Shown: positions 1 to 64,000 of the stretch, in pieces
How positions within the stretch are numbered: position 1 is the first letter of the stretch
How the letters are laid out: every line of letters starts with the position of its first letter
From: Pontivivens ytuae
GTDB lineage: Bacteria; Pseudomonadota; Alphaproteobacteria; Rhodobacterales; Rhodobacteraceae
DNA length: 64,000 nt
Assembly (NCBI RefSeq): GCF_015679265.1
Contig: NZ_CP064942.1
Location: 2,646,001 to 2,710,000, forward strand
Reading direction: 5' to 3'
Notes under the pieces: model-generated
What the model saw: the letters and a program-made list of their open reading frames with translations, nothing else
Database searches by the model: none
What the model was told of the DNA's origin: nothing
Translations under genes and position numbers: made by a program

Positions 1-796
1 GGCCGAGCTGCGTGAGCCGCGGCGGCTCCGTCGAGAGCTTTCCGTAGTTCACCCAGCGCGCCCGATTCGGCATCGCGAAGAACAAGTCTGCCGTGTGTTG
101 GTCGCCCACCGCGTCGAGCAGGATCCGCGGTTTGCGCGCCTTCATGATGGGTGCCGCCTTCGCCAGCATCTCGGGGTCGGAGGTGACCAGAACCTCCTCC
201 GCACCGAGGTCACGCAGCATCTCACCCTGCTGGGCGCGGCGCACGACGGCGATGGGTGCGATGCCGTAGTCGCGCCCCAACGCGATCAGCAGCTTGCCGA
301 GCTGCGAGCCCGCCGCCGTCAGGATGAAGCTGTCCGCCCCGCTGTCGCGCACGATGTCGAACATGGCCGAGGCGGTGAGCGGGTTGACGATCAGTCCCGC
401 CGCATCCTCGGCCCGCAGATCGGGACGGCAAGGTATGAGGCCGCGCGCCTCGGTCAGCGCGTAGTCGGCCCAGGTCCCCGAATGGGTGGCGTAGAAGCTG
501 ACGCGCTGCCCGACGAAGGGCGTGTCGCCCGCGACCACCGTGCCGACCCCCTCGAAACCCGCCGGCGCGCCCTTCACCCGCGGCTGGCCGTACTCGCCCT
601 TGATGAAATGCAGGTCGGATGGATTGACCGCGGCGAGGTCCACCTTGATGAGCGCCTGGCCCGGCCCCGGCTGCGGCACCGGCACCTCGCGATACTCCAA
701 GAGCGGTGCGAGATCGTCGATCACCGGACCCTCCTGCCGGCCGGAGTAGCCGTCATGCAGTTGGACCAGGGCTTTCATCGTCTCTGGGGTGCTCAT
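1..796 (-). CDS. MDR-family zinc-type alcohol dehydrogenase / NADPH:quinone reductase-like protein (3' end cut by window)
   Basis: The reading frame starts at ATG 796 and runs off the left edge, so the C-terminus is missing (about 265 residues visible). The N-terminal GroES-like half has the pattern AAVNPSDLHFIKGEYG and a GFEGVG turn. The Rossmann part shows ILTAAGSQLGKLLIALG and LLDAVGD, typical of medium-chain reductases of the quinone oxidoreductase branch. No catalytic zinc cysteines are visible in the expected N-terminal positions, which fits the zinc-free NADPH-dependent reductases. It is divergent from the two SDR genes starting at 923, so a shared control region (797-922) and a common catabolic or detoxification role are possible. 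The substrate cannot be told. Reliable at family level only. Confidence 0.85.
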   Translation of the reverse strand, partial: MSTPETMKALVQLHDGYSGRQEGPVIDDLAPLLEYREVPVPQPGPGQALIKVDLAAVNPSDLHFIKGEYGQPRVKGAPAGFEGVGTVVAGDTPFVGQRVSFYATHSGTWADYALTEARGLIPCRPDLRAEDAAGLIVNPLTASAMFDIVRDSGADSFILTAAGSQLGKLLIALGRDYGIAPIAVVRRAQQGEMLRDLGAEEVLVTSDPEMLAKAAPIMKARKPRILLDAVGDQHTADLFFAMPNRARWVNYGKLSTEPPRLTQLG

Positions 797-922
797 CTCG
801 CGTGTCCTCCTCACGTCGCGTCATGCGGGATCGGGGTTTGCCCCGTTCGCGTCATCCGGTCATGCTGGCCCGAAATCATCAAGCGTCACGCGGTTTTGAC
901 GTGGCGGAAAGGGGAGTGAGCC

Positions 923-1744
923 ATGTCCTATCTCGAGGATCTCTTCGGCGTGTCCGGCAAGGTGGCGCTGGTCACCGGCGGGGCCACCGGCATCGGCCGC
1001 ATGATCGCCGAGGCACTGGCCGCGGGCGGCGCCACGGTGATGATCGCGAGCCGCAAGGCCGAGGCCTGCAAGGCCGTGGCCGAAGAGATCAACGGGTCGG
1101 GCCTGCCGGGCCGGGTCGAGGGCTTTGGCGGCGACGTCTCCACGCCCGAGGGGATCGCGGCACTGGTCGGTGAGGTGAAGGGGCGGACCGGCGCGCTCCA
1201 CATCCTCGTCAACAATGCGGGCATCACCTGGGGCGAGCCGTTCGAGACCTTCCCGATGGAGCAGTGGAGCCGGGTGATGGACGTGAATGTCGGCGCGATG
1301 TTCACCTTGACCCGCGACCTCACCCCGTTGCTGGAGGCCGCGGCGACCCACGCGGACCCGGCGCGCATCATCAACATCGGCTCCGTCATGGGCACCGTTC
1401 CCTTGGCCGAGGGCGCCTATTCCTACACCATGTCCAAGGCGGCAGTGCACCACATGACCAAGGTGCTCGCCACCGAACTGGCCTCGAAGCGCATCACCGT
1501 GAATGCCTTCGCCCCCGGCCCCTTCCCTTCGAAGATGACCCGCTTCGCCACCGGCACAGCCGAGAAGGCGGAGAAGGTGGGCGCCAACGTCCCCCTCGGC
1601 CGCATCGGCACGCCGGAGGACATGGCGGGCGCCACCCTCTACCTGTGCGGCCGCGGCGGGGCCTATGTCTCCGGCGCGATCCTGCCGCTCGACGGCGGCA
1701 TGAGCGTCGAGGCGCCGCTCAACCTCTTCGCCAACGTGGGGTGA
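923..1744 (+). CDS. SDR-family oxidoreductase (RhlG-like)
   Basis: A 273-residue classical short-chain dehydrogenase. The cofactor motif TGGATGIG (G19, G23, G25) follows the first beta strand, NNAG lies at 97-100, the catalytic Ser is at 154 in NIGSVMG, and the Tyr-Lys pair is Y168/K172 in YTMSK. R44 after the second strand suggests NADP(H) preference. Overall it resembles RhlG/FabG-like ketoreductases. The start is preceded by a purine-rich GGAAAGGGGAG Shine-Dalgarno. The next SDR gene starts 5 nt after the stop, so the two are probably one operon, likely acting on successive or related hydroxyl/keto intermediates. The true substrate is unknown. Confidence 0.92.
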   Translation: MSYLEDLFGVSGKVALVTGGATGIGRMIAEALAAGGATVMIASRKAEACKAVAEEINGSGLPGRVEGFGGDVSTPEGIAALVGEVKGRTGALHILVNNAGITWGEPFETFPMEQWSRVMDVNVGAMFTLTRDLTPLLEAAATHADPARIINIGSVMGTVPLAEGAYSYTMSKAAVHHMTKVLATELASKRITVNAFAPGPFPSKMTRFATGTAEKAEKVGANVPLGRIGTPEDMAGATLYLCGRGGAYVSGAILPLDGGMSVEAPLNLFANVG

Positions 1745-1749
1745 GGCCG

Positions 1750-2508
1750 ATGTTCGAGGGAAAGACCGTTCTGATCACCGGCGCCGCCGCCGGTCTGGGC
1801 AAGGCCGCGGCCGAAGGTTTCGCGGCCAGGGGCGCCACGCTCCTCCTCTCCGACCGCGCGAAGGAGGTGGAGCAGGTGGCCAGCGACCTCGGCGCCACCG
1901 CCATGATCGCCGACGTGACCGAGCCGCAGGCGCACAAGGACCTCGTGGCCAAGGCCGTCGAGATCGGCGGACGGCTCGACGTCGCCATCAACAACGCGGG
2001 CGTCGTCCATCCGCCGATGCGCATAGAGCAGACGCCGGAGCAGGTGGCCCGCACCGTTATCGAGATCGACCTCCTGGGCGTCATGTGGGCGCTGCAGGCG
2101 CAGATCCCCGTCATGCAGCAGCAGTTCCGCGACACGGGCGACGGGGGTGTGATCCTCAACACCGCCTCCATCGCGGGGCTCGTCGGCTCCTCGACGCTCG
2201 GAGCCTATTCCGCGGCCAAGCACGGCGTCGTCGGCCTCACCCGTGCCGCGGCCATCGAGAACGCGCGCCGCGGTATCCGCGTGAACGCGATCTGCCCGGG
2301 CTTCACCCGCACCGCGATGACCCAGTTCGCTATCGACCTGCATCCGGAGCCCGAAACGGCCGAGGCCGACCTTGTGCGCGGCGTTCCCATGCGCCGGCAG
2401 GGCGAACCGTCGGAGATCGTGGCCGCCATGCTCTTCGCCGCCGACCCCGCCAACAGCTTCATGACCGGCCAGACCATCGCACTTGACGGAGGCGTCACCG
2501 CATATTGA
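1750..2508 (+). CDS. SDR-family oxidoreductase
   Basis: A 252-residue short-chain dehydrogenase of normal length. The nucleotide-binding motif TGAAAGLG sits at 10-17, D35 after the second strand suggests NAD(H) preference, NNAG is at 81-84, and S140, Y153 and K157 (YSAAK) form the catalytic set. The ATG at 1750 follows the upstream SDR stop by 5 nt, so translation is probably coupled. The pair plus the divergent MDR reductase suggests oxidation of an alcohol or hydroxyacyl substrate, but nothing in the sequence identifies it. Confidence 0.92.
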   Translation: MFEGKTVLITGAAAGLGKAAAEGFAARGATLLLSDRAKEVEQVASDLGATAMIADVTEPQAHKDLVAKAVEIGGRLDVAINNAGVVHPPMRIEQTPEQVARTVIEIDLLGVMWALQAQIPVMQQQFRDTGDGGVILNTASIAGLVGSSTLGAYSAAKHGVVGLTRAAAIENARRGIRVNAICPGFTRTAMTQFAIDLHPEPETAEADLVRGVPMRRQGEPSEIVAAMLFAADPANSFMTGQTIALDGGVTAY

Positions 2509-2621
2509 AAAAACCCTGTGTCGTCAGCGCATCAGTTTTCCTGTATGATCCATACGTCATTGGAATGTGAGCGCCGCGACACATGTACAGCGGCAGACCC
2601 ACCCTGCAGGAGTATGCAGAC

Positions 2622-3170
2622 ATGAAGGCCCTTCTCGTCACCAGCGCCCTCACCTCGCTGGCCGCAGTGCCGGCCCTCGCCGATCACGGCAACCAATTCT
2701 ACCTCGGCGCGGAGCTCGGGTTCGAGCAGCACGAGATCGACGGCATCGATGACGATGGCGGCGACGTGGATGGTCTCTACTACGGTATCTTCGGCGGCTA
2801 CGAGTACGGCTTCGGCCGCGCCTATGTCGCGGGTGAGGTGAACTACACGCTCTCCAACGCCGACAACGACCAGGATGTCGAGGCGGAGGACAGCTACGGC
2901 ATCGGCGTGCTGGCGGGCTACAACGTGACCGAGTTCGTCTCGCTCTATGGCCGCCTCGGCTACCAGATCCAGGAGGTCGATACCGGCGATCTGGGCGCGG
3001 GCGACCTCGAGGAAGGCGGCATCCGCTACGGTGTCGGCGTGAACTGGTCGATGCCGGCGTTCTTCCACGGGCGGCTGGAATACACCCGCACGAACTACGA
3101 CGATTTCGACGGGCAGGACTTCGACCTCGATACGGATCGCGTGTCGGTCAGCGTCTACCGCCACTTCTGA
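2622..3170 (+). CDS. Outer-membrane beta-barrel protein (OmpA/porin-like small barrel)
   Basis: The ATG at 2622 is preferred over an upstream in-frame ATG at 2583. It follows an AGGAG box by about 8 nt and opens a clean Sec signal peptide (MKALLVTSALTSLAAVPALA, cleavage before DHG). The mature part, about 160 residues, is rich in Tyr/Gly/Asp with alternating hydrophobic strands (YYGIFGGYEYGFGRAYVAGEV, GVLAGYNVTEFVSLYGRLGYQ). It ends with a terminal Phe (VSVSVYRHF), the classic BAM signal. This fits an 8-stranded barrel of the outer-membrane protein beta-barrel superfamily. It is monocistronic, with a terminator-like hairpin just downstream. The function (adhesion, immune-type barrel or structural) is unknown. 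Confidence 0.85.
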   Translation: MKALLVTSALTSLAAVPALADHGNQFYLGAELGFEQHEIDGIDDDGGDVDGLYYGIFGGYEYGFGRAYVAGEVNYTLSNADNDQDVEAEDSYGIGVLAGYNVTEFVSLYGRLGYQIQEVDTGDLGAGDLEEGGIRYGVGVNWSMPAFFHGRLEYTRTNYDDFDGQDFDLDTDRVSVSVYRHF

Positions 3171-3192
3171 TTTCCGGCCCTTCCGGGTCCGT

Positions 3193-3220
3193 CGGCGCGT
3201 CCCTCGGGGCGCGCCGTTTG
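3193..3220 (+). terminator. Rho-independent terminator after the outer-membrane protein gene
   Basis: A GC-rich hairpin, CGGCGCG paired with CGCGCCG with an inner CCC/GGG, is followed by TTTGTTG. It lies 22 nt after the stop codon. Confidence 0.6.
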
Positions 3221-3235
3221 TTGTATGGGGATGTC

Positions 3236-3385
3236 ATCCTCGGGCCTGCCCCGAGGATCTCCGCAAGCTGAAGATGGCCGGGTCAAGCCCGGCCATGACC
3301 CTCATTGCCACCGTCCCGGCCGAAGCGCCGGGACCGCTCGGCCCAAGGTAACCTGCAACGCAAGGCCCCGGATCAAGTCCGGGGC
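3236..3385. repeat. Mosaic of four palindromic units (a-b-c-d) in the omp-ileS gap
   Basis: Four different short palindromes follow one another. Unit a is 3236-3258 (CCTCGGG...CCCGAGG), b is 3274-3296 (ATGGCCGGG...CCCGGCCAT), c is 3313-3334 (GTCCCGGC...GCCGGGAC) and d is 3365-3385 (GCCCCGGA...TCCGGGGC). The same units recur at 9958-10017 and 11246-11439. The rest of the 3171-3672 gap contains no credible gene, only the terminator and about 280 nt of leader before ileS. Confidence 0.85.
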
Positions 3386-3672
3386 GGTAGCTCCCAGAAC
3401 GACTCTCCCGCCTGCCTTCCCCTTGGAGGGCGCGGACCTCTCAATATGGTCGCGCAAGCGCCCTCCAGCTCCGGCGCGCCCCCCACCGCTTCAGAGCACC
3501 ACACTCCACCCCTCCTGACCCTAGACGCCCCGCCGCCGCTGGTGTATCCCGCCCCCATGTTCGGACGCTTCGCCTTCGCGATACGAATTAGCCGCCCGGC
3601 GCTCTGAGGAGTGGCCGGGCCAAGGCGCATGGACCTCTTCCGCGCCGACACGCTTCCAAGACACGACCGCCC

Positions 3673-6627
3673 ATGACGGAGCCGCAAGAGATGTGCGCCG
3701 ACCAGACCACCACGACGCCCGACTACAAGGATACCCTCAACCTGCCGCAGACCGACTTCCCCATGCGGGCCGGTCTGCCCAAGCGCGAGCCCGACTGGCT
3801 CAAGCGGTGGGAGGAGATGGCGATCTACGACCGCCTGCGGGAAAAGGAGGGGCGGGAGCCCTTCCTGCTCCATGACGGACCGCCCTACGCCAACGGCAAC
3901 CTTCATATCGGCCACGGGCTCAACAAGATCCTCAAGGACATGGTCGTCCGCTCCCAGCAGATGATGGGCCGCGACGCGCGCTACGTCCCCGGCTGGGACT
4001 GCCACGGCCTGCCCATCGAGTGGAAGATCGAGGAGAAGTACCGCCAGAAGGGCCGCAACAAGGACGAGGTCCCGGTCAACGAGTTCCGCGGCGAATGCCG
4101 CGAATTCGCCCGCGAGTGGGTCGGCATCCAGCGCGACGAGTTCAAGCGCCTCGGCATCACCGGCAACTGGGAGAATCCGTACCTGACCATGGACTTCGGC
4201 GCCGAGGCGACCATCGCCGAGGAGTTCATGAAGTTCGTCATGAACGGCACGCTCTACCAGGGCTCGAAGCCCGTCATGTGGTCCGTAGTGGAGAAGACCG
4301 CGCTGGCCGAGGCCGAGGTCGAGTACCACGACCACCAGTCCCACATGATCTGGGTCCGGTTCCCCGTGGTCTCGCCCGCGGGCTCCGACCGGCTGGCCGA
4401 TCAGCCGGAGGATAGCGGCGCCGACATGGCCTCCGACATCGCGACATCCTCCGTCGTGATCTGGACCACGACCCCCTGGACCATCCCGCAGAACCGCGCC
4501 GTCTGCTTCGGGCCGGAGATTTCCTACGGTCTCTACGAAGTCACCGGCCGGCCCGAGGAATGCTGGGCGCGGATCGGGGAGAAGCTGCTGCTCGCCGACG
4601 CGCTTGCCGAGGATGTGTTCCGCCAGTCCCGTCTCGACGAGACCATGTATCGCCGCCTGCGCGACGTGACCCCGGCCGAGCTGGAGGCGCTGACGCTCGC
4701 CCACCCGCTGCGCCATGTCGACGGCGCCAACGGCGAGTGGGATTACGACGTGCCGATGCTGCCCGGCGACCACGTGACAGACGACGCGGGCACCGGCTTC
4801 GTGCACACCGCGCCCAGCCACGGCGACGACGACTACCAGATCGGCTTGAAGCACGGCCTGCCCATGACCCACAACGTGGGCGAGGACGGCACCTTCCGCG
4901 AGAGCCTGCCGCTCTTCGGCGGGCTCGCGATCTTCGATCACAAGGGCAAGGAGGGGAAGGCCAACACCGTCGTCATCAACGCGCTGGTCGAGGCGAAGCG
5001 TCTGCTCGCGCGCGGGCGGCTCAAGCACTCCTACCCGCATTCCTGGCGCTCCAAGGCGCCGCTGATCTACCGCAACACGCCGCAATGGTTCGTGGCGATC
5101 GACCGGCAGCTTGGCGGCGACGATACCTACGGCAAGACGATCCGGGAGCGGGCGCTGACCTCCATCGACGAGCTCGTGACCTGGACCCCCGCCAACGGTC
5201 GCAACCGCATCCACGCGATGATCGAGAACCGCCCCGACTGGGTGCTTTCGCGCCAGCGCGCCTGGGGCGTACCGCTCACCTGCTTCGTGAAGCGGCGTGA
5301 TGACGGAACCGTCGAACTCCTCCAGGACGAGGCCGTCAACGCCCGTATCGTCGAGGCGTTCCGGGCCGAAGGCGCCGATTGCTGGTTCGAGGACGACGCG
5401 GCCGCCCGCTTCTTGGGCGACCGCGCGTCGGAGGGGTGGGAGAAGGTGACCGACATCCTCGACGTCTGGTTCGATAGCGGCTCCACCCACGCCTTCGTCA
5501 TGCGCGACCGGGAGGATGGCGGTTGGCCCGCGGACCTTTACCTGGAAGGCACCGACCAGCACCGCGGCTGGTTCCACTCCTCGCTGCTGCAAGCTTGCGG
5601 CACGGTGGGCCGCGCCCCGTACAAGGGCGTGCTGACCCACGGCTTCACCCTCGACGGCAAGGGCATGAAGATGTCGAAATCGCTCGGCAACACCATCGTG
5701 CCCGCCGAGGTGGTGAAGCAGTACGGCGCCGACATCCTCCGCCTCTGGGTCGCGCAGACCGACTACACCGCCGATCAGCGCATCGGGCCGGAGATCCTGA
5801 AGGGCGTCGCCGACAGCTACCGCCGCCTGCGCAACGCGTTCCGCTTCATCCTCGGCTCGATCGAGGATCATGAGGCGGTCGCTTACGCGGAGATGCCGGA
5901 GCTCGAACGCTGGGTCCTCCATCGCCTCGCGGAGCTCGATGCGGAGGTCCGGCAGGGCTACACCGCCTACGACTTCCAGGGCGTGTTCCAGAAGCTCTTC
6001 ACCTTCATCACGGTGGACCTGTCGGCCTACTACCTCGACATCCGCAAGGACGCGCTCTATTGCGGCGATCCGGCGAGTGTCGAGGCGCGGGCGGCCCGCG
6101 ACGTGCTCGATGCGCTGCACGCGCGGCTGACCACGTGGCTCGCCCCGATCCTGACCTTCACCATGGAGGAGGTGTGGCTGGAGCGGCACCCGGACGGCTC
6201 GGTCCACCTGCAGGACTTCCCGGAAACGCCCGCGGAGTGGCGCGACGACGCGCTCGCCGCGAAATGGGCGCGCATCCGCGCCGCGCGTCGCGTCGTGACC
6301 GGCGCGCTGGAGATCGAGCGCACCGAAAAGCGCATCGGCTCCTCGCTGGAGGCCGCCCCGGTGGTCCACGTCGCCGATCCGGAGCTTCGCGCGGCGCTCG
6401 AGAGCGTGCCGTTCGAGGATATCTGCATCACCTCGCAGATCACCGTGACGGGTGATGCGGCGCCGATGGGTGCTTTCACTCTGCCGGAGGTTGAAGGCGT
6501 CGCCGTCATCCCCGCGGAGTCGGATGGCGAGAAGTGCGCGCGCTGCTGGAAGATCCTGCCGGATGTGGGCCTGCATACACACTCGCAGACCTGCGGCCGC
6601 TGTAATGCGGTCCTTTCAGCTCAGTGA
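3673..6627 (+). CDS. ileS: Isoleucyl-tRNA synthetase
   Basis: A class I aminoacyl-tRNA synthetase of 984 residues that charges tRNA-Ile. The HIGH motif is at 78-81 (NLHIGHGL) and KMSKS is at 666-670. A large editing (CP1) domain lies between them, with the [11 protein letters not shown] and [12 protein letters not shown] signatures. The C-terminus carries the zinc-binding cysteines CARCW and CGRC, so this is the bacterial zinc-type enzyme. The start at 3673 gives a short acidic N-terminal extension; a start at 3691 is also possible. It appears monocistronic, ending in a strong terminator. Length and motifs are complete. Confidence 0.98.
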
Positions 6628-6642
6628 CTTGAGAGCACTGTG

Positions 6643-6672
6643 AGCCCCGCCGGCAGCACCGGCGGGGCTTTT
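6643..6672 (+). terminator. Rho-independent terminator of ileS
   Basis: A perfect 11-bp stem (AGCCCCGCCGG / CCGGCGGGGCT) with a 5-nt loop is followed directly by TTTT. It begins 15 nt after the ileS stop. Confidence 0.92.
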
Positions 6673-6867
6673 CTCTTCCGCGGATGCGAAAACAGCCCGA
6701 GTCGGGTAGTCTGACAGAGCCACAACTCTAGGTTGTTGTGCCTCGACAGTGCCACGAAAAGCCCGCCTCACCCCATGGCGCGCAGTGGGAAACGATCGGC
6801 TGCTCCCCCCCGCCTGTGCGCGCCCCCGTGCAGGTGCATGGTCGACGTGTCCCCGCAAGGAGACCGA

Positions 6868-7482
6868 ATGAGACCAACCCTCTCCCCCCGCCTCGCCACC
6901 CTTCTCGCAACCACCCTGATCGTGATGCCGCACGCGGCTCTCGCCGACGGTTACCGGCTCGACCCGATGGGCCGCGCGCTCGCCTCAGCCTTCGGCATGG
7001 AGGAACTCGATTCCGAACGCGGCAACTGGTCGGGCAACGACAGCGATGACGACGACCGCGGCCGGTCCTCGAGCAACGAAAGCTCGGGGGGCGGCTCCAG
7101 CGGAGGCAGCTCCGGCGGCGCCTCCGACGATGACGACAGCGACGATGAGCCCGACGACAGCGGCAGCTCCGATAGCGGCGGCAGTGACGGCGGCGGCTCC
7201 GATAGCGGCAGTTCGGACAGCGGCGGAAGCGATAGCGGCGGCAGTGACAGTGGCGGCGGGGACAGCTCCGGCGGCAGCGACGACAGCGGGTCCGATGACA
7301 GCGGCGACGATTCCGGCGACGACAGTGGCTCCGACGATAGCGGTGACAGCGACAGCGGAGACAGTGATAGCGGCGGCGGCGACAGCAGCGACAGTTCGGA
7401 CGATAGCGGCGACGACTCCGGCTCGGACGATGACGATGACGACGATGACGATGATGATGACGACGATGACGATGATGACTGA
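6868..7482 (+). CDS. Exported Ser/Gly/Asp-repeat protein with an 18-Asp C-terminal tail
   Basis: The start is ATG 6868, behind an AAGGAG box 5 nt upstream; longer in-frame extensions give no signal sequence. A Sec signal peptide (about 27 residues, ending PHAALA before DG) leads to a short ordered segment (YRLDPMGRALASAFGMEELDSERGNW). About 140 residues of Ser-Asp-Gly repeats follow (DSGGSDSGGSD type), ending in 18 consecutive Asp. Such SD-rich and poly-Asp chains are extended, highly acidic and bind divalent cations in known SD-repeat adhesins and biomineral proteins; the role here is inferred. First of three neighbouring genes with acidic tails (see 7835 and 8282). No recognised domain, membrane anchor or sorting motif. 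Confidence 0.75.
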   Translation: MRPTLSPRLATLLATTLIVMPHAALADGYRLDPMGRALASAFGMEELDSERGNWSGNDSDDDDRGRSSSNESSGGGSSGGSSGGASDDDDSDDEPDDSGSSDSGGSDGGGSDSGSSDSGGSDSGGSDSGGGDSSGGSDDSGSDDSGDDSGDDSGSDDSGDSDSGDSDSGGGDSSDSSDDSGDDSGSDDDDDDDDDDDDDDDDDD

Positions 7483-7629
7483 GGCAGACGACCTCGCTCG
7501 GGTCCCGCGCTGACGGTTCGACGCTGTCGAACACGCGCAGGGTTTCACTGATTCTATCGGCCGGATCGCGGCCCCAGACGCCTCATCCCGAGGCAGAAGG
7601 CCGAAGTATCGCGCCGAATGAACCTTAGA

Positions 7630-7655
7630 CCCCCATCAACCCCGGTTGATGGGGG
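7630..7655. repeat. Perfect palindrome in the 7483-7834 gap
   Basis: CCCCCATCAACC at 7630-7641 pairs with GGTTGATGGGGG at 7644-7655. It could be a terminator stem for the upstream gene, although no clean T-run follows (TTGATGTTGTG), or an operator. Nothing else was recognised in this 350-nt gap. Confidence 0.6.
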
Positions 7656-7834
7656 TTGATGTTGTGTTGGGGCAACCTGCTGTCACATATCTGCCTCCGG
7701 TTTAGGCGGCTCAGCCCTTCCGGTCACGTCACCGGCTCTAACCCCCCGACGGATGTTCCGGACGGGCCTTCCGGTCTCTTCTCGAGAGCGAGCCGCAACG
7801 GTGCCGCTCCCATACAGACCGAAAGGATCACGCC

Positions 7835-8146
7835 ATGAAGACCCTCACCCGTCTTTCCACCGCGACCGCCATCGCGCTCTTCCTCACGCCGACGGCCGCC
7901 CTCGCAGACGAAGACGATCGGCGCACGATCGGCGAGATCATCGTCACTATCCTCGGCGGCAGCGACGATCGGGACGTCTCGGATCGCGACGACGATTACG
8001 AGGATGACGACGACGATGACGACGACGACGATGACGACGATGACGACGACGACGATGAGGATGACGACGATGACGATGACGACGACGACGATGATGACGA
8101 CGACGATGACGAGGATGACGAACACGATGATGATGACGACGACTGA
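7835..8146 (+). CDS. Small exported poly-aspartate protein
   Basis: 103 residues. A clear Sec signal peptide (MKTLTRLSTATAIALFLTPTAALA, cleavage before DE) is followed by a short conserved-looking segment (RRTIGEIIVTILGGSDDRDVSDR). The C-terminal half is almost pure Asp, with a few Glu and one His. A GAAAGG box lies 9 nt before the ATG. GAC and GAT codons are mixed irregularly, so the tract is not a simple perfect triplet repeat. Second of three tandem genes of this architecture, followed by its own terminator. The function is unknown; the mature protein is extremely acidic and must be periplasmic or secreted. Confidence 0.72.
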   Translation: MKTLTRLSTATAIALFLTPTAALADEDDRRTIGEIIVTILGGSDDRDVSDRDDDYEDDDDDDDDDDDDDDDDDDEDDDDDDDDDDDDDDDDDEDDEHDDDDDD

Positions 8147-8166
8147 GTCTTAGTCACATCGCGTGA

Positions 8167-8205
8167 GGAGGGCCGGACGGGGGTGCGTTCCGGCCCTCCG
8201 CTTTT
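8167..8205 (+). terminator. Rho-independent terminator after the second poly-Asp gene
   Basis: An 11-bp perfect stem (GGAGGGCCGGA / TCCGGCCCTCC, 8167-8177 with 8189-8199) is followed by GCTTTT. Its presence supports the upstream ORF being a real transcribed gene. Confidence 0.85.
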
Positions 8206-8281
8206 GCGTGTCCGCCCTCTTGTGGAGGTGACGCAACGCCTCCGCCGCTCTATGATGCCCGCCAACGATACAGGGGACCCA

Positions 8282-8614
<333 letters not shown>

Positions 8615-8616
8615 TC

Positions 8617-9156
8617 GTGTTGTCCGCTGAGGTTCAGGACACCCCGGCACAGCCCGAGGAGCCCGGCCCTTACCTGCCGGACAACTGGCTGCGCGCGGCG
8701 CTCCTCGGGGCGGCGGTCAGCCTGCAGGTCATCTGTGCGCTGTTCTTCACCGCCGACCTGATCCTCGACTTCATCTACCCGTCCGACATCCCCGATTATC
8801 GCCTCTTCATGGCGTTCGAGTGCTTCGCGGTGTTCAGCCTGTGGCTCGCCGTGTGGCTGGGCGCGCGCCAGCTCTCCCGCCTCCGGCGCCGGCACGACAA
8901 GATGGCTGGTCAGCTCGCCGTCGCGACCGGCGCCTTTCAGGACCTGCTGGAGGTCCGCTTCGGCGAGTGGGAGCTGACCGAGGCGGAGCGGGACGTCGCC
9001 CTCCTGATCCTCAAGGGCATGAGCACAGCCGAGATCGCGGAGCTTCGCTCTTCGGCCACCGGCACCGTGAAATCGCAGAGCTCCGCGATCTACCGCAAGT
9101 CGGGCCACGCCAACCGGGCGCAGCTCATCTCGTCGTTCATCGAGGATCTTCTCTGA
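8617..9156 (+). CDS. Membrane-anchored LuxR-family DNA-binding regulator
   Basis: 179 residues from GTG 8617 (TTG 8620 is the alternative). Two transmembrane helices lie near residues 24-48 and 64-84, followed by a linker helix (RRRHDKMAGQLAVATGAFQDLLEVRFGEW). The C-terminal GerE/LuxR helix-turn-helix covers about 117-175: LTEAERDVALLILKGMSTAEIAEL, then GTVKSQSSAIYRKSGHANRAQLI. There is no receiver or autoinducer domain, so the sensor, if any, would be the membrane part. It follows the third poly-Asp gene by 2 nt, suggesting that it senses or controls that system. Its 3' end overlaps the convergent ABC permease gene by 20 nt. Confidence 0.85.
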   Translation: MLSAEVQDTPAQPEEPGPYLPDNWLRAALLGAAVSLQVICALFFTADLILDFIYPSDIPDYRLFMAFECFAVFSLWLAVWLGARQLSRLRRRHDKMAGQLAVATGAFQDLLEVRFGEWELTEAERDVALLILKGMSTAEIAELRSSATGTVKSQSSAIYRKSGHANRAQLISSFIEDLL

Positions 9157-9946
9157 CCGCCCGCTTTCGCCTCAACCGCCGTTCGAAAGCGCGCAGCGCG
9201 AGGCTGAGGCCGACTGTGATCAGCAGGTAGATCACGGCGACGATGTTGTAGGTCTCCATGTAGCGGAACGAGCCCGAGGCGTAGATCTTGCCAAGCTGGG
9301 TGACGTCGGTCACGCCGAGGACGGAGACCAGTGCGCTGTCCTTGATCAACGCTATGAAATCATTGCCCAAAGGCGGAAGGATCGTGCGCAATGCCTGCGG
9401 GAAGACGATCAGCCGGAAGCGCTGCCAGCCGCTGAGGCCGAGCGCCTTTGCCGCCTCCACCTGGCCCGGATCGACCGATTGCAGCCCGGCGCGGAAGACC
9501 TCGGCGATGAAGGCGGAATAGCCGATGGTCAGCGCCAGGATCGCCCGCCACATCAGGGAGATGTCTCGGGTCTGGATCGGATCGAAACCGAGGGGCTCGA
9601 TCACGCCGTTTACCACGGGCACCAGCAGTGGCGCGCCGACGAAGGCAATGTAGAAGAGCAGGACGAGCATCGGGATGCCGCGCACGATCTCGATGTAGAA
9701 GCGCGCGATCTGCCGCAGGATCAATGACTTGGAGAGGCTCATCACCGCCAGCAGCAGTCCCACCGTGGCGGCGAGCGCGAAGGCGGTGACGGTAACGAAA
9801 GCGGTGATGCGCACACCCCGCACGACCACGTCGAAGATCTGCGAATAGAGCTCGTCCGCCGCGATCTGCCACCCGATCCACAGCGCGATGGCGATGGCGG
9901 CGACGAGCCACCAGGGAAAGTCGCGGTCCTGCGTGTCAGGTGTCAT
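9137..9946 (-). CDS. Amino-acid ABC transporter permease (HisM/GlnP type)
   Basis: 269 residues of the polar amino-acid uptake permease family. Several transmembrane helices are visible, starting with WWLVAAIAIALWIGW. The EAA loop that contacts the ATPase is present (EAAKALGLSGWQRFRLIVFPQALR), and the family sequence LIKDSALVSVLGV follows it. It lies downstream of the binding-protein gene on the same strand, separated by about 160 nt containing a long hairpin and palindromes. No ATP-binding subunit gene is next to it in the window, so the ATPase must be encoded elsewhere or be shared. Confidence 0.93.
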   Translation of the reverse strand: MTPDTQDRDFPWWLVAAIAIALWIGWQIAADELYSQIFDVVVRGVRITAFVTVTAFALAATVGLLLAVMSLSKSLILRQIARFYIEIVRGIPMLVLLFYIAFVGAPLLVPVVNGVIEPLGFDPIQTRDISLMWRAILALTIGYSAFIAEVFRAGLQSVDPGQVEAAKALGLSGWQRFRLIVFPQALRTILPPLGNDFIALIKDSALVSVLGVTDVTQLGKIYASGSFRYMETYNIVAVIYLLITVGLSLALRAFERRLRRKRAVREDPR

Positions 9947-9957
9947 TCAGCGCAACC

Positions 9958-10017
9958 GCCCCGGACGTGATCCGGGGCCTTTCGGGATCCCGAGCGGTCC
10001 CGGCGCGGGGCCGGGAC
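9958..10017. repeat. Palindrome mosaic units d and c between permease and binding-protein genes
   Basis: Unit d (GCCCCGGA...TCCGGGGC) is at 9958-9978 and unit c (GTCCCGGC...GCCGGGAC) is at 9997-10017. These are the same units as at 3313-3385 and 11246-11439, here in d-c order, i.e. inverted relative to the other two sites. Confidence 0.8.
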
Positions 10018-10033
10018 GGTTGTGTGGGAGGAC

Positions 10034-10105
10034 TTCGCAAAGTTCGCAATTCGCAGGAATTCAGCCATCTCGGCCGCGAAAATCTGCGAATTGCGAAGTT
10101 GCGAA
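10034..10105 (-). repeat. Long inverted repeat directly after the binding-protein stop codon
   Basis: The arms are 10034-10056 and 10084-10105 (about 22 nt each, one bulged base), built from repeated TTCGCAA units, with a loop of about 27 nt. In the mRNA it begins 1 nt after the stop codon of the binding protein and lies upstream of the permease. No T-run follows on the minus strand. A likely role is stabilising the 3' end of the binding-protein message or partial termination, so that binding protein exceeds permease. This is inference by analogy with intercistronic hairpins in other importer operons. Confidence 0.7.
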
Positions 10106-10106
10106 C

Positions 10107-10892
10107 TCACTGGCCCAGTTCGTATTCGAGGAACCATTTCGTGTTCAGCGCATCGATCGTCCCGTCCGCCCGCATGTCGGCGATGGCCGCGTTGAAGGGC
10201 TCCACTAGGTCGGAGCCGAGCGGGAAGATGAAGCCGAAATCCTCGGTCCCCAGCGGGTCGCCGACCAGCTTGAAGAGGTCCGGGTTCGCATCGACATAGC
10301 CCTGGCCCGCGGTGCCGTCCGTCAGCACCATGTCGACGTCGCCCGCGCGCAGGGCCTGAACGCCCGCGCCGAAGGTCTCGAAAAGGCGCACGCGCGGGTT
10401 CGCCTCGTCCCCGTCGAGCACGTCGTAGACTGCGACGTAGAAGGGCGTGGTGCCGGGCTGCGCGCCAACCAGCAACTCGTCATCGGCGGCGAAGCCCGTG
10501 GCGTCGTCGAAGCGCTCCTCGTCGGCACGGACCAGCATGAACATCTCCGAGCGCATGTAGGGATCCGAGAAATCGACGACTTCGGCCCGGTCTTCGCGGA
10601 TCGTGATGCCGGTCATGCCCATGTCGTACTGCCCTTCGGAGACGGCGGCGATCATGGCGTCCCAGGAGGTGTTCTGGATCTCGACCTCGATGTTGATGCG
10701 CTCCGCGATCTCCTCGATCGCGTCGTATTCCCAGCCGATGGCCTCGCCCGTCGCGGGATCGACGAATTGCAGGGGCGGATAGGCATTCTCCGTCACCACG
10801 ACGACGGTGCGCCCGCCGAGATCGGGCAGGTCCTGTGCGGCTGCCGGAAGGGCGGCGAGGGCGATCAGGGCGGCGGGAAGGTGCTTGAGCAT
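10107..10892 (-). CDS. Amino-acid ABC transporter periplasmic substrate-binding protein
   Basis: 261 residues from ATG 10892, chosen because a GGAG box lies about 9 nt upstream and a Sec signal peptide starts there ([20 protein letters not shown]). The mature part is a family 3 solute-binding protein: [36 protein letters not shown] at the N-terminus, then [25 protein letters not shown]. The ligand is probably a polar amino acid or opine-like compound. Upstream (10893-11063) is a divergent promoter region shared with a 47-residue ORF. Confidence 0.93.
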
Positions 10893-11063
10893 CGGGCAGA
10901 CTCCGTGGGTTGAGCGCGAACCGTGAGCAGGAGAGTGCCCCCGTGCCTCTTCAATTGGCAAGAGGTAGGGTGGTGGCGGATTTCCGCTTATGCGGGTGAA
11001 CGAAAATGTCGCAGGCGCGTTTACCATTCATAACAATCACGCCTGAATTTGAGGACCTTAGCC

Positions 11064-11207
11064 ATGTTGTCGATGTTTTCCGGAAGCCTGTCCGCTGCTC
11101 TGCTCGCCATGACGCTGGCGCTCGTCGCCATCGGGGCCGTGCAGACCCCGTCCGGCGGGGCCGCGTCGGCGGAGGATCCGGCCGCTGTGGGGGCGCCGGA
11201 GAGCTGA
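11064..11207 (+). CDS. Putative small secreted or membrane peptide (47 aa)
   Basis: ATG 11064 is preceded by GAGG about 9 nt upstream. The peptide starts MLSMFSGSLSAALLAMTLALVAIGAV, a hydrophobic helix like a signal peptide or single membrane anchor, and ends with a Pro/Ala/Glu-rich tail (EDPAAVGAPES). It is divergent from the amino-acid binding protein and followed by a palindrome mosaic. There is no recognised family; it may be a genuine small protein or a chance ORF. Confidence 0.4.
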   Translation: MLSMFSGSLSAALLAMTLALVAIGAVQTPSGGAASAEDPAAVGAPES

Positions 11208-11245
11208 GGGGCGGGCCGCGTGGGGCGGTCGTTCGCCTTGCGACC

Positions 11246-11439
11246 GTCCCGGCCGACGCGCCGGGACCGTTTGCTGCGTTAAGTCATCCTCGGGCTAGAC
11301 CCGAGGATCTCCGGAACCCGGGAGATGGCCGGGTCAAGCCCGACCATGACGGTGCCAATTGATGCCGTCCCGGCCGCAGTGCCGGGATCGTTGAGACCGG
11401 AGTACGCCGAGGTGAAAGACCCCGGATCACGTCCGGGGT
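11246..11439. repeat. Palindrome mosaic c-a-b-c-d
   Basis: Five palindromic units lie in a row: c at 11246-11267, a at 11286-11308, b at 11325-11347, a second c at 11367-11388 and d at 11419-11439. They are near-identical to the units at 3236-3385 and in the same order. They fill most of the gap between the small ORF and xerC (11208-11503); nothing else was seen there. Confidence 0.85.
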
Positions 11440-11503
11440 GGCGTCACTTCGGAGCAGGCGTTCGCCCGGCTGATCGGCCAGGCCGCGCCAGCACGCGCGT
11501 TTC

Positions 11504-12448
11504 TCAGCCCCGCTGCCGTCTGCTCTTCGCGCGGGCGTCGTCGTAGATCTCCATCAATCGGGCCTGGTCGATGCCGGCATAGACCTGCGTGCTTTGCAGT
11601 GAGGCGTGGCCGAGCAGGGTCTGGATCGTCCGCAGATCGCCGCCCGCCTCGAGCAGATGGGTGGCGAAGGAGTGGCGCAGCGCGTGGGGCGTCGCCGTGG
11701 CAGGCAGGCCGAGCTGGGCGCGCAGGTTGGCCATGAGCTTCTGCACCATGGTCGGCGCGAGCGGGCCGCCGCGTGCCCCGAGGAAAAGCGCATCCCCCGG
11801 GCCGGCGGCATGGGGGCAGCGGCGGCGGTAATCCTCCACCGCGGCGCGGGCGACGGGTAGGACCGGGACCAGCCGCTCCTTCCCGCCCTTGCCGGTGATG
11901 CGCAGCATCTCGGGCAGCGGCGCGTCGGACTGCTTCAAGGACAGCGCTTCGGAGATCCGCAGCCCGCAGGCGTAGAGCAGGGTCAGCACCGCGGTGTCGC
12001 GTGCGGCGATCCAGGGTTCGGGGTGCTGGAGCTCCGCGTGGTCGATGACGGCCTGCATCGCGTCGGCGCTGATCGGGCGGGGCAGGCCGGGTTTGACCTT
12101 TGGACCGCGGGCGGCGAGGACGGCGCTCGCCTCGATCCCCTCAGCCTCGGCCAGCCAGCGGTGGAAGCTTTTGACGGCCGAGAGTGCGCGGGCGGTGGAG
12201 CGGGCCGACAGGCCATCGGCTCGCAGCGACGCGAGCCAGGAGCGCATCTCGGACGGGGTGACGGTGGCGAGGCCCGTGCGGCCCACGGGCTCGCCGCGGT
12301 GGCCGTTCAGGAAGCCGAGATAGCCGGACACGTCGCGCCGATAGCTGCCGATGGTGTTGGCCGCGCGACCGCGGACGGCGGCGAGCTGTTCCAGCCAGCG
12401 GTGCATGAGGTCGAGCGCGCCGTCGCTGCCCTCGACCTGCGTGCTCAT
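11504..12448 (-). CDS. xerC: Tyrosine recombinase XerC
   Basis: 314 residues, normal for XerC. It acts with XerD at dif to resolve chromosome dimers. The N-terminal core-binding (SAM-like) domain spans about 10-105. The C-terminal catalytic domain carries R164 (ACGLRISEAL), Lys in GKGGKERLVP (187-195), H255 and R258 (HALRHSFATHLL), H281 (LLGHASLQST) and the nucleophile Y290. The start at 12448 is the first ATG giving the family N-terminus, and it overlaps the DUF484 stop by 4 nt. The DUF484-xerC pairing favours XerC over XerD. Confidence 0.95.
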   Translation of the reverse strand: MSTQVEGSDGALDLMHRWLEQLAAVRGRAANTIGSYRRDVSGYLGFLNGHRGEPVGRTGLATVTPSEMRSWLASLRADGLSARSTARALSAVKSFHRWLAEAEGIEASAVLAARGPKVKPGLPRPISADAMQAVIDHAELQHPEPWIAARDTAVLTLLYACGLRISEALSLKQSDAPLPEMLRITGKGGKERLVPVLPVARAAVEDYRRRCPHAAGPGDALFLGARGGPLAPTMVQKLMANLRAQLGLPATATPHALRHSFATHLLEAGGDLRTIQTLLGHASLQSTQVYAGIDQARLMEIYDDARAKSRRQRG

Positions 12449-13125
12449 GCCAACCAGCGCCGCACGGCCCGTTCGAAGCAGCCGGTGAAGAACTCCAGCA
12501 GGTCGGTGCCCTGGTCGGGGGCGAAGCGGTCGGCTTCGGTGGAGCCGAAGACCAGCATCGCCTGCCGCCGCCCCTCGCCGATGTCGAGATGCATGAGGGC
12601 TTCGGACCTGATGCGCAGCGTCTCCTCCTCGAAGACGGCGGCGGCGTGGGGGCCGGTGGGGCGCAGGGTGATGCGCCCGGTCTCCCGATCCGGGTGCTCG
12701 CCGATGTAACGGGCGATGCCGTGGATGGGGAGGGCGACGATGCCGGGTGCCTGCGCCATGCGCCACTCGTCCTCGGTCAGTTCGAGCGCGAGGCGCACGC
12801 TGTCCACGGCGAGGATGTCGGACACGTCGCGCACCATCGCCTCCAGAAACCCCGCGAAGTCGGTGGGGTCGAGGATGGCGAGCACGGCGCGCTGCACCTG
12901 CTGCGTGCCCGAGAGGTTGTCATAGGCCGCGGCGATGACGTTGCGATGCGTGGTCTCCAGCGCGCCGAGACGGCCTTCGAGCCGCTCCAGCAGGACGCCG
13001 CGCAGGTCGACGACGCGCCCGTCGCTGTTGTCCTGCGTGGCGATCAGCGCGCGCATGACGTCGCCGTCGGCCAGCACGAGGGACGGGTCGTCGAGGATCA
13101 GTTGCCGGATCGAGGCGCGGTCCAT
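12445..13125 (-). CDS. DUF484 family protein
   Basis: 226 residues of the conserved DUF484 family: a GAF-like fold after an N-terminal helical region (LVLADGDVMRALI), a coiled segment (LRGVLLERLEGRLGALETTHRNVIAAAYDN), and a C-terminal MLVFGSTEADRFAPDQGTDLLEFF that is typical of the family. DUF484 genes commonly sit beside xerC in proteobacteria. The stop overlaps the xerC start (ATGA). The molecular role is not established. Confidence 0.9.
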   Translation of the reverse strand: MDRASIRQLILDDPSLVLADGDVMRALIATQDNSDGRVVDLRGVLLERLEGRLGALETTHRNVIAAAYDNLSGTQQVQRAVLAILDPTDFAGFLEAMVRDVSDILAVDSVRLALELTEDEWRMAQAPGIVALPIHGIARYIGEHPDRETGRITLRPTGPHAAAVFEEETLRIRSEALMHLDIGEGRRQAMLVFGSTEADRFAPDQGTDLLEFFTGCFERAVRRWLA

Positions 13126-13128
13126 GGA

Positions 13129-13782
13129 TCAGACGATCTTCTGACCGGTCTTCGCCCAGTCGGCGAGGAACGCTTCGAGCCCCTTGTCGGTGAGCGGGTG
13201 GTCGGCGAGCTTCTTCAGCACGCCCGGCGGTGCCGTGATAACGTCCGCCCCGATGCGCGCGCTTTCCGTCACGTGGTTCACGGTGCGGATGGAGGCGGCG
13301 AGGATCTCGGTATCGAAGCCGTAGTTGTCGTAGATCGTGCGGATGTCCGCGATCAGCTCCATCCCGTCGAGGTTGATGTCGTCGAGCCGCCCGATGAAGG
13401 GGGAGATGAAGGTGGCACCCGCCTTCGCCGCCAGCAGCGCCTGGTTGGCGGAGAAGCAGAGGGTGACGTTGACCATCCTGCCCTCGTCGCTGAGCGTCTT
13501 GCAGGTCTTGAGCCCCGCCCAGGTCAGCGGGACCTTCACCGCGATGTTGGACGCGATCTCCGCCAGCTTGCGGCCCTCGGTCAGCATCTCGTCGGCGTCG
13601 GTGGCGGTGACCTCGGCGGAGACGGGGCCGGGGATGAGGTCGCAGATCTCCTTCGTCACCTCCAGGATGTCGCGGCCCGATTTCAGGATCAGCGACGGAT
13701 TGGTGGTCACGCCGTCGACGAAGCCGAGCTCGTGCAGCTCGCGGATCGCTTCGACATCGGCGGTATCGACGAAGAATTTCAT
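13129..13782 (-). CDS. fsa: Transaldolase-like fructose-6-phosphate aldolase
   Basis: 217 residues of the small transaldolase (TalC/FsaA) subfamily, which cleaves or transfers dihydroxyacetone units of fructose 6-phosphate through a Schiff base. The N-terminal [10 protein letters not shown] and GVTTNPSLI motifs are present. The catalytic Lys is K83 in IAVKVPLT, and [11 protein letters not shown] and the C-terminal ADHPLTDKG are family signatures. Whether it is a true transaldolase or an aldolase cannot be decided from sequence alone. It lies 3 nt upstream of the DUF484 gene on the same strand, so DUF484 and xerC may be in its operon. Confidence 0.93.
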
Positions 13783-13886
13783 GGGTGGAGGCCCTCGCAG
13801 AGTGGTTTTGGCCGGACCTTACAGGACTGTGCGGGGAACCGGAAGCGGGGGCGAGGCGCCCCCAAGCCCGGAATCAAGCCGAAGGC

Positions 13887-14026
13887 GCCGGGCCAGCGCC
13901 GGCCCGTCCCGGCGGGCTGGCGCTTTGCCGCCTCGTGCAGAGTTCGGGTCGCGGAGACAGCTTGGACCATGAAAGCGCGTCGCTCCTCCGTCTCGGCGCC
14001 ATCCCACGGGCCGGCGCTGGCCCGGC
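13887..14026. repeat. 21-bp perfect inverted repeat with a 98-nt spacer
   Basis: 13887-13907 is the exact reverse complement of 14006-14026 (core GGGCCAGCGCCGGCCCGT). Both arms lie in the 350-nt non-coding gap (13783-14132) between the divergent aldolase and EEP-family genes. No gene was recognised in the gap. Confidence 0.75.
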
Positions 14027-14132
14027 TTGCGGGTGGCCCGGTGCTGCGGGGCGGGTTGCTCCTGTCGGGGGCTGGCAGGAGAGGAAAACCGATGGCTTGC
14101 GCCTTGCGGGGCGGTGCCGGACGCTCCATCGA

Positions 14133-14897
14133 ATGCGGATCGTCTTCTGGAACTGCGCGATGGCCCTGCACCGCAAGTGGGTAGCGCTGACCGCGCTCAC
14201 CCCGGACATCGCGGTGATCGGCGAATGCGCGACGCCGGAGATCCTGACCCGTCGCGGCGTGACCGGGCTGGACGACCGATGCCAGTGGATGGGCCGCAAT
14301 CCGAACAAGGGGCTCGGCGTCTTCGCCTTCAACGGCTACCGGCTGCGGCGCCACGCGCCCTTCCGCCCGACGTTGCAACATGTGCTGCCCGTCGAGGTCA
14401 CGGGACCTGAGCGCTGCAACCTTCTCGCCGTGTGGGCGATGAACGCGAGCGGCGGGGTGACGCGCAAGCACCAGCTCGGCCCGCTGCGGCGGGGCCTCGC
14501 CGCCTATCGCGACTTCCTCGCGGCGGGCCCATCCGTGGTCGGCGGCGATCTCAACAGCAACGCGATCTGGGACAAGCCCGGCTGGCGGATCAACCATATG
14601 ACGCTGGTGGAGAAGCTGTCGGGGCTCGGTCTCGCCAGTGCCTATCACCTCGAGACGGGAGAGGCGCATGGTGCCGAGCGGGTGCCGACCTGCTACTGGC
14701 GGGACCGGCGCAAGGACGGGCCGACCTATCACCTCGACTACGCCTTCGTGCCGCCTGCCGCGCTGCGCAGCCTCGCGGTTGGCTCGTTCGAGGAGTGGGT
14801 CGGCACCGGGCTCAGTGATCACGTGCCGCTCGTCGTCGACCTCGCGCCCGCGGCGGCTTGCGCGCTGGCGCCCGCTCGTGACACTACGCGGCGATGA
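14133..14897 (+). CDS. Endonuclease/exonuclease/phosphatase (EEP) family protein
   Basis: 254 residues from ATG 14133. Upstream in-frame sequence is non-conserved, GC-rich and contains the inverted repeat, so a start near 13785 is unlikely. EEP-fold motifs are in order: MRIVFWN (Asn), ECATPE (metal Glu), VVGGDLNSN (Asp-x-Asn) and the terminal LSDHVPL (Asp-His). It is a metal-dependent phosphodiesterase whose substrate (DNA, nucleotide or phosphoester) is unknown. It overlaps the priA start by 4 nt, so the two are translationally coupled and the protein may act on DNA. Confidence 0.82.
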   Translation: MRIVFWNCAMALHRKWVALTALTPDIAVIGECATPEILTRRGVTGLDDRCQWMGRNPNKGLGVFAFNGYRLRRHAPFRPTLQHVLPVEVTGPERCNLLAVWAMNASGGVTRKHQLGPLRRGLAAYRDFLAAGPSVVGGDLNSNAIWDKPGWRINHMTLVEKLSGLGLASAYHLETGEAHGAERVPTCYWRDRRKDGPTYHLDYAFVPPAALRSLAVGSFEEWVGTGLSDHVPLVVDLAPAAACALAPARDTTRR

Positions 14898-17086
14898 CCG
14901 ACGCTTTCCTGCCCGAGCGCGCCCTTGCCGCGGTGCTGACGACGCAGCCGCTCGACCGGACGCTCGACTACCGGGTGCCGGAGGGGGGAGTGCGCGTCGG
15001 CGCCTTCGTCGCGGTGCCGCTGGGGCCGCGCAAGGTGCTGGGCGTGGTCTGGGGGCCGGGGCAGGGCGATTACGACCGGGCGAAGATCCGGGCGATCTCG
15101 GCGGTGCTCGACGTGCCGGTGATGCCGCCGGTCATGCGCGATTTTGTGGAAAGGGTGGCGGATTACACGATGACGCCGCTGCCCGCGGTGCTGCGGCTCG
15201 CCACCCGCGCGCCAGGCCTCGGCGAGCCGCCGGGCAAGCGCCACGTCCTGCGCCTGACCGATGCGCGTCCCGACCGGATGACCGATGCGCGGACCCGCGT
15301 GATCGCCTTTCTGGAGGAGCATGAAGGGATGGGCTTCGCGCCCGGCGAGCTGGCCGGGCTGGTCGGCGTAACGTCCTCGGTGCTGAAGGGGTTGGAGGGG
15401 CAGGGCGTGCTGGTGCGCGAGGCCGCCCCGCGCGACGCCCCCTTCCTGCCGCTCGACCCGTCGCGGCCGGGCAAGGACCTGTCGGGCGACCAGCGGCGCG
15501 CGGCGGCGCAGTTGCGCGAGGCGGTGCGCGGGCGGTCCTATGGTACGACCCTGCTGAAGGGCGTGACCGGCTCGGGCAAGACCGAGGTGTATCTGGAGGC
15601 GGTGGCCGAATGCCTCGCCCAGGGGCGGCAGGCGCTCGTTCTGCTGCCGGAGATCGCGCTGACCGGGGAGTTCATCGCCCGTGTGCAGGCGCGCTTCGGT
15701 CAGGAGCCCGCCGAGTGGCATTCCGGCGTGACCCAGGCCGGGCGGCGGCGGGTCTGGCTCGGCGTGGCGGAGGGGCGGGCGCAGCTCGTCGTGGGTGCGC
15801 GCTCGGCCCTGTTCCTGCCCTTTACCGACCTCGGCCTCGTGATCGTGGATGAGGAGCACGACCCCTCCTACAAGCAGGAGGACGGGGTGCTCTACAGTGC
15901 GCGCGACATGGCGGTGCTGCGCGCGTCGCTGTCGGGCGCGCAGGTGGTGTTGGCGTCGGCGACCCCGTCGCTGGAGAGCTGGGCGAATGCGGATGCGGGC
16001 AAGTATGCGCGGATCGATCTGACGGAGCGGTTCGGAGCGGCGGTCCTGCCCGAGATGCGCGCCCTCGACCTGCGCATCGATCCGCTGGAGCGGGAATCCT
16101 GGATCTCCGAACCCCTGGCGAGCGCCGTGCGGCAGCGGGTGGAGGCGGGGGAGCAGAGCCTTCTGTTTTTGAACCGCCGGGGCTACGCACCGCTGACGAT
16201 GTGCCGGGCCTGCGGGCACCAGATCGGCTGCGACCAGTGCGACGCGCGGATGGTGGAGCATCGCTTCCTCGGGCGGCTGATGTGCCACCAATGCGGGGCG
16301 CAGAAGCCCATTCCGTCGGAGTGTCCCAACTGCGGCAACCCCGATCACCTCGCGGCGCTGGGGCCGGGGGTGGAGCGGCTGGCCGAGGAAGTCGCGCGCC
16401 GGTTTCCGGAGGCGCGGACGGCGGTGCTCAGCTCCGACATGACCATGAGCGCCCGCGCGCTGAAGGCCCGGATCGAGGAGATCGCGGGCGGTGCGGCCGA
16501 CATCGTGATCGGGACGCAGATGGTGGCGAAGGGGCACAACTTCCCGCTGCTCACATTGGTCGGCGTGATCGACGCGGATCTGGGGTTGCAGGGTGGTGAG
16601 CTGCGGGCGGCGGAGCGGACCTTTCAGCTCATCCGCCAGGTCGCGGGCCGTGCGGGGCGGGCGGAGAAACCCGGTCTCGCCCTGATCCAGACCCACCAGC
16701 CGGAGCACCCGGTGATCCGGGCGATCCTCGGCGGCGACGAGGAGGCGTTCTGGCGCGCGGAGGCCGCGCAGCGGCAGGCGGCGGGCGCGCCGCCCTACGG
16801 CCGCATGGCCGGGATCATCGTGAGCGGGCCGGAGGAGCGGGAGACGTTCGAGCTCGCCCGCGCGCTCGCCGCCCGGGCTGGGATGCTGACGCAGGCGGGC
16901 GCCCAGCTCTTCGGCCCGGCGCCTGCGCCCATCGCGCGCATCCGGGGGCGGACGCGGGTGCGCCTGCTGGTGAAGGCGGCGAAGGGGCTGGCGCTGCAAC
17001 CGGTGCTCGCCCGCTGGGTCGAGGGGGTGGTGCCGCGGGCGAACTACCGCATCCAGATCGACATTGATCCGCAGAGCTTCTTCTAG
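14894..17086 (+). CDS. priA: Primosomal replication protein N' (PriA helicase)
   Basis: 730 residues. PriA restarts stalled forks by 3'-5' unwinding and DnaB loading. The N-terminal DNA-binding domain (about 1-180) is followed by Walker A GVTGSGKT (223-230), the DEEH box (VDEEHDPSYKQEDG, near 318) and zinc-binding cysteines from about 436 (CRACGHQIGCDQC, CHQCG, CPNCG). The helicase C domain has GTQMVAKGHNFPLLTLVGV and the C-terminus has the family ending IQIDIDPQSFF. The start overlaps the EEP gene stop (ATGA). It is convergent with yifB. Confidence 0.97.
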   Translation: MTDAFLPERALAAVLTTQPLDRTLDYRVPEGGVRVGAFVAVPLGPRKVLGVVWGPGQGDYDRAKIRAISAVLDVPVMPPVMRDFVERVADYTMTPLPAVLRLATRAPGLGEPPGKRHVLRLTDARPDRMTDARTRVIAFLEEHEGMGFAPGELAGLVGVTSSVLKGLEGQGVLVREAAPRDAPFLPLDPSRPGKDLSGDQRRAAAQLREAVRGRSYGTTLLKGVTGSGKTEVYLEAVAECLAQGRQALVLLPEIALTGEFIARVQARFGQEPAEWHSGVTQAGRRRVWLGVAEGRAQLVVGARSALFLPFTDLGLVIVDEEHDPSYKQEDGVLYSARDMAVLRASLSGAQVVLASATPSLESWANADAGKYARIDLTERFGAAVLPEMRALDLRIDPLERESWISEPLASAVRQRVEAGEQSLLFLNRRGYAPLTMCRACGHQIGCDQCDARMVEHRFLGRLMCHQCGAQKPIPSECPNCGNPDHLAALGPGVERLAEEVARRFPEARTAVLSSDMTMSARALKARIEEIAGGAADIVIGTQMVAKGHNFPLLTLVGVIDADLGLQGGELRAAERTFQLIRQVAGRAGRAEKPGLALIQTHQPEHPVIRAILGGDEEAFWRAEAAQRQAAGAPPYGRMAGIIVSGPEERETFELARALAARAGMLTQAGAQLFGPAPAPIARIRGRTRVRLLVKAAKGLALQPVLARWVEGVVPRANYRIQIDIDPQSFF

Positions 17087-17124
17087 AGACTTGGTTTCGC
17101 GCTATCGCGCGAGGATACTTGGAG

Positions 17125-17187
17125 CAAGCTGGAAGGAGGGGCGCGGCACTGCCTTTCCAGCTTGAGGTAAATATCCCCGCCGGAGGC
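17125..17187. repeat. Hairpin and GCCTCCGGCGGG-type element between convergent priA and yifB
   Basis: CAAGCTGGAAGG (17125-17136) pairs imperfectly with CCTTTCCAGCTTG (17152-17164). The right side then continues into AAATATCCCCGCCGGAGGC (17169-17187), the reverse complement of the element found at 18763 and 57932. It could act as a bidirectional 3' stem for the two convergent genes. Confidence 0.7.
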
Positions 17188-17198
17188 TTCCGAACCTC

Positions 17199-18701
17199 TC
17201 AGATATTGAGGCGGTAGGCGACGGCTTCCGCGATGTGAGGGCGGGCGACCGCCTCCTCCCCCGCGAGGTCGGCGATGGTGCGCGCGACCCGCAGGATGCG
17301 GTGGTAGCCGCGGGCGGTGAGCCGGTGGCGTTCGGCGATCTGGGAGAGGAGGGCGCGGCCCTCGTCGTCGGGCGTGGCGACGCGGTCGAGCAGGTCGCCT
17401 TCGGCATCGGCATTGGTGGTGACGTCGGGCAGGTCCGCGTAGCGTTCGGCCTGTCGCTGGCGGGCTGCGGCGACGCGTTGGGCGACCGGGGCGGAAGGCT
17501 CTCCGGGGCTGGCGCTCGCAAGATCGCCGACCGAGACGGGGGCGACGTCGATGCGGATGTCGAAGCGGTCCATCAGGGGGCCGGAGACGCGGCCGAGATA
17601 GTCCTGCCCGCAGACCGGCGCCTTGGCGCAGGCGCGCGACGGATCGGGGAGGTAGCCGCAGCGGCAGGGGTTCGCCGCTGCCACCAGCATGAAGCGGCAG
17701 GGATAGCGGACATGGGCGTTGGCGCGGGCGACGATCACGTCGCCGGTCTCCACCGGCTGGCGCAGGGTTTCGAGGACCTGGCGGGGAAACTCCGGGAACT
17801 CGTCCATGAAGAGGACGCCATTGTGGGCGAGGCTGATCTCCCCGGGCCCGGCCCGGCGGCCTCCACCGACGATCGCGGCCATCGAGGCGGTGTGGTGCGG
17901 CGTGCGGAACGGACGGTTGCGCGAGATGCCGCCTTCCTCGATCAGGCCGGCGAGGGAGTGGATCATCGAGGTCTCCAGCGCCTCGGGGGCCGAGAGTTCG
18001 GGCAGGATGCCGGGCAGGCGGGCGGCGAGCATGGATTTGCCGGAGCCCGGCTCGCCCACCATGATCATGTGGTGGCGGCCCGCGGCGGCGATCTCCAAAG
18101 CGCGCTTGGCCCGCTCCTGCCCCTTCACATCGGCGAGGTCGGGAATGAGGGCGGGGTCGGTGACCGTTCCGGCCTTGGCTGGCGGCAGGATCATGCGGCC
18201 GTTAAAGTGGTTCACGATGGCCAGGAGCGAGGGCGTGGCCAGCACCTCGACCGCGCCGACCCAGGCGGCCTCGGCCCCGCAGGCCTCGGGGCAGATCAGC
18301 CCGCAATCGGCCTCCGCCGCGGCCATGGCGGCGGGCAGGGCGCCGATCACCGGGACGGTGGAGCCATCGAGCGATAGCTCGCCGAGGGTGATGTGGCCCT
18401 CCGCCTCCTCCCGCGGGATGACGTCCATGGCCGCGAGCAGGCTGAGCGCGATCGGCAGGTCGAAATGCGAGCCCTCCTTGGGCAGATCCGCGGGCGAGAG
18501 GTTCACGGTGATGCGCTTGGCCGGCAGGGCGAGGCCCATGGCGGTCATGGCGGCGCGCACCCGCTCCTTCGCCTCGCTCACCGCCTTGTCGGGCAGGCCC
18601 ACGAGGTGGAAGGCGGGCAGGCCGGGGGAGAGGGCGCACTGGATCTCGACCTTGCGCGCCTCGACGCCCTGGAAAGCGACCGTGTAGGCGCGCGCGACCA
18701 T
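17199..18701 (-). CDS. YifB/ComM family Mg-chelatase-like AAA+ ATPase
   Basis: 500 residues. An N-terminal S5/Lon-like domain (about 1-170: VEIQCALSPGLPAFHLVGLPDKAVSEAKERVRAA) precedes an AAA+ domain with Walker A GEPGSGKS, Walker B LFMDEFPEF and a cysteine-containing insert (PCRCGYLPDPSRACAKAPVCGQDY). ComM in competent bacteria is a helicase promoting branch migration of integrated DNA; the family is widespread beyond competent species. It is monocistronic, and its promoter is in the 215-nt gap before creatinase. Confidence 0.93.
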   Translation of the reverse strand: MVARAYTVAFQGVEARKVEIQCALSPGLPAFHLVGLPDKAVSEAKERVRAAMTAMGLALPAKRITVNLSPADLPKEGSHFDLPIALSLLAAMDVIPREEAEGHITLGELSLDGSTVPVIGALPAAMAAAEADCGLICPEACGAEAAWVGAVEVLATPSLLAIVNHFNGRMILPPAKAGTVTDPALIPDLADVKGQERAKRALEIAAAGRHHMIMVGEPGSGKSMLAARLPGILPELSAPEALETSMIHSLAGLIEEGGISRNRPFRTPHHTASMAAIVGGGRRAGPGEISLAHNGVLFMDEFPEFPRQVLETLRQPVETGDVIVARANAHVRYPCRFMLVAAANPCRCGYLPDPSRACAKAPVCGQDYLGRVSGPLMDRFDIRIDVAPVSVGDLASASPGEPSAPVAQRVAAARQRQAERYADLPDVTTNADAEGDLLDRVATPDDEGRALLSQIAERHRLTARGYHRILRVARTIADLAGEEAVARPHIAEAVAYRLNI

Positions 18702-18762
18702 TCCCGACTCCTCGTATCCTGCGGGGACCGTCGCCGCGGCAGGGTTAAGGCGGGGTTAACGG

Positions 18763-18781
18763 GCCTCCGGCGGGCGTATTT
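18763..18781 (+). repeat. GCCTCCGGCGGGCGTATTT element
   Basis: A 19-nt element identical to 57932-57950 and nearly identical (one base) to the reverse complement of 17169-17187. It sits in the intergenic region between yifB and creatinase and is followed by a short purine-rich stretch (GAAGAGAGTGATGGG). Confidence 0.75.
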
Positions 18782-18916
18782 GAAGAGAGTGATGGGCGGC
18801 TTGACCGGCGCGCTGCGGCGGGCCTAGCGTTGGGTCAGGCCGGGCGGTGATGGCGTCACCGCGCATCCTCCGGTTCTGGGTCCTGTACGCCGGGACGCGG
18901 GTGAGGGAGGACGCAG

Positions 18917-20125
18917 ATGGACCGGCCCGATTTCTTTGTCAGAGCCAATGGGGAGAAGGCGCCGCTGCCGTTCAGCGCGGCGGAGTACGCGCGGCGGCTG
19001 GCGGCGCTGCGGCGGATCATGGCGGCGCGCGACGTGCCGGTGGTGGTGCTCACCTCGATGCACAACATCGCCTACCATTCGGGCTTTCTCTACTGCGCGT
19101 TCGGGCGGCCCTATGCCTGCGTGGTGACGGCGGAGGAATGCACCACGGTTTCGGCCAATATCGATGGTGGGCAGCCGGGGCGGCGTTCGGTCGGGGAGAA
19201 CGTGATCTACACCGACTGGCGCCGGGACAACTTCTGGCGCGCGGTGCGGGAGCTGGTCGGCGATGCCGGGCGGATCGGGATCGAGGCGGATCACCTGACG
19301 CTGGCGGCACGTGACGCGTTGGTCGATGTGCTGGGCGCGCGCGAGCTGGTGGATATCGCGCCCGACGCGATGCTGGCGCGGATGGTGAAGTCCGAGGAGG
19401 AGATCGCGCTAATCCGCGAGGGCGCGCGCATCGCCGATCTGGGCGGTGAGGCGGTGCGCGACGCGATCCGGCCGGGCGCGCGGGAGATCGACGTCGCCAT
19501 GGCCGGCCGCGACGCGATGGAGCTAGAGATCGCGCGGAGCTTTCCGGACAGCGAGCTGCGCGACACGTGGGTCTGGTTCCAGTCCGGTTTGAACACGGAT
19601 GGTGCGCACAACCCGGTGACGGCGCGGGAGCTGCGGGCCGGGGACCTGCTGAGTCTCAACACCTTCCCGATGATCTCGGGCTACTACACGGCGCTGGAGC
19701 GGACGTTGTTTCTGGGCGAGCCGGATGCGGAGACCTTGCGGATCTGGCGGGCCAATGTCGCGGCGCACGAGCTGGGGCTGTCGCTGATCCGGCCGGGGGT
19801 GACCTGTTCGGGGATCTGCGCGGAGCTCAACCGGTTCCTGGAAGGAGAGGGGCTGCTGCAGTACCGCTCCTTCGGCTACGGGCATTCCTTCGGTGTGCTG
19901 AGCCACTATTACGGACGCGAGGCGGGGCTGGAGCTGCGCGAGGATATCGACACCGTGCTGGAGCCCGGCATGGTCGTCTCGATGGAGCCGATGCTCTGGG
20001 TGCCGGAGGGGACGCCGGGGGCCGGTGGTTACCGCGAGCACGACATTCTGGTGGTGGGCGAGAGCGGGGCGGAGAACATCACCGGCTTTCCCTACGGGCC
20101 GGAGGCGAATGTGATCGGGGTGTGA
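18917..20125 (+). CDS. Creatinase (creatine amidinohydrolase)
   Basis: 402 residues, the size of known creatinases, which hydrolyse creatine to sarcosine and urea. The whole chain follows the Pseudomonas-type enzyme pattern: ISANIDGGQPxRR/YTDWRRDN in the N-domain, then WVWFQSGLNTDGAHNPVT, FGYGHSFGVLSHYYGREAG and a C-terminal AGGYREHDILVV-GAENITxFPYGP. This pita-bread fold is shared with Xaa-Pro peptidases, but these creatinase-specific stretches and the lack of the full dimetal ligand set favour creatinase. Sarcosine oxidase or urease genes are not in the window. The adjoining DNA downstream changes abruptly to AT-rich. Confidence 0.88.
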   Translation: MDRPDFFVRANGEKAPLPFSAAEYARRLAALRRIMAARDVPVVVLTSMHNIAYHSGFLYCAFGRPYACVVTAEECTTVSANIDGGQPGRRSVGENVIYTDWRRDNFWRAVRELVGDAGRIGIEADHLTLAARDALVDVLGARELVDIAPDAMLARMVKSEEEIALIREGARIADLGGEAVRDAIRPGAREIDVAMAGRDAMELEIARSFPDSELRDTWVWFQSGLNTDGAHNPVTARELRAGDLLSLNTFPMISGYYTALERTLFLGEPDAETLRIWRANVAAHELGLSLIRPGVTCSGICAELNRFLEGEGLLQYRSFGYGHSFGVLSHYYGREAGLELREDIDTVLEPGMVVSMEPMLWVPEGTPGAGGYREHDILVVGESGAENITGFPYGPEANVIGV

Positions 20126-20193
20126 AACGAATAGAACCTTACGAAAGCCTATTTATGTGAAGATTGTTAATCTTACATTTAAGATAATGCTCT

Positions 20194-21027
20194 TCACGAG
20201 GATTTTTTGTTTTTATTTTGAGCTCCGGTCATGCGCAAAATGATTCCAGATAAAAATATCACAATACAGCCGAGTAGTTGTACGTTATTTACTTCTTCAT
20301 TAAAGAATATGTGAGAGATTGTAATGGTTGCAATAATTTGCCAGTAGCCGAATGTTATATACTCCGACCAATGCCCTTTGCTTGTAACATAAGTAATCAT
20401 AACGCTTGCCGTAAGCGAAAATATACAAAATAAAATAATATTAATTTCTCGTAAGCCTGATATAGGTGGATTTCCGTCAAAACGTATAAAAAACACGCAG
20501 GCTGCAAGTGCAGCGCCAATCCAAGATATACTCAAGGGTGATATATCGGTCAAGCCGAGTGCCCGATCCGTCAATGACCTTAGAGATAGAGTAGCCGCCG
20601 CAGCCAATGCCAAGAGCGACCCTTCAACGTTTGTGGTATCACCGGGTTGAAAAATTAATAAAACTCCGACACTAGAAGTGAGAGCAGATCCGTAAAGCTT
20701 TCGCTCAATTCTTTCCGAGAAGGCAATGCGAGCTGAGAGTCCAGTTAATATCGGATACGTAAATAATAGTGCTGTAGCGGTCGCTAGATCAGTATATTTT
20801 AGAGCTTCAATATAGAGGTGCAATGTGCCAACCATAAGTATTGATCGCGTGATATGAGAAACTATTATTCTTGCAGAGAATTTAAGAACAGTTTTATCAA
20901 TGAATGGAGTTAATATTAATAAGGCGCTAAAATATCTATAAAATAATATCTCATCTATTGGCTTATGTTCAATTAATAACTTGCTAACAGTCGCAGAGGC
21001 AGCCTCAAGTGAAACTGCAATCAACAT
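20194..21027 (-). CDS. EamA/DMT-superfamily membrane transporter
   Basis: 277 residues with about nine or ten hydrophobic helices arranged as two EamA-like halves. Visible features include LLIEHKPIDEILFYRYFSALLIL in half 1, ALKYTDLATATALLFTYPILTGLSA after the first loop, and a C-terminal FNEEVNNVQLLGCIVIFLSGIILR. It is AT-rich with codon use unlike all flanking genes. The start at ATG 21027 places the first helix at the very N-terminus and no strong Shine-Dalgarno is visible, so a non-ATG start slightly upstream is possible. It is divergent from the 65-residue peptide gene; it may export its product or a related metabolite, but this is inference. Confidence 0.8.
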   Translation of the reverse strand: MLIAVSLEAASATVSKLLIEHKPIDEILFYRYFSALLILTPFIDKTVLKFSARIIVSHITRSILMVGTLHLYIEALKYTDLATATALLFTYPILTGLSARIAFSERIERKLYGSALTSSVGVLLIFQPGDTTNVEGSLLALAAAATLSLRSLTDRALGLTDISPLSISWIGAALAACVFFIRFDGNPPISGLREINIILFCIFSLTASVMITYVTSKGHWSEYITFGYWQIIATITISHIFFNEEVNNVQLLGCIVIFLSGIILRMTGAQNKNKKSS

Positions 21028-21266
21028 TAAGACTGTGACACCGTTCTTCGTCTTTTTTCTCCGATATAATTCGCCGAAGAGTCTACTCTCCAGACCGGCA
21101 GTGTCGCATATTGGCCGGTGCAGATGGGGGTATTTTTCGATTGATCGGTGCGCGAGCTTCAGGCTTGTTGCAACGCCGCACTCAGCTCTTGGTGATCAGG
21201 CGATAGCGACATATGCTTGGTTAGCTTCAATATGCGAAGCTTGGATAGCGTATAAAGGATGAAAGC

Positions 21267-21464
21267 ATGGCGGTAGTGCAGAAACGGCCTCCGATGGTCG
21301 GCAATGGCAAAGTGCGGCTTGGAAACCACTCTGGCCTGCTATCGATGCGCAGAGGGAGCGTGTTGGAAGTTGCCGATCAAAAGTTGCAAACTATAGTGTC
21401 GGATAAGCGGAAGGTCCGCCTTGGGAACCATTCCAACTTATTTTCTGCCAATACTATTCCTTGA
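21267..21464 (+). CDS. 65-residue peptide with a duplicated KVRLGNHS octapeptide (possible modified-peptide precursor)
   Basis: ATG 21267 follows AAAGGATGAAAGC, a good Shine-Dalgarno. KVRLGNHS occurs at residues 15-22 and 49-56, each followed by a hydrophobic pair (GLL, NLF). At the DNA level the two copies differ in six of eight codons (K, V, R, G, H, S), all synonymously. This means the peptide motif, not the DNA, is conserved. It has no signal peptide or known domain. A perfect hairpin with a T-run follows 15 nt downstream. Small size, tandem core-like motifs and the neighbours (possible enzyme, exporter) suggest a ribosomally made, modified peptide, but no known RiPP enzyme is recognisable. 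Confidence 0.65.
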   Translation: MAVVQKRPPMVGNGKVRLGNHSGLLSMRRGSVLEVADQKLQTIVSDKRKVRLGNHSNLFSANTIP

Positions 21465-21479
21465 AATCAAATTTAATAC

Positions 21480-21511
21480 TGGGCGGGTGATGTATATTGC
21501 TCGCCCATTTT
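21480..21511 (+). terminator. Rho-independent terminator after the duplicated-motif peptide gene
   Basis: A 12-bp stem with three G-T pairs (TGGGCGGGTGAT ... ATTGCTCGCCCA, 21480-21507) is followed by TTTT. It supports a discrete short transcript for the peptide. Confidence 0.8.
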
Positions 21512-21606
21512 CTTAGTATTGCATATTTTTTTAATAAATCCTCTCTTGTTGGGTGGACTATTTTTAAATTTACTTTGAATGTAGTGAGTCTAGATAGGGG
21601 ATTTCA

Positions 21607-22335
21607 TTGTTCACTTTTTTTAATCTAGTCGAAGGCAGTGTATCTCCAAGGCGCGCCACGAAGTGCGGCAACGGGACACTTCCAACCAATGGTTTCAGGT
21701 ATTGTGAGCCACTTAGAATTGCATCGGGGTTCGGTTGGTACGTATATCTTCCTTTGGAAATCTGGTTCCTTTGGGATGGCTACGAGTATGAATGGAGCAT
21801 CGACGAAGGTGCGACCTGGTTCGTTCTCGGTGATTCTATCCAATATCCCAACTTTCTTGAAGAGTTTGGAGAAGCAGCTCCGCCTGATATAGCGGAGTAT
21901 GCGCCACCCTTTGCGTCTCGAACAAACGATCAGGATACGCTTCAGATCTGGCCCGGTATCGTTGCTCGATCGTCGGAAGGGATCGCAGCGCACGTGAGAG
22001 CGCCAGTCAATTTTGAGTACGGGCGCGGTTTTGTTGTTATTGAAGGAGTTATAGAAACTGACTGGTGGTTTGGACCGCTTCTGGTAAACTTGAAATTTCA
22101 AAAGAAAGGTAAGCCAGTTGTTCTGCGTCGTGATAAACCTCTACTGCAGGTCGTCCCATTTTCAAAGAAGGTTTATGAGCAATTCGAATCTTCTGACGAA
22201 AGTACAAAATCTGGCCTTCAGGCGCTTGATCAAGATGAGTGGAGAGCTTACCGTGATACGGTCGTGCGGCGAATGCAAACACGCACGCGTTTAGGTGATT
22301 ACGCCGTCGATGCGCGTCGACGCCGCAGTAGGTAG
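21607..22335 (+). CDS. Uncharacterised protein resembling the DUF6065 family
   Basis: 242 residues from TTG 21607, behind GGGG about 6 nt upstream; no in-frame ATG gives the N-terminus. Recognisable blocks are RYCEPLRIASGFGWYVYLPLEIWFLWDG near 32-58, DTLQIWPGIVARSSEG near 110-125, and GVIETDWWFGPLLVNLKF near 147-164. From memory these parallel DUF6065-type proteins (LPLNIANAHGWEI ... PPGW ... GVIETDW), whose biochemistry is unknown. The Arg-rich C-terminus (RTRLGDYAVDARRRRSR) is unusual. It is AT-richer than the chromosome. It lies 140 nt beyond the terminator of the peptide gene, so it probably has its own promoter. Confidence 0.65.
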   Translation: MFTFFNLVEGSVSPRRATKCGNGTLPTNGFRYCEPLRIASGFGWYVYLPLEIWFLWDGYEYEWSIDEGATWFVLGDSIQYPNFLEEFGEAAPPDIAEYAPPFASRTNDQDTLQIWPGIVARSSEGIAAHVRAPVNFEYGRGFVVIEGVIETDWWFGPLLVNLKFQKKGKPVVLRRDKPLLQVVPFSKKVYEQFESSDESTKSGLQALDQDEWRAYRDTVVRRMQTRTRLGDYAVDARRRRSR

Positions 22336-22456
22336 CAGCCCCTTTTATTAGCTGCGTCTCCAGCAAGTTAACTGGCGCAATGTTTTACTAAATTTCATAA
22401 CCAACTATATGCTCGAAGCAAGACCCTGGTTGATAAGAGGCAACCCAGTGTAGAAA

Positions 22457-23485
22457 TCAGCCGCGCACGGCCTCCAGCATGCGGTGGACATTGTCGGGGT
22501 CGGCGTCCGGCGTGATGCCGTGGCCGAGGTTGAAGATGTGCGGGCCGCCCGACAGTGCGTCGCGGATCTGGCGGGCGGTGCGGGTGAGCGCCTCGCCGCC
22601 CTCGACGAGGAGGAGCGGGTCCATGTTGCCCTGCACGCAGACATGGGGTTGCAGCGCCTTCGCCGCCCAGGCCGGATCGACCGAGGTGTCGAGGGCGAGG
22701 CCCTGCACGCCCGTCGCCTCGGCAAAGGGGGCGTAGTTGCCGCCTGCGCCGCGGGGGAAGCCGATGACGGGCACGTCGGGGTGCTTTTCGCGGATCGCGG
22801 CGAGGATCGTCTTGATGGGCTCGACGGCGTAGCGGGCGAAGACGGTGCCGGGCAAAGCGCCGGCCCAGCTGTCGAAGATCTTCACGACCTCCGCGCCCGC
22901 GTCGATCTGCCGGATCAGGTAATGGGCGGTGGCCTGCGTGATCTTGTCGAGCAGCGCCTCGAAGGTCTGCGGATCGCCATACATCAGCCGCCGGGCGGGG
23001 GCCTGGTCGGGCGTGCCCTGGCCCGCGATCATGTAGGTGGCCACCGTCCAGGGCGCGCCGGCGAAACCGATCAGCGGGACCTCCTCGGGCAGTTCTCGGC
23101 GCAGGATGCGCACCGTCTCGTAGACCGGGGAGAGCGTCGCGTCGATCTCGTCCACCGGGCCGAGCTTCGCGAGATCGGCGGCGGAGGCGATGGTGGAGAG
23201 GCGCGGCCCCTCGCCCTGCACGAAGGTGAGATCGGCGCCGAGCGCCTGGGGCACCAAGAGGATGTCGGCGAAAAGGATCGCGGCGTCGAAGCCGTATTTG
23301 CGGATCGGCTGCAGCGTGACCTCCGCCGCGAGCTCCGGCGTGTAGCAGAGGTCGAGGAAGCTGCCCGCCTGCGCCCGCGTCGCGCGGTATTCGGGGAGGT
23401 AGCGCCCGGCCTGTCGCATCATCCAGACGGGCGGCACGGGCAGGGTCTCGCCGCGGAGGGCGCGAAGCAGAAGCTTGTCGGTCAT
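22457..23485 (-). CDS. hemE: Uroporphyrinogen decarboxylase
   Basis: 342 residues. It decarboxylates the four acetate arms of uroporphyrinogen III to coproporphyrinogen III in heme synthesis. The N-terminal signature [16 protein letters not shown] is complete, as are [25 protein letters not shown] and [16 protein letters not shown], and the C-terminus has [16 protein letters not shown]. The start at 23485 is the first ATG giving [10 protein letters not shown], the normal N-terminus. Upstream on the same strand is a tiny membrane protein gene, and hemA is divergent, forming a heme locus. Confidence 0.96.
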
Positions 23486-23648
23486 GGGATCCTCTGGCCG
23501 GTCGGTCGTCCCGGTATGGTCGGCCAGTGGGCGACTTGTCCAGTGCGCGTTACAGTCGAGGGGGGAAGGTTGGGTCCGGCGTGAGGTGTCGGTCGCCGGG
23601 TCGCGGCGCGTGTCAGGGCGTGGTGCCGAGCCGCGGTGCGGCCGGACT

Positions 23649-23810
23649 TCAGAACAGCAGCGCGCCGAGGGTGAAGAAGAAGATCGAGATGATCGCGAGA
23701 CCGACGGGGTTGAGCGAGCTCGTGCGCGCCTCCGCCAGCATCGCACGCTCCTCCAGGATCCGGATCAGTCTGTCCTTCTCGTCTTCCTGAACCGGCTTTT
23801 CGTGTTTCAT
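23649..23810 (-). CDS. Small membrane protein (53 aa) between hemE and hemA
   Basis: From ATG 23810 the peptide is a charged N-terminal helix ([28 protein letters not shown]) followed by one C-terminal transmembrane segment ([21 protein letters not shown]). It is tail-anchored in appearance. A start at 23837 is possible but adds only basic residues. It is codirectional with hemE (163-nt gap) and divergent from hemA, so it may share the regulated promoter region. No family was recognised; it is real by its clean topology rather than by homology. Confidence 0.5.
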
Positions 23811-23972
23811 GACGCACTTTCGAGTCGTTTTGCGCAATCCAAATAACGCGTTAAGACATGTTAACGTGCTGAGAAGTCAGAAGTTCCACCGGAACAATAA
23901 GTCGAATTTTAGTGGTTCTCGCGCAGCGCCCGATCGCGATCGGTTTTGAGATGGGACCTGGAGCAGGCCTCC

Positions 23973-23986
23973 TTGATCCTGATCAA
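23973..23986. promoter_or_regulatory. FNR/FnrL-type binding site upstream of hemA
   Basis: TTGATCCTGATCAA is a perfect match to the FNR consensus TTGAT-N4-ATCAA, within the longer dyad CCTTGATCCTGATCAAGG. It lies 146 nt before the hemA start and 162 nt before the divergent small membrane protein. FnrL activation of hemA under low oxygen is established in Rhodobacter. The rest of the 23811-24132 gap shows no gene. Confidence 0.85.
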
Positions 23987-24132
23987 GGCGTGATGGAGCG
24001 CGGGGTGCCAAAGCCTTGACGTCGCAGCGTTGCGTGACGCAAGGAACGTTGATGCTGCGGCGTTCGGGCGCTGGCAAGCAGCTTCGAACGGTTCTAAATC
24101 AGGCGCGACAAGACGAAGGACGACCGACCCGC

Positions 24133-25350
24133 ATGGATTACGACGCACTCTTCCGCAGCCAGCTCGATGCCCTCCGCGATGAGGGGAACTACCGCGTGTT
24201 TGCGGAGCTGGAGCGGTCGCGCGGGGCGTATCCGCGGGCGAAGAACCACGGCGCCGGGGCGGACGAGGTCACGGTCTGGTGCTCCAACGACTACCTCGGT
24301 ATGGGCCAGAACGCCGAGGTTCTGGGTGCGATGCACACCGCGCTCGACGAGTGCGGTGCGGGTGCGGGCGGGACGCGCAACATCTCGGGCACCAACCATG
24401 CGCATGTGCTGCTGGAGCGGGAGCTCGCGGACCTGCATGGCAAGGATGCGGCGCTTCTGTTCACGTCTGGCTATGTCTCGAACTGGGCGGCGCTCAGCAC
24501 GCTGGGCGCGCGGCTGCCGGGCTGCACGATCCTGAGCGACGCCTATAACCACGCCAGCATGATCGAGGGCATCCGCCACGCCCGCTGCGACAAGCGGATC
24601 TGGGCGCATAACGACCCGCGCGATCTAGAGCGCAAGCTGGCCGATCTGGACCCCGACGCGCCGAAGGTTGTGGCCTTCGAGAGCGTCTATTCGATGGACG
24701 GCGACATCGCCCCGATCGCGGAAATCTGCGATGTGGCCGAGCGCTATGGCGCGATGACTTATCTCGACGAGGTGCATGCGGCCGGCCTCTACGGTCAGCG
24801 CGGCGGTGGCATCGCCGAGCGCGAGGGGCTGATGGACCGCGTGACGCTGATCGAGGGGACGCTGGGCAAGGCGTTCGGCGTGGTCGGCGGCTATATTACC
24901 GGGTCGGCGGAACTGGTGGATTTCATCCGCTCGTTCGCCTCGGGCTTCATCTTCACGACCGCGCTGCCGCCCTCGGTGGCCGCCGGGGCGACGGCGTCGA
25001 TCAAGCTCCTGAAGGGGGAGGAGGGCGTGGCCCTGCGCGCCCGTCAGCGGGCCCAGGTGGAGAAGCTGCGTGCTGCACTCGATCGCGCCGGGATCCCGCA
25101 TCTCGACAACCCGTCGCATATCGTGCCGGTGATGGTGAAGGATCCGGTGAAGTGCAAGATGCTCTCCGACATCCTGATGGAGGATTGGGGCATCTACGTG
25201 CAGCCGATCAACTATCCCACGGTGCCCAAGGGCACGGAGCGGCTGCGCTTCACCCCCTCGCCGCTGCACACGGATGCGGATATCGAGCATCTGGTGGATG
25301 CGCTTCATGCGCTGTGGAGCCAGTGTGCGCTGGCGCGGGCCGTCGCTTAA
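24133..25350 (+). CDS. hemA: 5-aminolevulinate synthase (C4 pathway)
   Basis: 405 residues, PLP enzyme condensing glycine with succinyl-CoA, the first step of tetrapyrrole synthesis in alphaproteobacteria. Start ATG 24133 gives the family N-terminus [12 protein letters not shown]. Signatures include [34 protein letters not shown], and K246 in [10 protein letters not shown] as the Schiff-base lysine. The C-terminus [11 protein letters not shown] is conserved. A second alternative start at 24016 would run through the promoter and is rejected. Transcription is probably controlled by the FNR-type box at 23973. Confidence 0.97.
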
Positions 25351-25445
25351 CTCTGATTTTGTCGGCGCGTTAACACCTCGCGAAGGCTGACAGCATAGGT
25401 TTCTCGGGCGAACGACTCACCAACTCGTTGCCCGGGACACATGCG

Positions 25446-26579
25446 ATGGAACAGATCTCTCTGAATGGCGCGGCCAATGCCGATGACGCGGGCAATGCGG
25501 ATGGCACGGCGCTCGACCTGCTCAACGACCTCACGTCGTCCTTTGCGCTGTCGGTGCTGAACTCCTCGCCCGACTGCATCAAGCTGGTGGAGCTCGACGG
25601 CTCGCTGTCCTTCATGAACCGCAACGGCATGTGCGCAATGGAGATCGACGATTTCGCCATGGTCGAGGCGCAGCCGTGGCCGAGCCTCTGGCCGGTGGAG
25701 GCGCAGCCGCAGCTCGAGGCGGCGGTGACTGCGGCCGTCGCGGGCCAGACGACCCGGTTCGAGGCGTTCTGCCCCACGGCGAAGGGCGCGCCGCGCTGGT
25801 GGTCGGTCACCGTCTCGCCGGTGCGCAATGCCGCCGGAGAAACGGAGCGGGTGCTCGCAAGCTCCCGCGACATCACCGAGCAGGTCAACCAGATGCGCGT
25901 GCTGAACGAGCGGGACCTGCAGCTCAGCGCCTACGCGGAGCGGCTGGCGGTGGAGCTGTCGGACAAGGACCAATTGCTGGAGGAGAACCGCCTGCTGCTG
26001 CGTGAGATCGACCACCGGGTGAAGAACAACTTCGCCATGATCTGCGGGATGCTGCGGCTGCAGGCGCGCGGGCTCGACGATGCCTCCGCTCGGTTCGCGG
26101 TGGACGATGCGGCGGGGCGGGTGATGACGCTCTCCTACGTGCACGAGCAGCTCTATTCCGGCGCGCCGGATGCGGTGGAACTGCCCGACTACCTGCCCCG
26201 GATCGCCCGGTCCATCGTGGGCGCCCTGAGCGCGGAGGTCGAGGCGGTGGCGGCGGATGTCGCCACGGTGACGGTGGAGCCGGACATCGCGGTGGCGCTC
26301 GGGCTGGTGACGGCGGAGCTCTGCTCGAACGCGGTCAAGCATGCGGGGAGGCCCGCGCCCCGCATTGCGCTGCGGCTGGAGCGGGAGGGTTGCGATCTGG
26401 TGCTGAGCATATCGGATGACGGTCCGGGCCTGCCCGACGGCTTCGCGGCGGACGCATCGACCGGGCTCGGCATGCGGGTCTGCAAGGTGCAGGCGCGCCA
26501 GCTCGGCGGCACGCTCCATTTCGACGCAGTGCCCGATGGCGGAGCGTTGATATCGTTGCGTTTTCCCGCGCCCGCATAG
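25446..26579 (+). CDS. PAS-domain sensor histidine kinase, HisKA_2 type
   Basis: 377 residues from ATG 25446 (a TTG at 25428 is also open). A PAS domain spans about 28-150 (LNSSPDCIKLVELDGSLSFMNRNG ... SSRDITEQV), with a PAC-like end. After a short coiled linker comes the HisKA_2 box EIDHRVKNNFAMI with phosphoacceptor H190, then a HATPase with N-box ELCSNAVKHA and G-boxes SDDGPGLPDG and GLGMRVCK. It is soluble, with no membrane helices. Such kinases in alphaproteobacteria often feed light, oxygen or general stress (PhyR-type) pathways; no cognate regulator is adjacent. Confidence 0.88.
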   Translation: MEQISLNGAANADDAGNADGTALDLLNDLTSSFALSVLNSSPDCIKLVELDGSLSFMNRNGMCAMEIDDFAMVEAQPWPSLWPVEAQPQLEAAVTAAVAGQTTRFEAFCPTAKGAPRWWSVTVSPVRNAAGETERVLASSRDITEQVNQMRVLNERDLQLSAYAERLAVELSDKDQLLEENRLLLREIDHRVKNNFAMICGMLRLQARGLDDASARFAVDDAAGRVMTLSYVHEQLYSGAPDAVELPDYLPRIARSIVGALSAEVEAVAADVATVTVEPDIAVALGLVTAELCSNAVKHAGRPAPRIALRLEREGCDLVLSISDDGPGLPDGFAADASTGLGMRVCKVQARQLGGTLHFDAVPDGGALISLRFPAPA

Positions 26580-26651
26580 CCCGGTCGGTTTGTCGCGCTG
26601 ACGCCCTTGGCTGAGCGCCTACATGGCGGTCCCCAAGAAGGAGAAAGCCGA

Positions 26652-27146
26652 ATGACCGATTTTAATCGCCGCCATTTCAATGCGTTGCTGGGTGCTACCG
26701 TCGTTGCCGCAGGCAGCGCGGGCGCGGAGTCCCATGGCGGGGGCACCGTGCACGAGGTGCAGATGCTCAACGCCCATCCCGACGACCGGTCCGAGCGCAA
26801 CGTCTTCCTGCCCGACATCGTGCGCGCGCAGCCCGGCGACACCATCAAGTTCATCGCGACCGACCGCGGCCACAACGCGGTGTCCGACGAGAACATGACA
26901 CCCGAGGGCGGCGCCGAATTCCGCGGTCGCATCAACGAGGAGATCGAGATCACGCTCGAGACCGAGGGCACTTACGGCTACTACTGCCAGCCGCACCGCG
27001 CGCTGGGCATGGTGGGTCTGATCCTCGTCGGCGACGCCTCGGTGAACTTCGAGGAAGCCCGCGCTGCCCGCCAGCGGGGCAAGGCCGAAGAGCGCTACGA
27101 GGACATCTTTGCCCGGGCCGAGGAGATGCTGGCCGCGGAGGCGTGA
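26652..27146 (+). CDS. Pseudoazurin (type 1 blue copper protein) with Tat-like signal
   Basis: 164 residues from ATG 26652, behind AAGGAG. The export signal NRRHFNALLGATVV has the twin-arginine pattern rather than a plain Sec one. Copper ligands are H74 (DRGHNAV), C112, H115 and M120 (YCQPHRALGM). The spacing is right for a pseudoazurin, a periplasmic one-electron carrier that can donate to nitrite or nitrous oxide reductase or c-type oxidases. A charged helical tail (about 135-164) extends beyond the cupredoxin. It is followed by a cytochrome c and RegB, making a redox cluster; no denitrification enzymes are in the window. Confidence 0.9.
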   Translation: MTDFNRRHFNALLGATVVAAGSAGAESHGGGTVHEVQMLNAHPDDRSERNVFLPDIVRAQPGDTIKFIATDRGHNAVSDENMTPEGGAEFRGRINEEIEITLETEGTYGYYCQPHRALGMVGLILVGDASVNFEEARAARQRGKAEERYEDIFARAEEMLAAEA

Positions 27147-27275
27147 TGCCTTTCTCCGCCGGGGCTTACGTGATCGTGAGACTGCGACAGATTGGACAGT
27201 GAAGCGTCCGGGGCTATGGTGCAAAGTCGCAATGCCGGGCAGAGGGCCCGGTCCCCGCACCACCGGAGGAAGTCT

Positions 27276-27683
27276 ATGACGAAGACGACCAAGACCCTGC
27301 TGCCGGCCGCGGCAGCGCTCGCGCTGCTCGCCGCCCCGGCACTCGCACAGGACGAAAGCTCGTTCCGCCAGTGCCAGTCCTGCCACCAGGTCACGGCCCC
27401 CGACGGCACCAACATCGTGGGCCGCGGCCGCACAGGCCCCAACCTCTACGGCATCATCGGGCGTCAGGCGGGCACGGTCGAAGGCTTCGACTACGGCGAC
27501 GGTCTGGTCGCCGCCGGTGAAGCGGGCCTCGTGTGGACCGAGGAGAACCTGGCCGCCTACATCACCAACCCGACCGACTACATCCAGGAGTTCCTGGGCG
27601 ATGACAGCACCCGGTCCCGCATGTCGTTCCGCGCGCGCAGCGGGCAGGCGGAAGTGGCGGCGTTTCTCGCGTCGGTCCAGTGA
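27276..27683 (+). CDS. Periplasmic c-type cytochrome (cytochrome c2/c554-like)
   Basis: 135 residues with a Sec signal (LLPAAAALALLAAPALAQ), one heme-binding motif CQSCH (33-37) and a probable axial Met at 116 in TRSRMSFR. GRTGPNLYGIIGRQAG after the heme site is typical of class I cytochrome c. GGAGGA lies 8 nt before the ATG. It could pass electrons between the bc1 complex and a terminal acceptor, sharing a role with the adjacent pseudoazurin. It lies only 15 nt upstream of regB, so the two are likely cotranscribed. Confidence 0.9.
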   Translation: MTKTTKTLLPAAAALALLAAPALAQDESSFRQCQSCHQVTAPDGTNIVGRGRTGPNLYGIIGRQAGTVEGFDYGDGLVAAGEAGLVWTEENLAAYITNPTDYIQEFLGDDSTRSRMSFRARSGQAEVAAFLASVQ

Positions 27684-27698
27684 CCCTGAGGGCGGCGC

Positions 27699-29111
27699 AT
27701 GAGAGATAGCCGCGCCGCCCGCAGCGACTGGGTGCGCCTGCGCACCGTCCTCACCTTGCGTTGGTGCGCGATCGCGGGCCAGCTCGCCGCCCTCCTGACG
27801 GCGACCTTCGCCCTCGGCATCGAACTGCCGCTGGAGCAATGCCTTGCCGTGCTCTTCGTCTCCGTCGCGGTGAACGTCGTGGGCGGCATCGTGCTGCCGG
27901 AGAACAAGCGGCTGTCCGCGGATTACACTACGGCGATCCTGCTCTTCGACCTCTTCCAGCTCGCGGTGATGCTGTACCTGACAGGCGGGCTGACGAACCC
28001 CTTCGTGGTGCTGATCAGCGGGCCGGTCATCATCGCGGCGACGGCGCTGCCGTTCCGCGTCGTGCTGGGACTGGGCGGCATGACCATCGCGCTGACTTCG
28101 GCGCTGATGTTCTGGTACGTGCCGCTGACGCTCGACAGTGGCGGGCCGCTGCAGCTGCCGGACATCTACCTCTTCGGCATGTGGCTCGCGGTGTCGATCG
28201 CGGTGCTCTTCTTCGGGATCTACGCGGCGCGCGTGACCAACGAGATGTTCGCGATGTCCGAGGCGCTGGTCGCGACCCAGATGGCGCTTGCGCGGGAGCA
28301 GCAGCTTTCGGCGCTGGGCGGCGTGGTCGCGGCGGCGGCGCATGAGCTCGGCACGCCGCTCGCCACCATCAAGCTCGCCGCAGCGGAGCTCGCCGATGAG
28401 CTGGAGCCCGGCTCGCCACTCGCCGAGGATGCGGAGCTGATCGGCGCGCAGGCCGATCGCTGCCGTGAGATCCTGCGCGATATGGGGCAGGCCGGGAAGG
28501 ACGACACCCACCTGCATCATGCGCCGCTCGCCACCGTGATCGACGAGGCGGCGCAGCCCCATGCGGAGCGTGGCAAGCGGGTGATCGTGCGGCTCGACGG
28601 CAACCCGGATCCCGACCGGATGCGGGAGCAGCCGACCATGACCCGCACGCCGGAGATCATCCACGGCCTGCGCAACCTGATCCAGAACGCAGTCGATTTC
28701 GCCGATAGCACCGTCTGGGTCGACGCGACTTGGGACCACGACGTGCTGCGGATCGTGGTGGGCGATGACGGGCCGGGCTACCCGCCGGAGCTGATCGGGC
28801 GCCTCGGCGATCCCTTCACCGCGGGCCGGCGCCGGCGGCGGGAGAACCGGCGCAAAGGCTATGACGGCATGGGCCTCGGCCTTTTCATCGCGAAGACGCT
28901 GCTGGAGCGGTCGGGCGCGCAGCTCACCTTCACCAATGGCAGCCAGCCGGGTCAGCGGCGGCCGCGTGTCGGCGCGCCGGAATTCGCGCGGCCGCCCGGC
29001 GCGCTGGTCGAAGTCGCCTGGCCCCGCAGCACCGTGGCCCCGCTGGAGGATGCCGCGCGCGGTGTCCTGGGCCACAACCAGCCGATCCTGCAGATGCGCA
29101 GTGCCGGCTGA
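27699..29111 (+). CDS. regB: RegB/PrrB-type redox-sensing histidine kinase
   Basis: 470 residues. About six transmembrane helices occupy 15-180, with the quinone-binding heptapeptide GGLTNPF at 96-102. The H-box AAAHELGTPLATIKL has phosphoacceptor H215, and the redox-active cysteine is C255 in QADRCREILRDMG, spaced from the histidine as in Rhodobacter RegB (H225/C265). The ATPase domain has NLIQNAVDFA, GDDGPG and GMGLGLFIAKTLL. RegB phosphorylates RegA to control respiration, photosynthesis and nitrogen fixation genes. The usual regA and senC genes are not beside it here; the upstream neighbour is a cytochrome c gene. Confidence 0.93.
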   Translation: MRDSRAARSDWVRLRTVLTLRWCAIAGQLAALLTATFALGIELPLEQCLAVLFVSVAVNVVGGIVLPENKRLSADYTTAILLFDLFQLAVMLYLTGGLTNPFVVLISGPVIIAATALPFRVVLGLGGMTIALTSALMFWYVPLTLDSGGPLQLPDIYLFGMWLAVSIAVLFFGIYAARVTNEMFAMSEALVATQMALAREQQLSALGGVVAAAAHELGTPLATIKLAAAELADELEPGSPLAEDAELIGAQADRCREILRDMGQAGKDDTHLHHAPLATVIDEAAQPHAERGKRVIVRLDGNPDPDRMREQPTMTRTPEIIHGLRNLIQNAVDFADSTVWVDATWDHDVLRIVVGDDGPGYPPELIGRLGDPFTAGRRRRRENRRKGYDGMGLGLFIAKTLLERSGAQLTFTNGSQPGQRRPRVGAPEFARPPGALVEVAWPRSTVAPLEDAARGVLGHNQPILQMRSAG

Positions 29112-29180
29112 GGGGTTTGCTTAACAGACCGTTAACCTTCTCGACGCTAGGGTGTGGGGACGGATCTGCTGGACGAACAC

Positions 29181-31202
29181 ATGCCGGACTTTTCGGACCT
29201 TCCGCTCGATTGGGCCCTGGGCCTGGCCGGGCTCGCGGTGCTCCTGATCTATGCGCTCTCGACCCTGCCGCGCCGCGCCACCGGGCGGCGGGGTGCGCCG
29301 CCGATCGATCGGCAGGCGGTGGGGCGGGAGGCGCTCTACAGCGTTGGCGCGGGCCAGATCCGCCCTGCCAACGCCGCGGCGGGCGACCCCGCGACGGAGC
29401 TGTCGTTCGACGTGTTCCTCGCCGAGCTCGGCCTGTCGGAGGATGCCGCGTTGCGGCGGGACGTAGAGGCGCTGGGCCGCGACGGCACCGCCTTCGACCG
29501 GATGAGCCCCACCCCGGACGGCCGTCACATCGCGGTCGGCGGCTGGACGCGCGGCGCGCGGGCCTGGCTCTCTGTCCTCGATGCGACGGACCAGTTCCGC
29601 GAGGCCACCGAGATGTCGCGCGCCGCCGAGCAGGAGATCGCGCGCAGTTCCGATCAGGCGCGGCTCCTGGAGAACGCGCCGCTGCTGCAATGGCGGATCG
29701 GGGCGGAAGGCGACGTGATCTGGTCCAATGCCGAGGCGCGGCGCGCGGCCGGCCTGCATGAGACGGCGCTTGACCTCGTGCTCGCCCGCCTTGCCGAGCT
29801 GCGACCCGAGGGGCAGCCTCCGATGGTGCCCGCGCGCCACCGTATCGGGATCCAGCCCCGCGATGGCAGTGTCGGGACGTGGTTCGACGTGACCGAGCTG
29901 GCGCTGCCGGGTGGCGGCCATATCGGCTACGCGATCGGGGCCGAGCAGGTGATGCGGGCGGAGGCGGCACTCGCCCGTTTCGTCGAGACGCTGACCGAGA
30001 CGTTCGCCCACCTGCCGATCGGCCTCGCGATCTTCGATCGGAACCGTGAGCTGGGCCTGTTCAACCCCGCGCTGGCGGATCTGCTGAAGCTGGATCCGGC
30101 GTGGCTTGCCGGGCGGCCGACGCTGACCGCTTTCCTCAACCAGCTGCGCGAGCGGCGGGCGATCCCGGACCAGCGCGACTACCGGACCTGGCGCTCCGAA
30201 CTGCTGGAGCTGGGTCAGCCCGGCGGTTCGCAGCACTATGCGGAGGTCTGGGTGCAGCCCTCGGGCCGCACGCTGCGGGTCAATGCCCGGCCCCATCCGC
30301 AGGGCGCCATCGCGCTGCTCTTGGAGGACATCACGCCCGCGATCTCCCTCGAACAGCATTTCCGCGAGGGGATGGAGATGCGGGAGGCCGCCCTCAGCCG
30401 CCAGCCCGGCGCCCACGCGATCCTCGACGTGAGCGGCGCGATCCAGTTCATGGATGCGGAGATGCCGGCCCTCCTCGGCCCCGCGATCAACGATATCGAG
30501 ATCGGGGCGCCGGGCGGTGTGCACCGGTTCCTCGACCGCTGTGGCGACCTCTTCGGCGGGTCTGTGCCGGGCGACGAGCTGTTGTCCTTCGTCGTCGGCG
30601 GGCAGAGCGAGCGGATGCCGATTGCGTGCGATCTGACGCGGCCCGATGGCAGCGTGGTGGTGCTGACGGCGAGCATGCTGCCCGGCGGCGGCTCCCTGAT
30701 TTCGCTGACCGAACGCATGATGGTCGCCCCCGCCGCCCCGGGCACGCTGGCCGCGGCCCTCGACGCCGCACTCAGCCACGCCGCTGGTCTGTCGGAACCG
30801 ATGGAGCGGGAGGTCACGCTCGACGATGACGGACCGGGGGAACTGCCCTGCAGCCGTCCGGATCTGGTGCGCCGGGTCGGGGTGAACCTGCTGTTGGCAG
30901 CCGTCGATCTGTCCGGCGAGAGCGAGCCGATCCGCATCGACCTGCGCTCGCCCGCTCCCGATCTGGTGGAGCTGAGCTGCGCCTGCCGCGCCGCCATGCC
31001 GCGCGCCACGACCGGTGAGCCGTCGCTGCCGCTCACACTCCTGCGCCGCTTCCTGGCGGAGGAGGGGGGCGAGGCCGTGGCCGAGACCTCCGCCGACGAG
31101 ATGTCGACGGTGTTGCGCGTCACGCTGCCGATCTCCGCCCTGATGCGCACGGTCCGCGCGCCCATGCTCGCGGCCCCCCGGCAGGAGGCGCAGGGCGGCT
31201 GA
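29181..31202 (+). CDS. Membrane-anchored PAS-domain protein, kinase-like without catalytic motifs
   Basis: About 673 residues from ATG 29181; an in-frame GTG at 29154 would add nine residues and cannot be excluded. An N-terminal transmembrane helix (WALGLAGLAVLLIYALSTL) is followed by at least two PAS domains (LLENAPLLQWRIGAEGDVIWSNAEARRAAG near 160-200 and FAHLPIGLAIFDRNRELGLFNPALADLL near 270-340), plus a third PAS-like segment. The C-terminal 150 residues resemble a degenerate HATPase region without recognisable H-box or N/G boxes. It follows regB by 69 nt in the conserved Rhodobacteraceae order regB-PAS-tsaE. It may act as a signal input protein; no function is known. Confidence 0.75.
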   Translation: MPDFSDLPLDWALGLAGLAVLLIYALSTLPRRATGRRGAPPIDRQAVGREALYSVGAGQIRPANAAAGDPATELSFDVFLAELGLSEDAALRRDVEALGRDGTAFDRMSPTPDGRHIAVGGWTRGARAWLSVLDATDQFREATEMSRAAEQEIARSSDQARLLENAPLLQWRIGAEGDVIWSNAEARRAAGLHETALDLVLARLAELRPEGQPPMVPARHRIGIQPRDGSVGTWFDVTELALPGGGHIGYAIGAEQVMRAEAALARFVETLTETFAHLPIGLAIFDRNRELGLFNPALADLLKLDPAWLAGRPTLTAFLNQLRERRAIPDQRDYRTWRSELLELGQPGGSQHYAEVWVQPSGRTLRVNARPHPQGAIALLLEDITPAISLEQHFREGMEMREAALSRQPGAHAILDVSGAIQFMDAEMPALLGPAINDIEIGAPGGVHRFLDRCGDLFGGSVPGDELLSFVVGGQSERMPIACDLTRPDGSVVVLTASMLPGGGSLISLTERMMVAPAAPGTLAAALDAALSHAAGLSEPMEREVTLDDDGPGELPCSRPDLVRRVGVNLLLAAVDLSGESEPIRIDLRSPAPDLVELSCACRAAMPRATTGEPSLPLTLLRRFLAEEGGEAVAETSADEMSTVLRVTLPISALMRTVRAPMLAAPRQEAQGG

Positions 31203-31247
31203 GCGATCACGGTTCCGCCCCGCCGCGCGCTCTGCTAGGGGAGAGCC

Positions 31248-31739
31248 ATGGACGACACTGCGCCCCTCCACCTCACGCTGCCGGATGCCGAGGCCACGGC
31301 GCGCCTTGCCGAGCGGCTGGCCGGCGGCCTGCGCGCGGGGGACACGCTGCTGCTGTCGGGGCCGATCGGTGCGGGCAAGAGCCATTTCGCGCGCGCGCTG
31401 ATCCGCGCGCTGACGACGCCGGAACAGGAGGTGCCCTCGCCGACCTTCACGCTGGTGCAGGACTACGCGACGGCGCGGGGGCCGCTCTGGCATATGGATC
31501 TCTACCGCCTCGGCGCCGTCGATGAGTTGGTGGAGCTGGGCGTGGAGGATGCGCTGGGCACCGCCGTCTGCCTCATCGAGTGGCCCGAGCGGCTTGGCGA
31601 GATGACGCCCGCGGACCACGTGGCACTGGCGCTGGAGCCTGCGGCGGACAGCGAGGCGCGGGTGGCGCATCTGAGCGGGTACGGGGCGGGCTGGACCCGG
31701 CTGCGTCCGCTGGCCGAAGGAGAATGTCATGACGCCTGA
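31248..31739 (+). CDS. tsaE: tRNA threonylcarbamoyladenosine biosynthesis ATPase TsaE
   Basis: 163 residues. TsaE is the P-loop ATPase that supports TsaB/TsaD in making t6A at position 37 of ANN-decoding tRNAs. Walker A is GPIGAGKS at 38-45; the family signature EVPSPTFTLVQDY and WHMDLYRLG follow; IEWPERLG is the conserved C-terminal block. The gene overlaps amgK by 11 nt. It begins a long tightly packed run tsaE-amgK-murU-addB-addA. Confidence 0.96.
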   Translation: MDDTAPLHLTLPDAEATARLAERLAGGLRAGDTLLLSGPIGAGKSHFARALIRALTTPEQEVPSPTFTLVQDYATARGPLWHMDLYRLGAVDELVELGVEDALGTAVCLIEWPERLGEMTPADHVALALEPAADSEARVAHLSGYGAGWTRLRPLAEGECHDA

Positions 31740-32688
31740 GCCCCGGATCGCGGCGTTTCTGGAGCGTGCGGGCCATGGCGGTGCGCCGTGCTCGATGCTG
31801 GCGGGCGACGCCTCGAACCGCCGTTATCTTCGTGTTGGTGGGATGGTCCTGATGGACGCCCCGGCGGAGAAGGGCGAGGACGTGCGCCCCTTCCTCGACG
31901 TGACGCGGCGGCTGCGCGCGGGCGGCTTCAGCGCGCCGGAGGTACTGGCCGAGGACGCCGAAGCGGGCCTGTTGCTGCTGGAAGATCTGGGCGATGCGCT
32001 CTTCGCGCGTGTGACGGGGCGGGTGGATGAAGTCGCGCTCTACGAAGCCGCGGTCGATGCGCTGGCGGGTATTCAGGCGGATGTGTCGGCTGACGGCCTG
32101 CCGCCTTACGACGAAGCGACGTATCTGCGCGAGGCGCGGCTGCTGACCGACTGGTATCTGCCTGCTCGCGGCGTGAGCCTGCAAGCGGCGGAGATAGCTG
32201 CCTACGAGGCGCTGGTGGCCGAGGCCTGCGCGGCGCTCAAGGCCGCTCCTGTGATCGTCCTACGCGATTATCATGCGGAGAACCTGTTGTGGTTGCCGGA
32301 GCGGGCGGGTGCGGCGCGGGTCGGGCTCCTCGACTACCAGGACGCGCTCGCTGGGCATCCGGCCTACGACGTCGTGTCGCTGTTGGAGGATGCCCGCCGC
32401 GATACGTCCGAGGAGTTGCAAAAGGCCATGATCCGCCGCTTCCTCGACCGCACCGGCGCCTCGGAGGAGGCGTTCGCGCGGGCCTATGCGGTGCTCGGCG
32501 CCCAGCGAAACCTGAAGATCATCGGCATCTTCTCCCGCCTCGACCGGCGGGACGGGAAGCCGGCTTATCTCGCGCATCAGCCGCGGGTCTGGGCGCATCT
32601 GCAGCGCGACCTCGCCCACCCGGCGCTCGCCGGGCTCCGCGCCTGGGTCGCGCGCCACGTTCCCGCGCCGGAGGCCGTCACCGCATGA
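31729..32688 (+). CDS. amgK: AmgK-type N-acetylmuramate/N-acetylglucosamine kinase (APH-fold)
   Basis: 319 residues with an aminoglycoside-phosphotransferase fold. The N-lobe has GDASNRRYLRV and the lobe hinge LLLLEDLGDALFAR. The catalytic loop is LRDYHAENLLW (D180, H182, N185), followed by GLLDYQDALAGHPAYDVVSLLEDARRD. In Pseudomonas and many alphaproteobacteria AmgK phosphorylates the anomeric hydroxyl of recycled MurNAc, and MurU then uridylylates it. The direct overlap with a MurU-like nucleotidyltransferase supports that assignment over antibiotic resistance. Confidence 0.87.
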   Translation: MTPEPRIAAFLERAGHGGAPCSMLAGDASNRRYLRVGGMVLMDAPAEKGEDVRPFLDVTRRLRAGGFSAPEVLAEDAEAGLLLLEDLGDALFARVTGRVDEVALYEAAVDALAGIQADVSADGLPPYDEATYLREARLLTDWYLPARGVSLQAAEIAAYEALVAEACAALKAAPVIVLRDYHAENLLWLPERAGAARVGLLDYQDALAGHPAYDVVSLLEDARRDTSEELQKAMIRRFLDRTGASEEAFARAYAVLGAQRNLKIIGIFSRLDRRDGKPAYLAHQPRVWAHLQRDLAHPALAGLRAWVARHVPAPEAVTA

Positions 32689-33386
32689 GCCTGCCGCGCG
32701 CCGCGATGGTCTTCGCCGCCGGGTTCGGCACGCGCATGGGCGCGCTGACCGCCGACCGGCCGAAGCCTCTGCTGGAAATCGGCGGGTGCACCCTGCTCGA
32801 CCGCGCGCTCGACCAGATCGCGGCGGCGGGCGTGGCGGAGGCGGTGGTCAACACCCATTACCACGCCGGTCTGGTGGAGGCGGCGCTGAGCGGGCGGCGC
32901 GCGCCTGCCATCCGGATCTCCCACGAGCCGGAGATCCTGGAGACCGGTGGCGGCCTGCTCGCGGCGCGGCCCCTGCTGCCGCCCGCGCCCGTGATGACCG
33001 TGAACCCCGACGTGGCCTGGGGCGATCCGGCGGCGGCGGTCGCGGCGCTGGCGCAGGGCTGGGACCCGGCGCGCCACGATGCCTGCCTGCTCGTCGTGCG
33101 GCGGGTGGAGACGCGCTGCCATCCCGGCGCGGGCGATTTCGATCTGACCGAGGGCGGGCCGGTGCGCCGCGGCGACCGGCCCTCGGCCGAATACGTCTAT
33201 GCCGGGATGCAGGTGATCGATCCGGCGGTGCTGGACGGGCTCGCGCCCGGCAAGTTCTCCCTCAACGTGGTGTGGAACCGGCTGCTCGCGGCGGGGCGGC
33301 TGGGGCTGGCCGTAGCACCTGGCCCCTGGGTCGATGTCGGCACGCCGGAGGGGCTGGCGGCGGCCGACGCGCTGGTGCGCGGATGA
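32685..33386 (+). CDS. murU: MurU-type N-acetylmuramate 1-phosphate uridylyltransferase
   Basis: 233 residues of the sugar-phosphate nucleotidyltransferase fold. N-terminal VFAAGFGTRMGALTADRPKPLLEIGG binds the nucleotide; VNPDVAWGD and ETGGGLLAA contribute to the active site; the C-terminus WVDVGTPEGL is typical. It would convert MurNAc-1-P to UDP-MurNAc, bypassing MurA and so fosfomycin. The start overlaps the amgK stop (ATGA) and its stop overlaps addB. The specific sugar is inferred from the pairing with AmgK. Confidence 0.87.
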   Translation: MSLPRAAMVFAAGFGTRMGALTADRPKPLLEIGGCTLLDRALDQIAAAGVAEAVVNTHYHAGLVEAALSGRRAPAIRISHEPEILETGGGLLAARPLLPPAPVMTVNPDVAWGDPAAAVAALAQGWDPARHDACLLVVRRVETRCHPGAGDFDLTEGGPVRRGDRPSAEYVYAGMQVIDPAVLDGLAPGKFSLNVVWNRLLAAGRLGLAVAPGPWVDVGTPEGLAAADALVRG

Positions 33387-36286
33387 GCGTCTATGCCGTG
33401 CCCGCCGGGGCCGATTTCACCGCCTGCCTGGTGGAGGGGCTGACGGAGCGGCTCGCTGGATTGCCGCAGCTCGAGCGGGCGCGGGCGCAGGTTCTGCTCA
33501 ACACCCGCCGGGCGCAGCGGACGGTGGAGGCGGCGCTGGCCGCCGATACGCGCTGGACCGGGCTGCTGCCTGCCATCGGGACAGTGACGGATCTTGCGGA
33601 GGGCGATGCAGTGCCGCCGCTGCGCAGGATGCTGCACCTCGCCCGGCTGGTCGCGGCGATGGTGGAGGCCGATCCGGGCCTCGCGCCGCGGGCGGCGGTG
33701 TTCGACCTCGCCAACAGCCTCGCGGCTCTGATCGACGAGATGGACGCCGTGGGCCTGCCGCCCGAGGCGCTGGCCAAGCTCGACCCCGCGGGCCATGCGG
33801 AGCACTGGCAGCGCGCGCTCGCCTTCCTGCGCATCGCGACGGAGGCGTGGCCCGAGGTGCGGGCGGAGGCGGAGGGCGGCGCGCCGGATCCCGAGGCTCT
33901 GCGTCGGGCTGCGGTGCGCGCGCGGCTCGCGACGTGGCAGGCGGCGCCTGCGCCGGGGCCGGTGATCCTCGCAGGCTCCACCGGCAGCCGGGCCTGGGTG
34001 CGGCTGCTGATGGAGGGGATCACGGCGCTGCCGCAGGGCGCGATCGTGCTGCCGGGCTGGGACTCGGACCTGCCCGCCGACATCTGGCGCGACCTGGACC
34101 TGCCCGCCGATCACCCGCAATACGGGCTCGCGCAGGTTTGCCGTGCGCTGCGGATCGACCCGGTGCACCTGCCGCTGTGGCATGGGACGGATGGCGGCGC
34201 GCGGGGGCGCCTCGTCTCGCTCGCCCTGCGCCCCGCGCCGACCACGGACACCTGGCTGGCGGAGGCTCCGGCCCGCGCGCCCGAGGTGGCGGAGGCGACG
34301 GCGGACCTCACGCTGATCGAAGCGAAGACCCCGCGGGAGGAGGCCGAAACCATCGCCTGGACCCTGCGCCGCGCGGTCGAGGCGGGGGAGACGGCGGCGC
34401 TCGTCACCCCCGACCGCGACATCGCGCGGCGCGTGACGGCGGCGCTCGACCGCTGGGGGATCGTGCCCGATGACAGCGCGGGGCGGCCGCTGCACCTGAC
34501 GCCGCCGGGGATCCTGCTGCGCCAGCTCGCGGCATTGATCGGGCGGCCGGTGCCTCCTGCCGACCTCGTGGCGCTCCTGAAACACCCGCTGGTCGGCGGC
34601 ACGGGGGAGGAGAGGCGGCTGCACCTGCGGCGTGTCATCGGGCTCCAGACCGGGGAGCGGCTACTCGACGGCCCGGCGCCGGACTGGGCGAAGCTCGCCG
34701 GGTGGGCGGAGGATCGGCGGAACGATGACGGTGCGCCCGGCTGGATCGCGTGGCTGCGCGGGGCGCTGGCTCCGCTCGGCACGGGAGGCGACGACCTCGC
34801 GGATCACATCGCCCGGCTCCGGCAGGTGGCGGAGGCGCTGAGCGGCGGCGAGGCCGGTACGCCAACCGTCTGGGACGAGGAGGCGGGCCTTGCGGCGCAG
34901 GCGGTGCTCGACCGGCTCGCGCAGGCGACAGACGCGGCGGGGCCGGTGCGGGCGCAGGATGTCGCGCGCCTCCTCGACACGCAGCTCGCGGCGGAGAACG
35001 TGCGGGCCGAGGCGTTCCTCGCCGAGCCGCGCATCCGCATCCTCGGCGCGCTGGAGGCACGGATGGTGCGCGCGGACCTCACGATCCTCGCTGGGCTCAA
35101 CGAGGGCGTCTGGCCGGGGCGGCCCGCGCCCGATCCGTGGCTGAGCCGCGACATGCGCCGTGCCGTGGGGCTGGAGCTGCCGGAGCGGGAAACGGGCCTT
35201 GCCGCCCACGACATCCAGTCGGCGCTGAGCGGTGGGCGCGTGGTGATGACCCGCGCGGCCCGGGTCGAGGGCGCGCCGACGGTGGCGAGCCGCTGGCTGA
35301 TCCGCCTGACCAACCTGATCGAGGGACTGGGGCCAGAGGGGGCGGCGGCGTTCGCAGACATGCGCGCGCGGGGATCGCGGCTGCTGGCGGAAGCGGTGGA
35401 GCTCGACCGGCCTGCGCAAACGATGTCGCCCGCCCCGCGCCCCAACCCGGCCCCGCCGCCGGAGGCGCGGCCGCGCCAGCTCTCCGTCACGCGGATCGAG
35501 ACGCTGATCCGCGATCCCTATGCGATCTACGCGCGCCATGTGTTGGGCCTGAAACCGCTCGACCCGCCGGGGCGCGCGGCGGATGCGCTGATGCGGGGCA
35601 CGGTGCTGCACGCGATCATGGAGCGGTTCGCGACTGCACTCGGCGGGGCGGAGGGGGCGGAGGCGCGCGCGCTGCTTGACCGGATCACCGAGGAGGTGCT
35701 GACCGCCGAGGTTCCGGCCCCTGCGATCCGCGCGCTCTGGCGAGGGCGGCTCCTGCGCATCGCGGATGTTCTAGTGCAGCGGGAGGTCGACCGTCGCGCC
35801 GCGGGCGTTCCGGTGGGGCTGGAGGTGCGGGGACACCGCGACCTCGCCGACCCGCCCTTCCGCCTCACCGCGAAGGCCGACCGGATCGATCGGGATGCTG
35901 CGGGCCGCTACCGCATATACGACTACAAATCCGGCAATCCGCCGAGCGAGAAGGAGGTGCGCAGCTTCGCCGTGCAGCTCCCGCTGGAGGCTTCAATTGC
36001 GCAGGCCGGGGGCTTCGCGGGCCTCGACCCCGCGCCCGTCGCGCATCTGGAGCTGATCGGCCTCGGATCTGACGCCAGGACGGTGCCGGTCGATCCGCAT
36101 CACGAGGATATCGCGCAGGCGTGGGAGCGGCTCGCGGCGCTGATCGCCGAATACGCGCAGCCTGGCCAAGGCTACATCGCGCGCAGCCGCCCGCGACTGG
36201 TGAAGTTCGCCTCCGACTACGACCATCTGGCGCGTCGGGGCGAGTGGGGGGACGCGGACGCTGCGCCCGTGCAGGTGGTGACATGA
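33383..36286 (+). CDS. addB: Double-strand break repair protein AddB
   Basis: 967 residues. AddB is the second nuclease-helicase-like subunit of AddAB, which processes double-strand ends for RecA. This alphaproteobacterial type lacks the canonical Walker A of B. subtilis AddB. The middle shows LIEAKTPREEAETIAWTLRRAVE and ILGALEARMVRADLTILAGLNEGVWPG, both typical of the family. The C-terminal PD-(D/E)xK nuclease has RYRIYDYKSGNPPSEKE. ATGA overlaps occur on both sides (murU and addA). The start at 33383 gives the family N-terminus MSVYAVPAGADF. Confidence 0.94.
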   Translation: MSVYAVPAGADFTACLVEGLTERLAGLPQLERARAQVLLNTRRAQRTVEAALAADTRWTGLLPAIGTVTDLAEGDAVPPLRRMLHLARLVAAMVEADPGLAPRAAVFDLANSLAALIDEMDAVGLPPEALAKLDPAGHAEHWQRALAFLRIATEAWPEVRAEAEGGAPDPEALRRAAVRARLATWQAAPAPGPVILAGSTGSRAWVRLLMEGITALPQGAIVLPGWDSDLPADIWRDLDLPADHPQYGLAQVCRALRIDPVHLPLWHGTDGGARGRLVSLALRPAPTTDTWLAEAPARAPEVAEATADLTLIEAKTPREEAETIAWTLRRAVEAGETAALVTPDRDIARRVTAALDRWGIVPDDSAGRPLHLTPPGILLRQLAALIGRPVPPADLVALLKHPLVGGTGEERRLHLRRVIGLQTGERLLDGPAPDWAKLAGWAEDRRNDDGAPGWIAWLRGALAPLGTGGDDLADHIARLRQVAEALSGGEAGTPTVWDEEAGLAAQAVLDRLAQATDAAGPVRAQDVARLLDTQLAAENVRAEAFLAEPRIRILGALEARMVRADLTILAGLNEGVWPGRPAPDPWLSRDMRRAVGLELPERETGLAAHDIQSALSGGRVVMTRAARVEGAPTVASRWLIRLTNLIEGLGPEGAAAFADMRARGSRLLAEAVELDRPAQTMSPAPRPNPAPPPEARPRQLSVTRIETLIRDPYAIYARHVLGLKPLDPPGRAADALMRGTVLHAIMERFATALGGAEGAEARALLDRITEEVLTAEVPAPAIRALWRGRLLRIADVLVQREVDRRAAGVPVGLEVRGHRDLADPPFRLTAKADRIDRDAAGRYRIYDYKSGNPPSEKEVRSFAVQLPLEASIAQAGGFAGLDPAPVAHLELIGLGSDARTVPVDPHHEDIAQAWERLAALIAEYAQPGQGYIARSRPRLVKFASDYDHLARRGEWGDADAAPVQVVT

Positions 36287-39200
36287 GCCTGAGCGACGCG
36301 AGCCGGGCGCAGAACAGCGCGTCGACCCCCGCGGGCTCCGTCTGGGTCGGGGCCAATGCGGGCTCCGGCAAGACGCGGGTGCTCACCGACCGGGTGGCGC
36401 GGCTTTTGCTGCACGGCGCCGATCCCCAACGCATCCTCTGCCTCACCTACACCAAGGCCGCGGCGGCGGAGATGAAGAACCGCCTGTTCCGCCGCCTCGG
36501 CCAGTGGTCGATGATGCCGGATGAGGCGCTGCGGGCGGAGCTTGCCGCATTGGAGGAGCCGGGCGACGACCTGCCGCGCGCGCGCCGTCTGTTCGCCGCG
36601 GCGCTGGAGGTGCCGGGCGAGCTGAAGATCCAGACGATCCACGCCTTCTGCGCTGCGGTCCTGCGCCGCTTCCCGGTCGAGGCGGGCGTGCCGCCACGCT
36701 TCCGCGAGATGGACGATCGGGAGGCCGCGGCGCTGCGCGAGGAGATCCTGGATGCGCTGGCGGAGGAGCGGCCCGAGACCTTCGCCGAGATGGCGCTGCA
36801 CGTGCCGGGCGACGGACCGGACGGGCTGATCGGGGCGATTCTGGGGACGCGCGACGCCTTCGGCAGCTTCGATGTGGCGGCCTGCGAACGGGCGCTGGGC
36901 GGCGACACGCAGGGGCCGGTGGCGGTGGTGGACGAGGACGCGCGGGCGCTGCTGCGGCGGCTCGCCGGGGCGATGGCGGCGGCGGGCACGGCGACGGAGC
37001 AGGAGAAAGGTGTCGAGACGGTCGGCGCGATCACCGACGCGGAGGATGCGGCGCGGCGGCAGGAGGAGGCCGAGAAGTTCCTGCTGTTCGGCGCGAGCGC
37101 GAAAGAACCGCATGGGCCGAAACGTGGCAAGATCGGCACCAGGGGCGCACGCGGCGCGCTGGGCGACGCGGATCTCGATGCGCTCGACCGGCTGGCCGAG
37201 GCGGTGGCGGAGGCGCGGACGCGCCGGATTGCCCGCATAACGGCCGCGCGGACCAAGGCGTTGCATGACTTCGCGGAGGCGTTCCTTGACCGCTATGCGG
37301 CGGCGAAGGCGGCGGGCGGGCTGCTCGACTTCGACGATCTCATCACGCGCACCCGCGCCCTGCTGACCGAGGCGGACATGGCCGCGTGGGTGCTCTACCG
37401 CCTCGACGGTGGGATCGAGCACATCCTGGTGGACGAGGCGCAGGACACGAGCCCCGAGCAGTGGCAGGTGATCGAGGCGTTGACGCCGGAGTTCTATGCC
37501 GGCGCCGGGGCGGGGCGCGTGGACCGGACGCTCTTCGTCGTGGGGGACGAGAAGCAGTCGATCTACTCGTTCCAGGGCGCGCAGCCCCGCGCCTTCGGCG
37601 AGATGCGGGAGATGTTCGGGACCCGTCTGGCGGAGGCGGAGAAGCCGTTTGCGCGCGTGGCGCTCGACTACTCCTTCCGCTCCGCGCCCGCGATCCTGCG
37701 GCTGACCGATGCGGTGTTCGAGGTGCCGGGACGCGGTGATGTGACCGACGCCGTGCACCACCTCGCCTACGACGACGAGAAGCCGGGCCGCGTCGATCTG
37801 TGGCCGTATCTGGTGCAGGAGAAGGGCGACGAGGGCACCGACTGGTGGCGCGCGATCGACGAGCCCTCGCCCGACAATGCGCAGCTTCGCCTGGCGGAGC
37901 AGGTGGCCGACGCGGTACATGGCATGATCGGCCGCGCCCCGCTGCCGGGTCGCGAGGGCGCGCGGGTGGTCGGCGCGGGCGACGTGCTGATCCTCGTCCA
38001 GCGGCGCGGCGTGCTCTTCAACGCGCTCATTCGGGAGATGAAGGCGCGGGGCGTGCCCGTCTCCGGCGCCGACCGGATGCGGCTGGGCGAGGAGCTGGCG
38101 GTACGCGACCTGCTCGCGCTCATGCGCTTTGCCACCACGCCGGACGACGACCTGTCGCTGGCCGCGGCGCTGCGCTCGCCGCTCTTCGACGTGGACGAGG
38201 CGGGGCTCTACCAGCTGGCGCATGGCCGCGGGCGGGAGCGGCTGATCGGGCGGGTGCAGGCAGAGCCGGGTCTGGCGGAGGCCGCCGCTTTCTTGCAGGA
38301 CCTGCGCGGGCAGGCGGACTTCATCCGGCCCTACGAATTCCTCGACCGGATCCTGACACGCCATGGCGGGCGGCGGCGCTTCCTCGCGCGGTTGGGGCAT
38401 GAGGCGGTGGACGGGATCGATGAGTTGCTGGCCCAAGCCCTCGCCTACGAGCGGGAGCGGGCGCCAAGCCTCACTGGCTTCCTCGATTGGATCGATGCCG
38501 ATGGCTTGGAGATCAAGCGCGAGCAGGAGGAGGGCGCGGGCGAGGTCCGGGTCATGACCGTACATGGCGCGAAGGGGCTGGAGGCGCCGGTGGTCATCCT
38601 GCCGGACACGGGGCCGCGCCGCGCCCAGACCCCGCCGCCGGTGGTCAAGGTGGACCCGGTGGGGCCGGTCTGGCAGGCGAAACCTCGGCCCGATCCCGTC
38701 TCGGACGCCATAGGTGCGCTGGGCGAGAAGGCGGCACGTGAAAGCGAGCGCCTGCTCTACGTCGCACTGACGCGGGCCGAGCACTGGCTGATCGTGGCGG
38801 GTGCCGGGCCGGAGCTGAAGGAGGCGACCGCGGAGCAGTGCTGGTACGGCATGGTCGCCGCCGCCATGGAGCGCTTGCCCGCGGAGGCGGTCGGCGAGGG
38901 ATGCCGGATCACCGAAAACTGGCCCGACGCGGGCGCGGCGGAAGAGGCGGTAGCAACGGAGGCCGTCGCGCTGCCCGACTGGGCGCACGCGCCGGTCACG
39001 GCGGCGGAGCGGGTGCGGCTGGTCTCGCCCTCCGATCTCGGCGGGGCGCATGCGCTGCCGGGGGAGGGCGATCCGGCGGAGCTGGCGAAGGCGCGCGGCA
39101 CGGCGATCCACGATCTGATCGAGCGGATGGCGGAGCTGCCGCCGGAGCAGCGTGCTTCGGTGCGGTCCGATGGTCTGCCCGACGCGCTGGCCGAGGCGGT

Positions 39201-39567
39201 GCATTCCGAAGCGCTGGCGGTGGTGCAGGACCCGGCGCTCGCACACTTCTTCGGCCCCGACAGCCTCGCCGAAGTGCCGGCCTGCGGGGACCTGGGCGGG
39301 CGGCGGATGTTCGGCCGCGTGGACCGGCTGGTGGTGGAGACGGACCGCGTCCTGATCGTCGATTTCAAGTCGAACCGCGTGGTGCCCGAGCGGCCCGAGG
39401 ACGTGCCTGAGGCGATCCTGCGGCAGATGGGTGCTTACGTCGCGGCGCTCACGCCGGCCTTCGACGTGCCGGTCGTCCCGCTCGTCCTGTGGACCGCCGA
39501 GCGACGGCTGATGGAGCTGCCGCACGCCCTCGTGAACGCGGCGCTCACCCGCGCCACCGCGCCTTGA
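36283..39567 (+). CDS. addA: Double-strand break repair helicase AddA
   Basis: 1094 residues, UvrD/Rep-type helicase with a C-terminal nuclease. Walker A is ANAGSGKTRVL (about 24-34), followed by ILCLTYTKAAAAEMKNRL (motif Ia). Walker B is HILVDEAQDTSPEQWQV, motif III is FVVGDEKQSIYSFQGAQP, and motif V/VI includes VMTVHGAKGLEAPVV and LLYVALTRAEHWLIVAG. The C-terminal nuclease has DRLVVETDRVLIVDFKSNR. It forms AddAB with the overlapping addB. The stop lies 75 nt before trxA. Confidence 0.97.
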   Translation: MSLSDASRAQNSASTPAGSVWVGANAGSGKTRVLTDRVARLLLHGADPQRILCLTYTKAAAAEMKNRLFRRLGQWSMMPDEALRAELAALEEPGDDLPRARRLFAAALEVPGELKIQTIHAFCAAVLRRFPVEAGVPPRFREMDDREAAALREEILDALAEERPETFAEMALHVPGDGPDGLIGAILGTRDAFGSFDVAACERALGGDTQGPVAVVDEDARALLRRLAGAMAAAGTATEQEKGVETVGAITDAEDAARRQEEAEKFLLFGASAKEPHGPKRGKIGTRGARGALGDADLDALDRLAEAVAEARTRRIARITAARTKALHDFAEAFLDRYAAAKAAGGLLDFDDLITRTRALLTEADMAAWVLYRLDGGIEHILVDEAQDTSPEQWQVIEALTPEFYAGAGAGRVDRTLFVVGDEKQSIYSFQGAQPRAFGEMREMFGTRLAEAEKPFARVALDYSFRSAPAILRLTDAVFEVPGRGDVTDAVHHLAYDDEKPGRVDLWPYLVQEKGDEGTDWWRAIDEPSPDNAQLRLAEQVADAVHGMIGRAPLPGREGARVVGAGDVLILVQRRGVLFNALIREMKARGVPVSGADRMRLGEELAVRDLLALMRFATTPDDDLSLAAALRSPLFDVDEAGLYQLAHGRGRERLIGRVQAEPGLAEAAAFLQDLRGQADFIRPYEFLDRILTRHGGRRRFLARLGHEAVDGIDELLAQALAYERERAPSLTGFLDWIDADGLEIKREQEEGAGEVRVMTVHGAKGLEAPVVILPDTGPRRAQTPPPVVKVDPVGPVWQAKPRPDPVSDAIGALGEKAARESERLLYVALTRAEHWLIVAGAGPELKEATAEQCWYGMVAAAMERLPAEAVGEGCRITENWPDAGAAEEAVATEAVALPDWAHAPVTAAERVRLVSPSDLGGAHALPGEGDPAELAKARGTAIHDLIERMAELPPEQRASVRSDGLPDALAEAVHSEALAVVQDPALAHFFGPDSLAEVPACGDLGGRRMFGRVDRLVVETDRVLIVDFKSNRVVPERPEDVPEAILRQMGAYVAALTPAFDVPVVPLVLWTAERRLMELPHALVNAALTRATAP

Positions 39568-39642
39568 CCCGGTTGGGGCGGGTGCCTAGGTTTTGCCTCC
39601 GAGGCCGCAAGGCATACGATATAACCGGACAAGGAGCCTGAC

Positions 39643-39963
39643 ATGGCTACGATGAAAGTCACCGACGACAGCTTCGAGGCCGACGTCCTGAAATCCGACA
39701 TCCCCGTGGTTGTCGATTTCTGGGCGGAGTGGTGCGGGCCCTGCAAGCAGATCGGCCCGGCGCTCGAAGAGCTCTCCGAGGCCTATGAGGGCCGCGTGAA
39801 GATCGCCAAGGTCAACGTGGACGAGAACCCGAACTCGCCGGCACAGCTCGGCGTGCGGGGCATCCCGGCGCTGTTCCTGTTCAAGGACGGGGCCGTCGTC
39901 TCCAACAAGACGGGCGCGGCGCCGAAGGCCGCGCTGCAGGGCTGGATCGAGGAAAGCCTCTGA
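39643..39963 (+). CDS. trxA: Thioredoxin
   Basis: 106 residues, cytoplasmic disulfide reductase. The active site WCGPCK has C31 and C34; [12 protein letters not shown] and [11 protein letters not shown] (cis-Pro loop) are standard. AAGGAG is about 6 nt upstream of the ATG. It follows addA by 75 nt, the usual order in this family of bacteria, and ends with a strong terminator that closes the tsaE-trxA run. Confidence 0.98.
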
Positions 39964-39985
39964 TCCTTTTCGCCTGACGCATCGG

Positions 39986-40013
39986 AAGCCCCGGCTATCG
40001 CGCCGGGGCTTTT
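39986..40013 (+). terminator. Rho-independent terminator of trxA
   Basis: A perfect 10-bp stem (AAGCCCCGGC / GCCGGGGCTT) with a 6-nt loop runs into TTTT, 23 nt after the trxA stop. Confidence 0.92.
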
Positions 40014-40060
40014 CGTTTCGGGGCGCGGCTCCCCTTGGGATGTTTGGTCGAAGCTGAACG

Positions 40061-41134
40061 TCAGGCGCGAAGGCGGGCGCCGGTCTCCGCGTTGAAAAAA
40101 CTGACATGGGCGGGGTCGACGGCGAGGCCGAGCGGCTCGGTGCTGTCCTCCGGCAGGCGGCCGGGCAGGCGCGCGGTGACGGGCGTCTCACCAAGCAGGA
40201 AGGTGACGTAGCTTTCCGAGCCCGTGTTCTCGATCATCGTGGGCGTGACCGTGAGATCCGGTGTGCCGGTCGCGCGGCCCAGATGTTCCGGCCGGATACC
40301 GAAGGTCACTCGGGCGGGCAGGCCGTCGGTGGGTAAGGCGAGGGTAGTGTCGCCGATCCGGATGCCCTCGCCCGTAACCTCCGCCGGCACCATGTTCATC
40401 GGCGGCGAGCCCATGAAGTCGGCGACGAAGGCGTTGGCGGGGCGGTCGTAGATCTCCTCCGGCGTGCCGATCTGCTGGATGTAGCCGTCCTTCAGCACGA
40501 CGATGCGGCTGGCGAGCGTCATCGCCTCGATCTGGTCGTGCGTGACGTAGACGATGCTGGCGCCGGTGGTGCGGTGCAGGCGCTTGATCTCGGCCCGCAT
40601 CTCCACCCGGAGCTTGGCGTCGAGGTTCGAGAGTGGTTCGTCGAAGAGGAAGAGCTTCGGATCGCGCACCAGCGCCCGGCCCATGGCGACGCGCTGGCGC
40701 TGCCCGCCCGAAAGCTGGCTGGGCCGCCGGTCGAGCAGGTGGTCGATCTGGAGGAGGGCTGCGACCTCCGCGATTTTCGCGTCCATCTGCGCCTTGGGGA
40801 CCTTCCGGATCTTCATCCCGAAGCCGATATTCTCGGCCACGCTCATGGTCGGATAGAGCGCGTAGGACTGGAAGACCATGGCGATGTCGCGGTCCTTCGG
40901 CGGCTCCCGCGTCACATCGCGCCCGCCGATCTGGAGGGTGCCCGACGTGATCTCCTCCAGCCCCGCGATGCAATTGAGGAGCGTGGACTTGCCGCAGCCC
41001 GAGGGGCCGACGAGGACGAGGAACTCGCCCTCCGCCATCTCGATATCAATGTCGTGCAGGACCTCGACGATGCCGTAGTTCTTTGTCACCTGCGCGAGAT
41101 GAAGCGCCGTCGTGCTCCCTATGTCGAGACCCAT
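40061..41134 (-). CDS. malK: Maltose/alpha-glucoside ABC transporter ATP-binding protein
   Basis: 357 residues. Walker A GPSGCGKS (43-50), the Q-loop VFQSYALYPTMSV, signature LSGGQRQRVAMGRAL, Walker B LFLFDEPLSNLD and switch His in YVTHDQIEAMTLA. The C-terminal TOBE/regulatory domain (about 235-357: GIRPEHLG, GSESYVTFLLG) is present, as in MalK/UgpC proteins that energise CUT1 sugar importers. The start at 41134 is 2 nt after the stop of the LacI-family gene, so the regulator and the ATPase share an operon divergent from the glucosidase-malEFG operon. Confidence 0.93.
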   Translation of the reverse strand: MGLDIGSTTALHLAQVTKNYGIVEVLHDIDIEMAEGEFLVLVGPSGCGKSTLLNCIAGLEEITSGTLQIGGRDVTREPPKDRDIAMVFQSYALYPTMSVAENIGFGMKIRKVPKAQMDAKIAEVAALLQIDHLLDRRPSQLSGGQRQRVAMGRALVRDPKLFLFDEPLSNLDAKLRVEMRAEIKRLHRTTGASIVYVTHDQIEAMTLASRIVVLKDGYIQQIGTPEEIYDRPANAFVADFMGSPPMNMVPAEVTGEGIRIGDTTLALPTDGLPARVTFGIRPEHLGRATGTPDLTVTPTMIENTGSESYVTFLLGETPVTARLPGRLPEDSTEPLGLAVDPAHVSFFNAETGARLRA

Positions 41135-41136
41135 TG

Positions 41137-42198
41137 CTATCCCCCCTTCGGCGCCGGCCCGGTGGAGCCGCGCACGATCAATTCCACGTCCATCATAACC
41201 TGAAGCGCCTCCGCCGGCACGCCGCCCAGATGGTCCACCAGCATGTTCGCGAGCGGCTCGCACGCGTCGCGCAGCGGGGCGCGGGTCACCGTGAGCGCGG
41301 GATCGAAGCTGATCGCGCGGGTGAGCGGCAGCGCGTCGTCATGGGCCATGACGGATACGTCGCCCGGCACGCTCAGCCCGCGGTCGCGCACGGCGCGCAT
41401 CACGCCTGCCGCGATGACGGTGGACGCGCAGACGAATGCGGTGGGCGCGTCCGCCTGCGCCAGCAACTCCAGCGCGCGGGTGTAGGCGTGGCTCTCGAAC
41501 GTCGCACCGTTGCGGGCGCTGTCGGGGGCGAGGTCGTGGCGGGCCATCGCCGCCCGAAATCCCTCAAGCCGTTCGGCGGCATAGGCGTGGCGCAGTTCGC
41601 CGTTGATCAGTGCGATCCGGCGGTGGCCGAGATGGGCGAGCATGTCGACCGAGGTGGCAGAGACGGCGGCGTTGTCGATCCCGAAGTTCGGGTAGTCCGG
41701 CGTTGCCCGGTCCCGGCCATGCAGGACGAAGGGGATGCCCTGCTCCCGCAGGAAGGTCACCCGCGGATCGTCGGTGACCGGCGCGTTCAGGATGAAGCCG
41801 TCGAGGATGCCGCGCTCCAGCAGCTTGCGGTAGGGCAGGACCGGGTCGCCGCCCTGGTCGACGGCGAGCACGAGGTCGGTTTCGCGCGCCGACAGTGCTG
41901 CGGTCAGGCCCGTTAGCATCTCGAAGAAGGTCTGGTCGGCGCTCATGTCCGGCTTGATCTTGACCACCATGCCGACCATGCCCGAGCGCCCGGTGACGAG
42001 GCGCTGGGCTACGCGATTGGGCCGGTAGCCGAGGCGGTCGGCGGTCTCCTGCACCTTGGTGCGGGTCTTGAGGCTGACCTCCGGAAACCCGTTCAGCGCG
42101 CGGCTGACCGTGGCGACCGAGAGGCCGAGCTCCGCGCCGATATCCTTCAGGGTTGCCAAGGCCGTGGTCTCAAATCGATTTTGCTCATGTCCAATCAA
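41137..42198 (-). CDS. LacI-family transcriptional regulator of the maltose/alpha-glucoside regulon
   Basis: 353 residues. The N-terminal helix-turn-helix and hinge are ATLKDIGAELGLSVATVSRALNG with the hinge-proximal KVQETADRLGYRPNRVAQRLVTG. A periplasmic-binding-protein-like sensor domain follows (FILNAPVTDDPRVTFLREQGIPFVLHGR, PTAFVCASTVIAAGVMRAVRDRG). It most likely represses both divergent operons from the palindrome at 42235-42252 until maltose or an alpha-glucoside binds. The start at ATG 42198 adds about 14 residues before the HTH. Confidence 0.92.
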   Translation of the reverse strand: MIGHEQNRFETTALATLKDIGAELGLSVATVSRALNGFPEVSLKTRTKVQETADRLGYRPNRVAQRLVTGRSGMVGMVVKIKPDMSADQTFFEMLTGLTAALSARETDLVLAVDQGGDPVLPYRKLLERGILDGFILNAPVTDDPRVTFLREQGIPFVLHGRDRATPDYPNFGIDNAAVSATSVDMLAHLGHRRIALINGELRHAYAAERLEGFRAAMARHDLAPDSARNGATFESHAYTRALELLAQADAPTAFVCASTVIAAGVMRAVRDRGLSVPGDVSVMAHDDALPLTRAISFDPALTVTRAPLRDACEPLANMLVDHLGGVPAEALQVMMDVELIVRGSTGPAPKGG

Positions 42199-42234
42199 CC
42201 ACCTGAATATATCAATTCAGATGCAATTTCACGC

Positions 42235-42252
42235 ATTCAAAACGTTTTGAAT
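42235..42252. promoter_or_regulatory. Perfect 18-bp palindromic operator for the LacI-family regulator
   Basis: ATTCAAAACGTTTTGAAT is fully palindromic with the central CG typical of LacI/GalR-family operators. It lies between the divergent regulator gene (start 42198) and the glucosidase gene (start 42301). A degenerate second dyad (TATCGAAAGCGGTTTGATA, 42252-42270) abuts it. Confidence 0.8.
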
Positions 42253-42300
42253 ATCGAAAGCGGTTTGATACGGTGCTCCCGACTCGGCTTGGGGGCTGAC

Positions 42301-43947
42301 ATGCGCGAATGGTGGCGGGATGCGGTGATCTACCAGATCTATCCGCGCTCTTTTCAGGACGACAACGGCGACGGGGTGGGGGATCTCAACGGGATCACCC
42401 GGCGGCTGGAGCATGTGGCGGAGCTCGGTGCGGACTGCATCTGGCTGTCGCCCGTCTTCGTCTCCCCGCAGAAGGACATGGGCTACGACGTGTCGGACTA
42501 TCTCGACATCGACCCGCTCTTCGGCACGCTCGCCGATTTCGACGCGCTGATCGCGCGGGCCCATGCTCTGGGGCTGAAGGTCATCACCGATCAGGTGCTT
42601 TCGCACACCTCCGACCAGCATCCGTGGTTCAGGGAGAGCCGGACGAGCCGCGACAATCCGAAGGCCGACTGGTACGTCTGGGCCGATCCGCTGCCCGACG
42701 GCGCGCCGCCCACCAACTGGCACAGCCATTTCGGCGGCCCGGCGTGGGAGTTCGAGCCGCGGCGCGGACAGTACTACCTGCACAACTTCCTCGCCGCCCA
42801 GCCGGACCTGAACTTCCATCATCCGGAGGTCGCCGACGCGATCCTGGAGACATGCAAGTTCTGGCTGGACCGGGGGCTCGATGGCTTCCGGCTCGACACC
42901 GTGAACTACTATTTCCACGATGCGGATCTGCGCTCCAACCCGCCGGCGGAGCCGAAGAAGAACCAGGTGATGTCCACGGATCTCTATGGGATGCAGAACA
43001 ACATCTATAACAAGAACCGCCCGGAAAATCTCGGCTTTCTGGAGCGGCTGCGCGCGCTCACCGACCGCTACGACGACATCATGATGGTGGGGGAGGTCGG
43101 CGACGGGCCGGCGCGGGCGATCGAGCTGATGGGACAGTACACGGCCGGGACGAAGCGGCTGCATGTCTGCTATAGTTTCGCCATGCTGGGCCAGGATTTC
43201 AGCGCCGCGTTCTTCCGCAACTGCATCGACGGCTTCCACAAGGGGGCGCCCGACGGGCACCCGAAATGGTCCTTCTCCAACCACGACACGGAGCGGCATG
43301 TGAGCCGTTGGGCAGCACACGGGGTGAGCGAGGATAACCTCGCGCGGCTGACCTGCGCGATGCTCATGTCCTTCGAGGGGACGGTGGGCATCTACCAGGG
43401 TGAGGAGCTGGGCCAGACGGAGACGGAGCTGGTCTACGAAGAGCTGACCGATCCGCCCGCCCTGCGCTTCTGGCCCGGGATCAAGGGCCGTGACGGTTGC
43501 CGGACGCCGATGGTGTGGGAGCGCGATGCGCTGAACGCCGGCTTCTCCGACGCGAAACCGTGGCTGCCGGTAAAGGCGCCGCAGGCCGCGCGGGCGGTGG
43601 ATGCGCAGGCGCCCGACGGCATCCTCGCCTTCTATCGCGAGGCGATCGCGCTGCGCAAAGCGTCCCGGCCGCTGCGGGAGGGGACAACGCATTTCCACGA
43701 CCTGCCCGAGCCGCTCCTCGCCTTCGAGCGGCGCGCGGGAGACGAGCGGATGACCTGCGTCTTCAACCTCTCGACGGAGGTGCAGACGCTCGCCCTGACC
43801 GGATCGACGGAGTTCGCAGGACCGCAGGCCGCAGCCCTCGCCGATGGCACGCTGACCCTGCCGGGCAATGGCTTTGCCTGGCTGACACATGACGAGCCGC
43901 TGACGCTCGCAACGACAGAAAAGACGCTCTGGGAGGAGATTTCATGA
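42301..43947 (+). CDS. GH13 alpha-glucosidase
   Basis: 548 residues from ATG 42301; a longer frame upstream would translate the operator and is rejected. The GH13 TIM-barrel residues are all present: WWRDAVIYQIYPRSFQDDNGDGVGDLNGI at the N-terminus, the nucleophile D199 (GFRLDTVN), the acid/base E265 (MMVGEVGD) and D329 (SNHDTERH), at positions like oligo-1,6-glucosidase. No signal peptide, so it acts on sugars already imported, hydrolysing maltose or other alpha-glucosides to glucose. The stop overlaps the malE start, so it is the first gene of the transporter operon. Confidence 0.93.
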   Translation: MREWWRDAVIYQIYPRSFQDDNGDGVGDLNGITRRLEHVAELGADCIWLSPVFVSPQKDMGYDVSDYLDIDPLFGTLADFDALIARAHALGLKVITDQVLSHTSDQHPWFRESRTSRDNPKADWYVWADPLPDGAPPTNWHSHFGGPAWEFEPRRGQYYLHNFLAAQPDLNFHHPEVADAILETCKFWLDRGLDGFRLDTVNYYFHDADLRSNPPAEPKKNQVMSTDLYGMQNNIYNKNRPENLGFLERLRALTDRYDDIMMVGEVGDGPARAIELMGQYTAGTKRLHVCYSFAMLGQDFSAAFFRNCIDGFHKGAPDGHPKWSFSNHDTERHVSRWAAHGVSEDNLARLTCAMLMSFEGTVGIYQGEELGQTETELVYEELTDPPALRFWPGIKGRDGCRTPMVWERDALNAGFSDAKPWLPVKAPQAARAVDAQAPDGILAFYREAIALRKASRPLREGTTHFHDLPEPLLAFERRAGDERMTCVFNLSTEVQTLALTGSTEFAGPQAAALADGTLTLPGNGFAWLTHDEPLTLATTEKTLWEEIS

Positions 43948-45101
43948 CCAAGGCCCTTTCGCTTTCCGCCCTTTTGCTCGTGACCGCGCTGCCCGCAGCG
44001 GCCTTCGACGACGACACGCTGACGATCTGGACCGGGGCAAACCGCGACCGCGATGCGCTGCTGGAGGCGACCGCCGCCTTCACCGAGGATCTGGGCATCG
44101 AGGTCGTCGTGGAGGTCGTGGACCCCGACCTGCCGCAGAAGTTCCAGCAGGCCGCGGCGACCGGCGACGGGCCTGACATCGTGATGTGGGCCCATGATCG
44201 CTTCGGCGAATGGGCGAGCGGCGGGCTGATCCAGCCGGTCGCGCCGGGGGCGGCATGGGCGGACGGGATCCTGCCCGTGGCGATGGAGGCGGTCCGGTTC
44301 GACGGGAACACGTGGGGCTATCCGATCTCGGTCGAGGCGGCGACGCTGATCTACAACCGCGACCTGATCGAGACGCCCCCGGCGAGCTTCGAGGAGATCG
44401 CCGGTCTCGACATAGAGGGGCAGAAGATCCTCTGGGACTACAACAACACCTATTTCACCATGCCGATGCTGATGGCGGGCGGCGGCTACGCCTTCCAGAA
44501 GGTCGACGGCAGCTATGACGGGTCCGAGACCGGGGTGAACACCGATGGTGCGATCGCCGGGGCGCAGGTGCTCAAGTCGCTTTTCGATGACGGGGTGATG
44601 CCGCAGGGCGTGGATTACGGCGTCATGGACGGTGCGATGAACAACGGCGAAGTGGCCATGGTGCTCAACGGGCCGTGGGCCTGGGGCGGCTTCAAGGACT
44701 CCGGCATCGACTTCGCTGTCGCCCCGATCCCGACCGTGGCGGGCGAGACCGCGCCGCCCTTCCTCGGCGTGCTCGCACTTGGGGTGAACGCGGCGACGCC
44801 GAACGCGGACCTCGCGGTCGAGTTGATCGAGAACTACCTTGCCACGGACGAGGGGCTGGCGGTCTGGAACCAGAACGACGCGCTGGGCGCGCTGGCGGAC
44901 ATGTCGGCGGCCGAGGCGCAGGAGGATCCGCTCGTCTCCGGCATGCTGGAGGTCGCCGCCGATGGCGTGCCGATGCCTTCGAACCCCGAGATGGGGGCGT
45001 TCTGGGCCGCTATGGCGCCTGCGCTCACCAACATCACCTCCGGCACCGCGACGCCGGAGGATGCGCTGAACGACGCCGCCGCCCGGATCCTGGGCGAGTG
45101 A
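43944..45101 (+). CDS. malE: Maltose/maltodextrin-binding periplasmic protein
   Basis: 385 residues with a Sec signal (LSLSALLLVTALPAAAFDDD). It follows E. coli MalE nearly throughout: LTIWTGANRDRDALLEATAAF, QAAATGDGPDIVMWAHDRFGEWASGGL, YPISVEAATLIYNRDL, AMVLNGPWAWGG, and PEMGAFWAAMAPALTNITSGTATPEDAL. These identities favour maltose over other alpha-glucoside systems. GGAGGAG lies 6 nt upstream. ATGA overlap with the glucosidase gene. A hairpin at 45112-45130 lies between malE and malF. Confidence 0.93.
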   Translation: MTKALSLSALLLVTALPAAAFDDDTLTIWTGANRDRDALLEATAAFTEDLGIEVVVEVVDPDLPQKFQQAAATGDGPDIVMWAHDRFGEWASGGLIQPVAPGAAWADGILPVAMEAVRFDGNTWGYPISVEAATLIYNRDLIETPPASFEEIAGLDIEGQKILWDYNNTYFTMPMLMAGGGYAFQKVDGSYDGSETGVNTDGAIAGAQVLKSLFDDGVMPQGVDYGVMDGAMNNGEVAMVLNGPWAWGGFKDSGIDFAVAPIPTVAGETAPPFLGVLALGVNAATPNADLAVELIENYLATDEGLAVWNQNDALGALADMSAAEAQEDPLVSGMLEVAADGVPMPSNPEMGAFWAAMAPALTNITSGTATPEDALNDAAARILGE

Positions 45102-45111
45102 CGCGGACGGG

Positions 45112-45130
45112 GCGGCGGCCCTCCCGCCGC
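45112..45130 (+). repeat. Intercistronic hairpin between malE and malF
   Basis: GCGGCGG pairs with CCGCCGC across a 5-nt loop, beginning 11 nt after the malE stop. No T-run follows, so a role in mRNA stabilisation or attenuation rather than full termination is suggested. A similar arrangement occurs after the other binding-protein gene (10034-10105). Confidence 0.6.
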
Positions 45131-45158
45131 TGCGCCGGCTCGTGATGCGGAGGGGCGC

Positions 45159-46685
45159 ATGACGATCACCACGGAGGCCACGGTGGAGGAGGGCTCGCCG
45201 CTGCCGCGCCTGCTCGTCGTGGGGGCGGTGACGCTGGTGCTGCTGGCGGCGGCGTTCTACCTCTACCTCCTGGCGCAGCCCCTGTTCGGGGCGATCCTGC
45301 TGGCGCTCGCCATGGGCTTTGCCGTGATCTTCGGCGCGCAGCGGTTCTACGGCCCGCGTTTCATCTTCCCGGGCGTGGCGGCGGTGCTGATCTTCATCGC
45401 GTTTCCGGTGCTCTACACCGTCTATATCGGCTTCACGAACTACTCCTCCTTCAACCTGCTGAGCTACGAGCGGACGGTGGAGGTTCTGACCTCCCGCGGC
45501 TCGATCGACCCGGCGACGGAGCAGCCTTTCGCGGTGGCGCGGGATGGCGACGCCTATCGCGTGTGGCTGCCGGAGGCGGGGCTGTTGTCGGAGCCGGTGG
45601 AGCTGGCGGGCGAGCAGACCGCGGCGCTTAGCGAGGCCGACGCACCCGCCGAGCTGTTGGAGCGGCGGGAGGCGGTGCGGCTGCGCGGCGGCCTTCAGGA
45701 GCTGACGCTCACCACCCCCGACGGCGCGGAACTCCGCAATGCAGGTCTGCGCACCTTCGCCACCGTGACGCCCGACTACACCCGAACCGGGCCGGACGAG
45801 CTGACGCGGACCGACGGCAGCGTGCTGACCGCCGACCATTCCATCGGCTTCTTCGTCGATGAGAGCGGCGACCGCGTGCCGCCCGGCTGGCGCGTCTTCA
45901 TCGGCTGGGACAATTTCGAGCGGGTCTTCACCTCCGAAGGCATCCGCCAGCCGATGGTCGCGATCTTCATCTGGACCTTCGTCTTCGCCGCCGCATCGGT
46001 CGTGCTGACCTTCGCGGTCGGGCTGACGCTCGCCGTGATCCTCCAGTGGCCGCATCTGCGGTTCAAGGCGGTCTACCGAATCCTGCTGATCCTGCCCTAT
46101 GCGGTGCCCGCCTTCATCTCGATCCTCGTGTTCCGGGGGCTGTTCAACCAGAATTTCGGCGAGATCAACCTGATCCTCGAAAGCCTGTTCGGTATCCGCC
46201 CGAGCTGGTTCAGCGACGGGACGCTGGCGCGGGTCATGGTGCTGATCGTGAACACCTGGCTCGGCTATCCCTACATGATGCTGCTCGCCATGGGCTTCCT
46301 GCAGGCGGTGCCGGAGGATCACAAGAAGGCGGCGGCGCTGGAGGGGGCGTCGGCCGTCCGTGTGTTTTTCACCATCACCCTGCCGCAGATCATTCCGCCC
46401 TTCCTGCCGCTGCTGATCGCGAGCTTCGCGTTCAACTTCAACAATCTGGTGCTGATCTTCCTGCTCACCCGCGGCCTGCCGGATATCCCCGGTACGGTGA
46501 TCCCGGCGGGGGAGACGGATATCCTCGCCTCCTTCACCTATCGCCTCGCCTTCGACAATGCGGGGCAGCAATTCGGGCTGGCCGGGGCGATCACGTTGCT
46601 GATCTTCCTCGTCGTCGCCGCCATCTCCTACGCCAATTTCGTGGCGATGCGGCGGGCGGCGCAGAAACGCTCCGGGAGGGCCTGA
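45159..46685 (+). CDS. malF: Maltose ABC transporter permease MalF
   Basis: 508 residues, long like E. coli MalF. Membrane helices near 15-80 and from about 265 on flank a soluble insert of about 170 residues (about 100-245), the periplasmic P2 loop unique to MalF-type permeases. The EAA loop KKAAALEGASAVRVFFTITLPQIIPP is present near the C-terminus. It forms the transmembrane channel with MalG and docks MalE through the P2 loop. Confidence 0.93.
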   Translation: MTITTEATVEEGSPLPRLLVVGAVTLVLLAAAFYLYLLAQPLFGAILLALAMGFAVIFGAQRFYGPRFIFPGVAAVLIFIAFPVLYTVYIGFTNYSSFNLLSYERTVEVLTSRGSIDPATEQPFAVARDGDAYRVWLPEAGLLSEPVELAGEQTAALSEADAPAELLERREAVRLRGGLQELTLTTPDGAELRNAGLRTFATVTPDYTRTGPDELTRTDGSVLTADHSIGFFVDESGDRVPPGWRVFIGWDNFERVFTSEGIRQPMVAIFIWTFVFAAASVVLTFAVGLTLAVILQWPHLRFKAVYRILLILPYAVPAFISILVFRGLFNQNFGEINLILESLFGIRPSWFSDGTLARVMVLIVNTWLGYPYMMLLAMGFLQAVPEDHKKAAALEGASAVRVFFTITLPQIIPPFLPLLIASFAFNFNNLVLIFLLTRGLPDIPGTVIPAGETDILASFTYRLAFDNAGQQFGLAGAITLLIFLVVAAISYANFVAMRRAAQKRSGRA

Positions 46686-46686
46686 G

Positions 46687-47577
46687 ATGATCGTCGAACG
46701 CCCGCGCGACCTGATGGTGAAGAAGATCCTGGCCCACGGCTTCCTGATCTTCTTCCTCCTCCTGATCCTGTTTCCGTTCGTCGTGGTCCTCTCGATCTCC
46801 TTTCGCGAGGGGAACTTCGCCGTTGGTTCGATCATTCCAGAGAACCCGACGCTGGAGCACTGGTACCTCGCCTTCGGTCTCGACTACACGCGGGTCGACG
46901 GGACGGTGGTGGAGCCGCCCTATCCGGTGCTTTTGTGGATGTGGAACTCGATCAAGATCAGCCTGATCGCCTCGACCGGGGTGCTGGCGATCGCCACGAT
47001 CTCCGCCTACGCGTTCAGCCGGATCCGCATCGCGGGCAAGGGCGCGATGCTCGACGGGTTGTTGCTGATCCAGATGTTTCCCAGCACGCTCGCACTGGTC
47101 GCGATCTACGCGATCTTCGACGCGCTGGGCGAGGTCGATCCGAGCCTTGGCATCAACAGCCATCTCTCCCTCGTCATGATATACCTCGCCGGCGTCACGC
47201 TGCACATCTGGACGATCAAGGGCTACTTCGACAGCGTCGACACCGCGCTCGACAAGGCGGCGATGATCGACGGGGCGACGCCGTGGCAGACCTTCCGCCA
47301 CATCTTTCTGCCGCTGGCGGTGCCGATCATGGCGGTGGTCTTTGTGCTCGCCTTCATCGGGTTCATCAACGACTACCCCATCGCCTCCGTCCTGATCCGG
47401 TCGGAGGAGAAGATGACGCTCGCCGTCGGCTCCCGCCTCTACCTCAACGAGTTCCGCTACTTGTGGGGCGATTTCGCCGCCGCCGCGATCCTGTCCGGCC
47501 TGCCGATCACGGTCGTCTTCCTGATCGCGCAAAGGTACCTTGTGTCGGGCCTCAGCGAGGGCGCGGTGAAGGGCTAG
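46687..47577 (+). CDS. malG: Maltose ABC transporter permease MalG
   Basis: 296 residues with six predicted helices. GHGFLIFFLLLILFPFVVVLSISF-type N-terminal helix (here AHGFLIFFLL), then SIKISLIASTGVLAIATISAYAFSR. The EAA loop is DKAAMIDGATPWQTFRHIFLPLAVPIM. The C-terminus SEGAVKG matches the MalG tail that contacts the ATPase. It starts 1 nt after the malF stop and is convergent with the ligase gene, overlapping it by 4 nt. Confidence 0.95.
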   Translation: MIVERPRDLMVKKILAHGFLIFFLLLILFPFVVVLSISFREGNFAVGSIIPENPTLEHWYLAFGLDYTRVDGTVVEPPYPVLLWMWNSIKISLIASTGVLAIATISAYAFSRIRIAGKGAMLDGLLLIQMFPSTLALVAIYAIFDALGEVDPSLGINSHLSLVMIYLAGVTLHIWTIKGYFDSVDTALDKAAMIDGATPWQTFRHIFLPLAVPIMAVVFVLAFIGFINDYPIASVLIRSEEKMTLAVGSRLYLNEFRYLWGDFAAAAILSGLPITVVFLIAQRYLVSGLSEGAVKG

Positions 47578-49130
47578 GCGATCATCGCCTTGAGGCGGTC
47601 GAGCGTGTCGGCCTCCTCGATCGGCTTGTCCCAGCGGATGCGCTTGATGCGGGGAAAGCGCATGGCGACGCCGGACTTGTGGCGCGTGCTCTCCTGAATG
47701 GCGTCGAAGGCGATCTCCAGCACCAGCGCGGGTTTCACGGCGCGCACTGGGCCGAACCGCTCGGTGAAGTTGTTGCGGACGAAGCGGTCGAGCTCCTCCA
47801 GCTCCTTGTCCGTGAAACCGGAATAGGCCTTGCCGACCGGCGTCAGCACACGCCCGTTCGGCGTCTCAACCCACGCGCCGAAGGTGTAGTCGGAGTAGTA
47901 GGAGGACCGCTTGCCGTGGCCGCGCTGGGCGTACATCAGCACGCAGTCGGCCTCGAGCGGGTCGCGCTTCCACTTCCACCACATGCCGACGGGTCGGCCC
48001 GCGACATATGCGGTGTCGAGGCGCTTGAGCATCAGCCCCTCCATCGCCGCCTCCCGCGCGCCGTCGCGCTGCGCCTCCAGCTCGGCCCAGGTGTCGAAGG
48101 GGATGAGGGGGGAGATGTCGAGGCGCTCGCGGCTCCCGAACGCCTCCAGCCGTGCGCGGCGCTTGGTGAAGGGGAGGGCGCGCAGGTCCTCGCCCGCGTG
48201 GTCGAGCAGGTCGTAGGCGCGGACATGGGCGGGGTAGTCGGAGAGGGTCTTCTTGCCCACGCGCTTGCGCCCCAGCCGTTTCTGCAGGTGGGCGAAGGGC
48301 GCGACCTCGCCGTCGCGGACCACCAGAAGCTCGCCGTCGAGGCAGGCGTACCAGTCCATCGCGTCGATGATGTCGGGGAAGCTCTCGGAGATATCCTCGC
48401 CCGTCCGTGTGTAGAGGCGGCGGCCCTGGGGCGTGGCGACCGCCTGCACCCGGATGCCGTCCCATTTCCACTCGGCGGCGTGGGCAGCCGGATCCAGCGT
48501 CGGCACCCGGTCCTCCACTGGCTGCGCGAGCATCATGGGCCGGTAGGCGAGGGAGAGATCGACGTCCGGCTCCGGTCCGCCCTCGAGCCAGGTGAAGAGC
48601 TCCGGATAGGGCGGCTCCAGCGCGAACCACAGCTTCTCGATGGTCTCGACCGGGTGGGTGTCGTCGGCCAGAGCAGTCTGCGCCATCCGGGTCGAGACGC
48701 CGACGCGCATCCCGCCGGTGCACAGCTTGATGAGCGCCAGCCGCGCCGACGCGCCGCAGCGGTCGAGCAGCCGCGCCAGCACCGCGGGCCGGTCTGAGCG
48801 GCTGGCGGCGAGCAGGGTTGTCACCACCTCGTCGAGGCTCGGCGGATCGTAGGTCTCGGGCTCCGGCCACAGCAGGCTTACCGTCTCCGCCAGATCGCCG
48901 ACATAGGAGCGGGAGAGCGAGAACAGAACCGGGTCCATCCGCTCCTCCATCAGCCCCTTGATGACGGAGGAGGTGACATGCGGCAGGTCGAGCGTGCCGG
49001 CAAGCGCCGCCAGCGCCCAGCCCCGATCCGGGTCCGGCGTCGCCGCGAAATAGCGGCGCAGAAGCGTCAGCTTCCCGTTGCGGCCGGGTGTGAAGGCGAG
49101 CTTTTCGAGGAGGTCGGCGAAGGGCGTCAT
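47574..49130 (-). CDS. ATP-dependent DNA ligase (bacterial PP_1105-type)
   Basis: 518 residues from ATG 49130. N-terminal helical domain FADLLEKLAFTPGRNGKLTLLRRYF and PDPDRGWALAALAGTL are characteristic of the ligase found with an Lhr-type helicase, a beta-lactamase-fold exonuclease and a phosphoesterase in many bacteria. The adenylation motif I is EWKWDGIR with K222. Motif III/IV (YACLDGELLVV, AMEGLMLKRLD) and motif V (WWKWKRDPLEADCVLMYAQRG) follow. The expected partner genes are absent next to it; neighbours are malG and a small hypothetical gene. It may serve a repair pathway auxiliary to NAD-dependent LigA. Confidence 0.9.
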   Translation of the reverse strand: MTPFADLLEKLAFTPGRNGKLTLLRRYFAATPDPDRGWALAALAGTLDLPHVTSSVIKGLMEERMDPVLFSLSRSYVGDLAETVSLLWPEPETYDPPSLDEVVTTLLAASRSDRPAVLARLLDRCGASARLALIKLCTGGMRVGVSTRMAQTALADDTHPVETIEKLWFALEPPYPELFTWLEGGPEPDVDLSLAYRPMMLAQPVEDRVPTLDPAAHAAEWKWDGIRVQAVATPQGRRLYTRTGEDISESFPDIIDAMDWYACLDGELLVVRDGEVAPFAHLQKRLGRKRVGKKTLSDYPAHVRAYDLLDHAGEDLRALPFTKRRARLEAFGSRERLDISPLIPFDTWAELEAQRDGAREAAMEGLMLKRLDTAYVAGRPVGMWWKWKRDPLEADCVLMYAQRGHGKRSSYYSDYTFGAWVETPNGRVLTPVGKAYSGFTDKELEELDRFVRNNFTERFGPVRAVKPALVLEIAFDAIQESTRHKSGVAMRFPRIKRIRWDKPIEEADTLDRLKAMIA

Positions 49131-49255
49131 GCAGGGAACAATAGGCGCACCCGCCGCCATGGCGAGGGCCGCTCCGCCGCAGGCGCTCTCTTCATCTTTC
49201 CAGAAATACGCACGGCACGCCGGTCCGTCCGGGAGCCGGAGCCGCTTCGGAGGCG

Positions 49256-49597
49256 TTACCGCAGCAGCGCCACCGGCGCCGAGGGATCGCGCACGTAGTC
49301 GAGTGCCGCCGTGTCGGTCACGTCGGTCCGCCGCTTGTATTCGTAGCGGACCAGCGGCCCCTCATGCGCTGCGGTGACGATCAGGCAATCCGCGAGGTGC
49401 CGCTCCCCGTCATAGAGCGACAGATGCCCACGCAACAGCGGCGCATCGCCCGCGACCGTGAATCCGGTCTCGTCGAGGCTGATGAGATCAATCACCTGCT
49501 TGCCCATGCGGGCCCGCGGCCGGGTCTTTGCGCGCTTCGGGGCGGGGTCGCCCTCGCGCAGTGCGGTTGCGACATCTTGGGGGAGATGGATGTCCAT
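49256..49597 (-). CDS. Hypothetical protein (113 aa)
   Basis: From ATG 49597 (49618 is also possible). N-terminus MDIHLPQDVATALREGD, a basic stretch (KRAKTRPRARMGKQ), then alternating strands (VIDLISLDETGFTVAGDAPLLRGHLSLYDG, LADCLIVTAAHEGPLVRYEYKRRTDV). This is reminiscent of a small beta-barrel such as PilZ, but the characteristic RxxxR and DxSxxG motifs are not clearly present. Cytoplasmic. It is upstream of the ligase gene on the same strand (125-nt gap). Function not recognised. Confidence 0.6.
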   Translation of the reverse strand: MDIHLPQDVATALREGDPAPKRAKTRPRARMGKQVIDLISLDETGFTVAGDAPLLRGHLSLYDGERHLADCLIVTAAHEGPLVRYEYKRRTDVTDTAALDYVRDPSAPVALLR

Positions 49598-49814
49598 GCG
49601 CCTGATCCTGTCTTGCATTGGGAGCACCGCTCGGAGGTGGCGCGGCAGCCCCGTTTGTCCAGCTTTCGAATCGCTTTCCGTCACATCATGCCACGCTGCC
49701 GTGACGTGAACGTTAACACACCGGTTTCCCGGACGGCGACAGTTCGTGCGCCCGTCGCCGGTTGTCCTCGCCCCCGCACATCGCATGTTCTTGGTTAACA
49801 GCAGGGAGGTGCGC

Positions 49815-50801
49815 ATGGGACGCTTGGTCGACGGCGAGTGGGTCACGGACGATTTCGTCAACAAGAAGGGCGACGGCGCCTTCAAGCGCAGCGTCACCGC
49901 CTATCACAACTGGATCACGCCCGATGGCAGCGCCGGCCCGACCGGCGAGGGCGGCTTCAAGGCGGAGAGCGGGCGCTACCACCTCTACGTCTCCTACGCC
50001 TGCCCGTGGGCGCACCGCTCCCTGATCTTCCGCGCGCTCAAGGGGCTGACGGAGCACATCACCGTCTCCGTCGTTCACCCCGACATGTACAACGACGGCT
50101 GGAGCTTCGACGCGAGCTTCCCCGGTGCGACCGGCGACACGCTGATGGGCAAGGAATTCCTGCGGGAGGTCTACCTGAAGGCCGACCCCAAGGCCTCGGG
50201 TCGCGTCACCGTCCCGATCCTGTGGGACAAGCAGCGCGGGACCATCGTGAACAACGAAAGCTCCGAGATCATCCGCATCTTGAACTCCGCTTTCGACGGG
50301 CTGACCGGCAACCGCGACGATTACTGGCCGGAGCCCCTGCGCGAGGCGATCGAGCCTGTGAACGCGCGGATCTACGACACGCTGAACAACGGGGTCTACA
50401 AGTCGGGCTTTGCCGCCTCGCAGGAGGCATATGACGCGGCCGTTCACCCGCTCTTCGACACGCTCGACTGGCTGGAGGAGCGGCTGTCCGCCCGCCGCTA
50501 CCTGATGGGCGACCGGGTGACGGAGGCCGACTGGCGGCTCGTCGTCACGCTCTTCCGTTTCGACGACGTCTACCATGGGCACTTCAAGTGCAACCGGGCG
50601 AAGCTGATCGAGTACCCGAACCTCTGGGCCTATACCCGGGAGCTCTACCAGTGGCCGGGCGTGGCGGAGACGGTGCACCACGACCACATCATCCGCCACT
50701 ACCATGCGAGCCATGAGAGCATTAACCCGCACCGCATCGTGCCCATCGGACCGGTGATCGACTGGATGGCGCCGCACGGGCGGGACCGGCTGGCAGCCTA
50801 G
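49815..50801 (+). CDS. Glutathionyl-hydroquinone reductase (Xi-class GST, YqjG-like)
   Basis: 328 residues from ATG 49815, behind GGGAGG. Catalytic C63 sits in the Xi-class motif YACPWAHR. VPILWDKQRGTIVNNESSEIIRIL is the glutathione-binding strand, and the alpha domain has RYLMGDRVTEADWRLVVTLFRFDDVYHGHFKCN, typical of YqjG/PcpF. It reduces glutathionyl-hydroquinones formed from quinones in the cytoplasm. An in-frame upstream start (49746) lacks homology. It is convergent with the small pseudo-receiver gene. Confidence 0.93.
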   Translation: MGRLVDGEWVTDDFVNKKGDGAFKRSVTAYHNWITPDGSAGPTGEGGFKAESGRYHLYVSYACPWAHRSLIFRALKGLTEHITVSVVHPDMYNDGWSFDASFPGATGDTLMGKEFLREVYLKADPKASGRVTVPILWDKQRGTIVNNESSEIIRILNSAFDGLTGNRDDYWPEPLREAIEPVNARIYDTLNNGVYKSGFAASQEAYDAAVHPLFDTLDWLEERLSARRYLMGDRVTEADWRLVVTLFRFDDVYHGHFKCNRAKLIEYPNLWAYTRELYQWPGVAETVHHDHIIRHYHASHESINPHRIVPIGPVIDWMAPHGRDRLAA

Positions 50802-51178
50802 GCCGTCTCGCGCATCGGGGCTTCGGTTTCGATGACATGGCAGAGGACCGCAGCCAGATCCTCGGGTGCGACGCGGGTGTTCAGCATGGTGCGCGCATTC
50901 GGCACGATGTCGTAGACGCATTGCGCGTTCGGCACGCTCGCATCGGCGAGCGGCACGATGACCACGCGCGGATTGCGCAGCACGGCGAGATCGGCGAGCG
51001 CCGTGGCGAGCCGCATGGTCAGCGGCAGGACGAAGGCGCGGGCATAGCCGGTGAGCAGCGCGTTGCGCGTCTCGATCATCCCGCGGGTTCCGGCGCAGTT
51101 CAGACCGGCACGCTGACAGGCGGCCATGCGCTCGCGCAGGTCGTCGCTGTCATCGGATGCGATCAGAACGTCGTACAT
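50798..51178 (-). CDS. Hypothetical protein with a possible receiver-like fold
   Basis: 126 residues from ATG 51178; a start at 51202 adds eight residues and is equally possible. The sequence YDVLIASDDSDDLRERMAACQRAGLNCAG and later NPRVVIVPLAD alternates short strands and helices as in CheY-like folds, with an acidic pair after the first strand. However, the phospho-Asp and Lys are not identifiable. No transmembrane segment. It overlaps the convergent GST gene by 4 nt and is divergent from cobC. Function unknown. Confidence 0.5.
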   Translation of the reverse strand: MYDVLIASDDSDDLRERMAACQRAGLNCAGTRGMIETRNALLTGYARAFVLPLTMRLATALADLAVLRNPRVVIVPLADASVPNAQCVYDIVPNARTMLNTRVAPEDLAAVLCHVIETEAPMRETA

Positions 51179-51283
51179 CGGTCCGTCCGAATGCGCGCTC
51201 ATGGGCGCGGATGTCTTGCGCGCGGCGGATCGACGTGATCCGTTGCGCACACCTTTCGTGGCGCCAAGGTTATTGACACCAAC

Positions 51284-52240
51284 ATGATTCTACCAGAACG
51301 GGAGCATGGCGGCAATCTGGACGCCGCCATCCGGCAGTTCGGGGGGGCGCCCACGGACTGGCTGGACCTGTCCACGGGCATCAATCCGGTCCCTTATCCG
51401 CTGCCTCCGCTTGCGCCTGAACTCTGGACCCGGCTTCCGGATCGGAGCGCTTTCGCCGCCGTCGAAGCTGCCGCACGCGCGTTCTGGAGTGTGCCGGACG
51501 GGGCAGAGGTTGTCATCGCTCCGGGCGCCTCGGCCCTGATCGCCGCCATGCCCGATCTGGCTGGGGAGGGCGCGGTGGAGGTCCTCTCGCCCACCTACAA
51601 CGAGCACGCCGCGGCCTTCGCCGGGCGGGGCCGTCCTGTTCGGGAAGTAGTGCAGGCAGGGGATGACCCGGTCGCGCTCCGTGTCGTCGTCCACCCCAAC
51701 AACCCCGATGGCCGCGTCTACGGCGCGGAGGTGCTGGAGGGCGCTGCGATCACCGTCGTTGATGAGAGCTTTGCCGACGTTGCGACGACCAGTTTCGTCG
51801 ACCGGACGGCGACGCCCGGCTGCGTGGTGCTCAAGAGCTTCGGGAAGTTCTGGGGGCTCGCCGGCCTGCGCCTTGGCTTCGCCATCTGCATGCCGGAGCA
51901 CGCGGCGATCCTGAGGGCGCGGCTGGGGCCTTGGGCGGCCTCGGGTCCGGCGCTGGCCGTCGCGGCGCAGGCCCTTAATGACCCTGGCTGGGCGGAGCAG
52001 GCGCGGGCGCGGCTGGCGGTCGATGCCCGCAGGCTCGACGCGATCATGGGGTCGGAGCGACTGGTCGGCGGTTGCGATCTCTTCCGCCTCTACGCGTTTG
52101 ACGACGCGGCCGCGGTGCAGCAGCAACTCGCCCGCCGCCACATTTGGACGCGCACCTTCGGTTACGACCCGCGCTGGCTACGGCTCGGCCTGCCGGCGGG
52201 GGACAGGGATTTCGACAGACTGGCGGAGGCAATGGCATGA
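51284..52240 (+). CDS. cobC: Threonine-phosphate decarboxylase-like cobalamin biosynthesis aminotransferase
   Basis: 318 residues of PLP fold-type I. N-terminus REHGGNLDAAIRQFGGAPTDWLDLSTGINPVPYP is the CobC/CobD(Salmonella) signature. PNNPDGR and DESFAD precede the Schiff-base region SFGKFWGLAGLRLGF. It makes aminopropanol phosphate for the nucleotide loop of B12. The stop overlaps the cobD start (ATGA). No cobalamin riboswitch was recognised in the short 105-nt leader. Confidence 0.92.
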   Translation: MILPEREHGGNLDAAIRQFGGAPTDWLDLSTGINPVPYPLPPLAPELWTRLPDRSAFAAVEAAARAFWSVPDGAEVVIAPGASALIAAMPDLAGEGAVEVLSPTYNEHAAAFAGRGRPVREVVQAGDDPVALRVVVHPNNPDGRVYGAEVLEGAAITVVDESFADVATTSFVDRTATPGCVVLKSFGKFWGLAGLRLGFAICMPEHAAILRARLGPWAASGPALAVAAQALNDPGWAEQARARLAVDARRLDAIMGSERLVGGCDLFRLYAFDDAAAVQQQLARRHIWTRTFGYDPRWLRLGLPAGDRDFDRLAEAMA

Positions 52241-53148
52241 GCACGGTGGCGCTCGCCCTTGGCATGGCACTCGACGCAATCGTGGGTGAGCCCAAGGCGC
52301 TCTGGTCCAAGGTGCCGCACCCGGCGGTCCTGATGGGTCGCGCAGTGGAGGCGCTGGATGCGCGCTTCAACAAGGATCGGCGGCGCGACGGGGTGCTTGC
52401 GGTCGCGATCCTCGCTGTCGGCGCGATCGTGCTCGGCTGGCTGATCGACGTGATCCTGTTCCTGCCGTTGGAGTTCCTGGTCGTCGCCGTCTTCCTCGCG
52501 CAGCGCAGCCTCGTCGATCATGTCCGTGCGGTGGCCACCGGACTGGATGAGAGCCTAGAGGCCGGGCGCGCCGCCGTTGCCCAGATCGTGGGGCGCGACA
52601 CAACGGTGCTCGACGAGAGCGGTGTGGCCCGCGCCGCGATCGAGAGCGGGGCCGAGAACCTCTCCGACGGAGTGATCGCGCCAGCCTTCTGGTACCTCGT
52701 GGCAGGGCTGCCGGGTCTCCTGCTCTACAAGGCGGTCAACACCGCCGACAGCATGATCGGGCACCGCACGCCGCGCCATGCGCGCTTCGGCTGGGCGGCG
52801 GCGAAGCTCGACGACGTGATGAACTACGTGCCTGCGCGCCTCACCGGGCTGCTGATCGGCATCGTGGCCCTCTCGGACTCGGCGATCAAGACGATGCTGG
52901 AGGATGCGCGCGAGCACCGCTCCCCCAATGCGGGCTGGCCGGAGGCAGCGATGGCCGGTGCCCTCGACATCGCGCTGTCCGGCCCCCGGATCTATGCCGA
53001 AGGCCCCTCAGACGATCCATGGCTTAACGTGCACGGCCGCAAGACGGCGGATGCGGAAGATGTCCGGCACTGCGTGTCGCTGATGTGGCGGACCTGGGCG
53101 GTCGCGCTCGGCCTTCTGGTGCTGTTCGCGGTGCTCTTCGTGCTCTAG
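52237..53148 (+). CDS. cobD: Adenosylcobinamide-phosphate synthase (CbiB/CobD)
   Basis: 303 residues, integral membrane protein. N-terminus LALGMALDAIVGEPKALWSKVPHPAVLMGR is the family signature. GRDTTVLDESGVARAAIESGAENLSDGVIAPAFWY and NTADSMIGHRTPRHARFGWAAAKLDDVMNYVPARLTG follow. It attaches the aminopropanol phosphate arm (made with CobC) to adenosylcobyrate. It is translationally coupled to cobC and convergent with the SMP-30-like gene by a 4-nt overlap. Confidence 0.95.
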   Translation: MSTVALALGMALDAIVGEPKALWSKVPHPAVLMGRAVEALDARFNKDRRRDGVLAVAILAVGAIVLGWLIDVILFLPLEFLVVAVFLAQRSLVDHVRAVATGLDESLEAGRAAVAQIVGRDTTVLDESGVARAAIESGAENLSDGVIAPAFWYLVAGLPGLLLYKAVNTADSMIGHRTPRHARFGWAAAKLDDVMNYVPARLTGLLIGIVALSDSAIKTMLEDAREHRSPNAGWPEAAMAGALDIALSGPRIYAEGPSDDPWLNVHGRKTADAEDVRHCVSLMWRTWAVALGLLVLFAVLFVL

Positions 53149-54212
53149 CGGACGTTCATGACGCCGAGCGCGTCCTGTCCCAGCGAGCTCACGAAGAGCC
53201 GGTCGCCGACGATGATCCCGCCGGTGACGAGCGAGTAGCCGCCCTCGGGGTCCTGCAGGACCTCGAGCACCTGACCGTCGCCGTCGATGCGCATCAGGAT
53301 GCCATGGTGAACGGGTTGCGGGCGCACGGCCTCGGGCAGGCGCCAGACGACATCGCGCACGGCGGGATAGGGCGCCAGCATGTCGGCGATCGGCCGCCGC
53401 GGCGAGACCAGGCCGATCCAGAACGTCCCGTCGCCCTGCGCCTGGATGTTGTCGGGAAAGCCCGGCAGCGCGTCGATCAGCACCTCGCGCTCGCCGAGGG
53501 CGAGGTCGTGCTTCCAGATGCGGTAGGCGCCGGTTTCGGCGATCAGCAGCGCATCCTCGTCCGGCGTCAGCGCGATGCCGTTGGCGAACGAGAAGCCGTC
53601 CGCCACCTTCTCGATCGCGTCGCCGGTCCAGCGCAGGACGCGGCCGGTCGTTTGATGCTCCCACAGATCGACGACAGAGGCGGGCAGGGTGCCGCCCAGC
53701 GCCTCCGGATCATGGCGGGTGGTCGAGACGGAGAAGTAGACCGAGCCGTCCCGCGCCGGCGCCACCTGGTTGGCATAGCGGATGGGCGCGCCCTCGAACT
53801 CGTCGGCGAGGATTTCGGAGCCGCCCGCGGGCGTCCACCGGATCAGACCCAGATAGCTGTCGGCGATGTAGAGCGCCCCGTCGGGCCCGTATTCGAGGCC
53901 GAGCGGACGGCCGCCCATCTGTCCCACACGGCTCATCTCGGCATTGTCGAGCCGCCAGAGCCCGCCCTCGGCCGTCGTGGTCCAGATCACGCCATCCTGG
54001 TCGAGGGCGATGTCCTCCGGCCCGTGCTCATCGCCGAGATCCAGCCGCTCGACCGCCGCCAGCGCGCTGTTCGGGGTGAAAACTCCAGTAAAGCCCGGAT
54101 CGGTGCTGGGCTGCCAGGCTGCGGGCTGGATGCCCGTCGGTGTGAAGCCCAGATACCAGATGCCGATCGCGGCGAGCGCCGCGAGGCTCAGGAGACGGAT
54201 TAGGCGGTACAT
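53145..54212 (-). CDS. SMP-30/strictosidine synthase-like beta-propeller protein
   Basis: 355 residues with an N-terminal hydrophobic anchor (LLSLAALAAIGIWYLGF), then a six-bladed propeller typical of strictosidine synthase/gluconolactonase proteins: GPEDIALDQDGVIWTTTAEGGLWRL, LGLEYGPDGALYIADSYLGLIRW, FANGIALTPDEDALLIAETGAYRIW and GFPDNIQAQGDGTFWIGL. In well-studied members these blades bind Ca and hydrolyse lactones; the alkaloid reaction is not expected here. It is probably periplasmic and membrane-anchored. Substrate unknown. Confidence 0.85.
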   Translation of the reverse strand: MYRLIRLLSLAALAAIGIWYLGFTPTGIQPAAWQPSTDPGFTGVFTPNSALAAVERLDLGDEHGPEDIALDQDGVIWTTTAEGGLWRLDNAEMSRVGQMGGRPLGLEYGPDGALYIADSYLGLIRWTPAGGSEILADEFEGAPIRYANQVAPARDGSVYFSVSTTRHDPEALGGTLPASVVDLWEHQTTGRVLRWTGDAIEKVADGFSFANGIALTPDEDALLIAETGAYRIWKHDLALGEREVLIDALPGFPDNIQAQGDGTFWIGLVSPRRPIADMLAPYPAVRDVVWRLPEAVRPQPVHHGILMRIDGDGQVLEVLQDPEGGYSLVTGGIIVGDRLFVSSLGQDALGVMNVR

Positions 54213-54332
54213 GGCGTGTCCCGGTTCTTTTTCGGCGACTCTGCGCCGATTACAGGCGCTTCGCAAGCTTTTGTGCTTGAAACGTACCGTTCGAGGCCCG
54301 ACATCGGGCCCGTTTGAACGAAAGTGAGACAG

Positions 54333-54914
54333 ATGGTGTTGCAACCGCGTCCCGAGGTGATGGATTTCCTGCTGACGCGCCGCTCCCGGCCCGCCAAGAC
54401 GCTGACCGGGCCGGGTCCGGATCGTGCGGCGCTTGAGCCGATCCTGACGGCCGCCGCGCGCAGCCCGGATCACGGCAAGCTGGAGCCCTGGCGCTTCATC
54501 GTGCTGGAGGGGGCGGCGCTGCAGCGGCTCGCGGCGCTGACCGCCCGGCGCGGGGCGGAGCGCGGTGAGATGCCGGAGAAGCTGGAAAAGGCGGTCGCCT
54601 CCTTCGCCGATGCGCCGCTGGTGGTCGCGGTGGTGGCCCGTCCGCAGCCCTCCGACAAGATCCCGGTGATCGAGCAGCATCTCTCCGCCGGGGCCGTGTG
54701 CCTCGCGCTGGTCAACGCGGCACTCGCCTCGGGCTGGGGTGCGAACTGGCTGAGCGGCTGGATGGCGCAGGATGAGGCGTGGCTGCACGAGGGGCTGGGT
54801 CTTGAGGCGGGCGACATGGTCGCGGGCTTCGTTCACATCGGTCGTGAAACAATGCCGCCGCCCGAGCGGCCCCGGCCCGATCTCGATGCGATCACGCGGT
54901 GGGTTGATACGTGA
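54333..54914 (+). CDS. Nitroreductase family protein (YdjA-like)
   Basis: 193 residues from ATG 54333. FMN-binding nitroreductase fold: FLLTRRSRPAKTL at the N-terminus (the RRS phosphate-binding motif), ARSPDHGKLEPWRFIVLEG, and a C-terminal GFVHIG. The short form and HGKLEPWRF match the minimal YdjA type, which reduces quinones or nitro compounds with NAD(P)H. The stop overlaps the GTG start of the EI24 gene. Confidence 0.9.
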   Translation: MVLQPRPEVMDFLLTRRSRPAKTLTGPGPDRAALEPILTAAARSPDHGKLEPWRFIVLEGAALQRLAALTARRGAERGEMPEKLEKAVASFADAPLVVAVVARPQPSDKIPVIEQHLSAGAVCLALVNAALASGWGANWLSGWMAQDEAWLHEGLGLEAGDMVAGFVHIGRETMPPPERPRPDLDAITRWVDT

Positions 54915-55609
54915 TCGGCGCGATTGCGAAGGCGGTGGATCAGCTCGGCGACCGCGCGTTCCGCTCGGTGCTGATCAAGGCGGTTGGGCTGACCGTCGGG
55001 GTGCTGGTGGCGCTCTACGCGCTGGCGGCGTGGCTGGTCTCCGGTTTGGGACCCTATGATCTGCCGTGGATCGGCGTGGTGGATCCGGGCGCGTGGGCGA
55101 CGGGCCTCGCGGTGGGGGCGGTGATGCTCGCCTCGGTATTCCTGATGATCCCGGTCGCGTCGATCTGCATCGGATTCTTCCTGGAGGATATCGCGGCGGC
55201 CGTGGAGGCGCGGCACTACCCCGCTCTACCGCCTGCCACCCGGCTGTCCTTCGCGGCCGCCCTGCTGGATGCCCTGCAGTTCTTCGGGGTTTTGGTGGCG
55301 GCGAACCTGGCGGCGCTCGTGATCTACCTGCTCGTGCCGCTGCTGGCGCCCGTGATCTTCTATTTGGTGAACGGGTATCTGCTCGGTCGCGAGTACTTCC
55401 AGCTTGTCGCACTGCGCCGCATCCCGAAGGCCGACGCCCGCCGCCTGCGCCGCCGGCATGGCGGGCGCATCTGGCTGATGGGGATCGCGATGGCGGTACC
55501 GCTGTCCATCCCGATCGTCAATTTGCTCGTGCCGCTGGTGGGGGTGGCGGCCTATACGCACCTTTTCCACGATGTTGGACGGGATAGGGCGAGTGCTGCC
55601 GCGGTCTAG
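54911..55609 (+). CDS. EI24 / CysZ-like membrane protein
   Basis: 232 residues from GTG 54911, overlapping the nitroreductase stop by 4 nt. About four or five hydrophobic segments (LIKAVGLTVGVLVALYALAAWL, GLAVGAVMLASVFLMIPVASICIGFFLEDIAAAVE, VLVAANLAALVIYLLVPLLAPVIFYLVNGYLLGREYFQ). The FLEDI and NGYLLGREYF patterns match the EI24 domain, shared by CysZ sulfate permeases and uncharacterised proteins. Transport of sulfate is possible but not shown. The insertion sequence begins 18 nt after its stop. Confidence 0.85.
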   Translation: MIGAIAKAVDQLGDRAFRSVLIKAVGLTVGVLVALYALAAWLVSGLGPYDLPWIGVVDPGAWATGLAVGAVMLASVFLMIPVASICIGFFLEDIAAAVEARHYPALPPATRLSFAAALLDALQFFGVLVAANLAALVIYLLVPLLAPVIFYLVNGYLLGREYFQLVALRRIPKADARRLRRRHGGRIWLMGIAMAVPLSIPIVNLLVPLVGVAAYTHLFHDVGRDRASAAAV

Positions 55610-55627
55610 GTCCGCGGTGCGGGGCAT

Positions 55628-56446
55628 ATGTTTGCAAAAAGTGTTGCGCGAACTCGAGCTTTCTGCGGCCTTCGCGCCAGAGGAACCAAGCAGCACAGAG
55701 GTGGAGGTACCGCGTCGCTGGACCCCGGAACTGCGCGAGAAAGGATTGCGCCGCCTGATAGCCCGCGCCCATATTGGCGGCCAGAGCTGAATTCCGCCAG
55801 TCTAGGGACCGTTTCGCCTGCTGCCCAGCTCCGATCCAGACCGCTCCGTTCTGAGGTGACGCGGCGACGGCAGTCTGCCACAGCTTCGCAGGCGGCATGG
55901 TCGAGGGCGAGTAGTCGACCCACCGCTTGCGAGGCGGCTTAGGCGCGTTGGGCTCGCGGCGGTAACGCAACCACTCTCGCGAGCCCTTTCGGCTCTCGCG
56001 GCAGTTCAGCAGTGGTGCAATTGCGTGGTTTGGGCACCTCAGCGGGCGCGTTGAGCGAAGGATCCGGATCCGCCAGCGCCACGCTGTCGTGTGTGCAATA
56101 TCGAAACTGTGCGCGATCGAACGCACCGAGGTGACTTGACCGGCGGCCATCTTTTTCGCGACGGCCATCAGCTTGTCGGGGCGATGCAGACCTTTCAGAA
56201 GCCGGGGCTGGAGGACGAAAGTCCGGCCGCATTGCCGACACCGTCGACGAGTAGATCCATTCGCCGACCGACCCCAGGGTGCGGACCATGTGCTGCTACA
56301 GCGCGGACAGCATCCGGCATAACCCGAGCTTCTGGCTTCCTCGCGAGACATGGTGTGAAGATGTTCGCAGGAAGTGAACAATGAGTGAACGTGGGGCGTG
56401 TCACTGCAGGCTATCAAGCAATCTTTTCAACACTTTTTGCAAACAT
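55628..56446. mobile_element. Decayed insertion sequence with 19-bp terminal inverted repeats
   Basis: ATGTTTGCAAAAAGTGTTG at 55628-55646 is the exact reverse complement of 56428-56446, bounding 819 bp. The interior encodes, on the minus strand, a zinc-ribbon transposase remnant. It fits snugly between two convergent genes, 18 nt after EI24 and 6 nt from the sdaA stop. No obvious target-site duplication could be seen. A third copy of the 19-mer lies alone at 63613-63631. Confidence 0.8.
55640..56351 (-). pseudogene. Transposase remnant (IS1595-like, internal deletion)
   Basis: A frame from ATG 56351 encodes an N-terminal zinc ribbon (CCPRC ... RCRQCGRTF), a helix-turn-helix (MAVAKKMAAGQVTSVRSIAHSFDIAHTTAWRWR) and RESRKGSREWLRYRREPNAPKPPRKRWVDY, a block I associate with IS1595-type DDE transposases. 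The expected first catalytic Asp (DETF before RESRKG) reads APLLNC, and the chain jumps from AVAAS to the C-terminal FRGPATRYLHLCAAWF block with the middle catalytic residues missing. The ORF runs through the left terminal repeat into the EI24 gene. Non-functional by inspection. Confidence 0.7.
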
Positions 56447-56452
56447 TAGCCG

Positions 56453-57844
56453 TCAGCACTCAGGCACGTTCACCGCCAACCCACCCTGCGACGTCTCCTT
56501 GTACTTCTCGCTCATGTCGCGCCCCGTCTGCCGCATCGTCTCGATACAGGCGTCCAGGCTCACTAGATGCCGCCCGTCCCCTCGCAACGACAGCGAGGCC
56601 GCACTCACCGCCTTGATCGCGCCTAGCCCGTTGCGCTCGATGCAGGGCGCCTGCACCAGTCCCCGGATCGGATCGCACGTCATGCCGAGATGGTGCTCCA
56701 GCGCGATCTCGGCGGCGTTCTCCACCTGCTCCGGCGTTCCGCCCAGCACCGCGCACAGCCCGGCCGCCGCCATCGCCGCCGCCGAGCCGACCTCACCTTG
56801 GCAGCCGACTTCGGCGCCGGAGATCGAGGCGTTGCTCTTGATCAGCCCGCCCACGGCCGCTGCGGTCAGCAGGAACGTCCCGATCTCCGCCGGGTGCGCG
56901 CCCGGCACATGGTCGAGCCAGTAGCGGATCGTCGCGGGCACCACGCCCGCCGCCCCGTTGGTCGGTGCGGTGACGACCTGGCCGCCGGCTGCGTTCTCCT
57001 CGTTCACGGCCATCGCGTAGACCGATAGCCAGTCGTTCACCACGTGGGGCGCAGGCAGGTTCAGGCCCCGTTCGGCCTGAAGCTGACGATGGATGCGACC
57101 CGCGCGGCGGGGCAGGTTGAGGCCGCCGGGCAGGATGCCGTCCGCCGCCAGCCCGCGCTCGACGCTCGCCTCCATCATGCGCCAGATATGCGACAGGCCG
57201 CCATCGAGTGTCTTCGCATCTGTCGCGGTCAACTCGTTCAGGCGCTTCATTGCGGCGATGCTCAGGTCGCTCTCTGCAGCCATCGACAGCATCTCGGCCG
57301 CCGTGCGGAAGGGGTAGGGGACGTCTGGTGGCGTATCAGCCTCCGCCTGCCGCTCCAACTCGCGCTCGGTCAGGACGAAGCCGCCGCCGACGGAGTAGTA
57401 GGTCTCGACCAGATGCAGGTTTCCGATGGCATCGAACGCTTCGATCACCATGCCGTTCGCGTGGCCGGGCAAGGGCGTGCTGGAGGCGAATTCGAGGTCC
57501 TGCTCGGGATCATAGGCGAGCCCCGGCAGCCCCTCGGGCGACAGCGAACGCGTCTCCGCAAGCTCCTCCAACGCTGTCGCCGCGGCAGCAGCATCGAACA
57601 CATCGGGCCGAAAGCCCAGCAGGCCCAGATGCACCGCGCGATCCGTCGCATGCCCCCGCCCCGTCAGCGACAGCGAGCCGTGGAGCTGCACCCGGATCCG
57701 CGTTGGCGCGCCCGCGCCCGGCACCCGGTCCGCCCCGTCGCGCAGCGCATCGAGAAAGCGTGCGGCCGCGATCATCGGACCCATCGTATGGGAGGACGAC
57801 GGCCCGACGCCCACCTTGAAAATGTCGAAGACGCTCAGGAACAT
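56453..57844 (-). CDS. sdaA: L-serine ammonia-lyase (iron-sulfur, single chain)
   Basis: 463 residues, the normal size of the one-chain enzyme that deaminates L-serine to pyruvate. N-terminal [19 protein letters not shown] is the signature. Cluster cysteines are in [23 protein letters not shown] and [16 protein letters not shown]. The C-terminus [27 protein letters not shown] ends with the conserved Cys tail that plugs the active site. The stop sits 6 nt from the insertion sequence end, which could remove its native terminator. Confidence 0.96.
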
Positions 57845-57931
57845 CGGCCCCTCCCTCCGCCCTCGTTCTAGACCGGCTTTGCAGGTCGTGCAGCCCGGAA
57901 GCGACCGATCGCGTGTCGCGGGCGGTCCGAG

Positions 57932-57950
57932 GCCTCCGGCGGGCGTATTT
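57932..57950 (+). repeat. GCCTCCGGCGGGCGTATTT element
   Basis: Identical to 18763-18781 and followed by TTCGGGAAAGATGAAGG. It lies between sdaA and the convergent-side end of the YeeE gene, just 18 nt from the YeeE stop. Confidence 0.75.
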
Positions 57951-57967
57951 TCGGGAAAGATGAAGGC

Positions 57968-59116
57968 TCAGGCGACGATTGGGCGGGCCGGGCGCGGGTC
58001 CATGCCAATGCGCACCCGCAGCGCCACGCCGACGAAGGATCCGGCGAAGCCCCAGATGAGCCACCAGATCCCGTGCAGGCTGCCCGAGGTCAGCCCGCCG
58101 AGATAGGCGCCGATATTGCAGCCATAGGCGAGCCGTGCGCCGTAGCCCATCATCAGCCCGCCGATGACGGCGGTGAGCACGTCGCGGCGGCTCAGCCGCC
58201 AGATCGGGTTCCAGCGCCCGGCAAGGCTCGCCGCCGCCATGGCGCCTGCGACGATGCCGAGATTGGAGGCGTTGGTGGTCGAGGACATCACGCCGCCCTC
58301 GACGTGGCCGCGCCGCCAGCCCTCCCAATAGGTCCAGGTCGTGGGCTCGGCGCCGAGCGCGTCCACGGCCTGTGCGCCCCACACCGCGAAGCCATAGGTG
58401 ATGCCCCAGGGCCGTCCGAGAAACAGGAGGAACAGCACGGCCACGACCGCGAGGCCCACGGCCCCCGCCCAGATCGACCAGCGTGCCGTGCCCCCGCCCG
58501 CCTCCAGCGATCCGTGCGCCGCCCGCTCGACCCGGACGGAGAGCCACCAGATCGCTGCCGCCCCGGCCACGATCACGGCGACCGCGCCGGCCCAGCCGAG
58601 CTCCACGATCAGCGAGGTGCCCGCCTGCGTTCGCGGCAGGCTCGCCCAGAAATCCCAATGCGCTGTCGCCCACACGCTGCCCGCAATGAAGAACACGAGC
58701 ACCAGCATCATCCGCGTCGAGCCACCTCCGGCAGTGAAGAGCGTGCCCGACGCGCAGCCGGAGCCGAGCTGCATCCCGATCCCGAAGACGAACGCGCCCA
58801 GCGCCGAGGCCACGCCCATCGGCAGCACCGTCCCCCGTACGTCGAAGCCACCGATGCCGCCCGCCGCGATCAGCGGATAGGCGGCCACCGCCACCAGCCC
58901 GATCAGCAGCATCTGCGCCCTCAGGCCCCGCCCGCGCCGCTGCAGCACCATGTTCCGCCACCCGGCGGTGAACCCGAAGCTTGCATTGTAGAGCACCACG
59001 CCCGCGAGCCCGCCGATCAGGACGGCGGCCAGATGTGTTTCACCCTCCACCGCCCACGCATACGCCGCGAGGAACAGAAGAACGAAAAGGGACGCGATCA
59101 GAGGAATTCGGTTCAT
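57968..59116 (-). CDS. YeeE/YedE (TsuA-type) sulfur-compound transporter
   Basis: 382 residues from ATG 59116, all membrane helices (about ten). The conserved cysteine motifs are GIGMQLGSGCASGTLFTAGGGSTRM and LAYGCNIGAYLGGLTSGSLHG, which line the thiosulfate pathway in TsuA/YeeE. Upstream in-frame sequence to 59224 is not membrane-like and is excluded. No TusA-like partner gene is adjacent. It is divergent from the TPR gene. Confidence 0.9.
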   Translation of the reverse strand: MNRIPLIASLFVLLFLAAYAWAVEGETHLAAVLIGGLAGVVLYNASFGFTAGWRNMVLQRRGRGLRAQMLLIGLVAVAAYPLIAAGGIGGFDVRGTVLPMGVASALGAFVFGIGMQLGSGCASGTLFTAGGGSTRMMLVLVFFIAGSVWATAHWDFWASLPRTQAGTSLIVELGWAGAVAVIVAGAAAIWWLSVRVERAAHGSLEAGGGTARWSIWAGAVGLAVVAVLFLLFLGRPWGITYGFAVWGAQAVDALGAEPTTWTYWEGWRRGHVEGGVMSSTTNASNLGIVAGAMAAASLAGRWNPIWRLSRRDVLTAVIGGLMMGYGARLAYGCNIGAYLGGLTSGSLHGIWWLIWGFAGSFVGVALRVRIGMDPRPARPIVA

Positions 59117-59242
59117 GTTCGGCAGGAATACGCGGAACCGACCTCCCGACGGATAACAGATCGGTGAATAACCCCCTCGTGATGAAGACAGTCGCGACAC
59201 CGGGTTTATGTTGCTTTGCGTCAATTCGATCCCGGAGAGAAC

Positions 59243-60610
59243 ATGCTGTCGGATCTCAACAGCCTTGAAGTCACCCTCGGTGATCCGCGTCTAGTTGCGG
59301 AATGGAACGCCGTGCAGCGCGCGTTTCTCGCCCATGGCGCGTCCACGCCGGTCCACCTGGGCCGGGTGCTGGAGGCCGAGCCGGGCTTCGCTCTGGGACA
59401 TGCGGCGAAGGGCATGTTCTACCTGCTCCTGGGCCGGTCCGAGCTGATGCCGACCGTGACGATGGCGCTCGATGCGGCGCGCAAGGCCTCCGACGCCGGT
59501 GGCGCGAATGCGCGGGAGCGGGCTTACGTGGCCGTGCTGGAGACCGCGGTGGCCGGGAACTGGCGGCGGGCGGCGGCGGCACTCGACGCGATCACCATGG
59601 CGTGGCCGGGCGACGTGCTCGCCATGAAACTCACGCAGGCCGTGCGCTTCATGCTGGGGGATGCGACCGGAATGCTCGCCTCCACCCGGCTCGCCAAGCA
59701 GGCTTTTGCGCCGGATCACGCGATGCGCGGCTACCTGATGGGCTGCGAGGCCTTCGCGCTGGAGGAGAATGGCGACTACGCGGCGGCCGAGAGTGTCGGC
59801 CGCGCCGGTCTGGAGCTGTCGCCCGACGACGCATGGGGCCTGCATGCCGTGGCCCATGTGCACGACATGACCGGCCGGGCCGAGGATGGCGTGCGCTGGC
59901 TCGCCGGGCGCTCGCGCCACTGGTCGCATTGCAACAACTTCGGCTACCACGTGTGGTGGCATCTGGCCCTGTTCCACCTCGACCGCGGCGCCTATGGTCC
60001 GGTGCTGGAGCTCTATGACCGCAAGGTGCGGCCCGAGCCGACCGACGACTTCCGCGACATCTCGAACGCCGCCTCGCTGCTCTTCCGGCTGGAGGTCGAG
60101 GGCGTCGATGTGGGTGAGCGCTGGCAGGAGCTGGCCGATCTCTCCGCCAACCGCTGGGATGATGGCTCGCTCATCTTCGCCGATCTCCACTACATGATGG
60201 CGCTGATGCGCACCGGTCGCGAGGCGGAGGCGGAGGCGATGACCGCCCGCATCGCCACCGATGCCTCGACCCTCGACCACGATCAGCACGAGGTGAGCGC
60301 GCTGACCGGCGTGCCGATGGCGCGCGGCATGCTCGCCTTCCGTGCTGCAGATTACGACCGTGCGGCCACGGATCTCGCCCGCGGGCTGGAGCATCTGCCC
60401 CGCGCTGGCGGCAGCCACGCGCAGCGCGACGTCTTCTGGCGTCTCGCGGTCGAGTCGCATCTGCGCGCCGGCCGCTGTGCTGAGGCGGAAGGACTGCTAG
60501 CGCGCCGCACGCTGGAACGCGGCGCCGAGGACGGCTATACCGAAAGACGGCGGAGCCAGATCGCCGCCCGCCGCGCCGACCTGGCCGCCGCCGGTATCGC
60601 GGCGGAGTGA
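59243..60610 (+). CDS. Tetratricopeptide-repeat protein
   Basis: 455 residues from ATG 59243 (GGAGAG 4 nt upstream). It is built of helical pairs: VLEAEPGFALGHAAKGMFYLLLGR, AAAALDAITMAWPGDVLAMKL, MGCEAFALEENGDYAAAESVGRAGLELSPDDAWGLHAVAHVHDMTGR and MARGMLAFRAADYDRAATDLARGLEHLPR. These are TPR or TPR-like repeats across most of the chain, in the pattern of TTC38-like proteins. Cytoplasmic, no signal peptide. It is directly upstream of opgC (12-nt gap to the ATG), so the two are likely one operon. Role unknown. Confidence 0.82.
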   Translation: MLSDLNSLEVTLGDPRLVAEWNAVQRAFLAHGASTPVHLGRVLEAEPGFALGHAAKGMFYLLLGRSELMPTVTMALDAARKASDAGGANARERAYVAVLETAVAGNWRRAAAALDAITMAWPGDVLAMKLTQAVRFMLGDATGMLASTRLAKQAFAPDHAMRGYLMGCEAFALEENGDYAAAESVGRAGLELSPDDAWGLHAVAHVHDMTGRAEDGVRWLAGRSRHWSHCNNFGYHVWWHLALFHLDRGAYGPVLELYDRKVRPEPTDDFRDISNAASLLFRLEVEGVDVGERWQELADLSANRWDDGSLIFADLHYMMALMRTGREAEAEAMTARIATDASTLDHDQHEVSALTGVPMARGMLAFRAADYDRAATDLARGLEHLPRAGGSHAQRDVFWRLAVESHLRAGRCAEAEGLLARRTLERGAEDGYTERRRSQIAARRADLAAAGIAAE

Positions 60611-60621
60611 GACACGACCCC

Positions 60622-62298
60622 ATGACGAGCGACGCAGCCAGGGCTGCGCCAATGGCGCAGCCTGCACAGGACGTATCCGCAGCCGGAGCCAAGCCGGTCA
60701 ACGAGGTGAACGCCCCCAAGGCGAAGAAGCCCCGTGACCCGCGTCTCGACTTCTTCCGCGGCTGCGCGATGTTCATCATCCTGCTCGCGCACACCCCCGG
60801 AAACACCTGGGCGCTGTGGATCCCGGCGCGGTTCGGCTTCTCGGACGGCGCGGATCTCTTCGTGTTCTGCTCGGGCATGGCCTCGGCCCTCGCCTTCGGC
60901 GCGATCTTCACCGACCGGGCCTGGTGGCTGGGCGCGGTGCGGATCGTGCACCGGATGTGGCAGGTCTACTGGGCGCATATCGGGATTTTCCTCGTCACCG
61001 CGATCATGCTGTTCATTTTCGACCACTACGATCTCGGCGATCCGGAGCGGACCTACATCACGGGGCCTTATGTCGTGCCGCTCTTCGAGAATACGGGCGA
61101 GGCGCTGATCGGCCTCTTCACCCTGACCTACGTGCCCGGGCTCTTCGACATCCTGCCGATGTATATCGTCATCCTCGGCATGATCCCGTTCCTGATGCTG
61201 ATCCACCGCGCGGGCGGCACGCCGGCGGTGCTCGCTTCGATGTTCCTGCTGTGGCTGGCCTCGAACCTCGCCGGTTACGCGTTCCGGATCGATCGCATGG
61301 CGGAGCCTGTAATGCTGAACGGGCTCCAACAGGTGCTCTACGGGATCGGGCAGACCTTCTCCTTCCTCAACCTGCCGTCGACGCCGTGGGGCGAGGGACG
61401 CTGGTTCTTCAACCCGTTCGCCTGGCAGCTCATCTTCTTCTCAGGCTATGTGCTGGGGATGAAGTGGGTGAAGGCGCCGCCGCGCTCCAGCCGCCTGTTC
61501 TGGATCTGCGTGGTCTACGTGGTGCTGGTCATCCCGTTTGCCTGGTTCAAGATCCACCGCGGCCTCTACCTGCCTGACGACTGGTGGATCCAGAACCTCA
61601 TCGCCGACACGCGCGAGGCGATCCGCCCGTTGTGGCTGAAGCCCGACCAGGGGGCGCTGCGATACCTGCACTTCCTGGCAACGGCCTATATTGCGTGGTA
61701 CCTCGTCGGCCCGCGCGGCATCCGGCTGAGCGAGGGGTTCGACGCACCGCGCGCGGCCCAGACCGGGACGCTGGTGCTCGCCGGGATCGTGGTGATCCTG
61801 ACCGTTCCCTACACTTACATCGACATGATGCGCGTGGGGCTGCCGCCGCTCGACCAGTTCTTCGGCTGGCTACTGGGTCCGGCCGCGATCAGTGTCTTCG
61901 GCACCGATCTCTTCGTGCCGGTGGACCGGATCGGCGTCTTCCAGCTTCTCAACCTGATCGGATCGGTCATCCTGATCTGGGCCGCGATCGGTCCGAAGTG
62001 GCGGCACTGGATGACTCACGACCTGATCGGCCACGTGGTCCCCGTCGTGCGCAAGGTCGGTACGCAGAGCCTCGCCTGCTTCATGCTGTCGATCCCGCTG
62101 TCGCGGTTCAACGGCTTCCTGCTCGACGTCGTGGGGCGCGAGCCGATCACCTGGTGGGCCGTGAACCTGTGGGGCTTCGCCGTCCTGATCGGATGCGCCT
62201 ATTTCGTCGGCTGGCTCAAGGGTCAGCCCTGGCGGGGCAAGCCCACCCCGCCCGCCGCGAACCCCGCCCCTGCCTCACCTCGTGGTGCACTCGCCTGA
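60622..62298 (+). CDS. opgC: OpgC-family membrane protein (periplasmic glucan succinylation)
   Basis: 558 residues from ATG 60622; GTG 60607 overlapping the TPR stop is an alternative. A cytoplasmic N-terminal tail of about 45 residues is followed by DPRLDFFRGCAMFIILLAHTPGNTW, the OpgC acyltransferase signature, and about ten transmembrane helices. PARFGFSDGADLFVFCSGMASALAFG follows. OpgC adds succinyl groups to osmoregulated periplasmic glucans; glucan synthesis genes (opgGH or ndvAB type) are not in the window. A hairpin overlaps the stop codon. Confidence 0.9.
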   Translation: MTSDAARAAPMAQPAQDVSAAGAKPVNEVNAPKAKKPRDPRLDFFRGCAMFIILLAHTPGNTWALWIPARFGFSDGADLFVFCSGMASALAFGAIFTDRAWWLGAVRIVHRMWQVYWAHIGIFLVTAIMLFIFDHYDLGDPERTYITGPYVVPLFENTGEALIGLFTLTYVPGLFDILPMYIVILGMIPFLMLIHRAGGTPAVLASMFLLWLASNLAGYAFRIDRMAEPVMLNGLQQVLYGIGQTFSFLNLPSTPWGEGRWFFNPFAWQLIFFSGYVLGMKWVKAPPRSSRLFWICVVYVVLVIPFAWFKIHRGLYLPDDWWIQNLIADTREAIRPLWLKPDQGALRYLHFLATAYIAWYLVGPRGIRLSEGFDAPRAAQTGTLVLAGIVVILTVPYTYIDMMRVGLPPLDQFFGWLLGPAAISVFGTDLFVPVDRIGVFQLLNLIGSVILIWAAIGPKWRHWMTHDLIGHVVPVVRKVGTQSLACFMLSIPLSRFNGFLLDVVGREPITWWAVNLWGFAVLIGCAYFVGWLKGQPWRGKPTPPAANPAPASPRGALA

Positions 62299-62306
62299 CG
62301 AGTGCA
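62286..62306 (+). repeat. Hairpin overlapping the opgC stop codon
   Basis: TGCACTCG (62286-62293) pairs with CGAGTGCA (62299-62306), leaving the TGA stop in the loop. There is no T-run; it may limit readthrough into the RibD-domain gene, which has its own GAGGGAGAG box. Confidence 0.5.
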
Positions 62307-62345
62307 TCGTGCTAAGTCCCTACCCGCGTTGAGGGAGAGCCCGAG

Positions 62346-63047
62346 ATGAATATCGCCGCCGCCAAGTCGATCACCCCCCTGCTGCCGCCGCGTTGCGCGA
62401 CCGGCCCGGTGGTGATCGCCCAGCTCGGCCAGACGCTCGACGGTCGGATCGCGACCGTGACGGGCGCCTCGAAGTACATCAATGGCAAGGCGGCGCTCGA
62501 CCACTTGCACCGTCTCCGCGCCGAAGTGGACGCGGTGGTGGTCGGCGTCGGCACCGCGCTTGCCGACGATCCGCAGCTCACCGTGCGGCGCTGCCCGGGG
62601 GAGAACCCGGCCCGGGTCGTCATCGACCCCAACGGCCGCGTCGATCCGGATCTGACGCTCTTCTCCGACGAGGCCGCCCCGGTCTACGTCGTCACCCGCC
62701 CCGGCCAGCGTGTCCGGGCAAAGGCCGAGGTGGTCGAGGTGCCCTGCGACGGGGAGCAGCTCGACCCCCGCGCCATCGTGGCGGCGCTGGCCGAGCGCGG
62801 TCTCGAACGCCTGCTCATCGAGGGCGGCGCCGACACGCTCGCCCGCTTTCTCGACGCCGATGCAATCGACCTGTTGCATATCCTGATGGCTCCGATGATC
62901 CTCGGCTCCGGAAAGGCGGGGCTGAAGCTCGCGCCCGTCGAACGGCTGGAGGAGGCGCGCCGCCCGGTAACGCGGGTCCATGTCTTCGACGACGGCGACG
63001 TGCTCTTCACCTGCGACCTGAGAGAGGCCTGGGACCGGACATCATGA
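62346..63047 (+). CDS. RibD C-terminal-domain (dihydrofolate reductase-like) reductase
   Basis: 233 residues of the RibD reductase domain without the deaminase half. Features: IAQLGQTLDGRIATVTGASKYINGKAALDHLHRLRAEVDAVVVGVGTALADDPQLTVR, then LIEGGADTLARFLDADAIDLLHILMAPMILG. Such stand-alone proteins use NADPH to reduce riboflavin-pathway or pterin-like substrates, but the real substrate is unknown. The stop overlaps the cytochrome b561 start (ATGA). Strong GAGGGAGAG Shine-Dalgarno. Confidence 0.88.
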   Translation: MNIAAAKSITPLLPPRCATGPVVIAQLGQTLDGRIATVTGASKYINGKAALDHLHRLRAEVDAVVVGVGTALADDPQLTVRRCPGENPARVVIDPNGRVDPDLTLFSDEAAPVYVVTRPGQRVRAKAEVVEVPCDGEQLDPRAIVAALAERGLERLLIEGGADTLARFLDADAIDLLHILMAPMILGSGKAGLKLAPVERLEEARRPVTRVHVFDDGDVLFTCDLREAWDRTS

Positions 63048-63601
63048 GCGACGTATACAGCTACTCGATCACGCAGAAGGCCCTGCACTGGATCGTGGCG
63101 CTGCTGTTCGTTGCGATGATCCCGGCAGGCTTCATCTTCACCGACTTCGACAATCGCGACGCGATCGAGGCGACCTTCGGCGCCGGGTCCTTCGACCGGT
63201 TCTACAACATGCACAAGAGCGTCGGCTTCCTGGTGCTGGGCCTGATGCTGCTCAGGATCATTGTGAAGGTGGTGATGCCGAAGCCGCCTTATGCGCAGCC
63301 TCTGGCACCGGCTCAGCGCATGGCCTCCGGCATCGTGCATGGGCTGATCTATGTGCTGCTGATCGTGGTCCCGGTGCTGGGCTGGGCGGGGGTCAGTGCG
63401 TTTCCTGCGCCCCTCCCGGTCTTCGGCTTCTTCGACATGCCCAACCTCGTGGGGCCGGATCGGGAGCTGTCGCGGACCTTGCTCGACGGCCACGGCCTCG
63501 CCGTGCGGCTGCTGATCGCGCTGGCGGTGGTGCACATTGCCGCTGCGCTCTACCACGGCATCGTCAAGCGGGACGGGGTGCTGTCGCGCATGGTGCGCTG
63601 A
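63044..63601 (+). CDS. Cytochrome b561
   Basis: 185 residues, four transmembrane helices. Heme-ligand histidines are H15 (KALHW), H57 (NMHKSVG) and two in the last helices (GHGLAVRLLIALAVVHIAAALYHG). It is the bacterial CybB type that takes electrons from quinol or passes them to the periplasm. Coupling by 4-nt overlap to a RibD-domain reductase is notable. A stray insertion-sequence end lies 11 nt after the stop. Confidence 0.93.
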   Translation: MSDVYSYSITQKALHWIVALLFVAMIPAGFIFTDFDNRDAIEATFGAGSFDRFYNMHKSVGFLVLGLMLLRIIVKVVMPKPPYAQPLAPAQRMASGIVHGLIYVLLIVVPVLGWAGVSAFPAPLPVFGFFDMPNLVGPDRELSRTLLDGHGLAVRLLIALAVVHIAAALYHGIVKRDGVLSRMVR

Positions 63602-63612
63602 CGCCGCGACTT

Positions 63613-63631
63613 ATGTTTGCAAAAAGTGTTG
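63613..63631 (+). repeat. Solitary copy of the 19-bp insertion-sequence terminal repeat
   Basis: ATGTTTGCAAAAAGTGTTG, identical to 55628-55646. No matching inverted partner is seen within the remaining 370 bp, so it is a remnant of a related element or its other end lies beyond the window. Confidence 0.8.
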
Positions 63632-63667
63632 GAGCTTTGCGGATAGTTTCCAACAAAGGCGCCTGAG

Positions 63668-64000
63668 TTACGACGGCGGCAACGCCAGCAGATCGAGATG
63701 CCCCACCGAGGCACGCTGGGCAGTCCGCCGCGCCTGCCACCACGCCTCGAGCTCAGTGCCGATGAGCGCCCCGGTCTCCGCGACCGCATCGCGGGCACCA
63801 TCAGCGAGGGCTTCGATCAGGGCCCGCTGGCCGGACCCGAGCCGCCATGGACTGTCCGCCACCGACACCTGCCAGCCCCGCGCTGCAAGTGCTGCCCCAA
63901 GATGCTGTGTCGCTCCGGGCCCGAGCGCGGGGCCGAACCCCTTGTCGCCCTCCTGATGCTGCCGGAACGCGGCGAGCGCCTGCGCCTCGAAAGGCGGGGC
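63668..64000 (-). CDS. SAM-dependent methyltransferase, class I (5' end cut by window)
   Basis: The frame is open to the right edge and stops at 63668, giving the C-terminal 110 residues. Blocks FRQHQEGDKGFGPALGPGATQHLGAALAARGWQVSVADSPWRLGSGQRALIEALADG and RAQRASVGHLDLLALPPS-like end (here TAQRASVGHLDLLALPPS) match the C-terminus of a Rhodobacteraceae class I methyltransferase family recalled from similar genomes. The SAM-binding motifs lie outside the window, so the assignment is provisional. Confidence 0.65.
   Translation of the reverse strand, partial: APPFEAQALAAFRQHQEGDKGFGPALGPGATQHLGAALAARGWQVSVADSPWRLGSGQRALIEALADGARDAVAETGALIGTELEAWWQARRTAQRASVGHLDLLALPPS

Follow-up and report, generated by a model that had tools for sequence, protein, structure and literature searches.

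The DNA analyzed here, hereafter the window, is a single stretch of 64 kb carrying a low-G+C island (20126–22456, no strand assigned) between an M24 peptidase gene and hemE. The three ORFs of the island are an EamA-family transporter gene (20194–21027, minus strand; PF00892, 74.4 bits against a cut-off of 28.2), a small gene divergent from it that encodes a precursor-like peptide of 65 aa with two core units (21267–21464, plus strand), and the gene of a 242-aa DUF6065 protein (21607–22335, plus strand), the proposed partner or enzyme of the peptide. Their G+C contents are 0.384, 0.515, and 0.492, respectively, compared with 0.679 for the whole window. A preliminary interpretation of the letters, referred to as the sequence-only reading, had described the island DNA as far poorer in G+C than the chromosome and its transporter as a divergent EamA protein, had likened the 242-residue protein to DUF6065, and had assigned a ribosome-binding site to the peptide gene. 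These points are borne out by the composition (about 0.38–0.52 versus 0.68), by profile matches above cut-off, and by an RBS-like AAAGGA (21254–21259, plus strand, read from the sequence) that precedes the ATG.

In the sole congener examined (G211), hemE is followed directly by a YifB-like gene, so that neither the island nor the M24 peptidase gene is present at that place. The latter gene (18917–20125) has the G+C content of the chromosome, yet is missing at the congener's site. A direct-repeat border of the island was looked for and not found, and its roughly 2 kb yielded no identifiable RiPP enzyme, protease, or recognition element. Comparison of the island proteins (P0001, the peptide, P0002, and P0003) with the PADLOC defense profiles returned no family at E values up to 1, and a role of the island in phage defense was dropped. 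An Rfam scan of the island gave a lone sub-threshold match, to the L20 leader (20.6 bits against 58.7), which was rejected.

The peptide, whose translation is MAVVQKRPPMVGNGKVRLGNHSGLLSMRRGSVLEVADQKLQTIVSDKRKVRLGNHSNLFSANTIP, is present in a single copy in its own genome and was recognized as precursor-like from this translation and from related repeat ORFs upstream of DUF6065 genes elsewhere. It contains the octapeptide KVRLGNHS at residues 15–22 and 49–56, encoded as AAA GTG CGG CTT GGA AAC CAC TCT in the first copy and as AAG GTC CGC CTT GGG AAC CAT TCC in the second, so that, as had been noticed at the outset, six of the eight codons differ, all of them synonymously. Relatives show that the unit extends past the octapeptide, to VRLGNHSGLL in core unit 1 (21312–21341, plus strand) and to VRLGNHSNLF in core unit 2 (21414–21443, plus strand). 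Both were located by pattern match (G000:C1:2667312 and G000:C1:2667414) with limits taken from the family consensus, and the second is preceded by D-K-R-K, where the consensus has D at position −4 and K at −1. Between the peptide and DUF6065 genes lies a terminator-like hairpin (21480–21517, plus strand) with a 12-bp stem, a 4-nt loop, and a T-rich tail, a second delimitation placing it at 21480–21507. The hairpin-T terminator of the sequence-only reading stands as far as the stem, the T-rich tail, and the folding of the 142-nt spacer are concerned, the last being better than that of 200 out of 200 shuffles (z −3.62), but the number of terminator-like sites in the region, 2 against a shuffle mean of 2.3, is not above that of the shuffles.

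The 242-aa protein passes the PF19541 (DUF6065) profile with 54.3 bits against a cut-off of 26.6, and its strong match spans profile positions 87–201 of 236. Its TTG start codon, preceded by an RBS-like ATAGGGGA (21594–21601, plus strand, read from the sequence), aligns with the ATG starts of the relatives L024 and L012; the former is 56% identical to the window's protein and has an upstream ORF with four VKLGNYSAP units. PF19541 matched all 78 close relatives and phrog_7084 matched 66 of them. Across these 78 and 37 distant members, Cys33, Gly43, Trp44, Asn135, Glu150, Thr151, Asp152, and Asn161 are kept, with Cys33 retained in 100 and 97% and Asn135 in 99 and 100% of the close and distant proteins, respectively. 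The kept residues include no histidine, which, from what is generally known of that enzyme family, counts against a 2-oxoglutarate/iron oxygenase. When solved chains were searched by profile for a relative of DUF6065, the outcome was either no match or weak, chance-like ones (E of 0.31 or worse).

DUF6065 relatives also occur in 57 phage records, from haloarchaeal tailed viruses and cyanophages, and are annotated as hypothetical in all the matches listed. In Halorubrum virus HRTV-11 (L034), a distant DUF6065 gene follows genes for thymidylate synthase and DNA polymerase B. A gene convergent with the distant DUF6065 gene is present in L013, L014, and L017; its product looks secreted, contains long Ser-Asn repeats, and has an acidic end.

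PF19541 matched in 19 of 394 same-family genomes, the own genome included. In one of these genomes, G168, a weak match to the peptide adjoins the DUF6065 gene and proved real: an 83-aa ORF with four VKLGNYSAP units lies by a DUF6065 gene whose product is 56% identical to that of the window, with a divergent EamA gene on the other side. Close relatives from the same-family draw carry VHIANKSPAF units (L006, L007, and L008), VRLGGVAPAL four times (L010), or AVRLGNSGMK nine times (L012), and a Rhizobium plasmid member has three VHIANKSPAF-type units. Single-protein scans of genome_contigs and viral_contigs with P0002 returned no match. A search profile built from an alignment of nine close DUF6065 relatives (A1) found 229 relatives in genome_contigs and 11 in viral_contigs; since the best 80 of the 229 were kept, the sample leans to close relatives. 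Their sources, by record title, include Rhodobacterales, Rhizobiaceae, Acetobacteraceae, Reyranella, Sneathiella, Bradyrhizobium, and others, together with MAGs labeled Beta- and Gammaproteobacteria. A tblastn search of plasmids with the peptide gave six weak, chance-like matches (E of 3 or worse), a viral-contig scan with the L046 protein found no relative, and a tailed-virus search with L003 found no match.

The loci counted, 92 without duplicates, each contain a close DUF6065 relative preceded by 250 bp or more of upstream sequence. Dropped beforehand were L036, L037, L046, L053, and L088, which come from the same genomes as earlier loci, L131, identical in sequence to L064, and six loci in which the upstream sequence was shorter than 250 bp. 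In the Rhodopila-like genomes (the IMG/VR contigs L116–L126 as well as L060, L070, and L096), the pair sits between a YeiH-like gene and phage-like genes, named by eye as terminase large subunit and portal protein, and these neighbors account for the presence of such contigs in a viral collection.

To count as an array, a small same-strand upstream ORF had to contain at least two units with at least 6 of 9 letters alike, ending within 450 bp upstream of the DUF6065 gene. Sixty-seven of the 92 loci pass this rule, and, as a wrong segment was picked in L039 and L055, 65 of the 92 have at least two related units, among them L090 with a motif of its own. At least two units were seen by eye in seven more loci (L039, L052, L071, L076, L081, L085, and L130) and a single unit in 13 (L041, L042, L055, L067, L069, L070, L080, L096, L117, L122, L123, L124, and L125), and no peptide was found in 7 of the 92 (L043, L048, L066, L073, L074, L102, and L107). 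As controls, 573 pseudo-anchor positions and 425 shuffles were put through the same rule, which accepted 3 and 1 of them, respectively. The rule replaced a looser first version that accepted 79 of 94 loci with many false segments, and whose reverse-strand control fired at 45 of 94 because repeats repeat in antisense too. A core profile built from one core per accepted array reaches its threshold of 8 bits in 79 of the 92 loci, 64 of which belong to the arrays that built it, versus none of the 573 control positions. Of the calls made by eye, the profile backs 10 of 13 single cores (not L042, L117, and L123) and five of seven arrays (not L039 and L052), and it does not see L090. In draws that were not chosen by core pattern, all 10 close relatives (L006–L010, L012, and L130–L133) have at least two units, one of the two in L130 being called by eye.

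The sequence-only reading had staked its proposal on short repeat peptides adjoining homologs of the 242-residue protein and on the small ORF recurring elsewhere, and most close relatives do carry the pair. This recurrence bears directly on the view that the island is an acquired low-G+C patch in which a repeat ORF, an orphan DUF gene, and a transporter became neighbors by chance. Its foreign composition and its absence from the sole congener examined would fit such an origin, but the same upstream-downstream pair is present in most of the 92 loci versus 0–3 of 573 control positions. As regards the peptide and DUF6065, chance neighborhood is thereby refuted, and for the island as a whole it is very improbable.

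The pairing is specific to one DUF6065 subfamily. A profile of the 78 close relatives (A2) has matches in 35 of the 337 genomes drawn from the class and in 14 of the 299 drawn from the phylum. These matches split into a group with E below 1e-70, which in the class draw consists of the own genome and four more, and a group with E above 1e-12; the close members of the class draw (L130–L133) have units in four of four cases. Applied to 39 distant DUF6065 loci, the rule picks out L148 alone, within what by eye looks like a GGDEF protein, so this is apparently a false call. From this near-silence it follows that the peptide belongs to one subfamily. Within PF19541 at large, the peptide-linked members form a distinct high-scoring group, whereas most members of PF19541 and phrog_7084, those of haloarchaeal viruses included, lack such a peptide, and the basic activity of the family therefore need not involve one.

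The consensus of the core, weighted over 61 arrays after removal of false ones and duplicates, is roughly D-x-G-K-V-R-L-G-x-x-A/S-P-x-L/F. Its flank has D at −4 (0.84), A at −3 (0.46), G at −2 (0.65), and K/R at −1 (0.76), followed by V/I at position 0 (0.96), R/K at 1 (0.77), L/I/M at 2 (0.90), G at 3 (0.93), A/S at 6 (0.78), P at 7 (0.71), and L/F at 9 (0.72). A second type of unit reads D-T-G-R-I-R-F/L-G-A-G-x-R-L-P. Some arrays start 1–3 residues past the start codon, and in 15 of 67 the last, tenth core residue is exactly where the array stops, which is the reason for taking the core limits as above. Among the listed precursors, no common stretch precedes the first core by eye, and a conserved N-terminal leader of the kind expected of a leader-dependent RiPP was thus not found. 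The number of units per peptide ranges from 1 to 19 across the loci, which answers in the affirmative the earlier question of whether it varies among homologs.

Successive units differ, over the ten core positions, by 780 synonymous and 157 nonsynonymous codon changes, a count that includes one pair each from the two wrong segments (L039 and L055), where random single changes would give 28.5% synonymous. At core positions 4 and 5 the corresponding numbers are 138 and 12. These are also the positions that differ most between species: in 64 arrays, identity at position 4 is 0.97 within and 0.31 between arrays, and at position 5 it is 0.96 and 0.11. Acceptance at 6 or more of 9 letters raises the within-array identity and the synonymous share; it inflates the former somewhat, but not position by position to the extent seen. 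The predominance of synonymous differences between successive cores confirms selection at the amino acid level, and the octapeptide selection proposed at the outset extends well beyond this locus. As expected of a RiPP, there is thus an encoded precursor with a core selected as a peptide (780 versus 157), given the way in which the units were selected.

The type of core follows the DUF6065 tree, a quick FastTree of 78 proteins whose support values are those of that method only. RLP-type cores are confined to a single clade, which has 28 rows and a support of 96, and AP-type cores, such as VRLGGVAPAL of Elioraea and VHIANKSPAF of Rhodobacterales, lie elsewhere on the tree; an apparent exception, L084, was a labeling error of the type rule. 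The window's protein is one of seven in a clade with support 98 whose cores are aberrant, beginning VRLGN or VKLGN. Such co-divergence could also be expected if the peptide were a disordered multivalent scaffold, each core being a linear motif bound by one DUF6065 protein, with copy number as valency and no small product. The shortness of the cores, the lack of a conserved leader, the range of 1 to 19 copies, and the absence of a known modifying enzyme suit such a scaffold. However, 13 loci appear to be single-core (10 of these reach 8 bits in the core profile) and would offer no multivalency, the terminator-like hairpin separates the two genes in the window, and the SARP-type regulator and drug-type exporters of some lineages fit a product better. 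On balance, we regard a scaffold as unlikely, though it is the strongest competitor of the peptide-product reading.

The pair has a divergent EamA gene beside it in L036, L037, and L038 as well, and an EamA gene is adjacent in five of the seven members of the window's clade. Across the 91 loci L036–L126, EamA-like genes are adjacent in five and MFS-like genes in four, 9 of 91 in total, so the exporter is not a constant part of the system and adjoins it only in some lineages. In L033 (6717–7858; plasmid of Rhizobium sp. WSM4643), an MFS-like carrier, annotated as two hypothetical genes, perhaps by a frameshift, follows DUF6065. A SARP/BTAD-type regulator is present in 41 of the same 91 loci. 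When the count is limited to the 35 non-duplicate loci that have 3.5 kb or more on each side, it is present in 24. Within 1.5 kb it occurs in 16 of 59 loci versus 0 of 37 distant DUF6065 loci (Fisher p 0.0002), and none was found within the 64-kb window. PF03704 was examined in 10 neighbor proteins, of which six score above the cut-off, one below, and three, including an aconitase, have no BTAD match. The high count of a cluster of antisense G+C-rich ORFs among the neighbors was judged an artefact.

A second DUF6065 protein in the own genome (32% identical) has its own upstream peptide with three VKIGGKSPV-type units. This locus (L129:8696–15957) comprises a SARP-like regulator, matched by a custom model and not by Pfam, a subtilase-like protein, the three-unit peptide, DUF6065, and an MFS carrier. 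The subtilase-like protein, encoded upstream of the pair, contains GTSVAAP and scores 16.1 bits, under the Pfam cut-off of 21.8; it is a candidate for the releasing protease. Two paralogous pairs with different cores in one genome, as well as core positions 4–5 that vary between genomes and are uniform within them, resemble pherotype-like diversification and would suit a secreted pheromone-like signal whose cores are cut out unmodified, with DUF6065 serving not as an enzyme but as a chaperone, receptor, or immunity-type partner. Against such a signal, inspection of the precursors by eye showed no signal peptide, the neighbor clusters contain no recurrent histidine-kinase receptor, and EamA and MFS carriers usually move small molecules. 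We consider it improbable.

Taken together, the best explanation, to which we assign a probability of roughly 0.58, is a two-gene, multi-core ribosomal peptide system of RiPP-like character in which DUF6065 would act on the cores. Briefly, the small gene would encode a precursor that has no conserved leader and carries 1 to 19 copies of a core of about ten residues separated by short spacers. The dedicated DUF6065 protein would recognize the core and its D-x-G-K flank and would modify or process each unit, a protease that is usually not encoded next door would release the units, and the small product would be exported, in the window's lineage by the divergent EamA protein. Chemical modification of the peptide, or even its processing, is thus what this scheme predicts; an enzymatic activity of DUF6065, the release of the cores, the export of a product, and the role that such a product may play are points that we infer. 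In the place of the dedicated modifying enzyme of a RiPP, a dedicated partner, DUF6065, is encoded with the precursor and has no characterized or solved relative. Of the precursor, modifying or binding protein, and exporter that the sequence-only reading had combined, the first two recur as a pair (65 of 92 loci by rule), but the exporter is adjacent in only 9 of 91.

In cyanobactin systems, domains for leader recognition and a protease domain are employed; the island of the window, in contrast, has no protease gene among its three ORFs. According to the available text of a report on the thiovarsolins, cyanobactin and phomopsin-type precursors contain several cores each, as found here (PMC6511847). 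The closest described logic is that of the thiovarsolin (var) precursor VarA, whose family, as far as this text describes it, runs from a non-repeating member to one with up to five repeats and thus likewise varies in repeat number (PMC6511847). Small linear products are cut from these repeats, and the cluster has an MFS gene and no specific protease, in the same account (PMC6511847). Thiovarsolins, however, are described there as requiring YcaO and TfuA, with a predicted leader that was aligned, in contrast to DUF6065 and no conserved leader here, and the present core, V-R-L-G-x-x-A/S-P-x-L/F in up to 19 copies, differs from that of VarA (PMC6511847). Clusters of the DUF692, linocin, lasso, azol(in)e, and cyanobactin-like kinds are named in a survey of Acetobacteraceae metabolites, whose available text makes no mention of the peptide–DUF6065 system (PMC8776678). 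DUF6065, PF19541, and the core strings were absent from the literature searched, which left most subscription journals and preprints outside. Multi-core precursors are already known; in that literature, a DUF6065 partner is not.

A more far-reaching proposal, which the sequences lead us to offer only tentatively and at somewhat less than even odds, is that Alphaproteobacteria and some further Pseudomonadota make, from these genes, ribosomal peptide natural products of a new class. DUF6065 would be the enzyme that defines this class, with a previously undescribed fold and a conserved Cys/Asn/Asp-Glu site acting on each leader-free V-R-L-G-type core, positions 4–5 would specify products peculiar to each lineage, and production would be governed by SARP-type regulators. 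If the peptide-product reading is right, such clusters would lack a known RiPP enzyme, and searches keyed to known enzymes may miss them. Since the core can be read from the genome, with position 5 near-constant within an array and variable between arrays, any products would be predictable and testable by mass. If the peptide-product reading is true, widespread peptide products would be opened up, and a function, directly testable with two small genes, would be provided for DUF6065, a family that reaches into haloarchaeal viruses.
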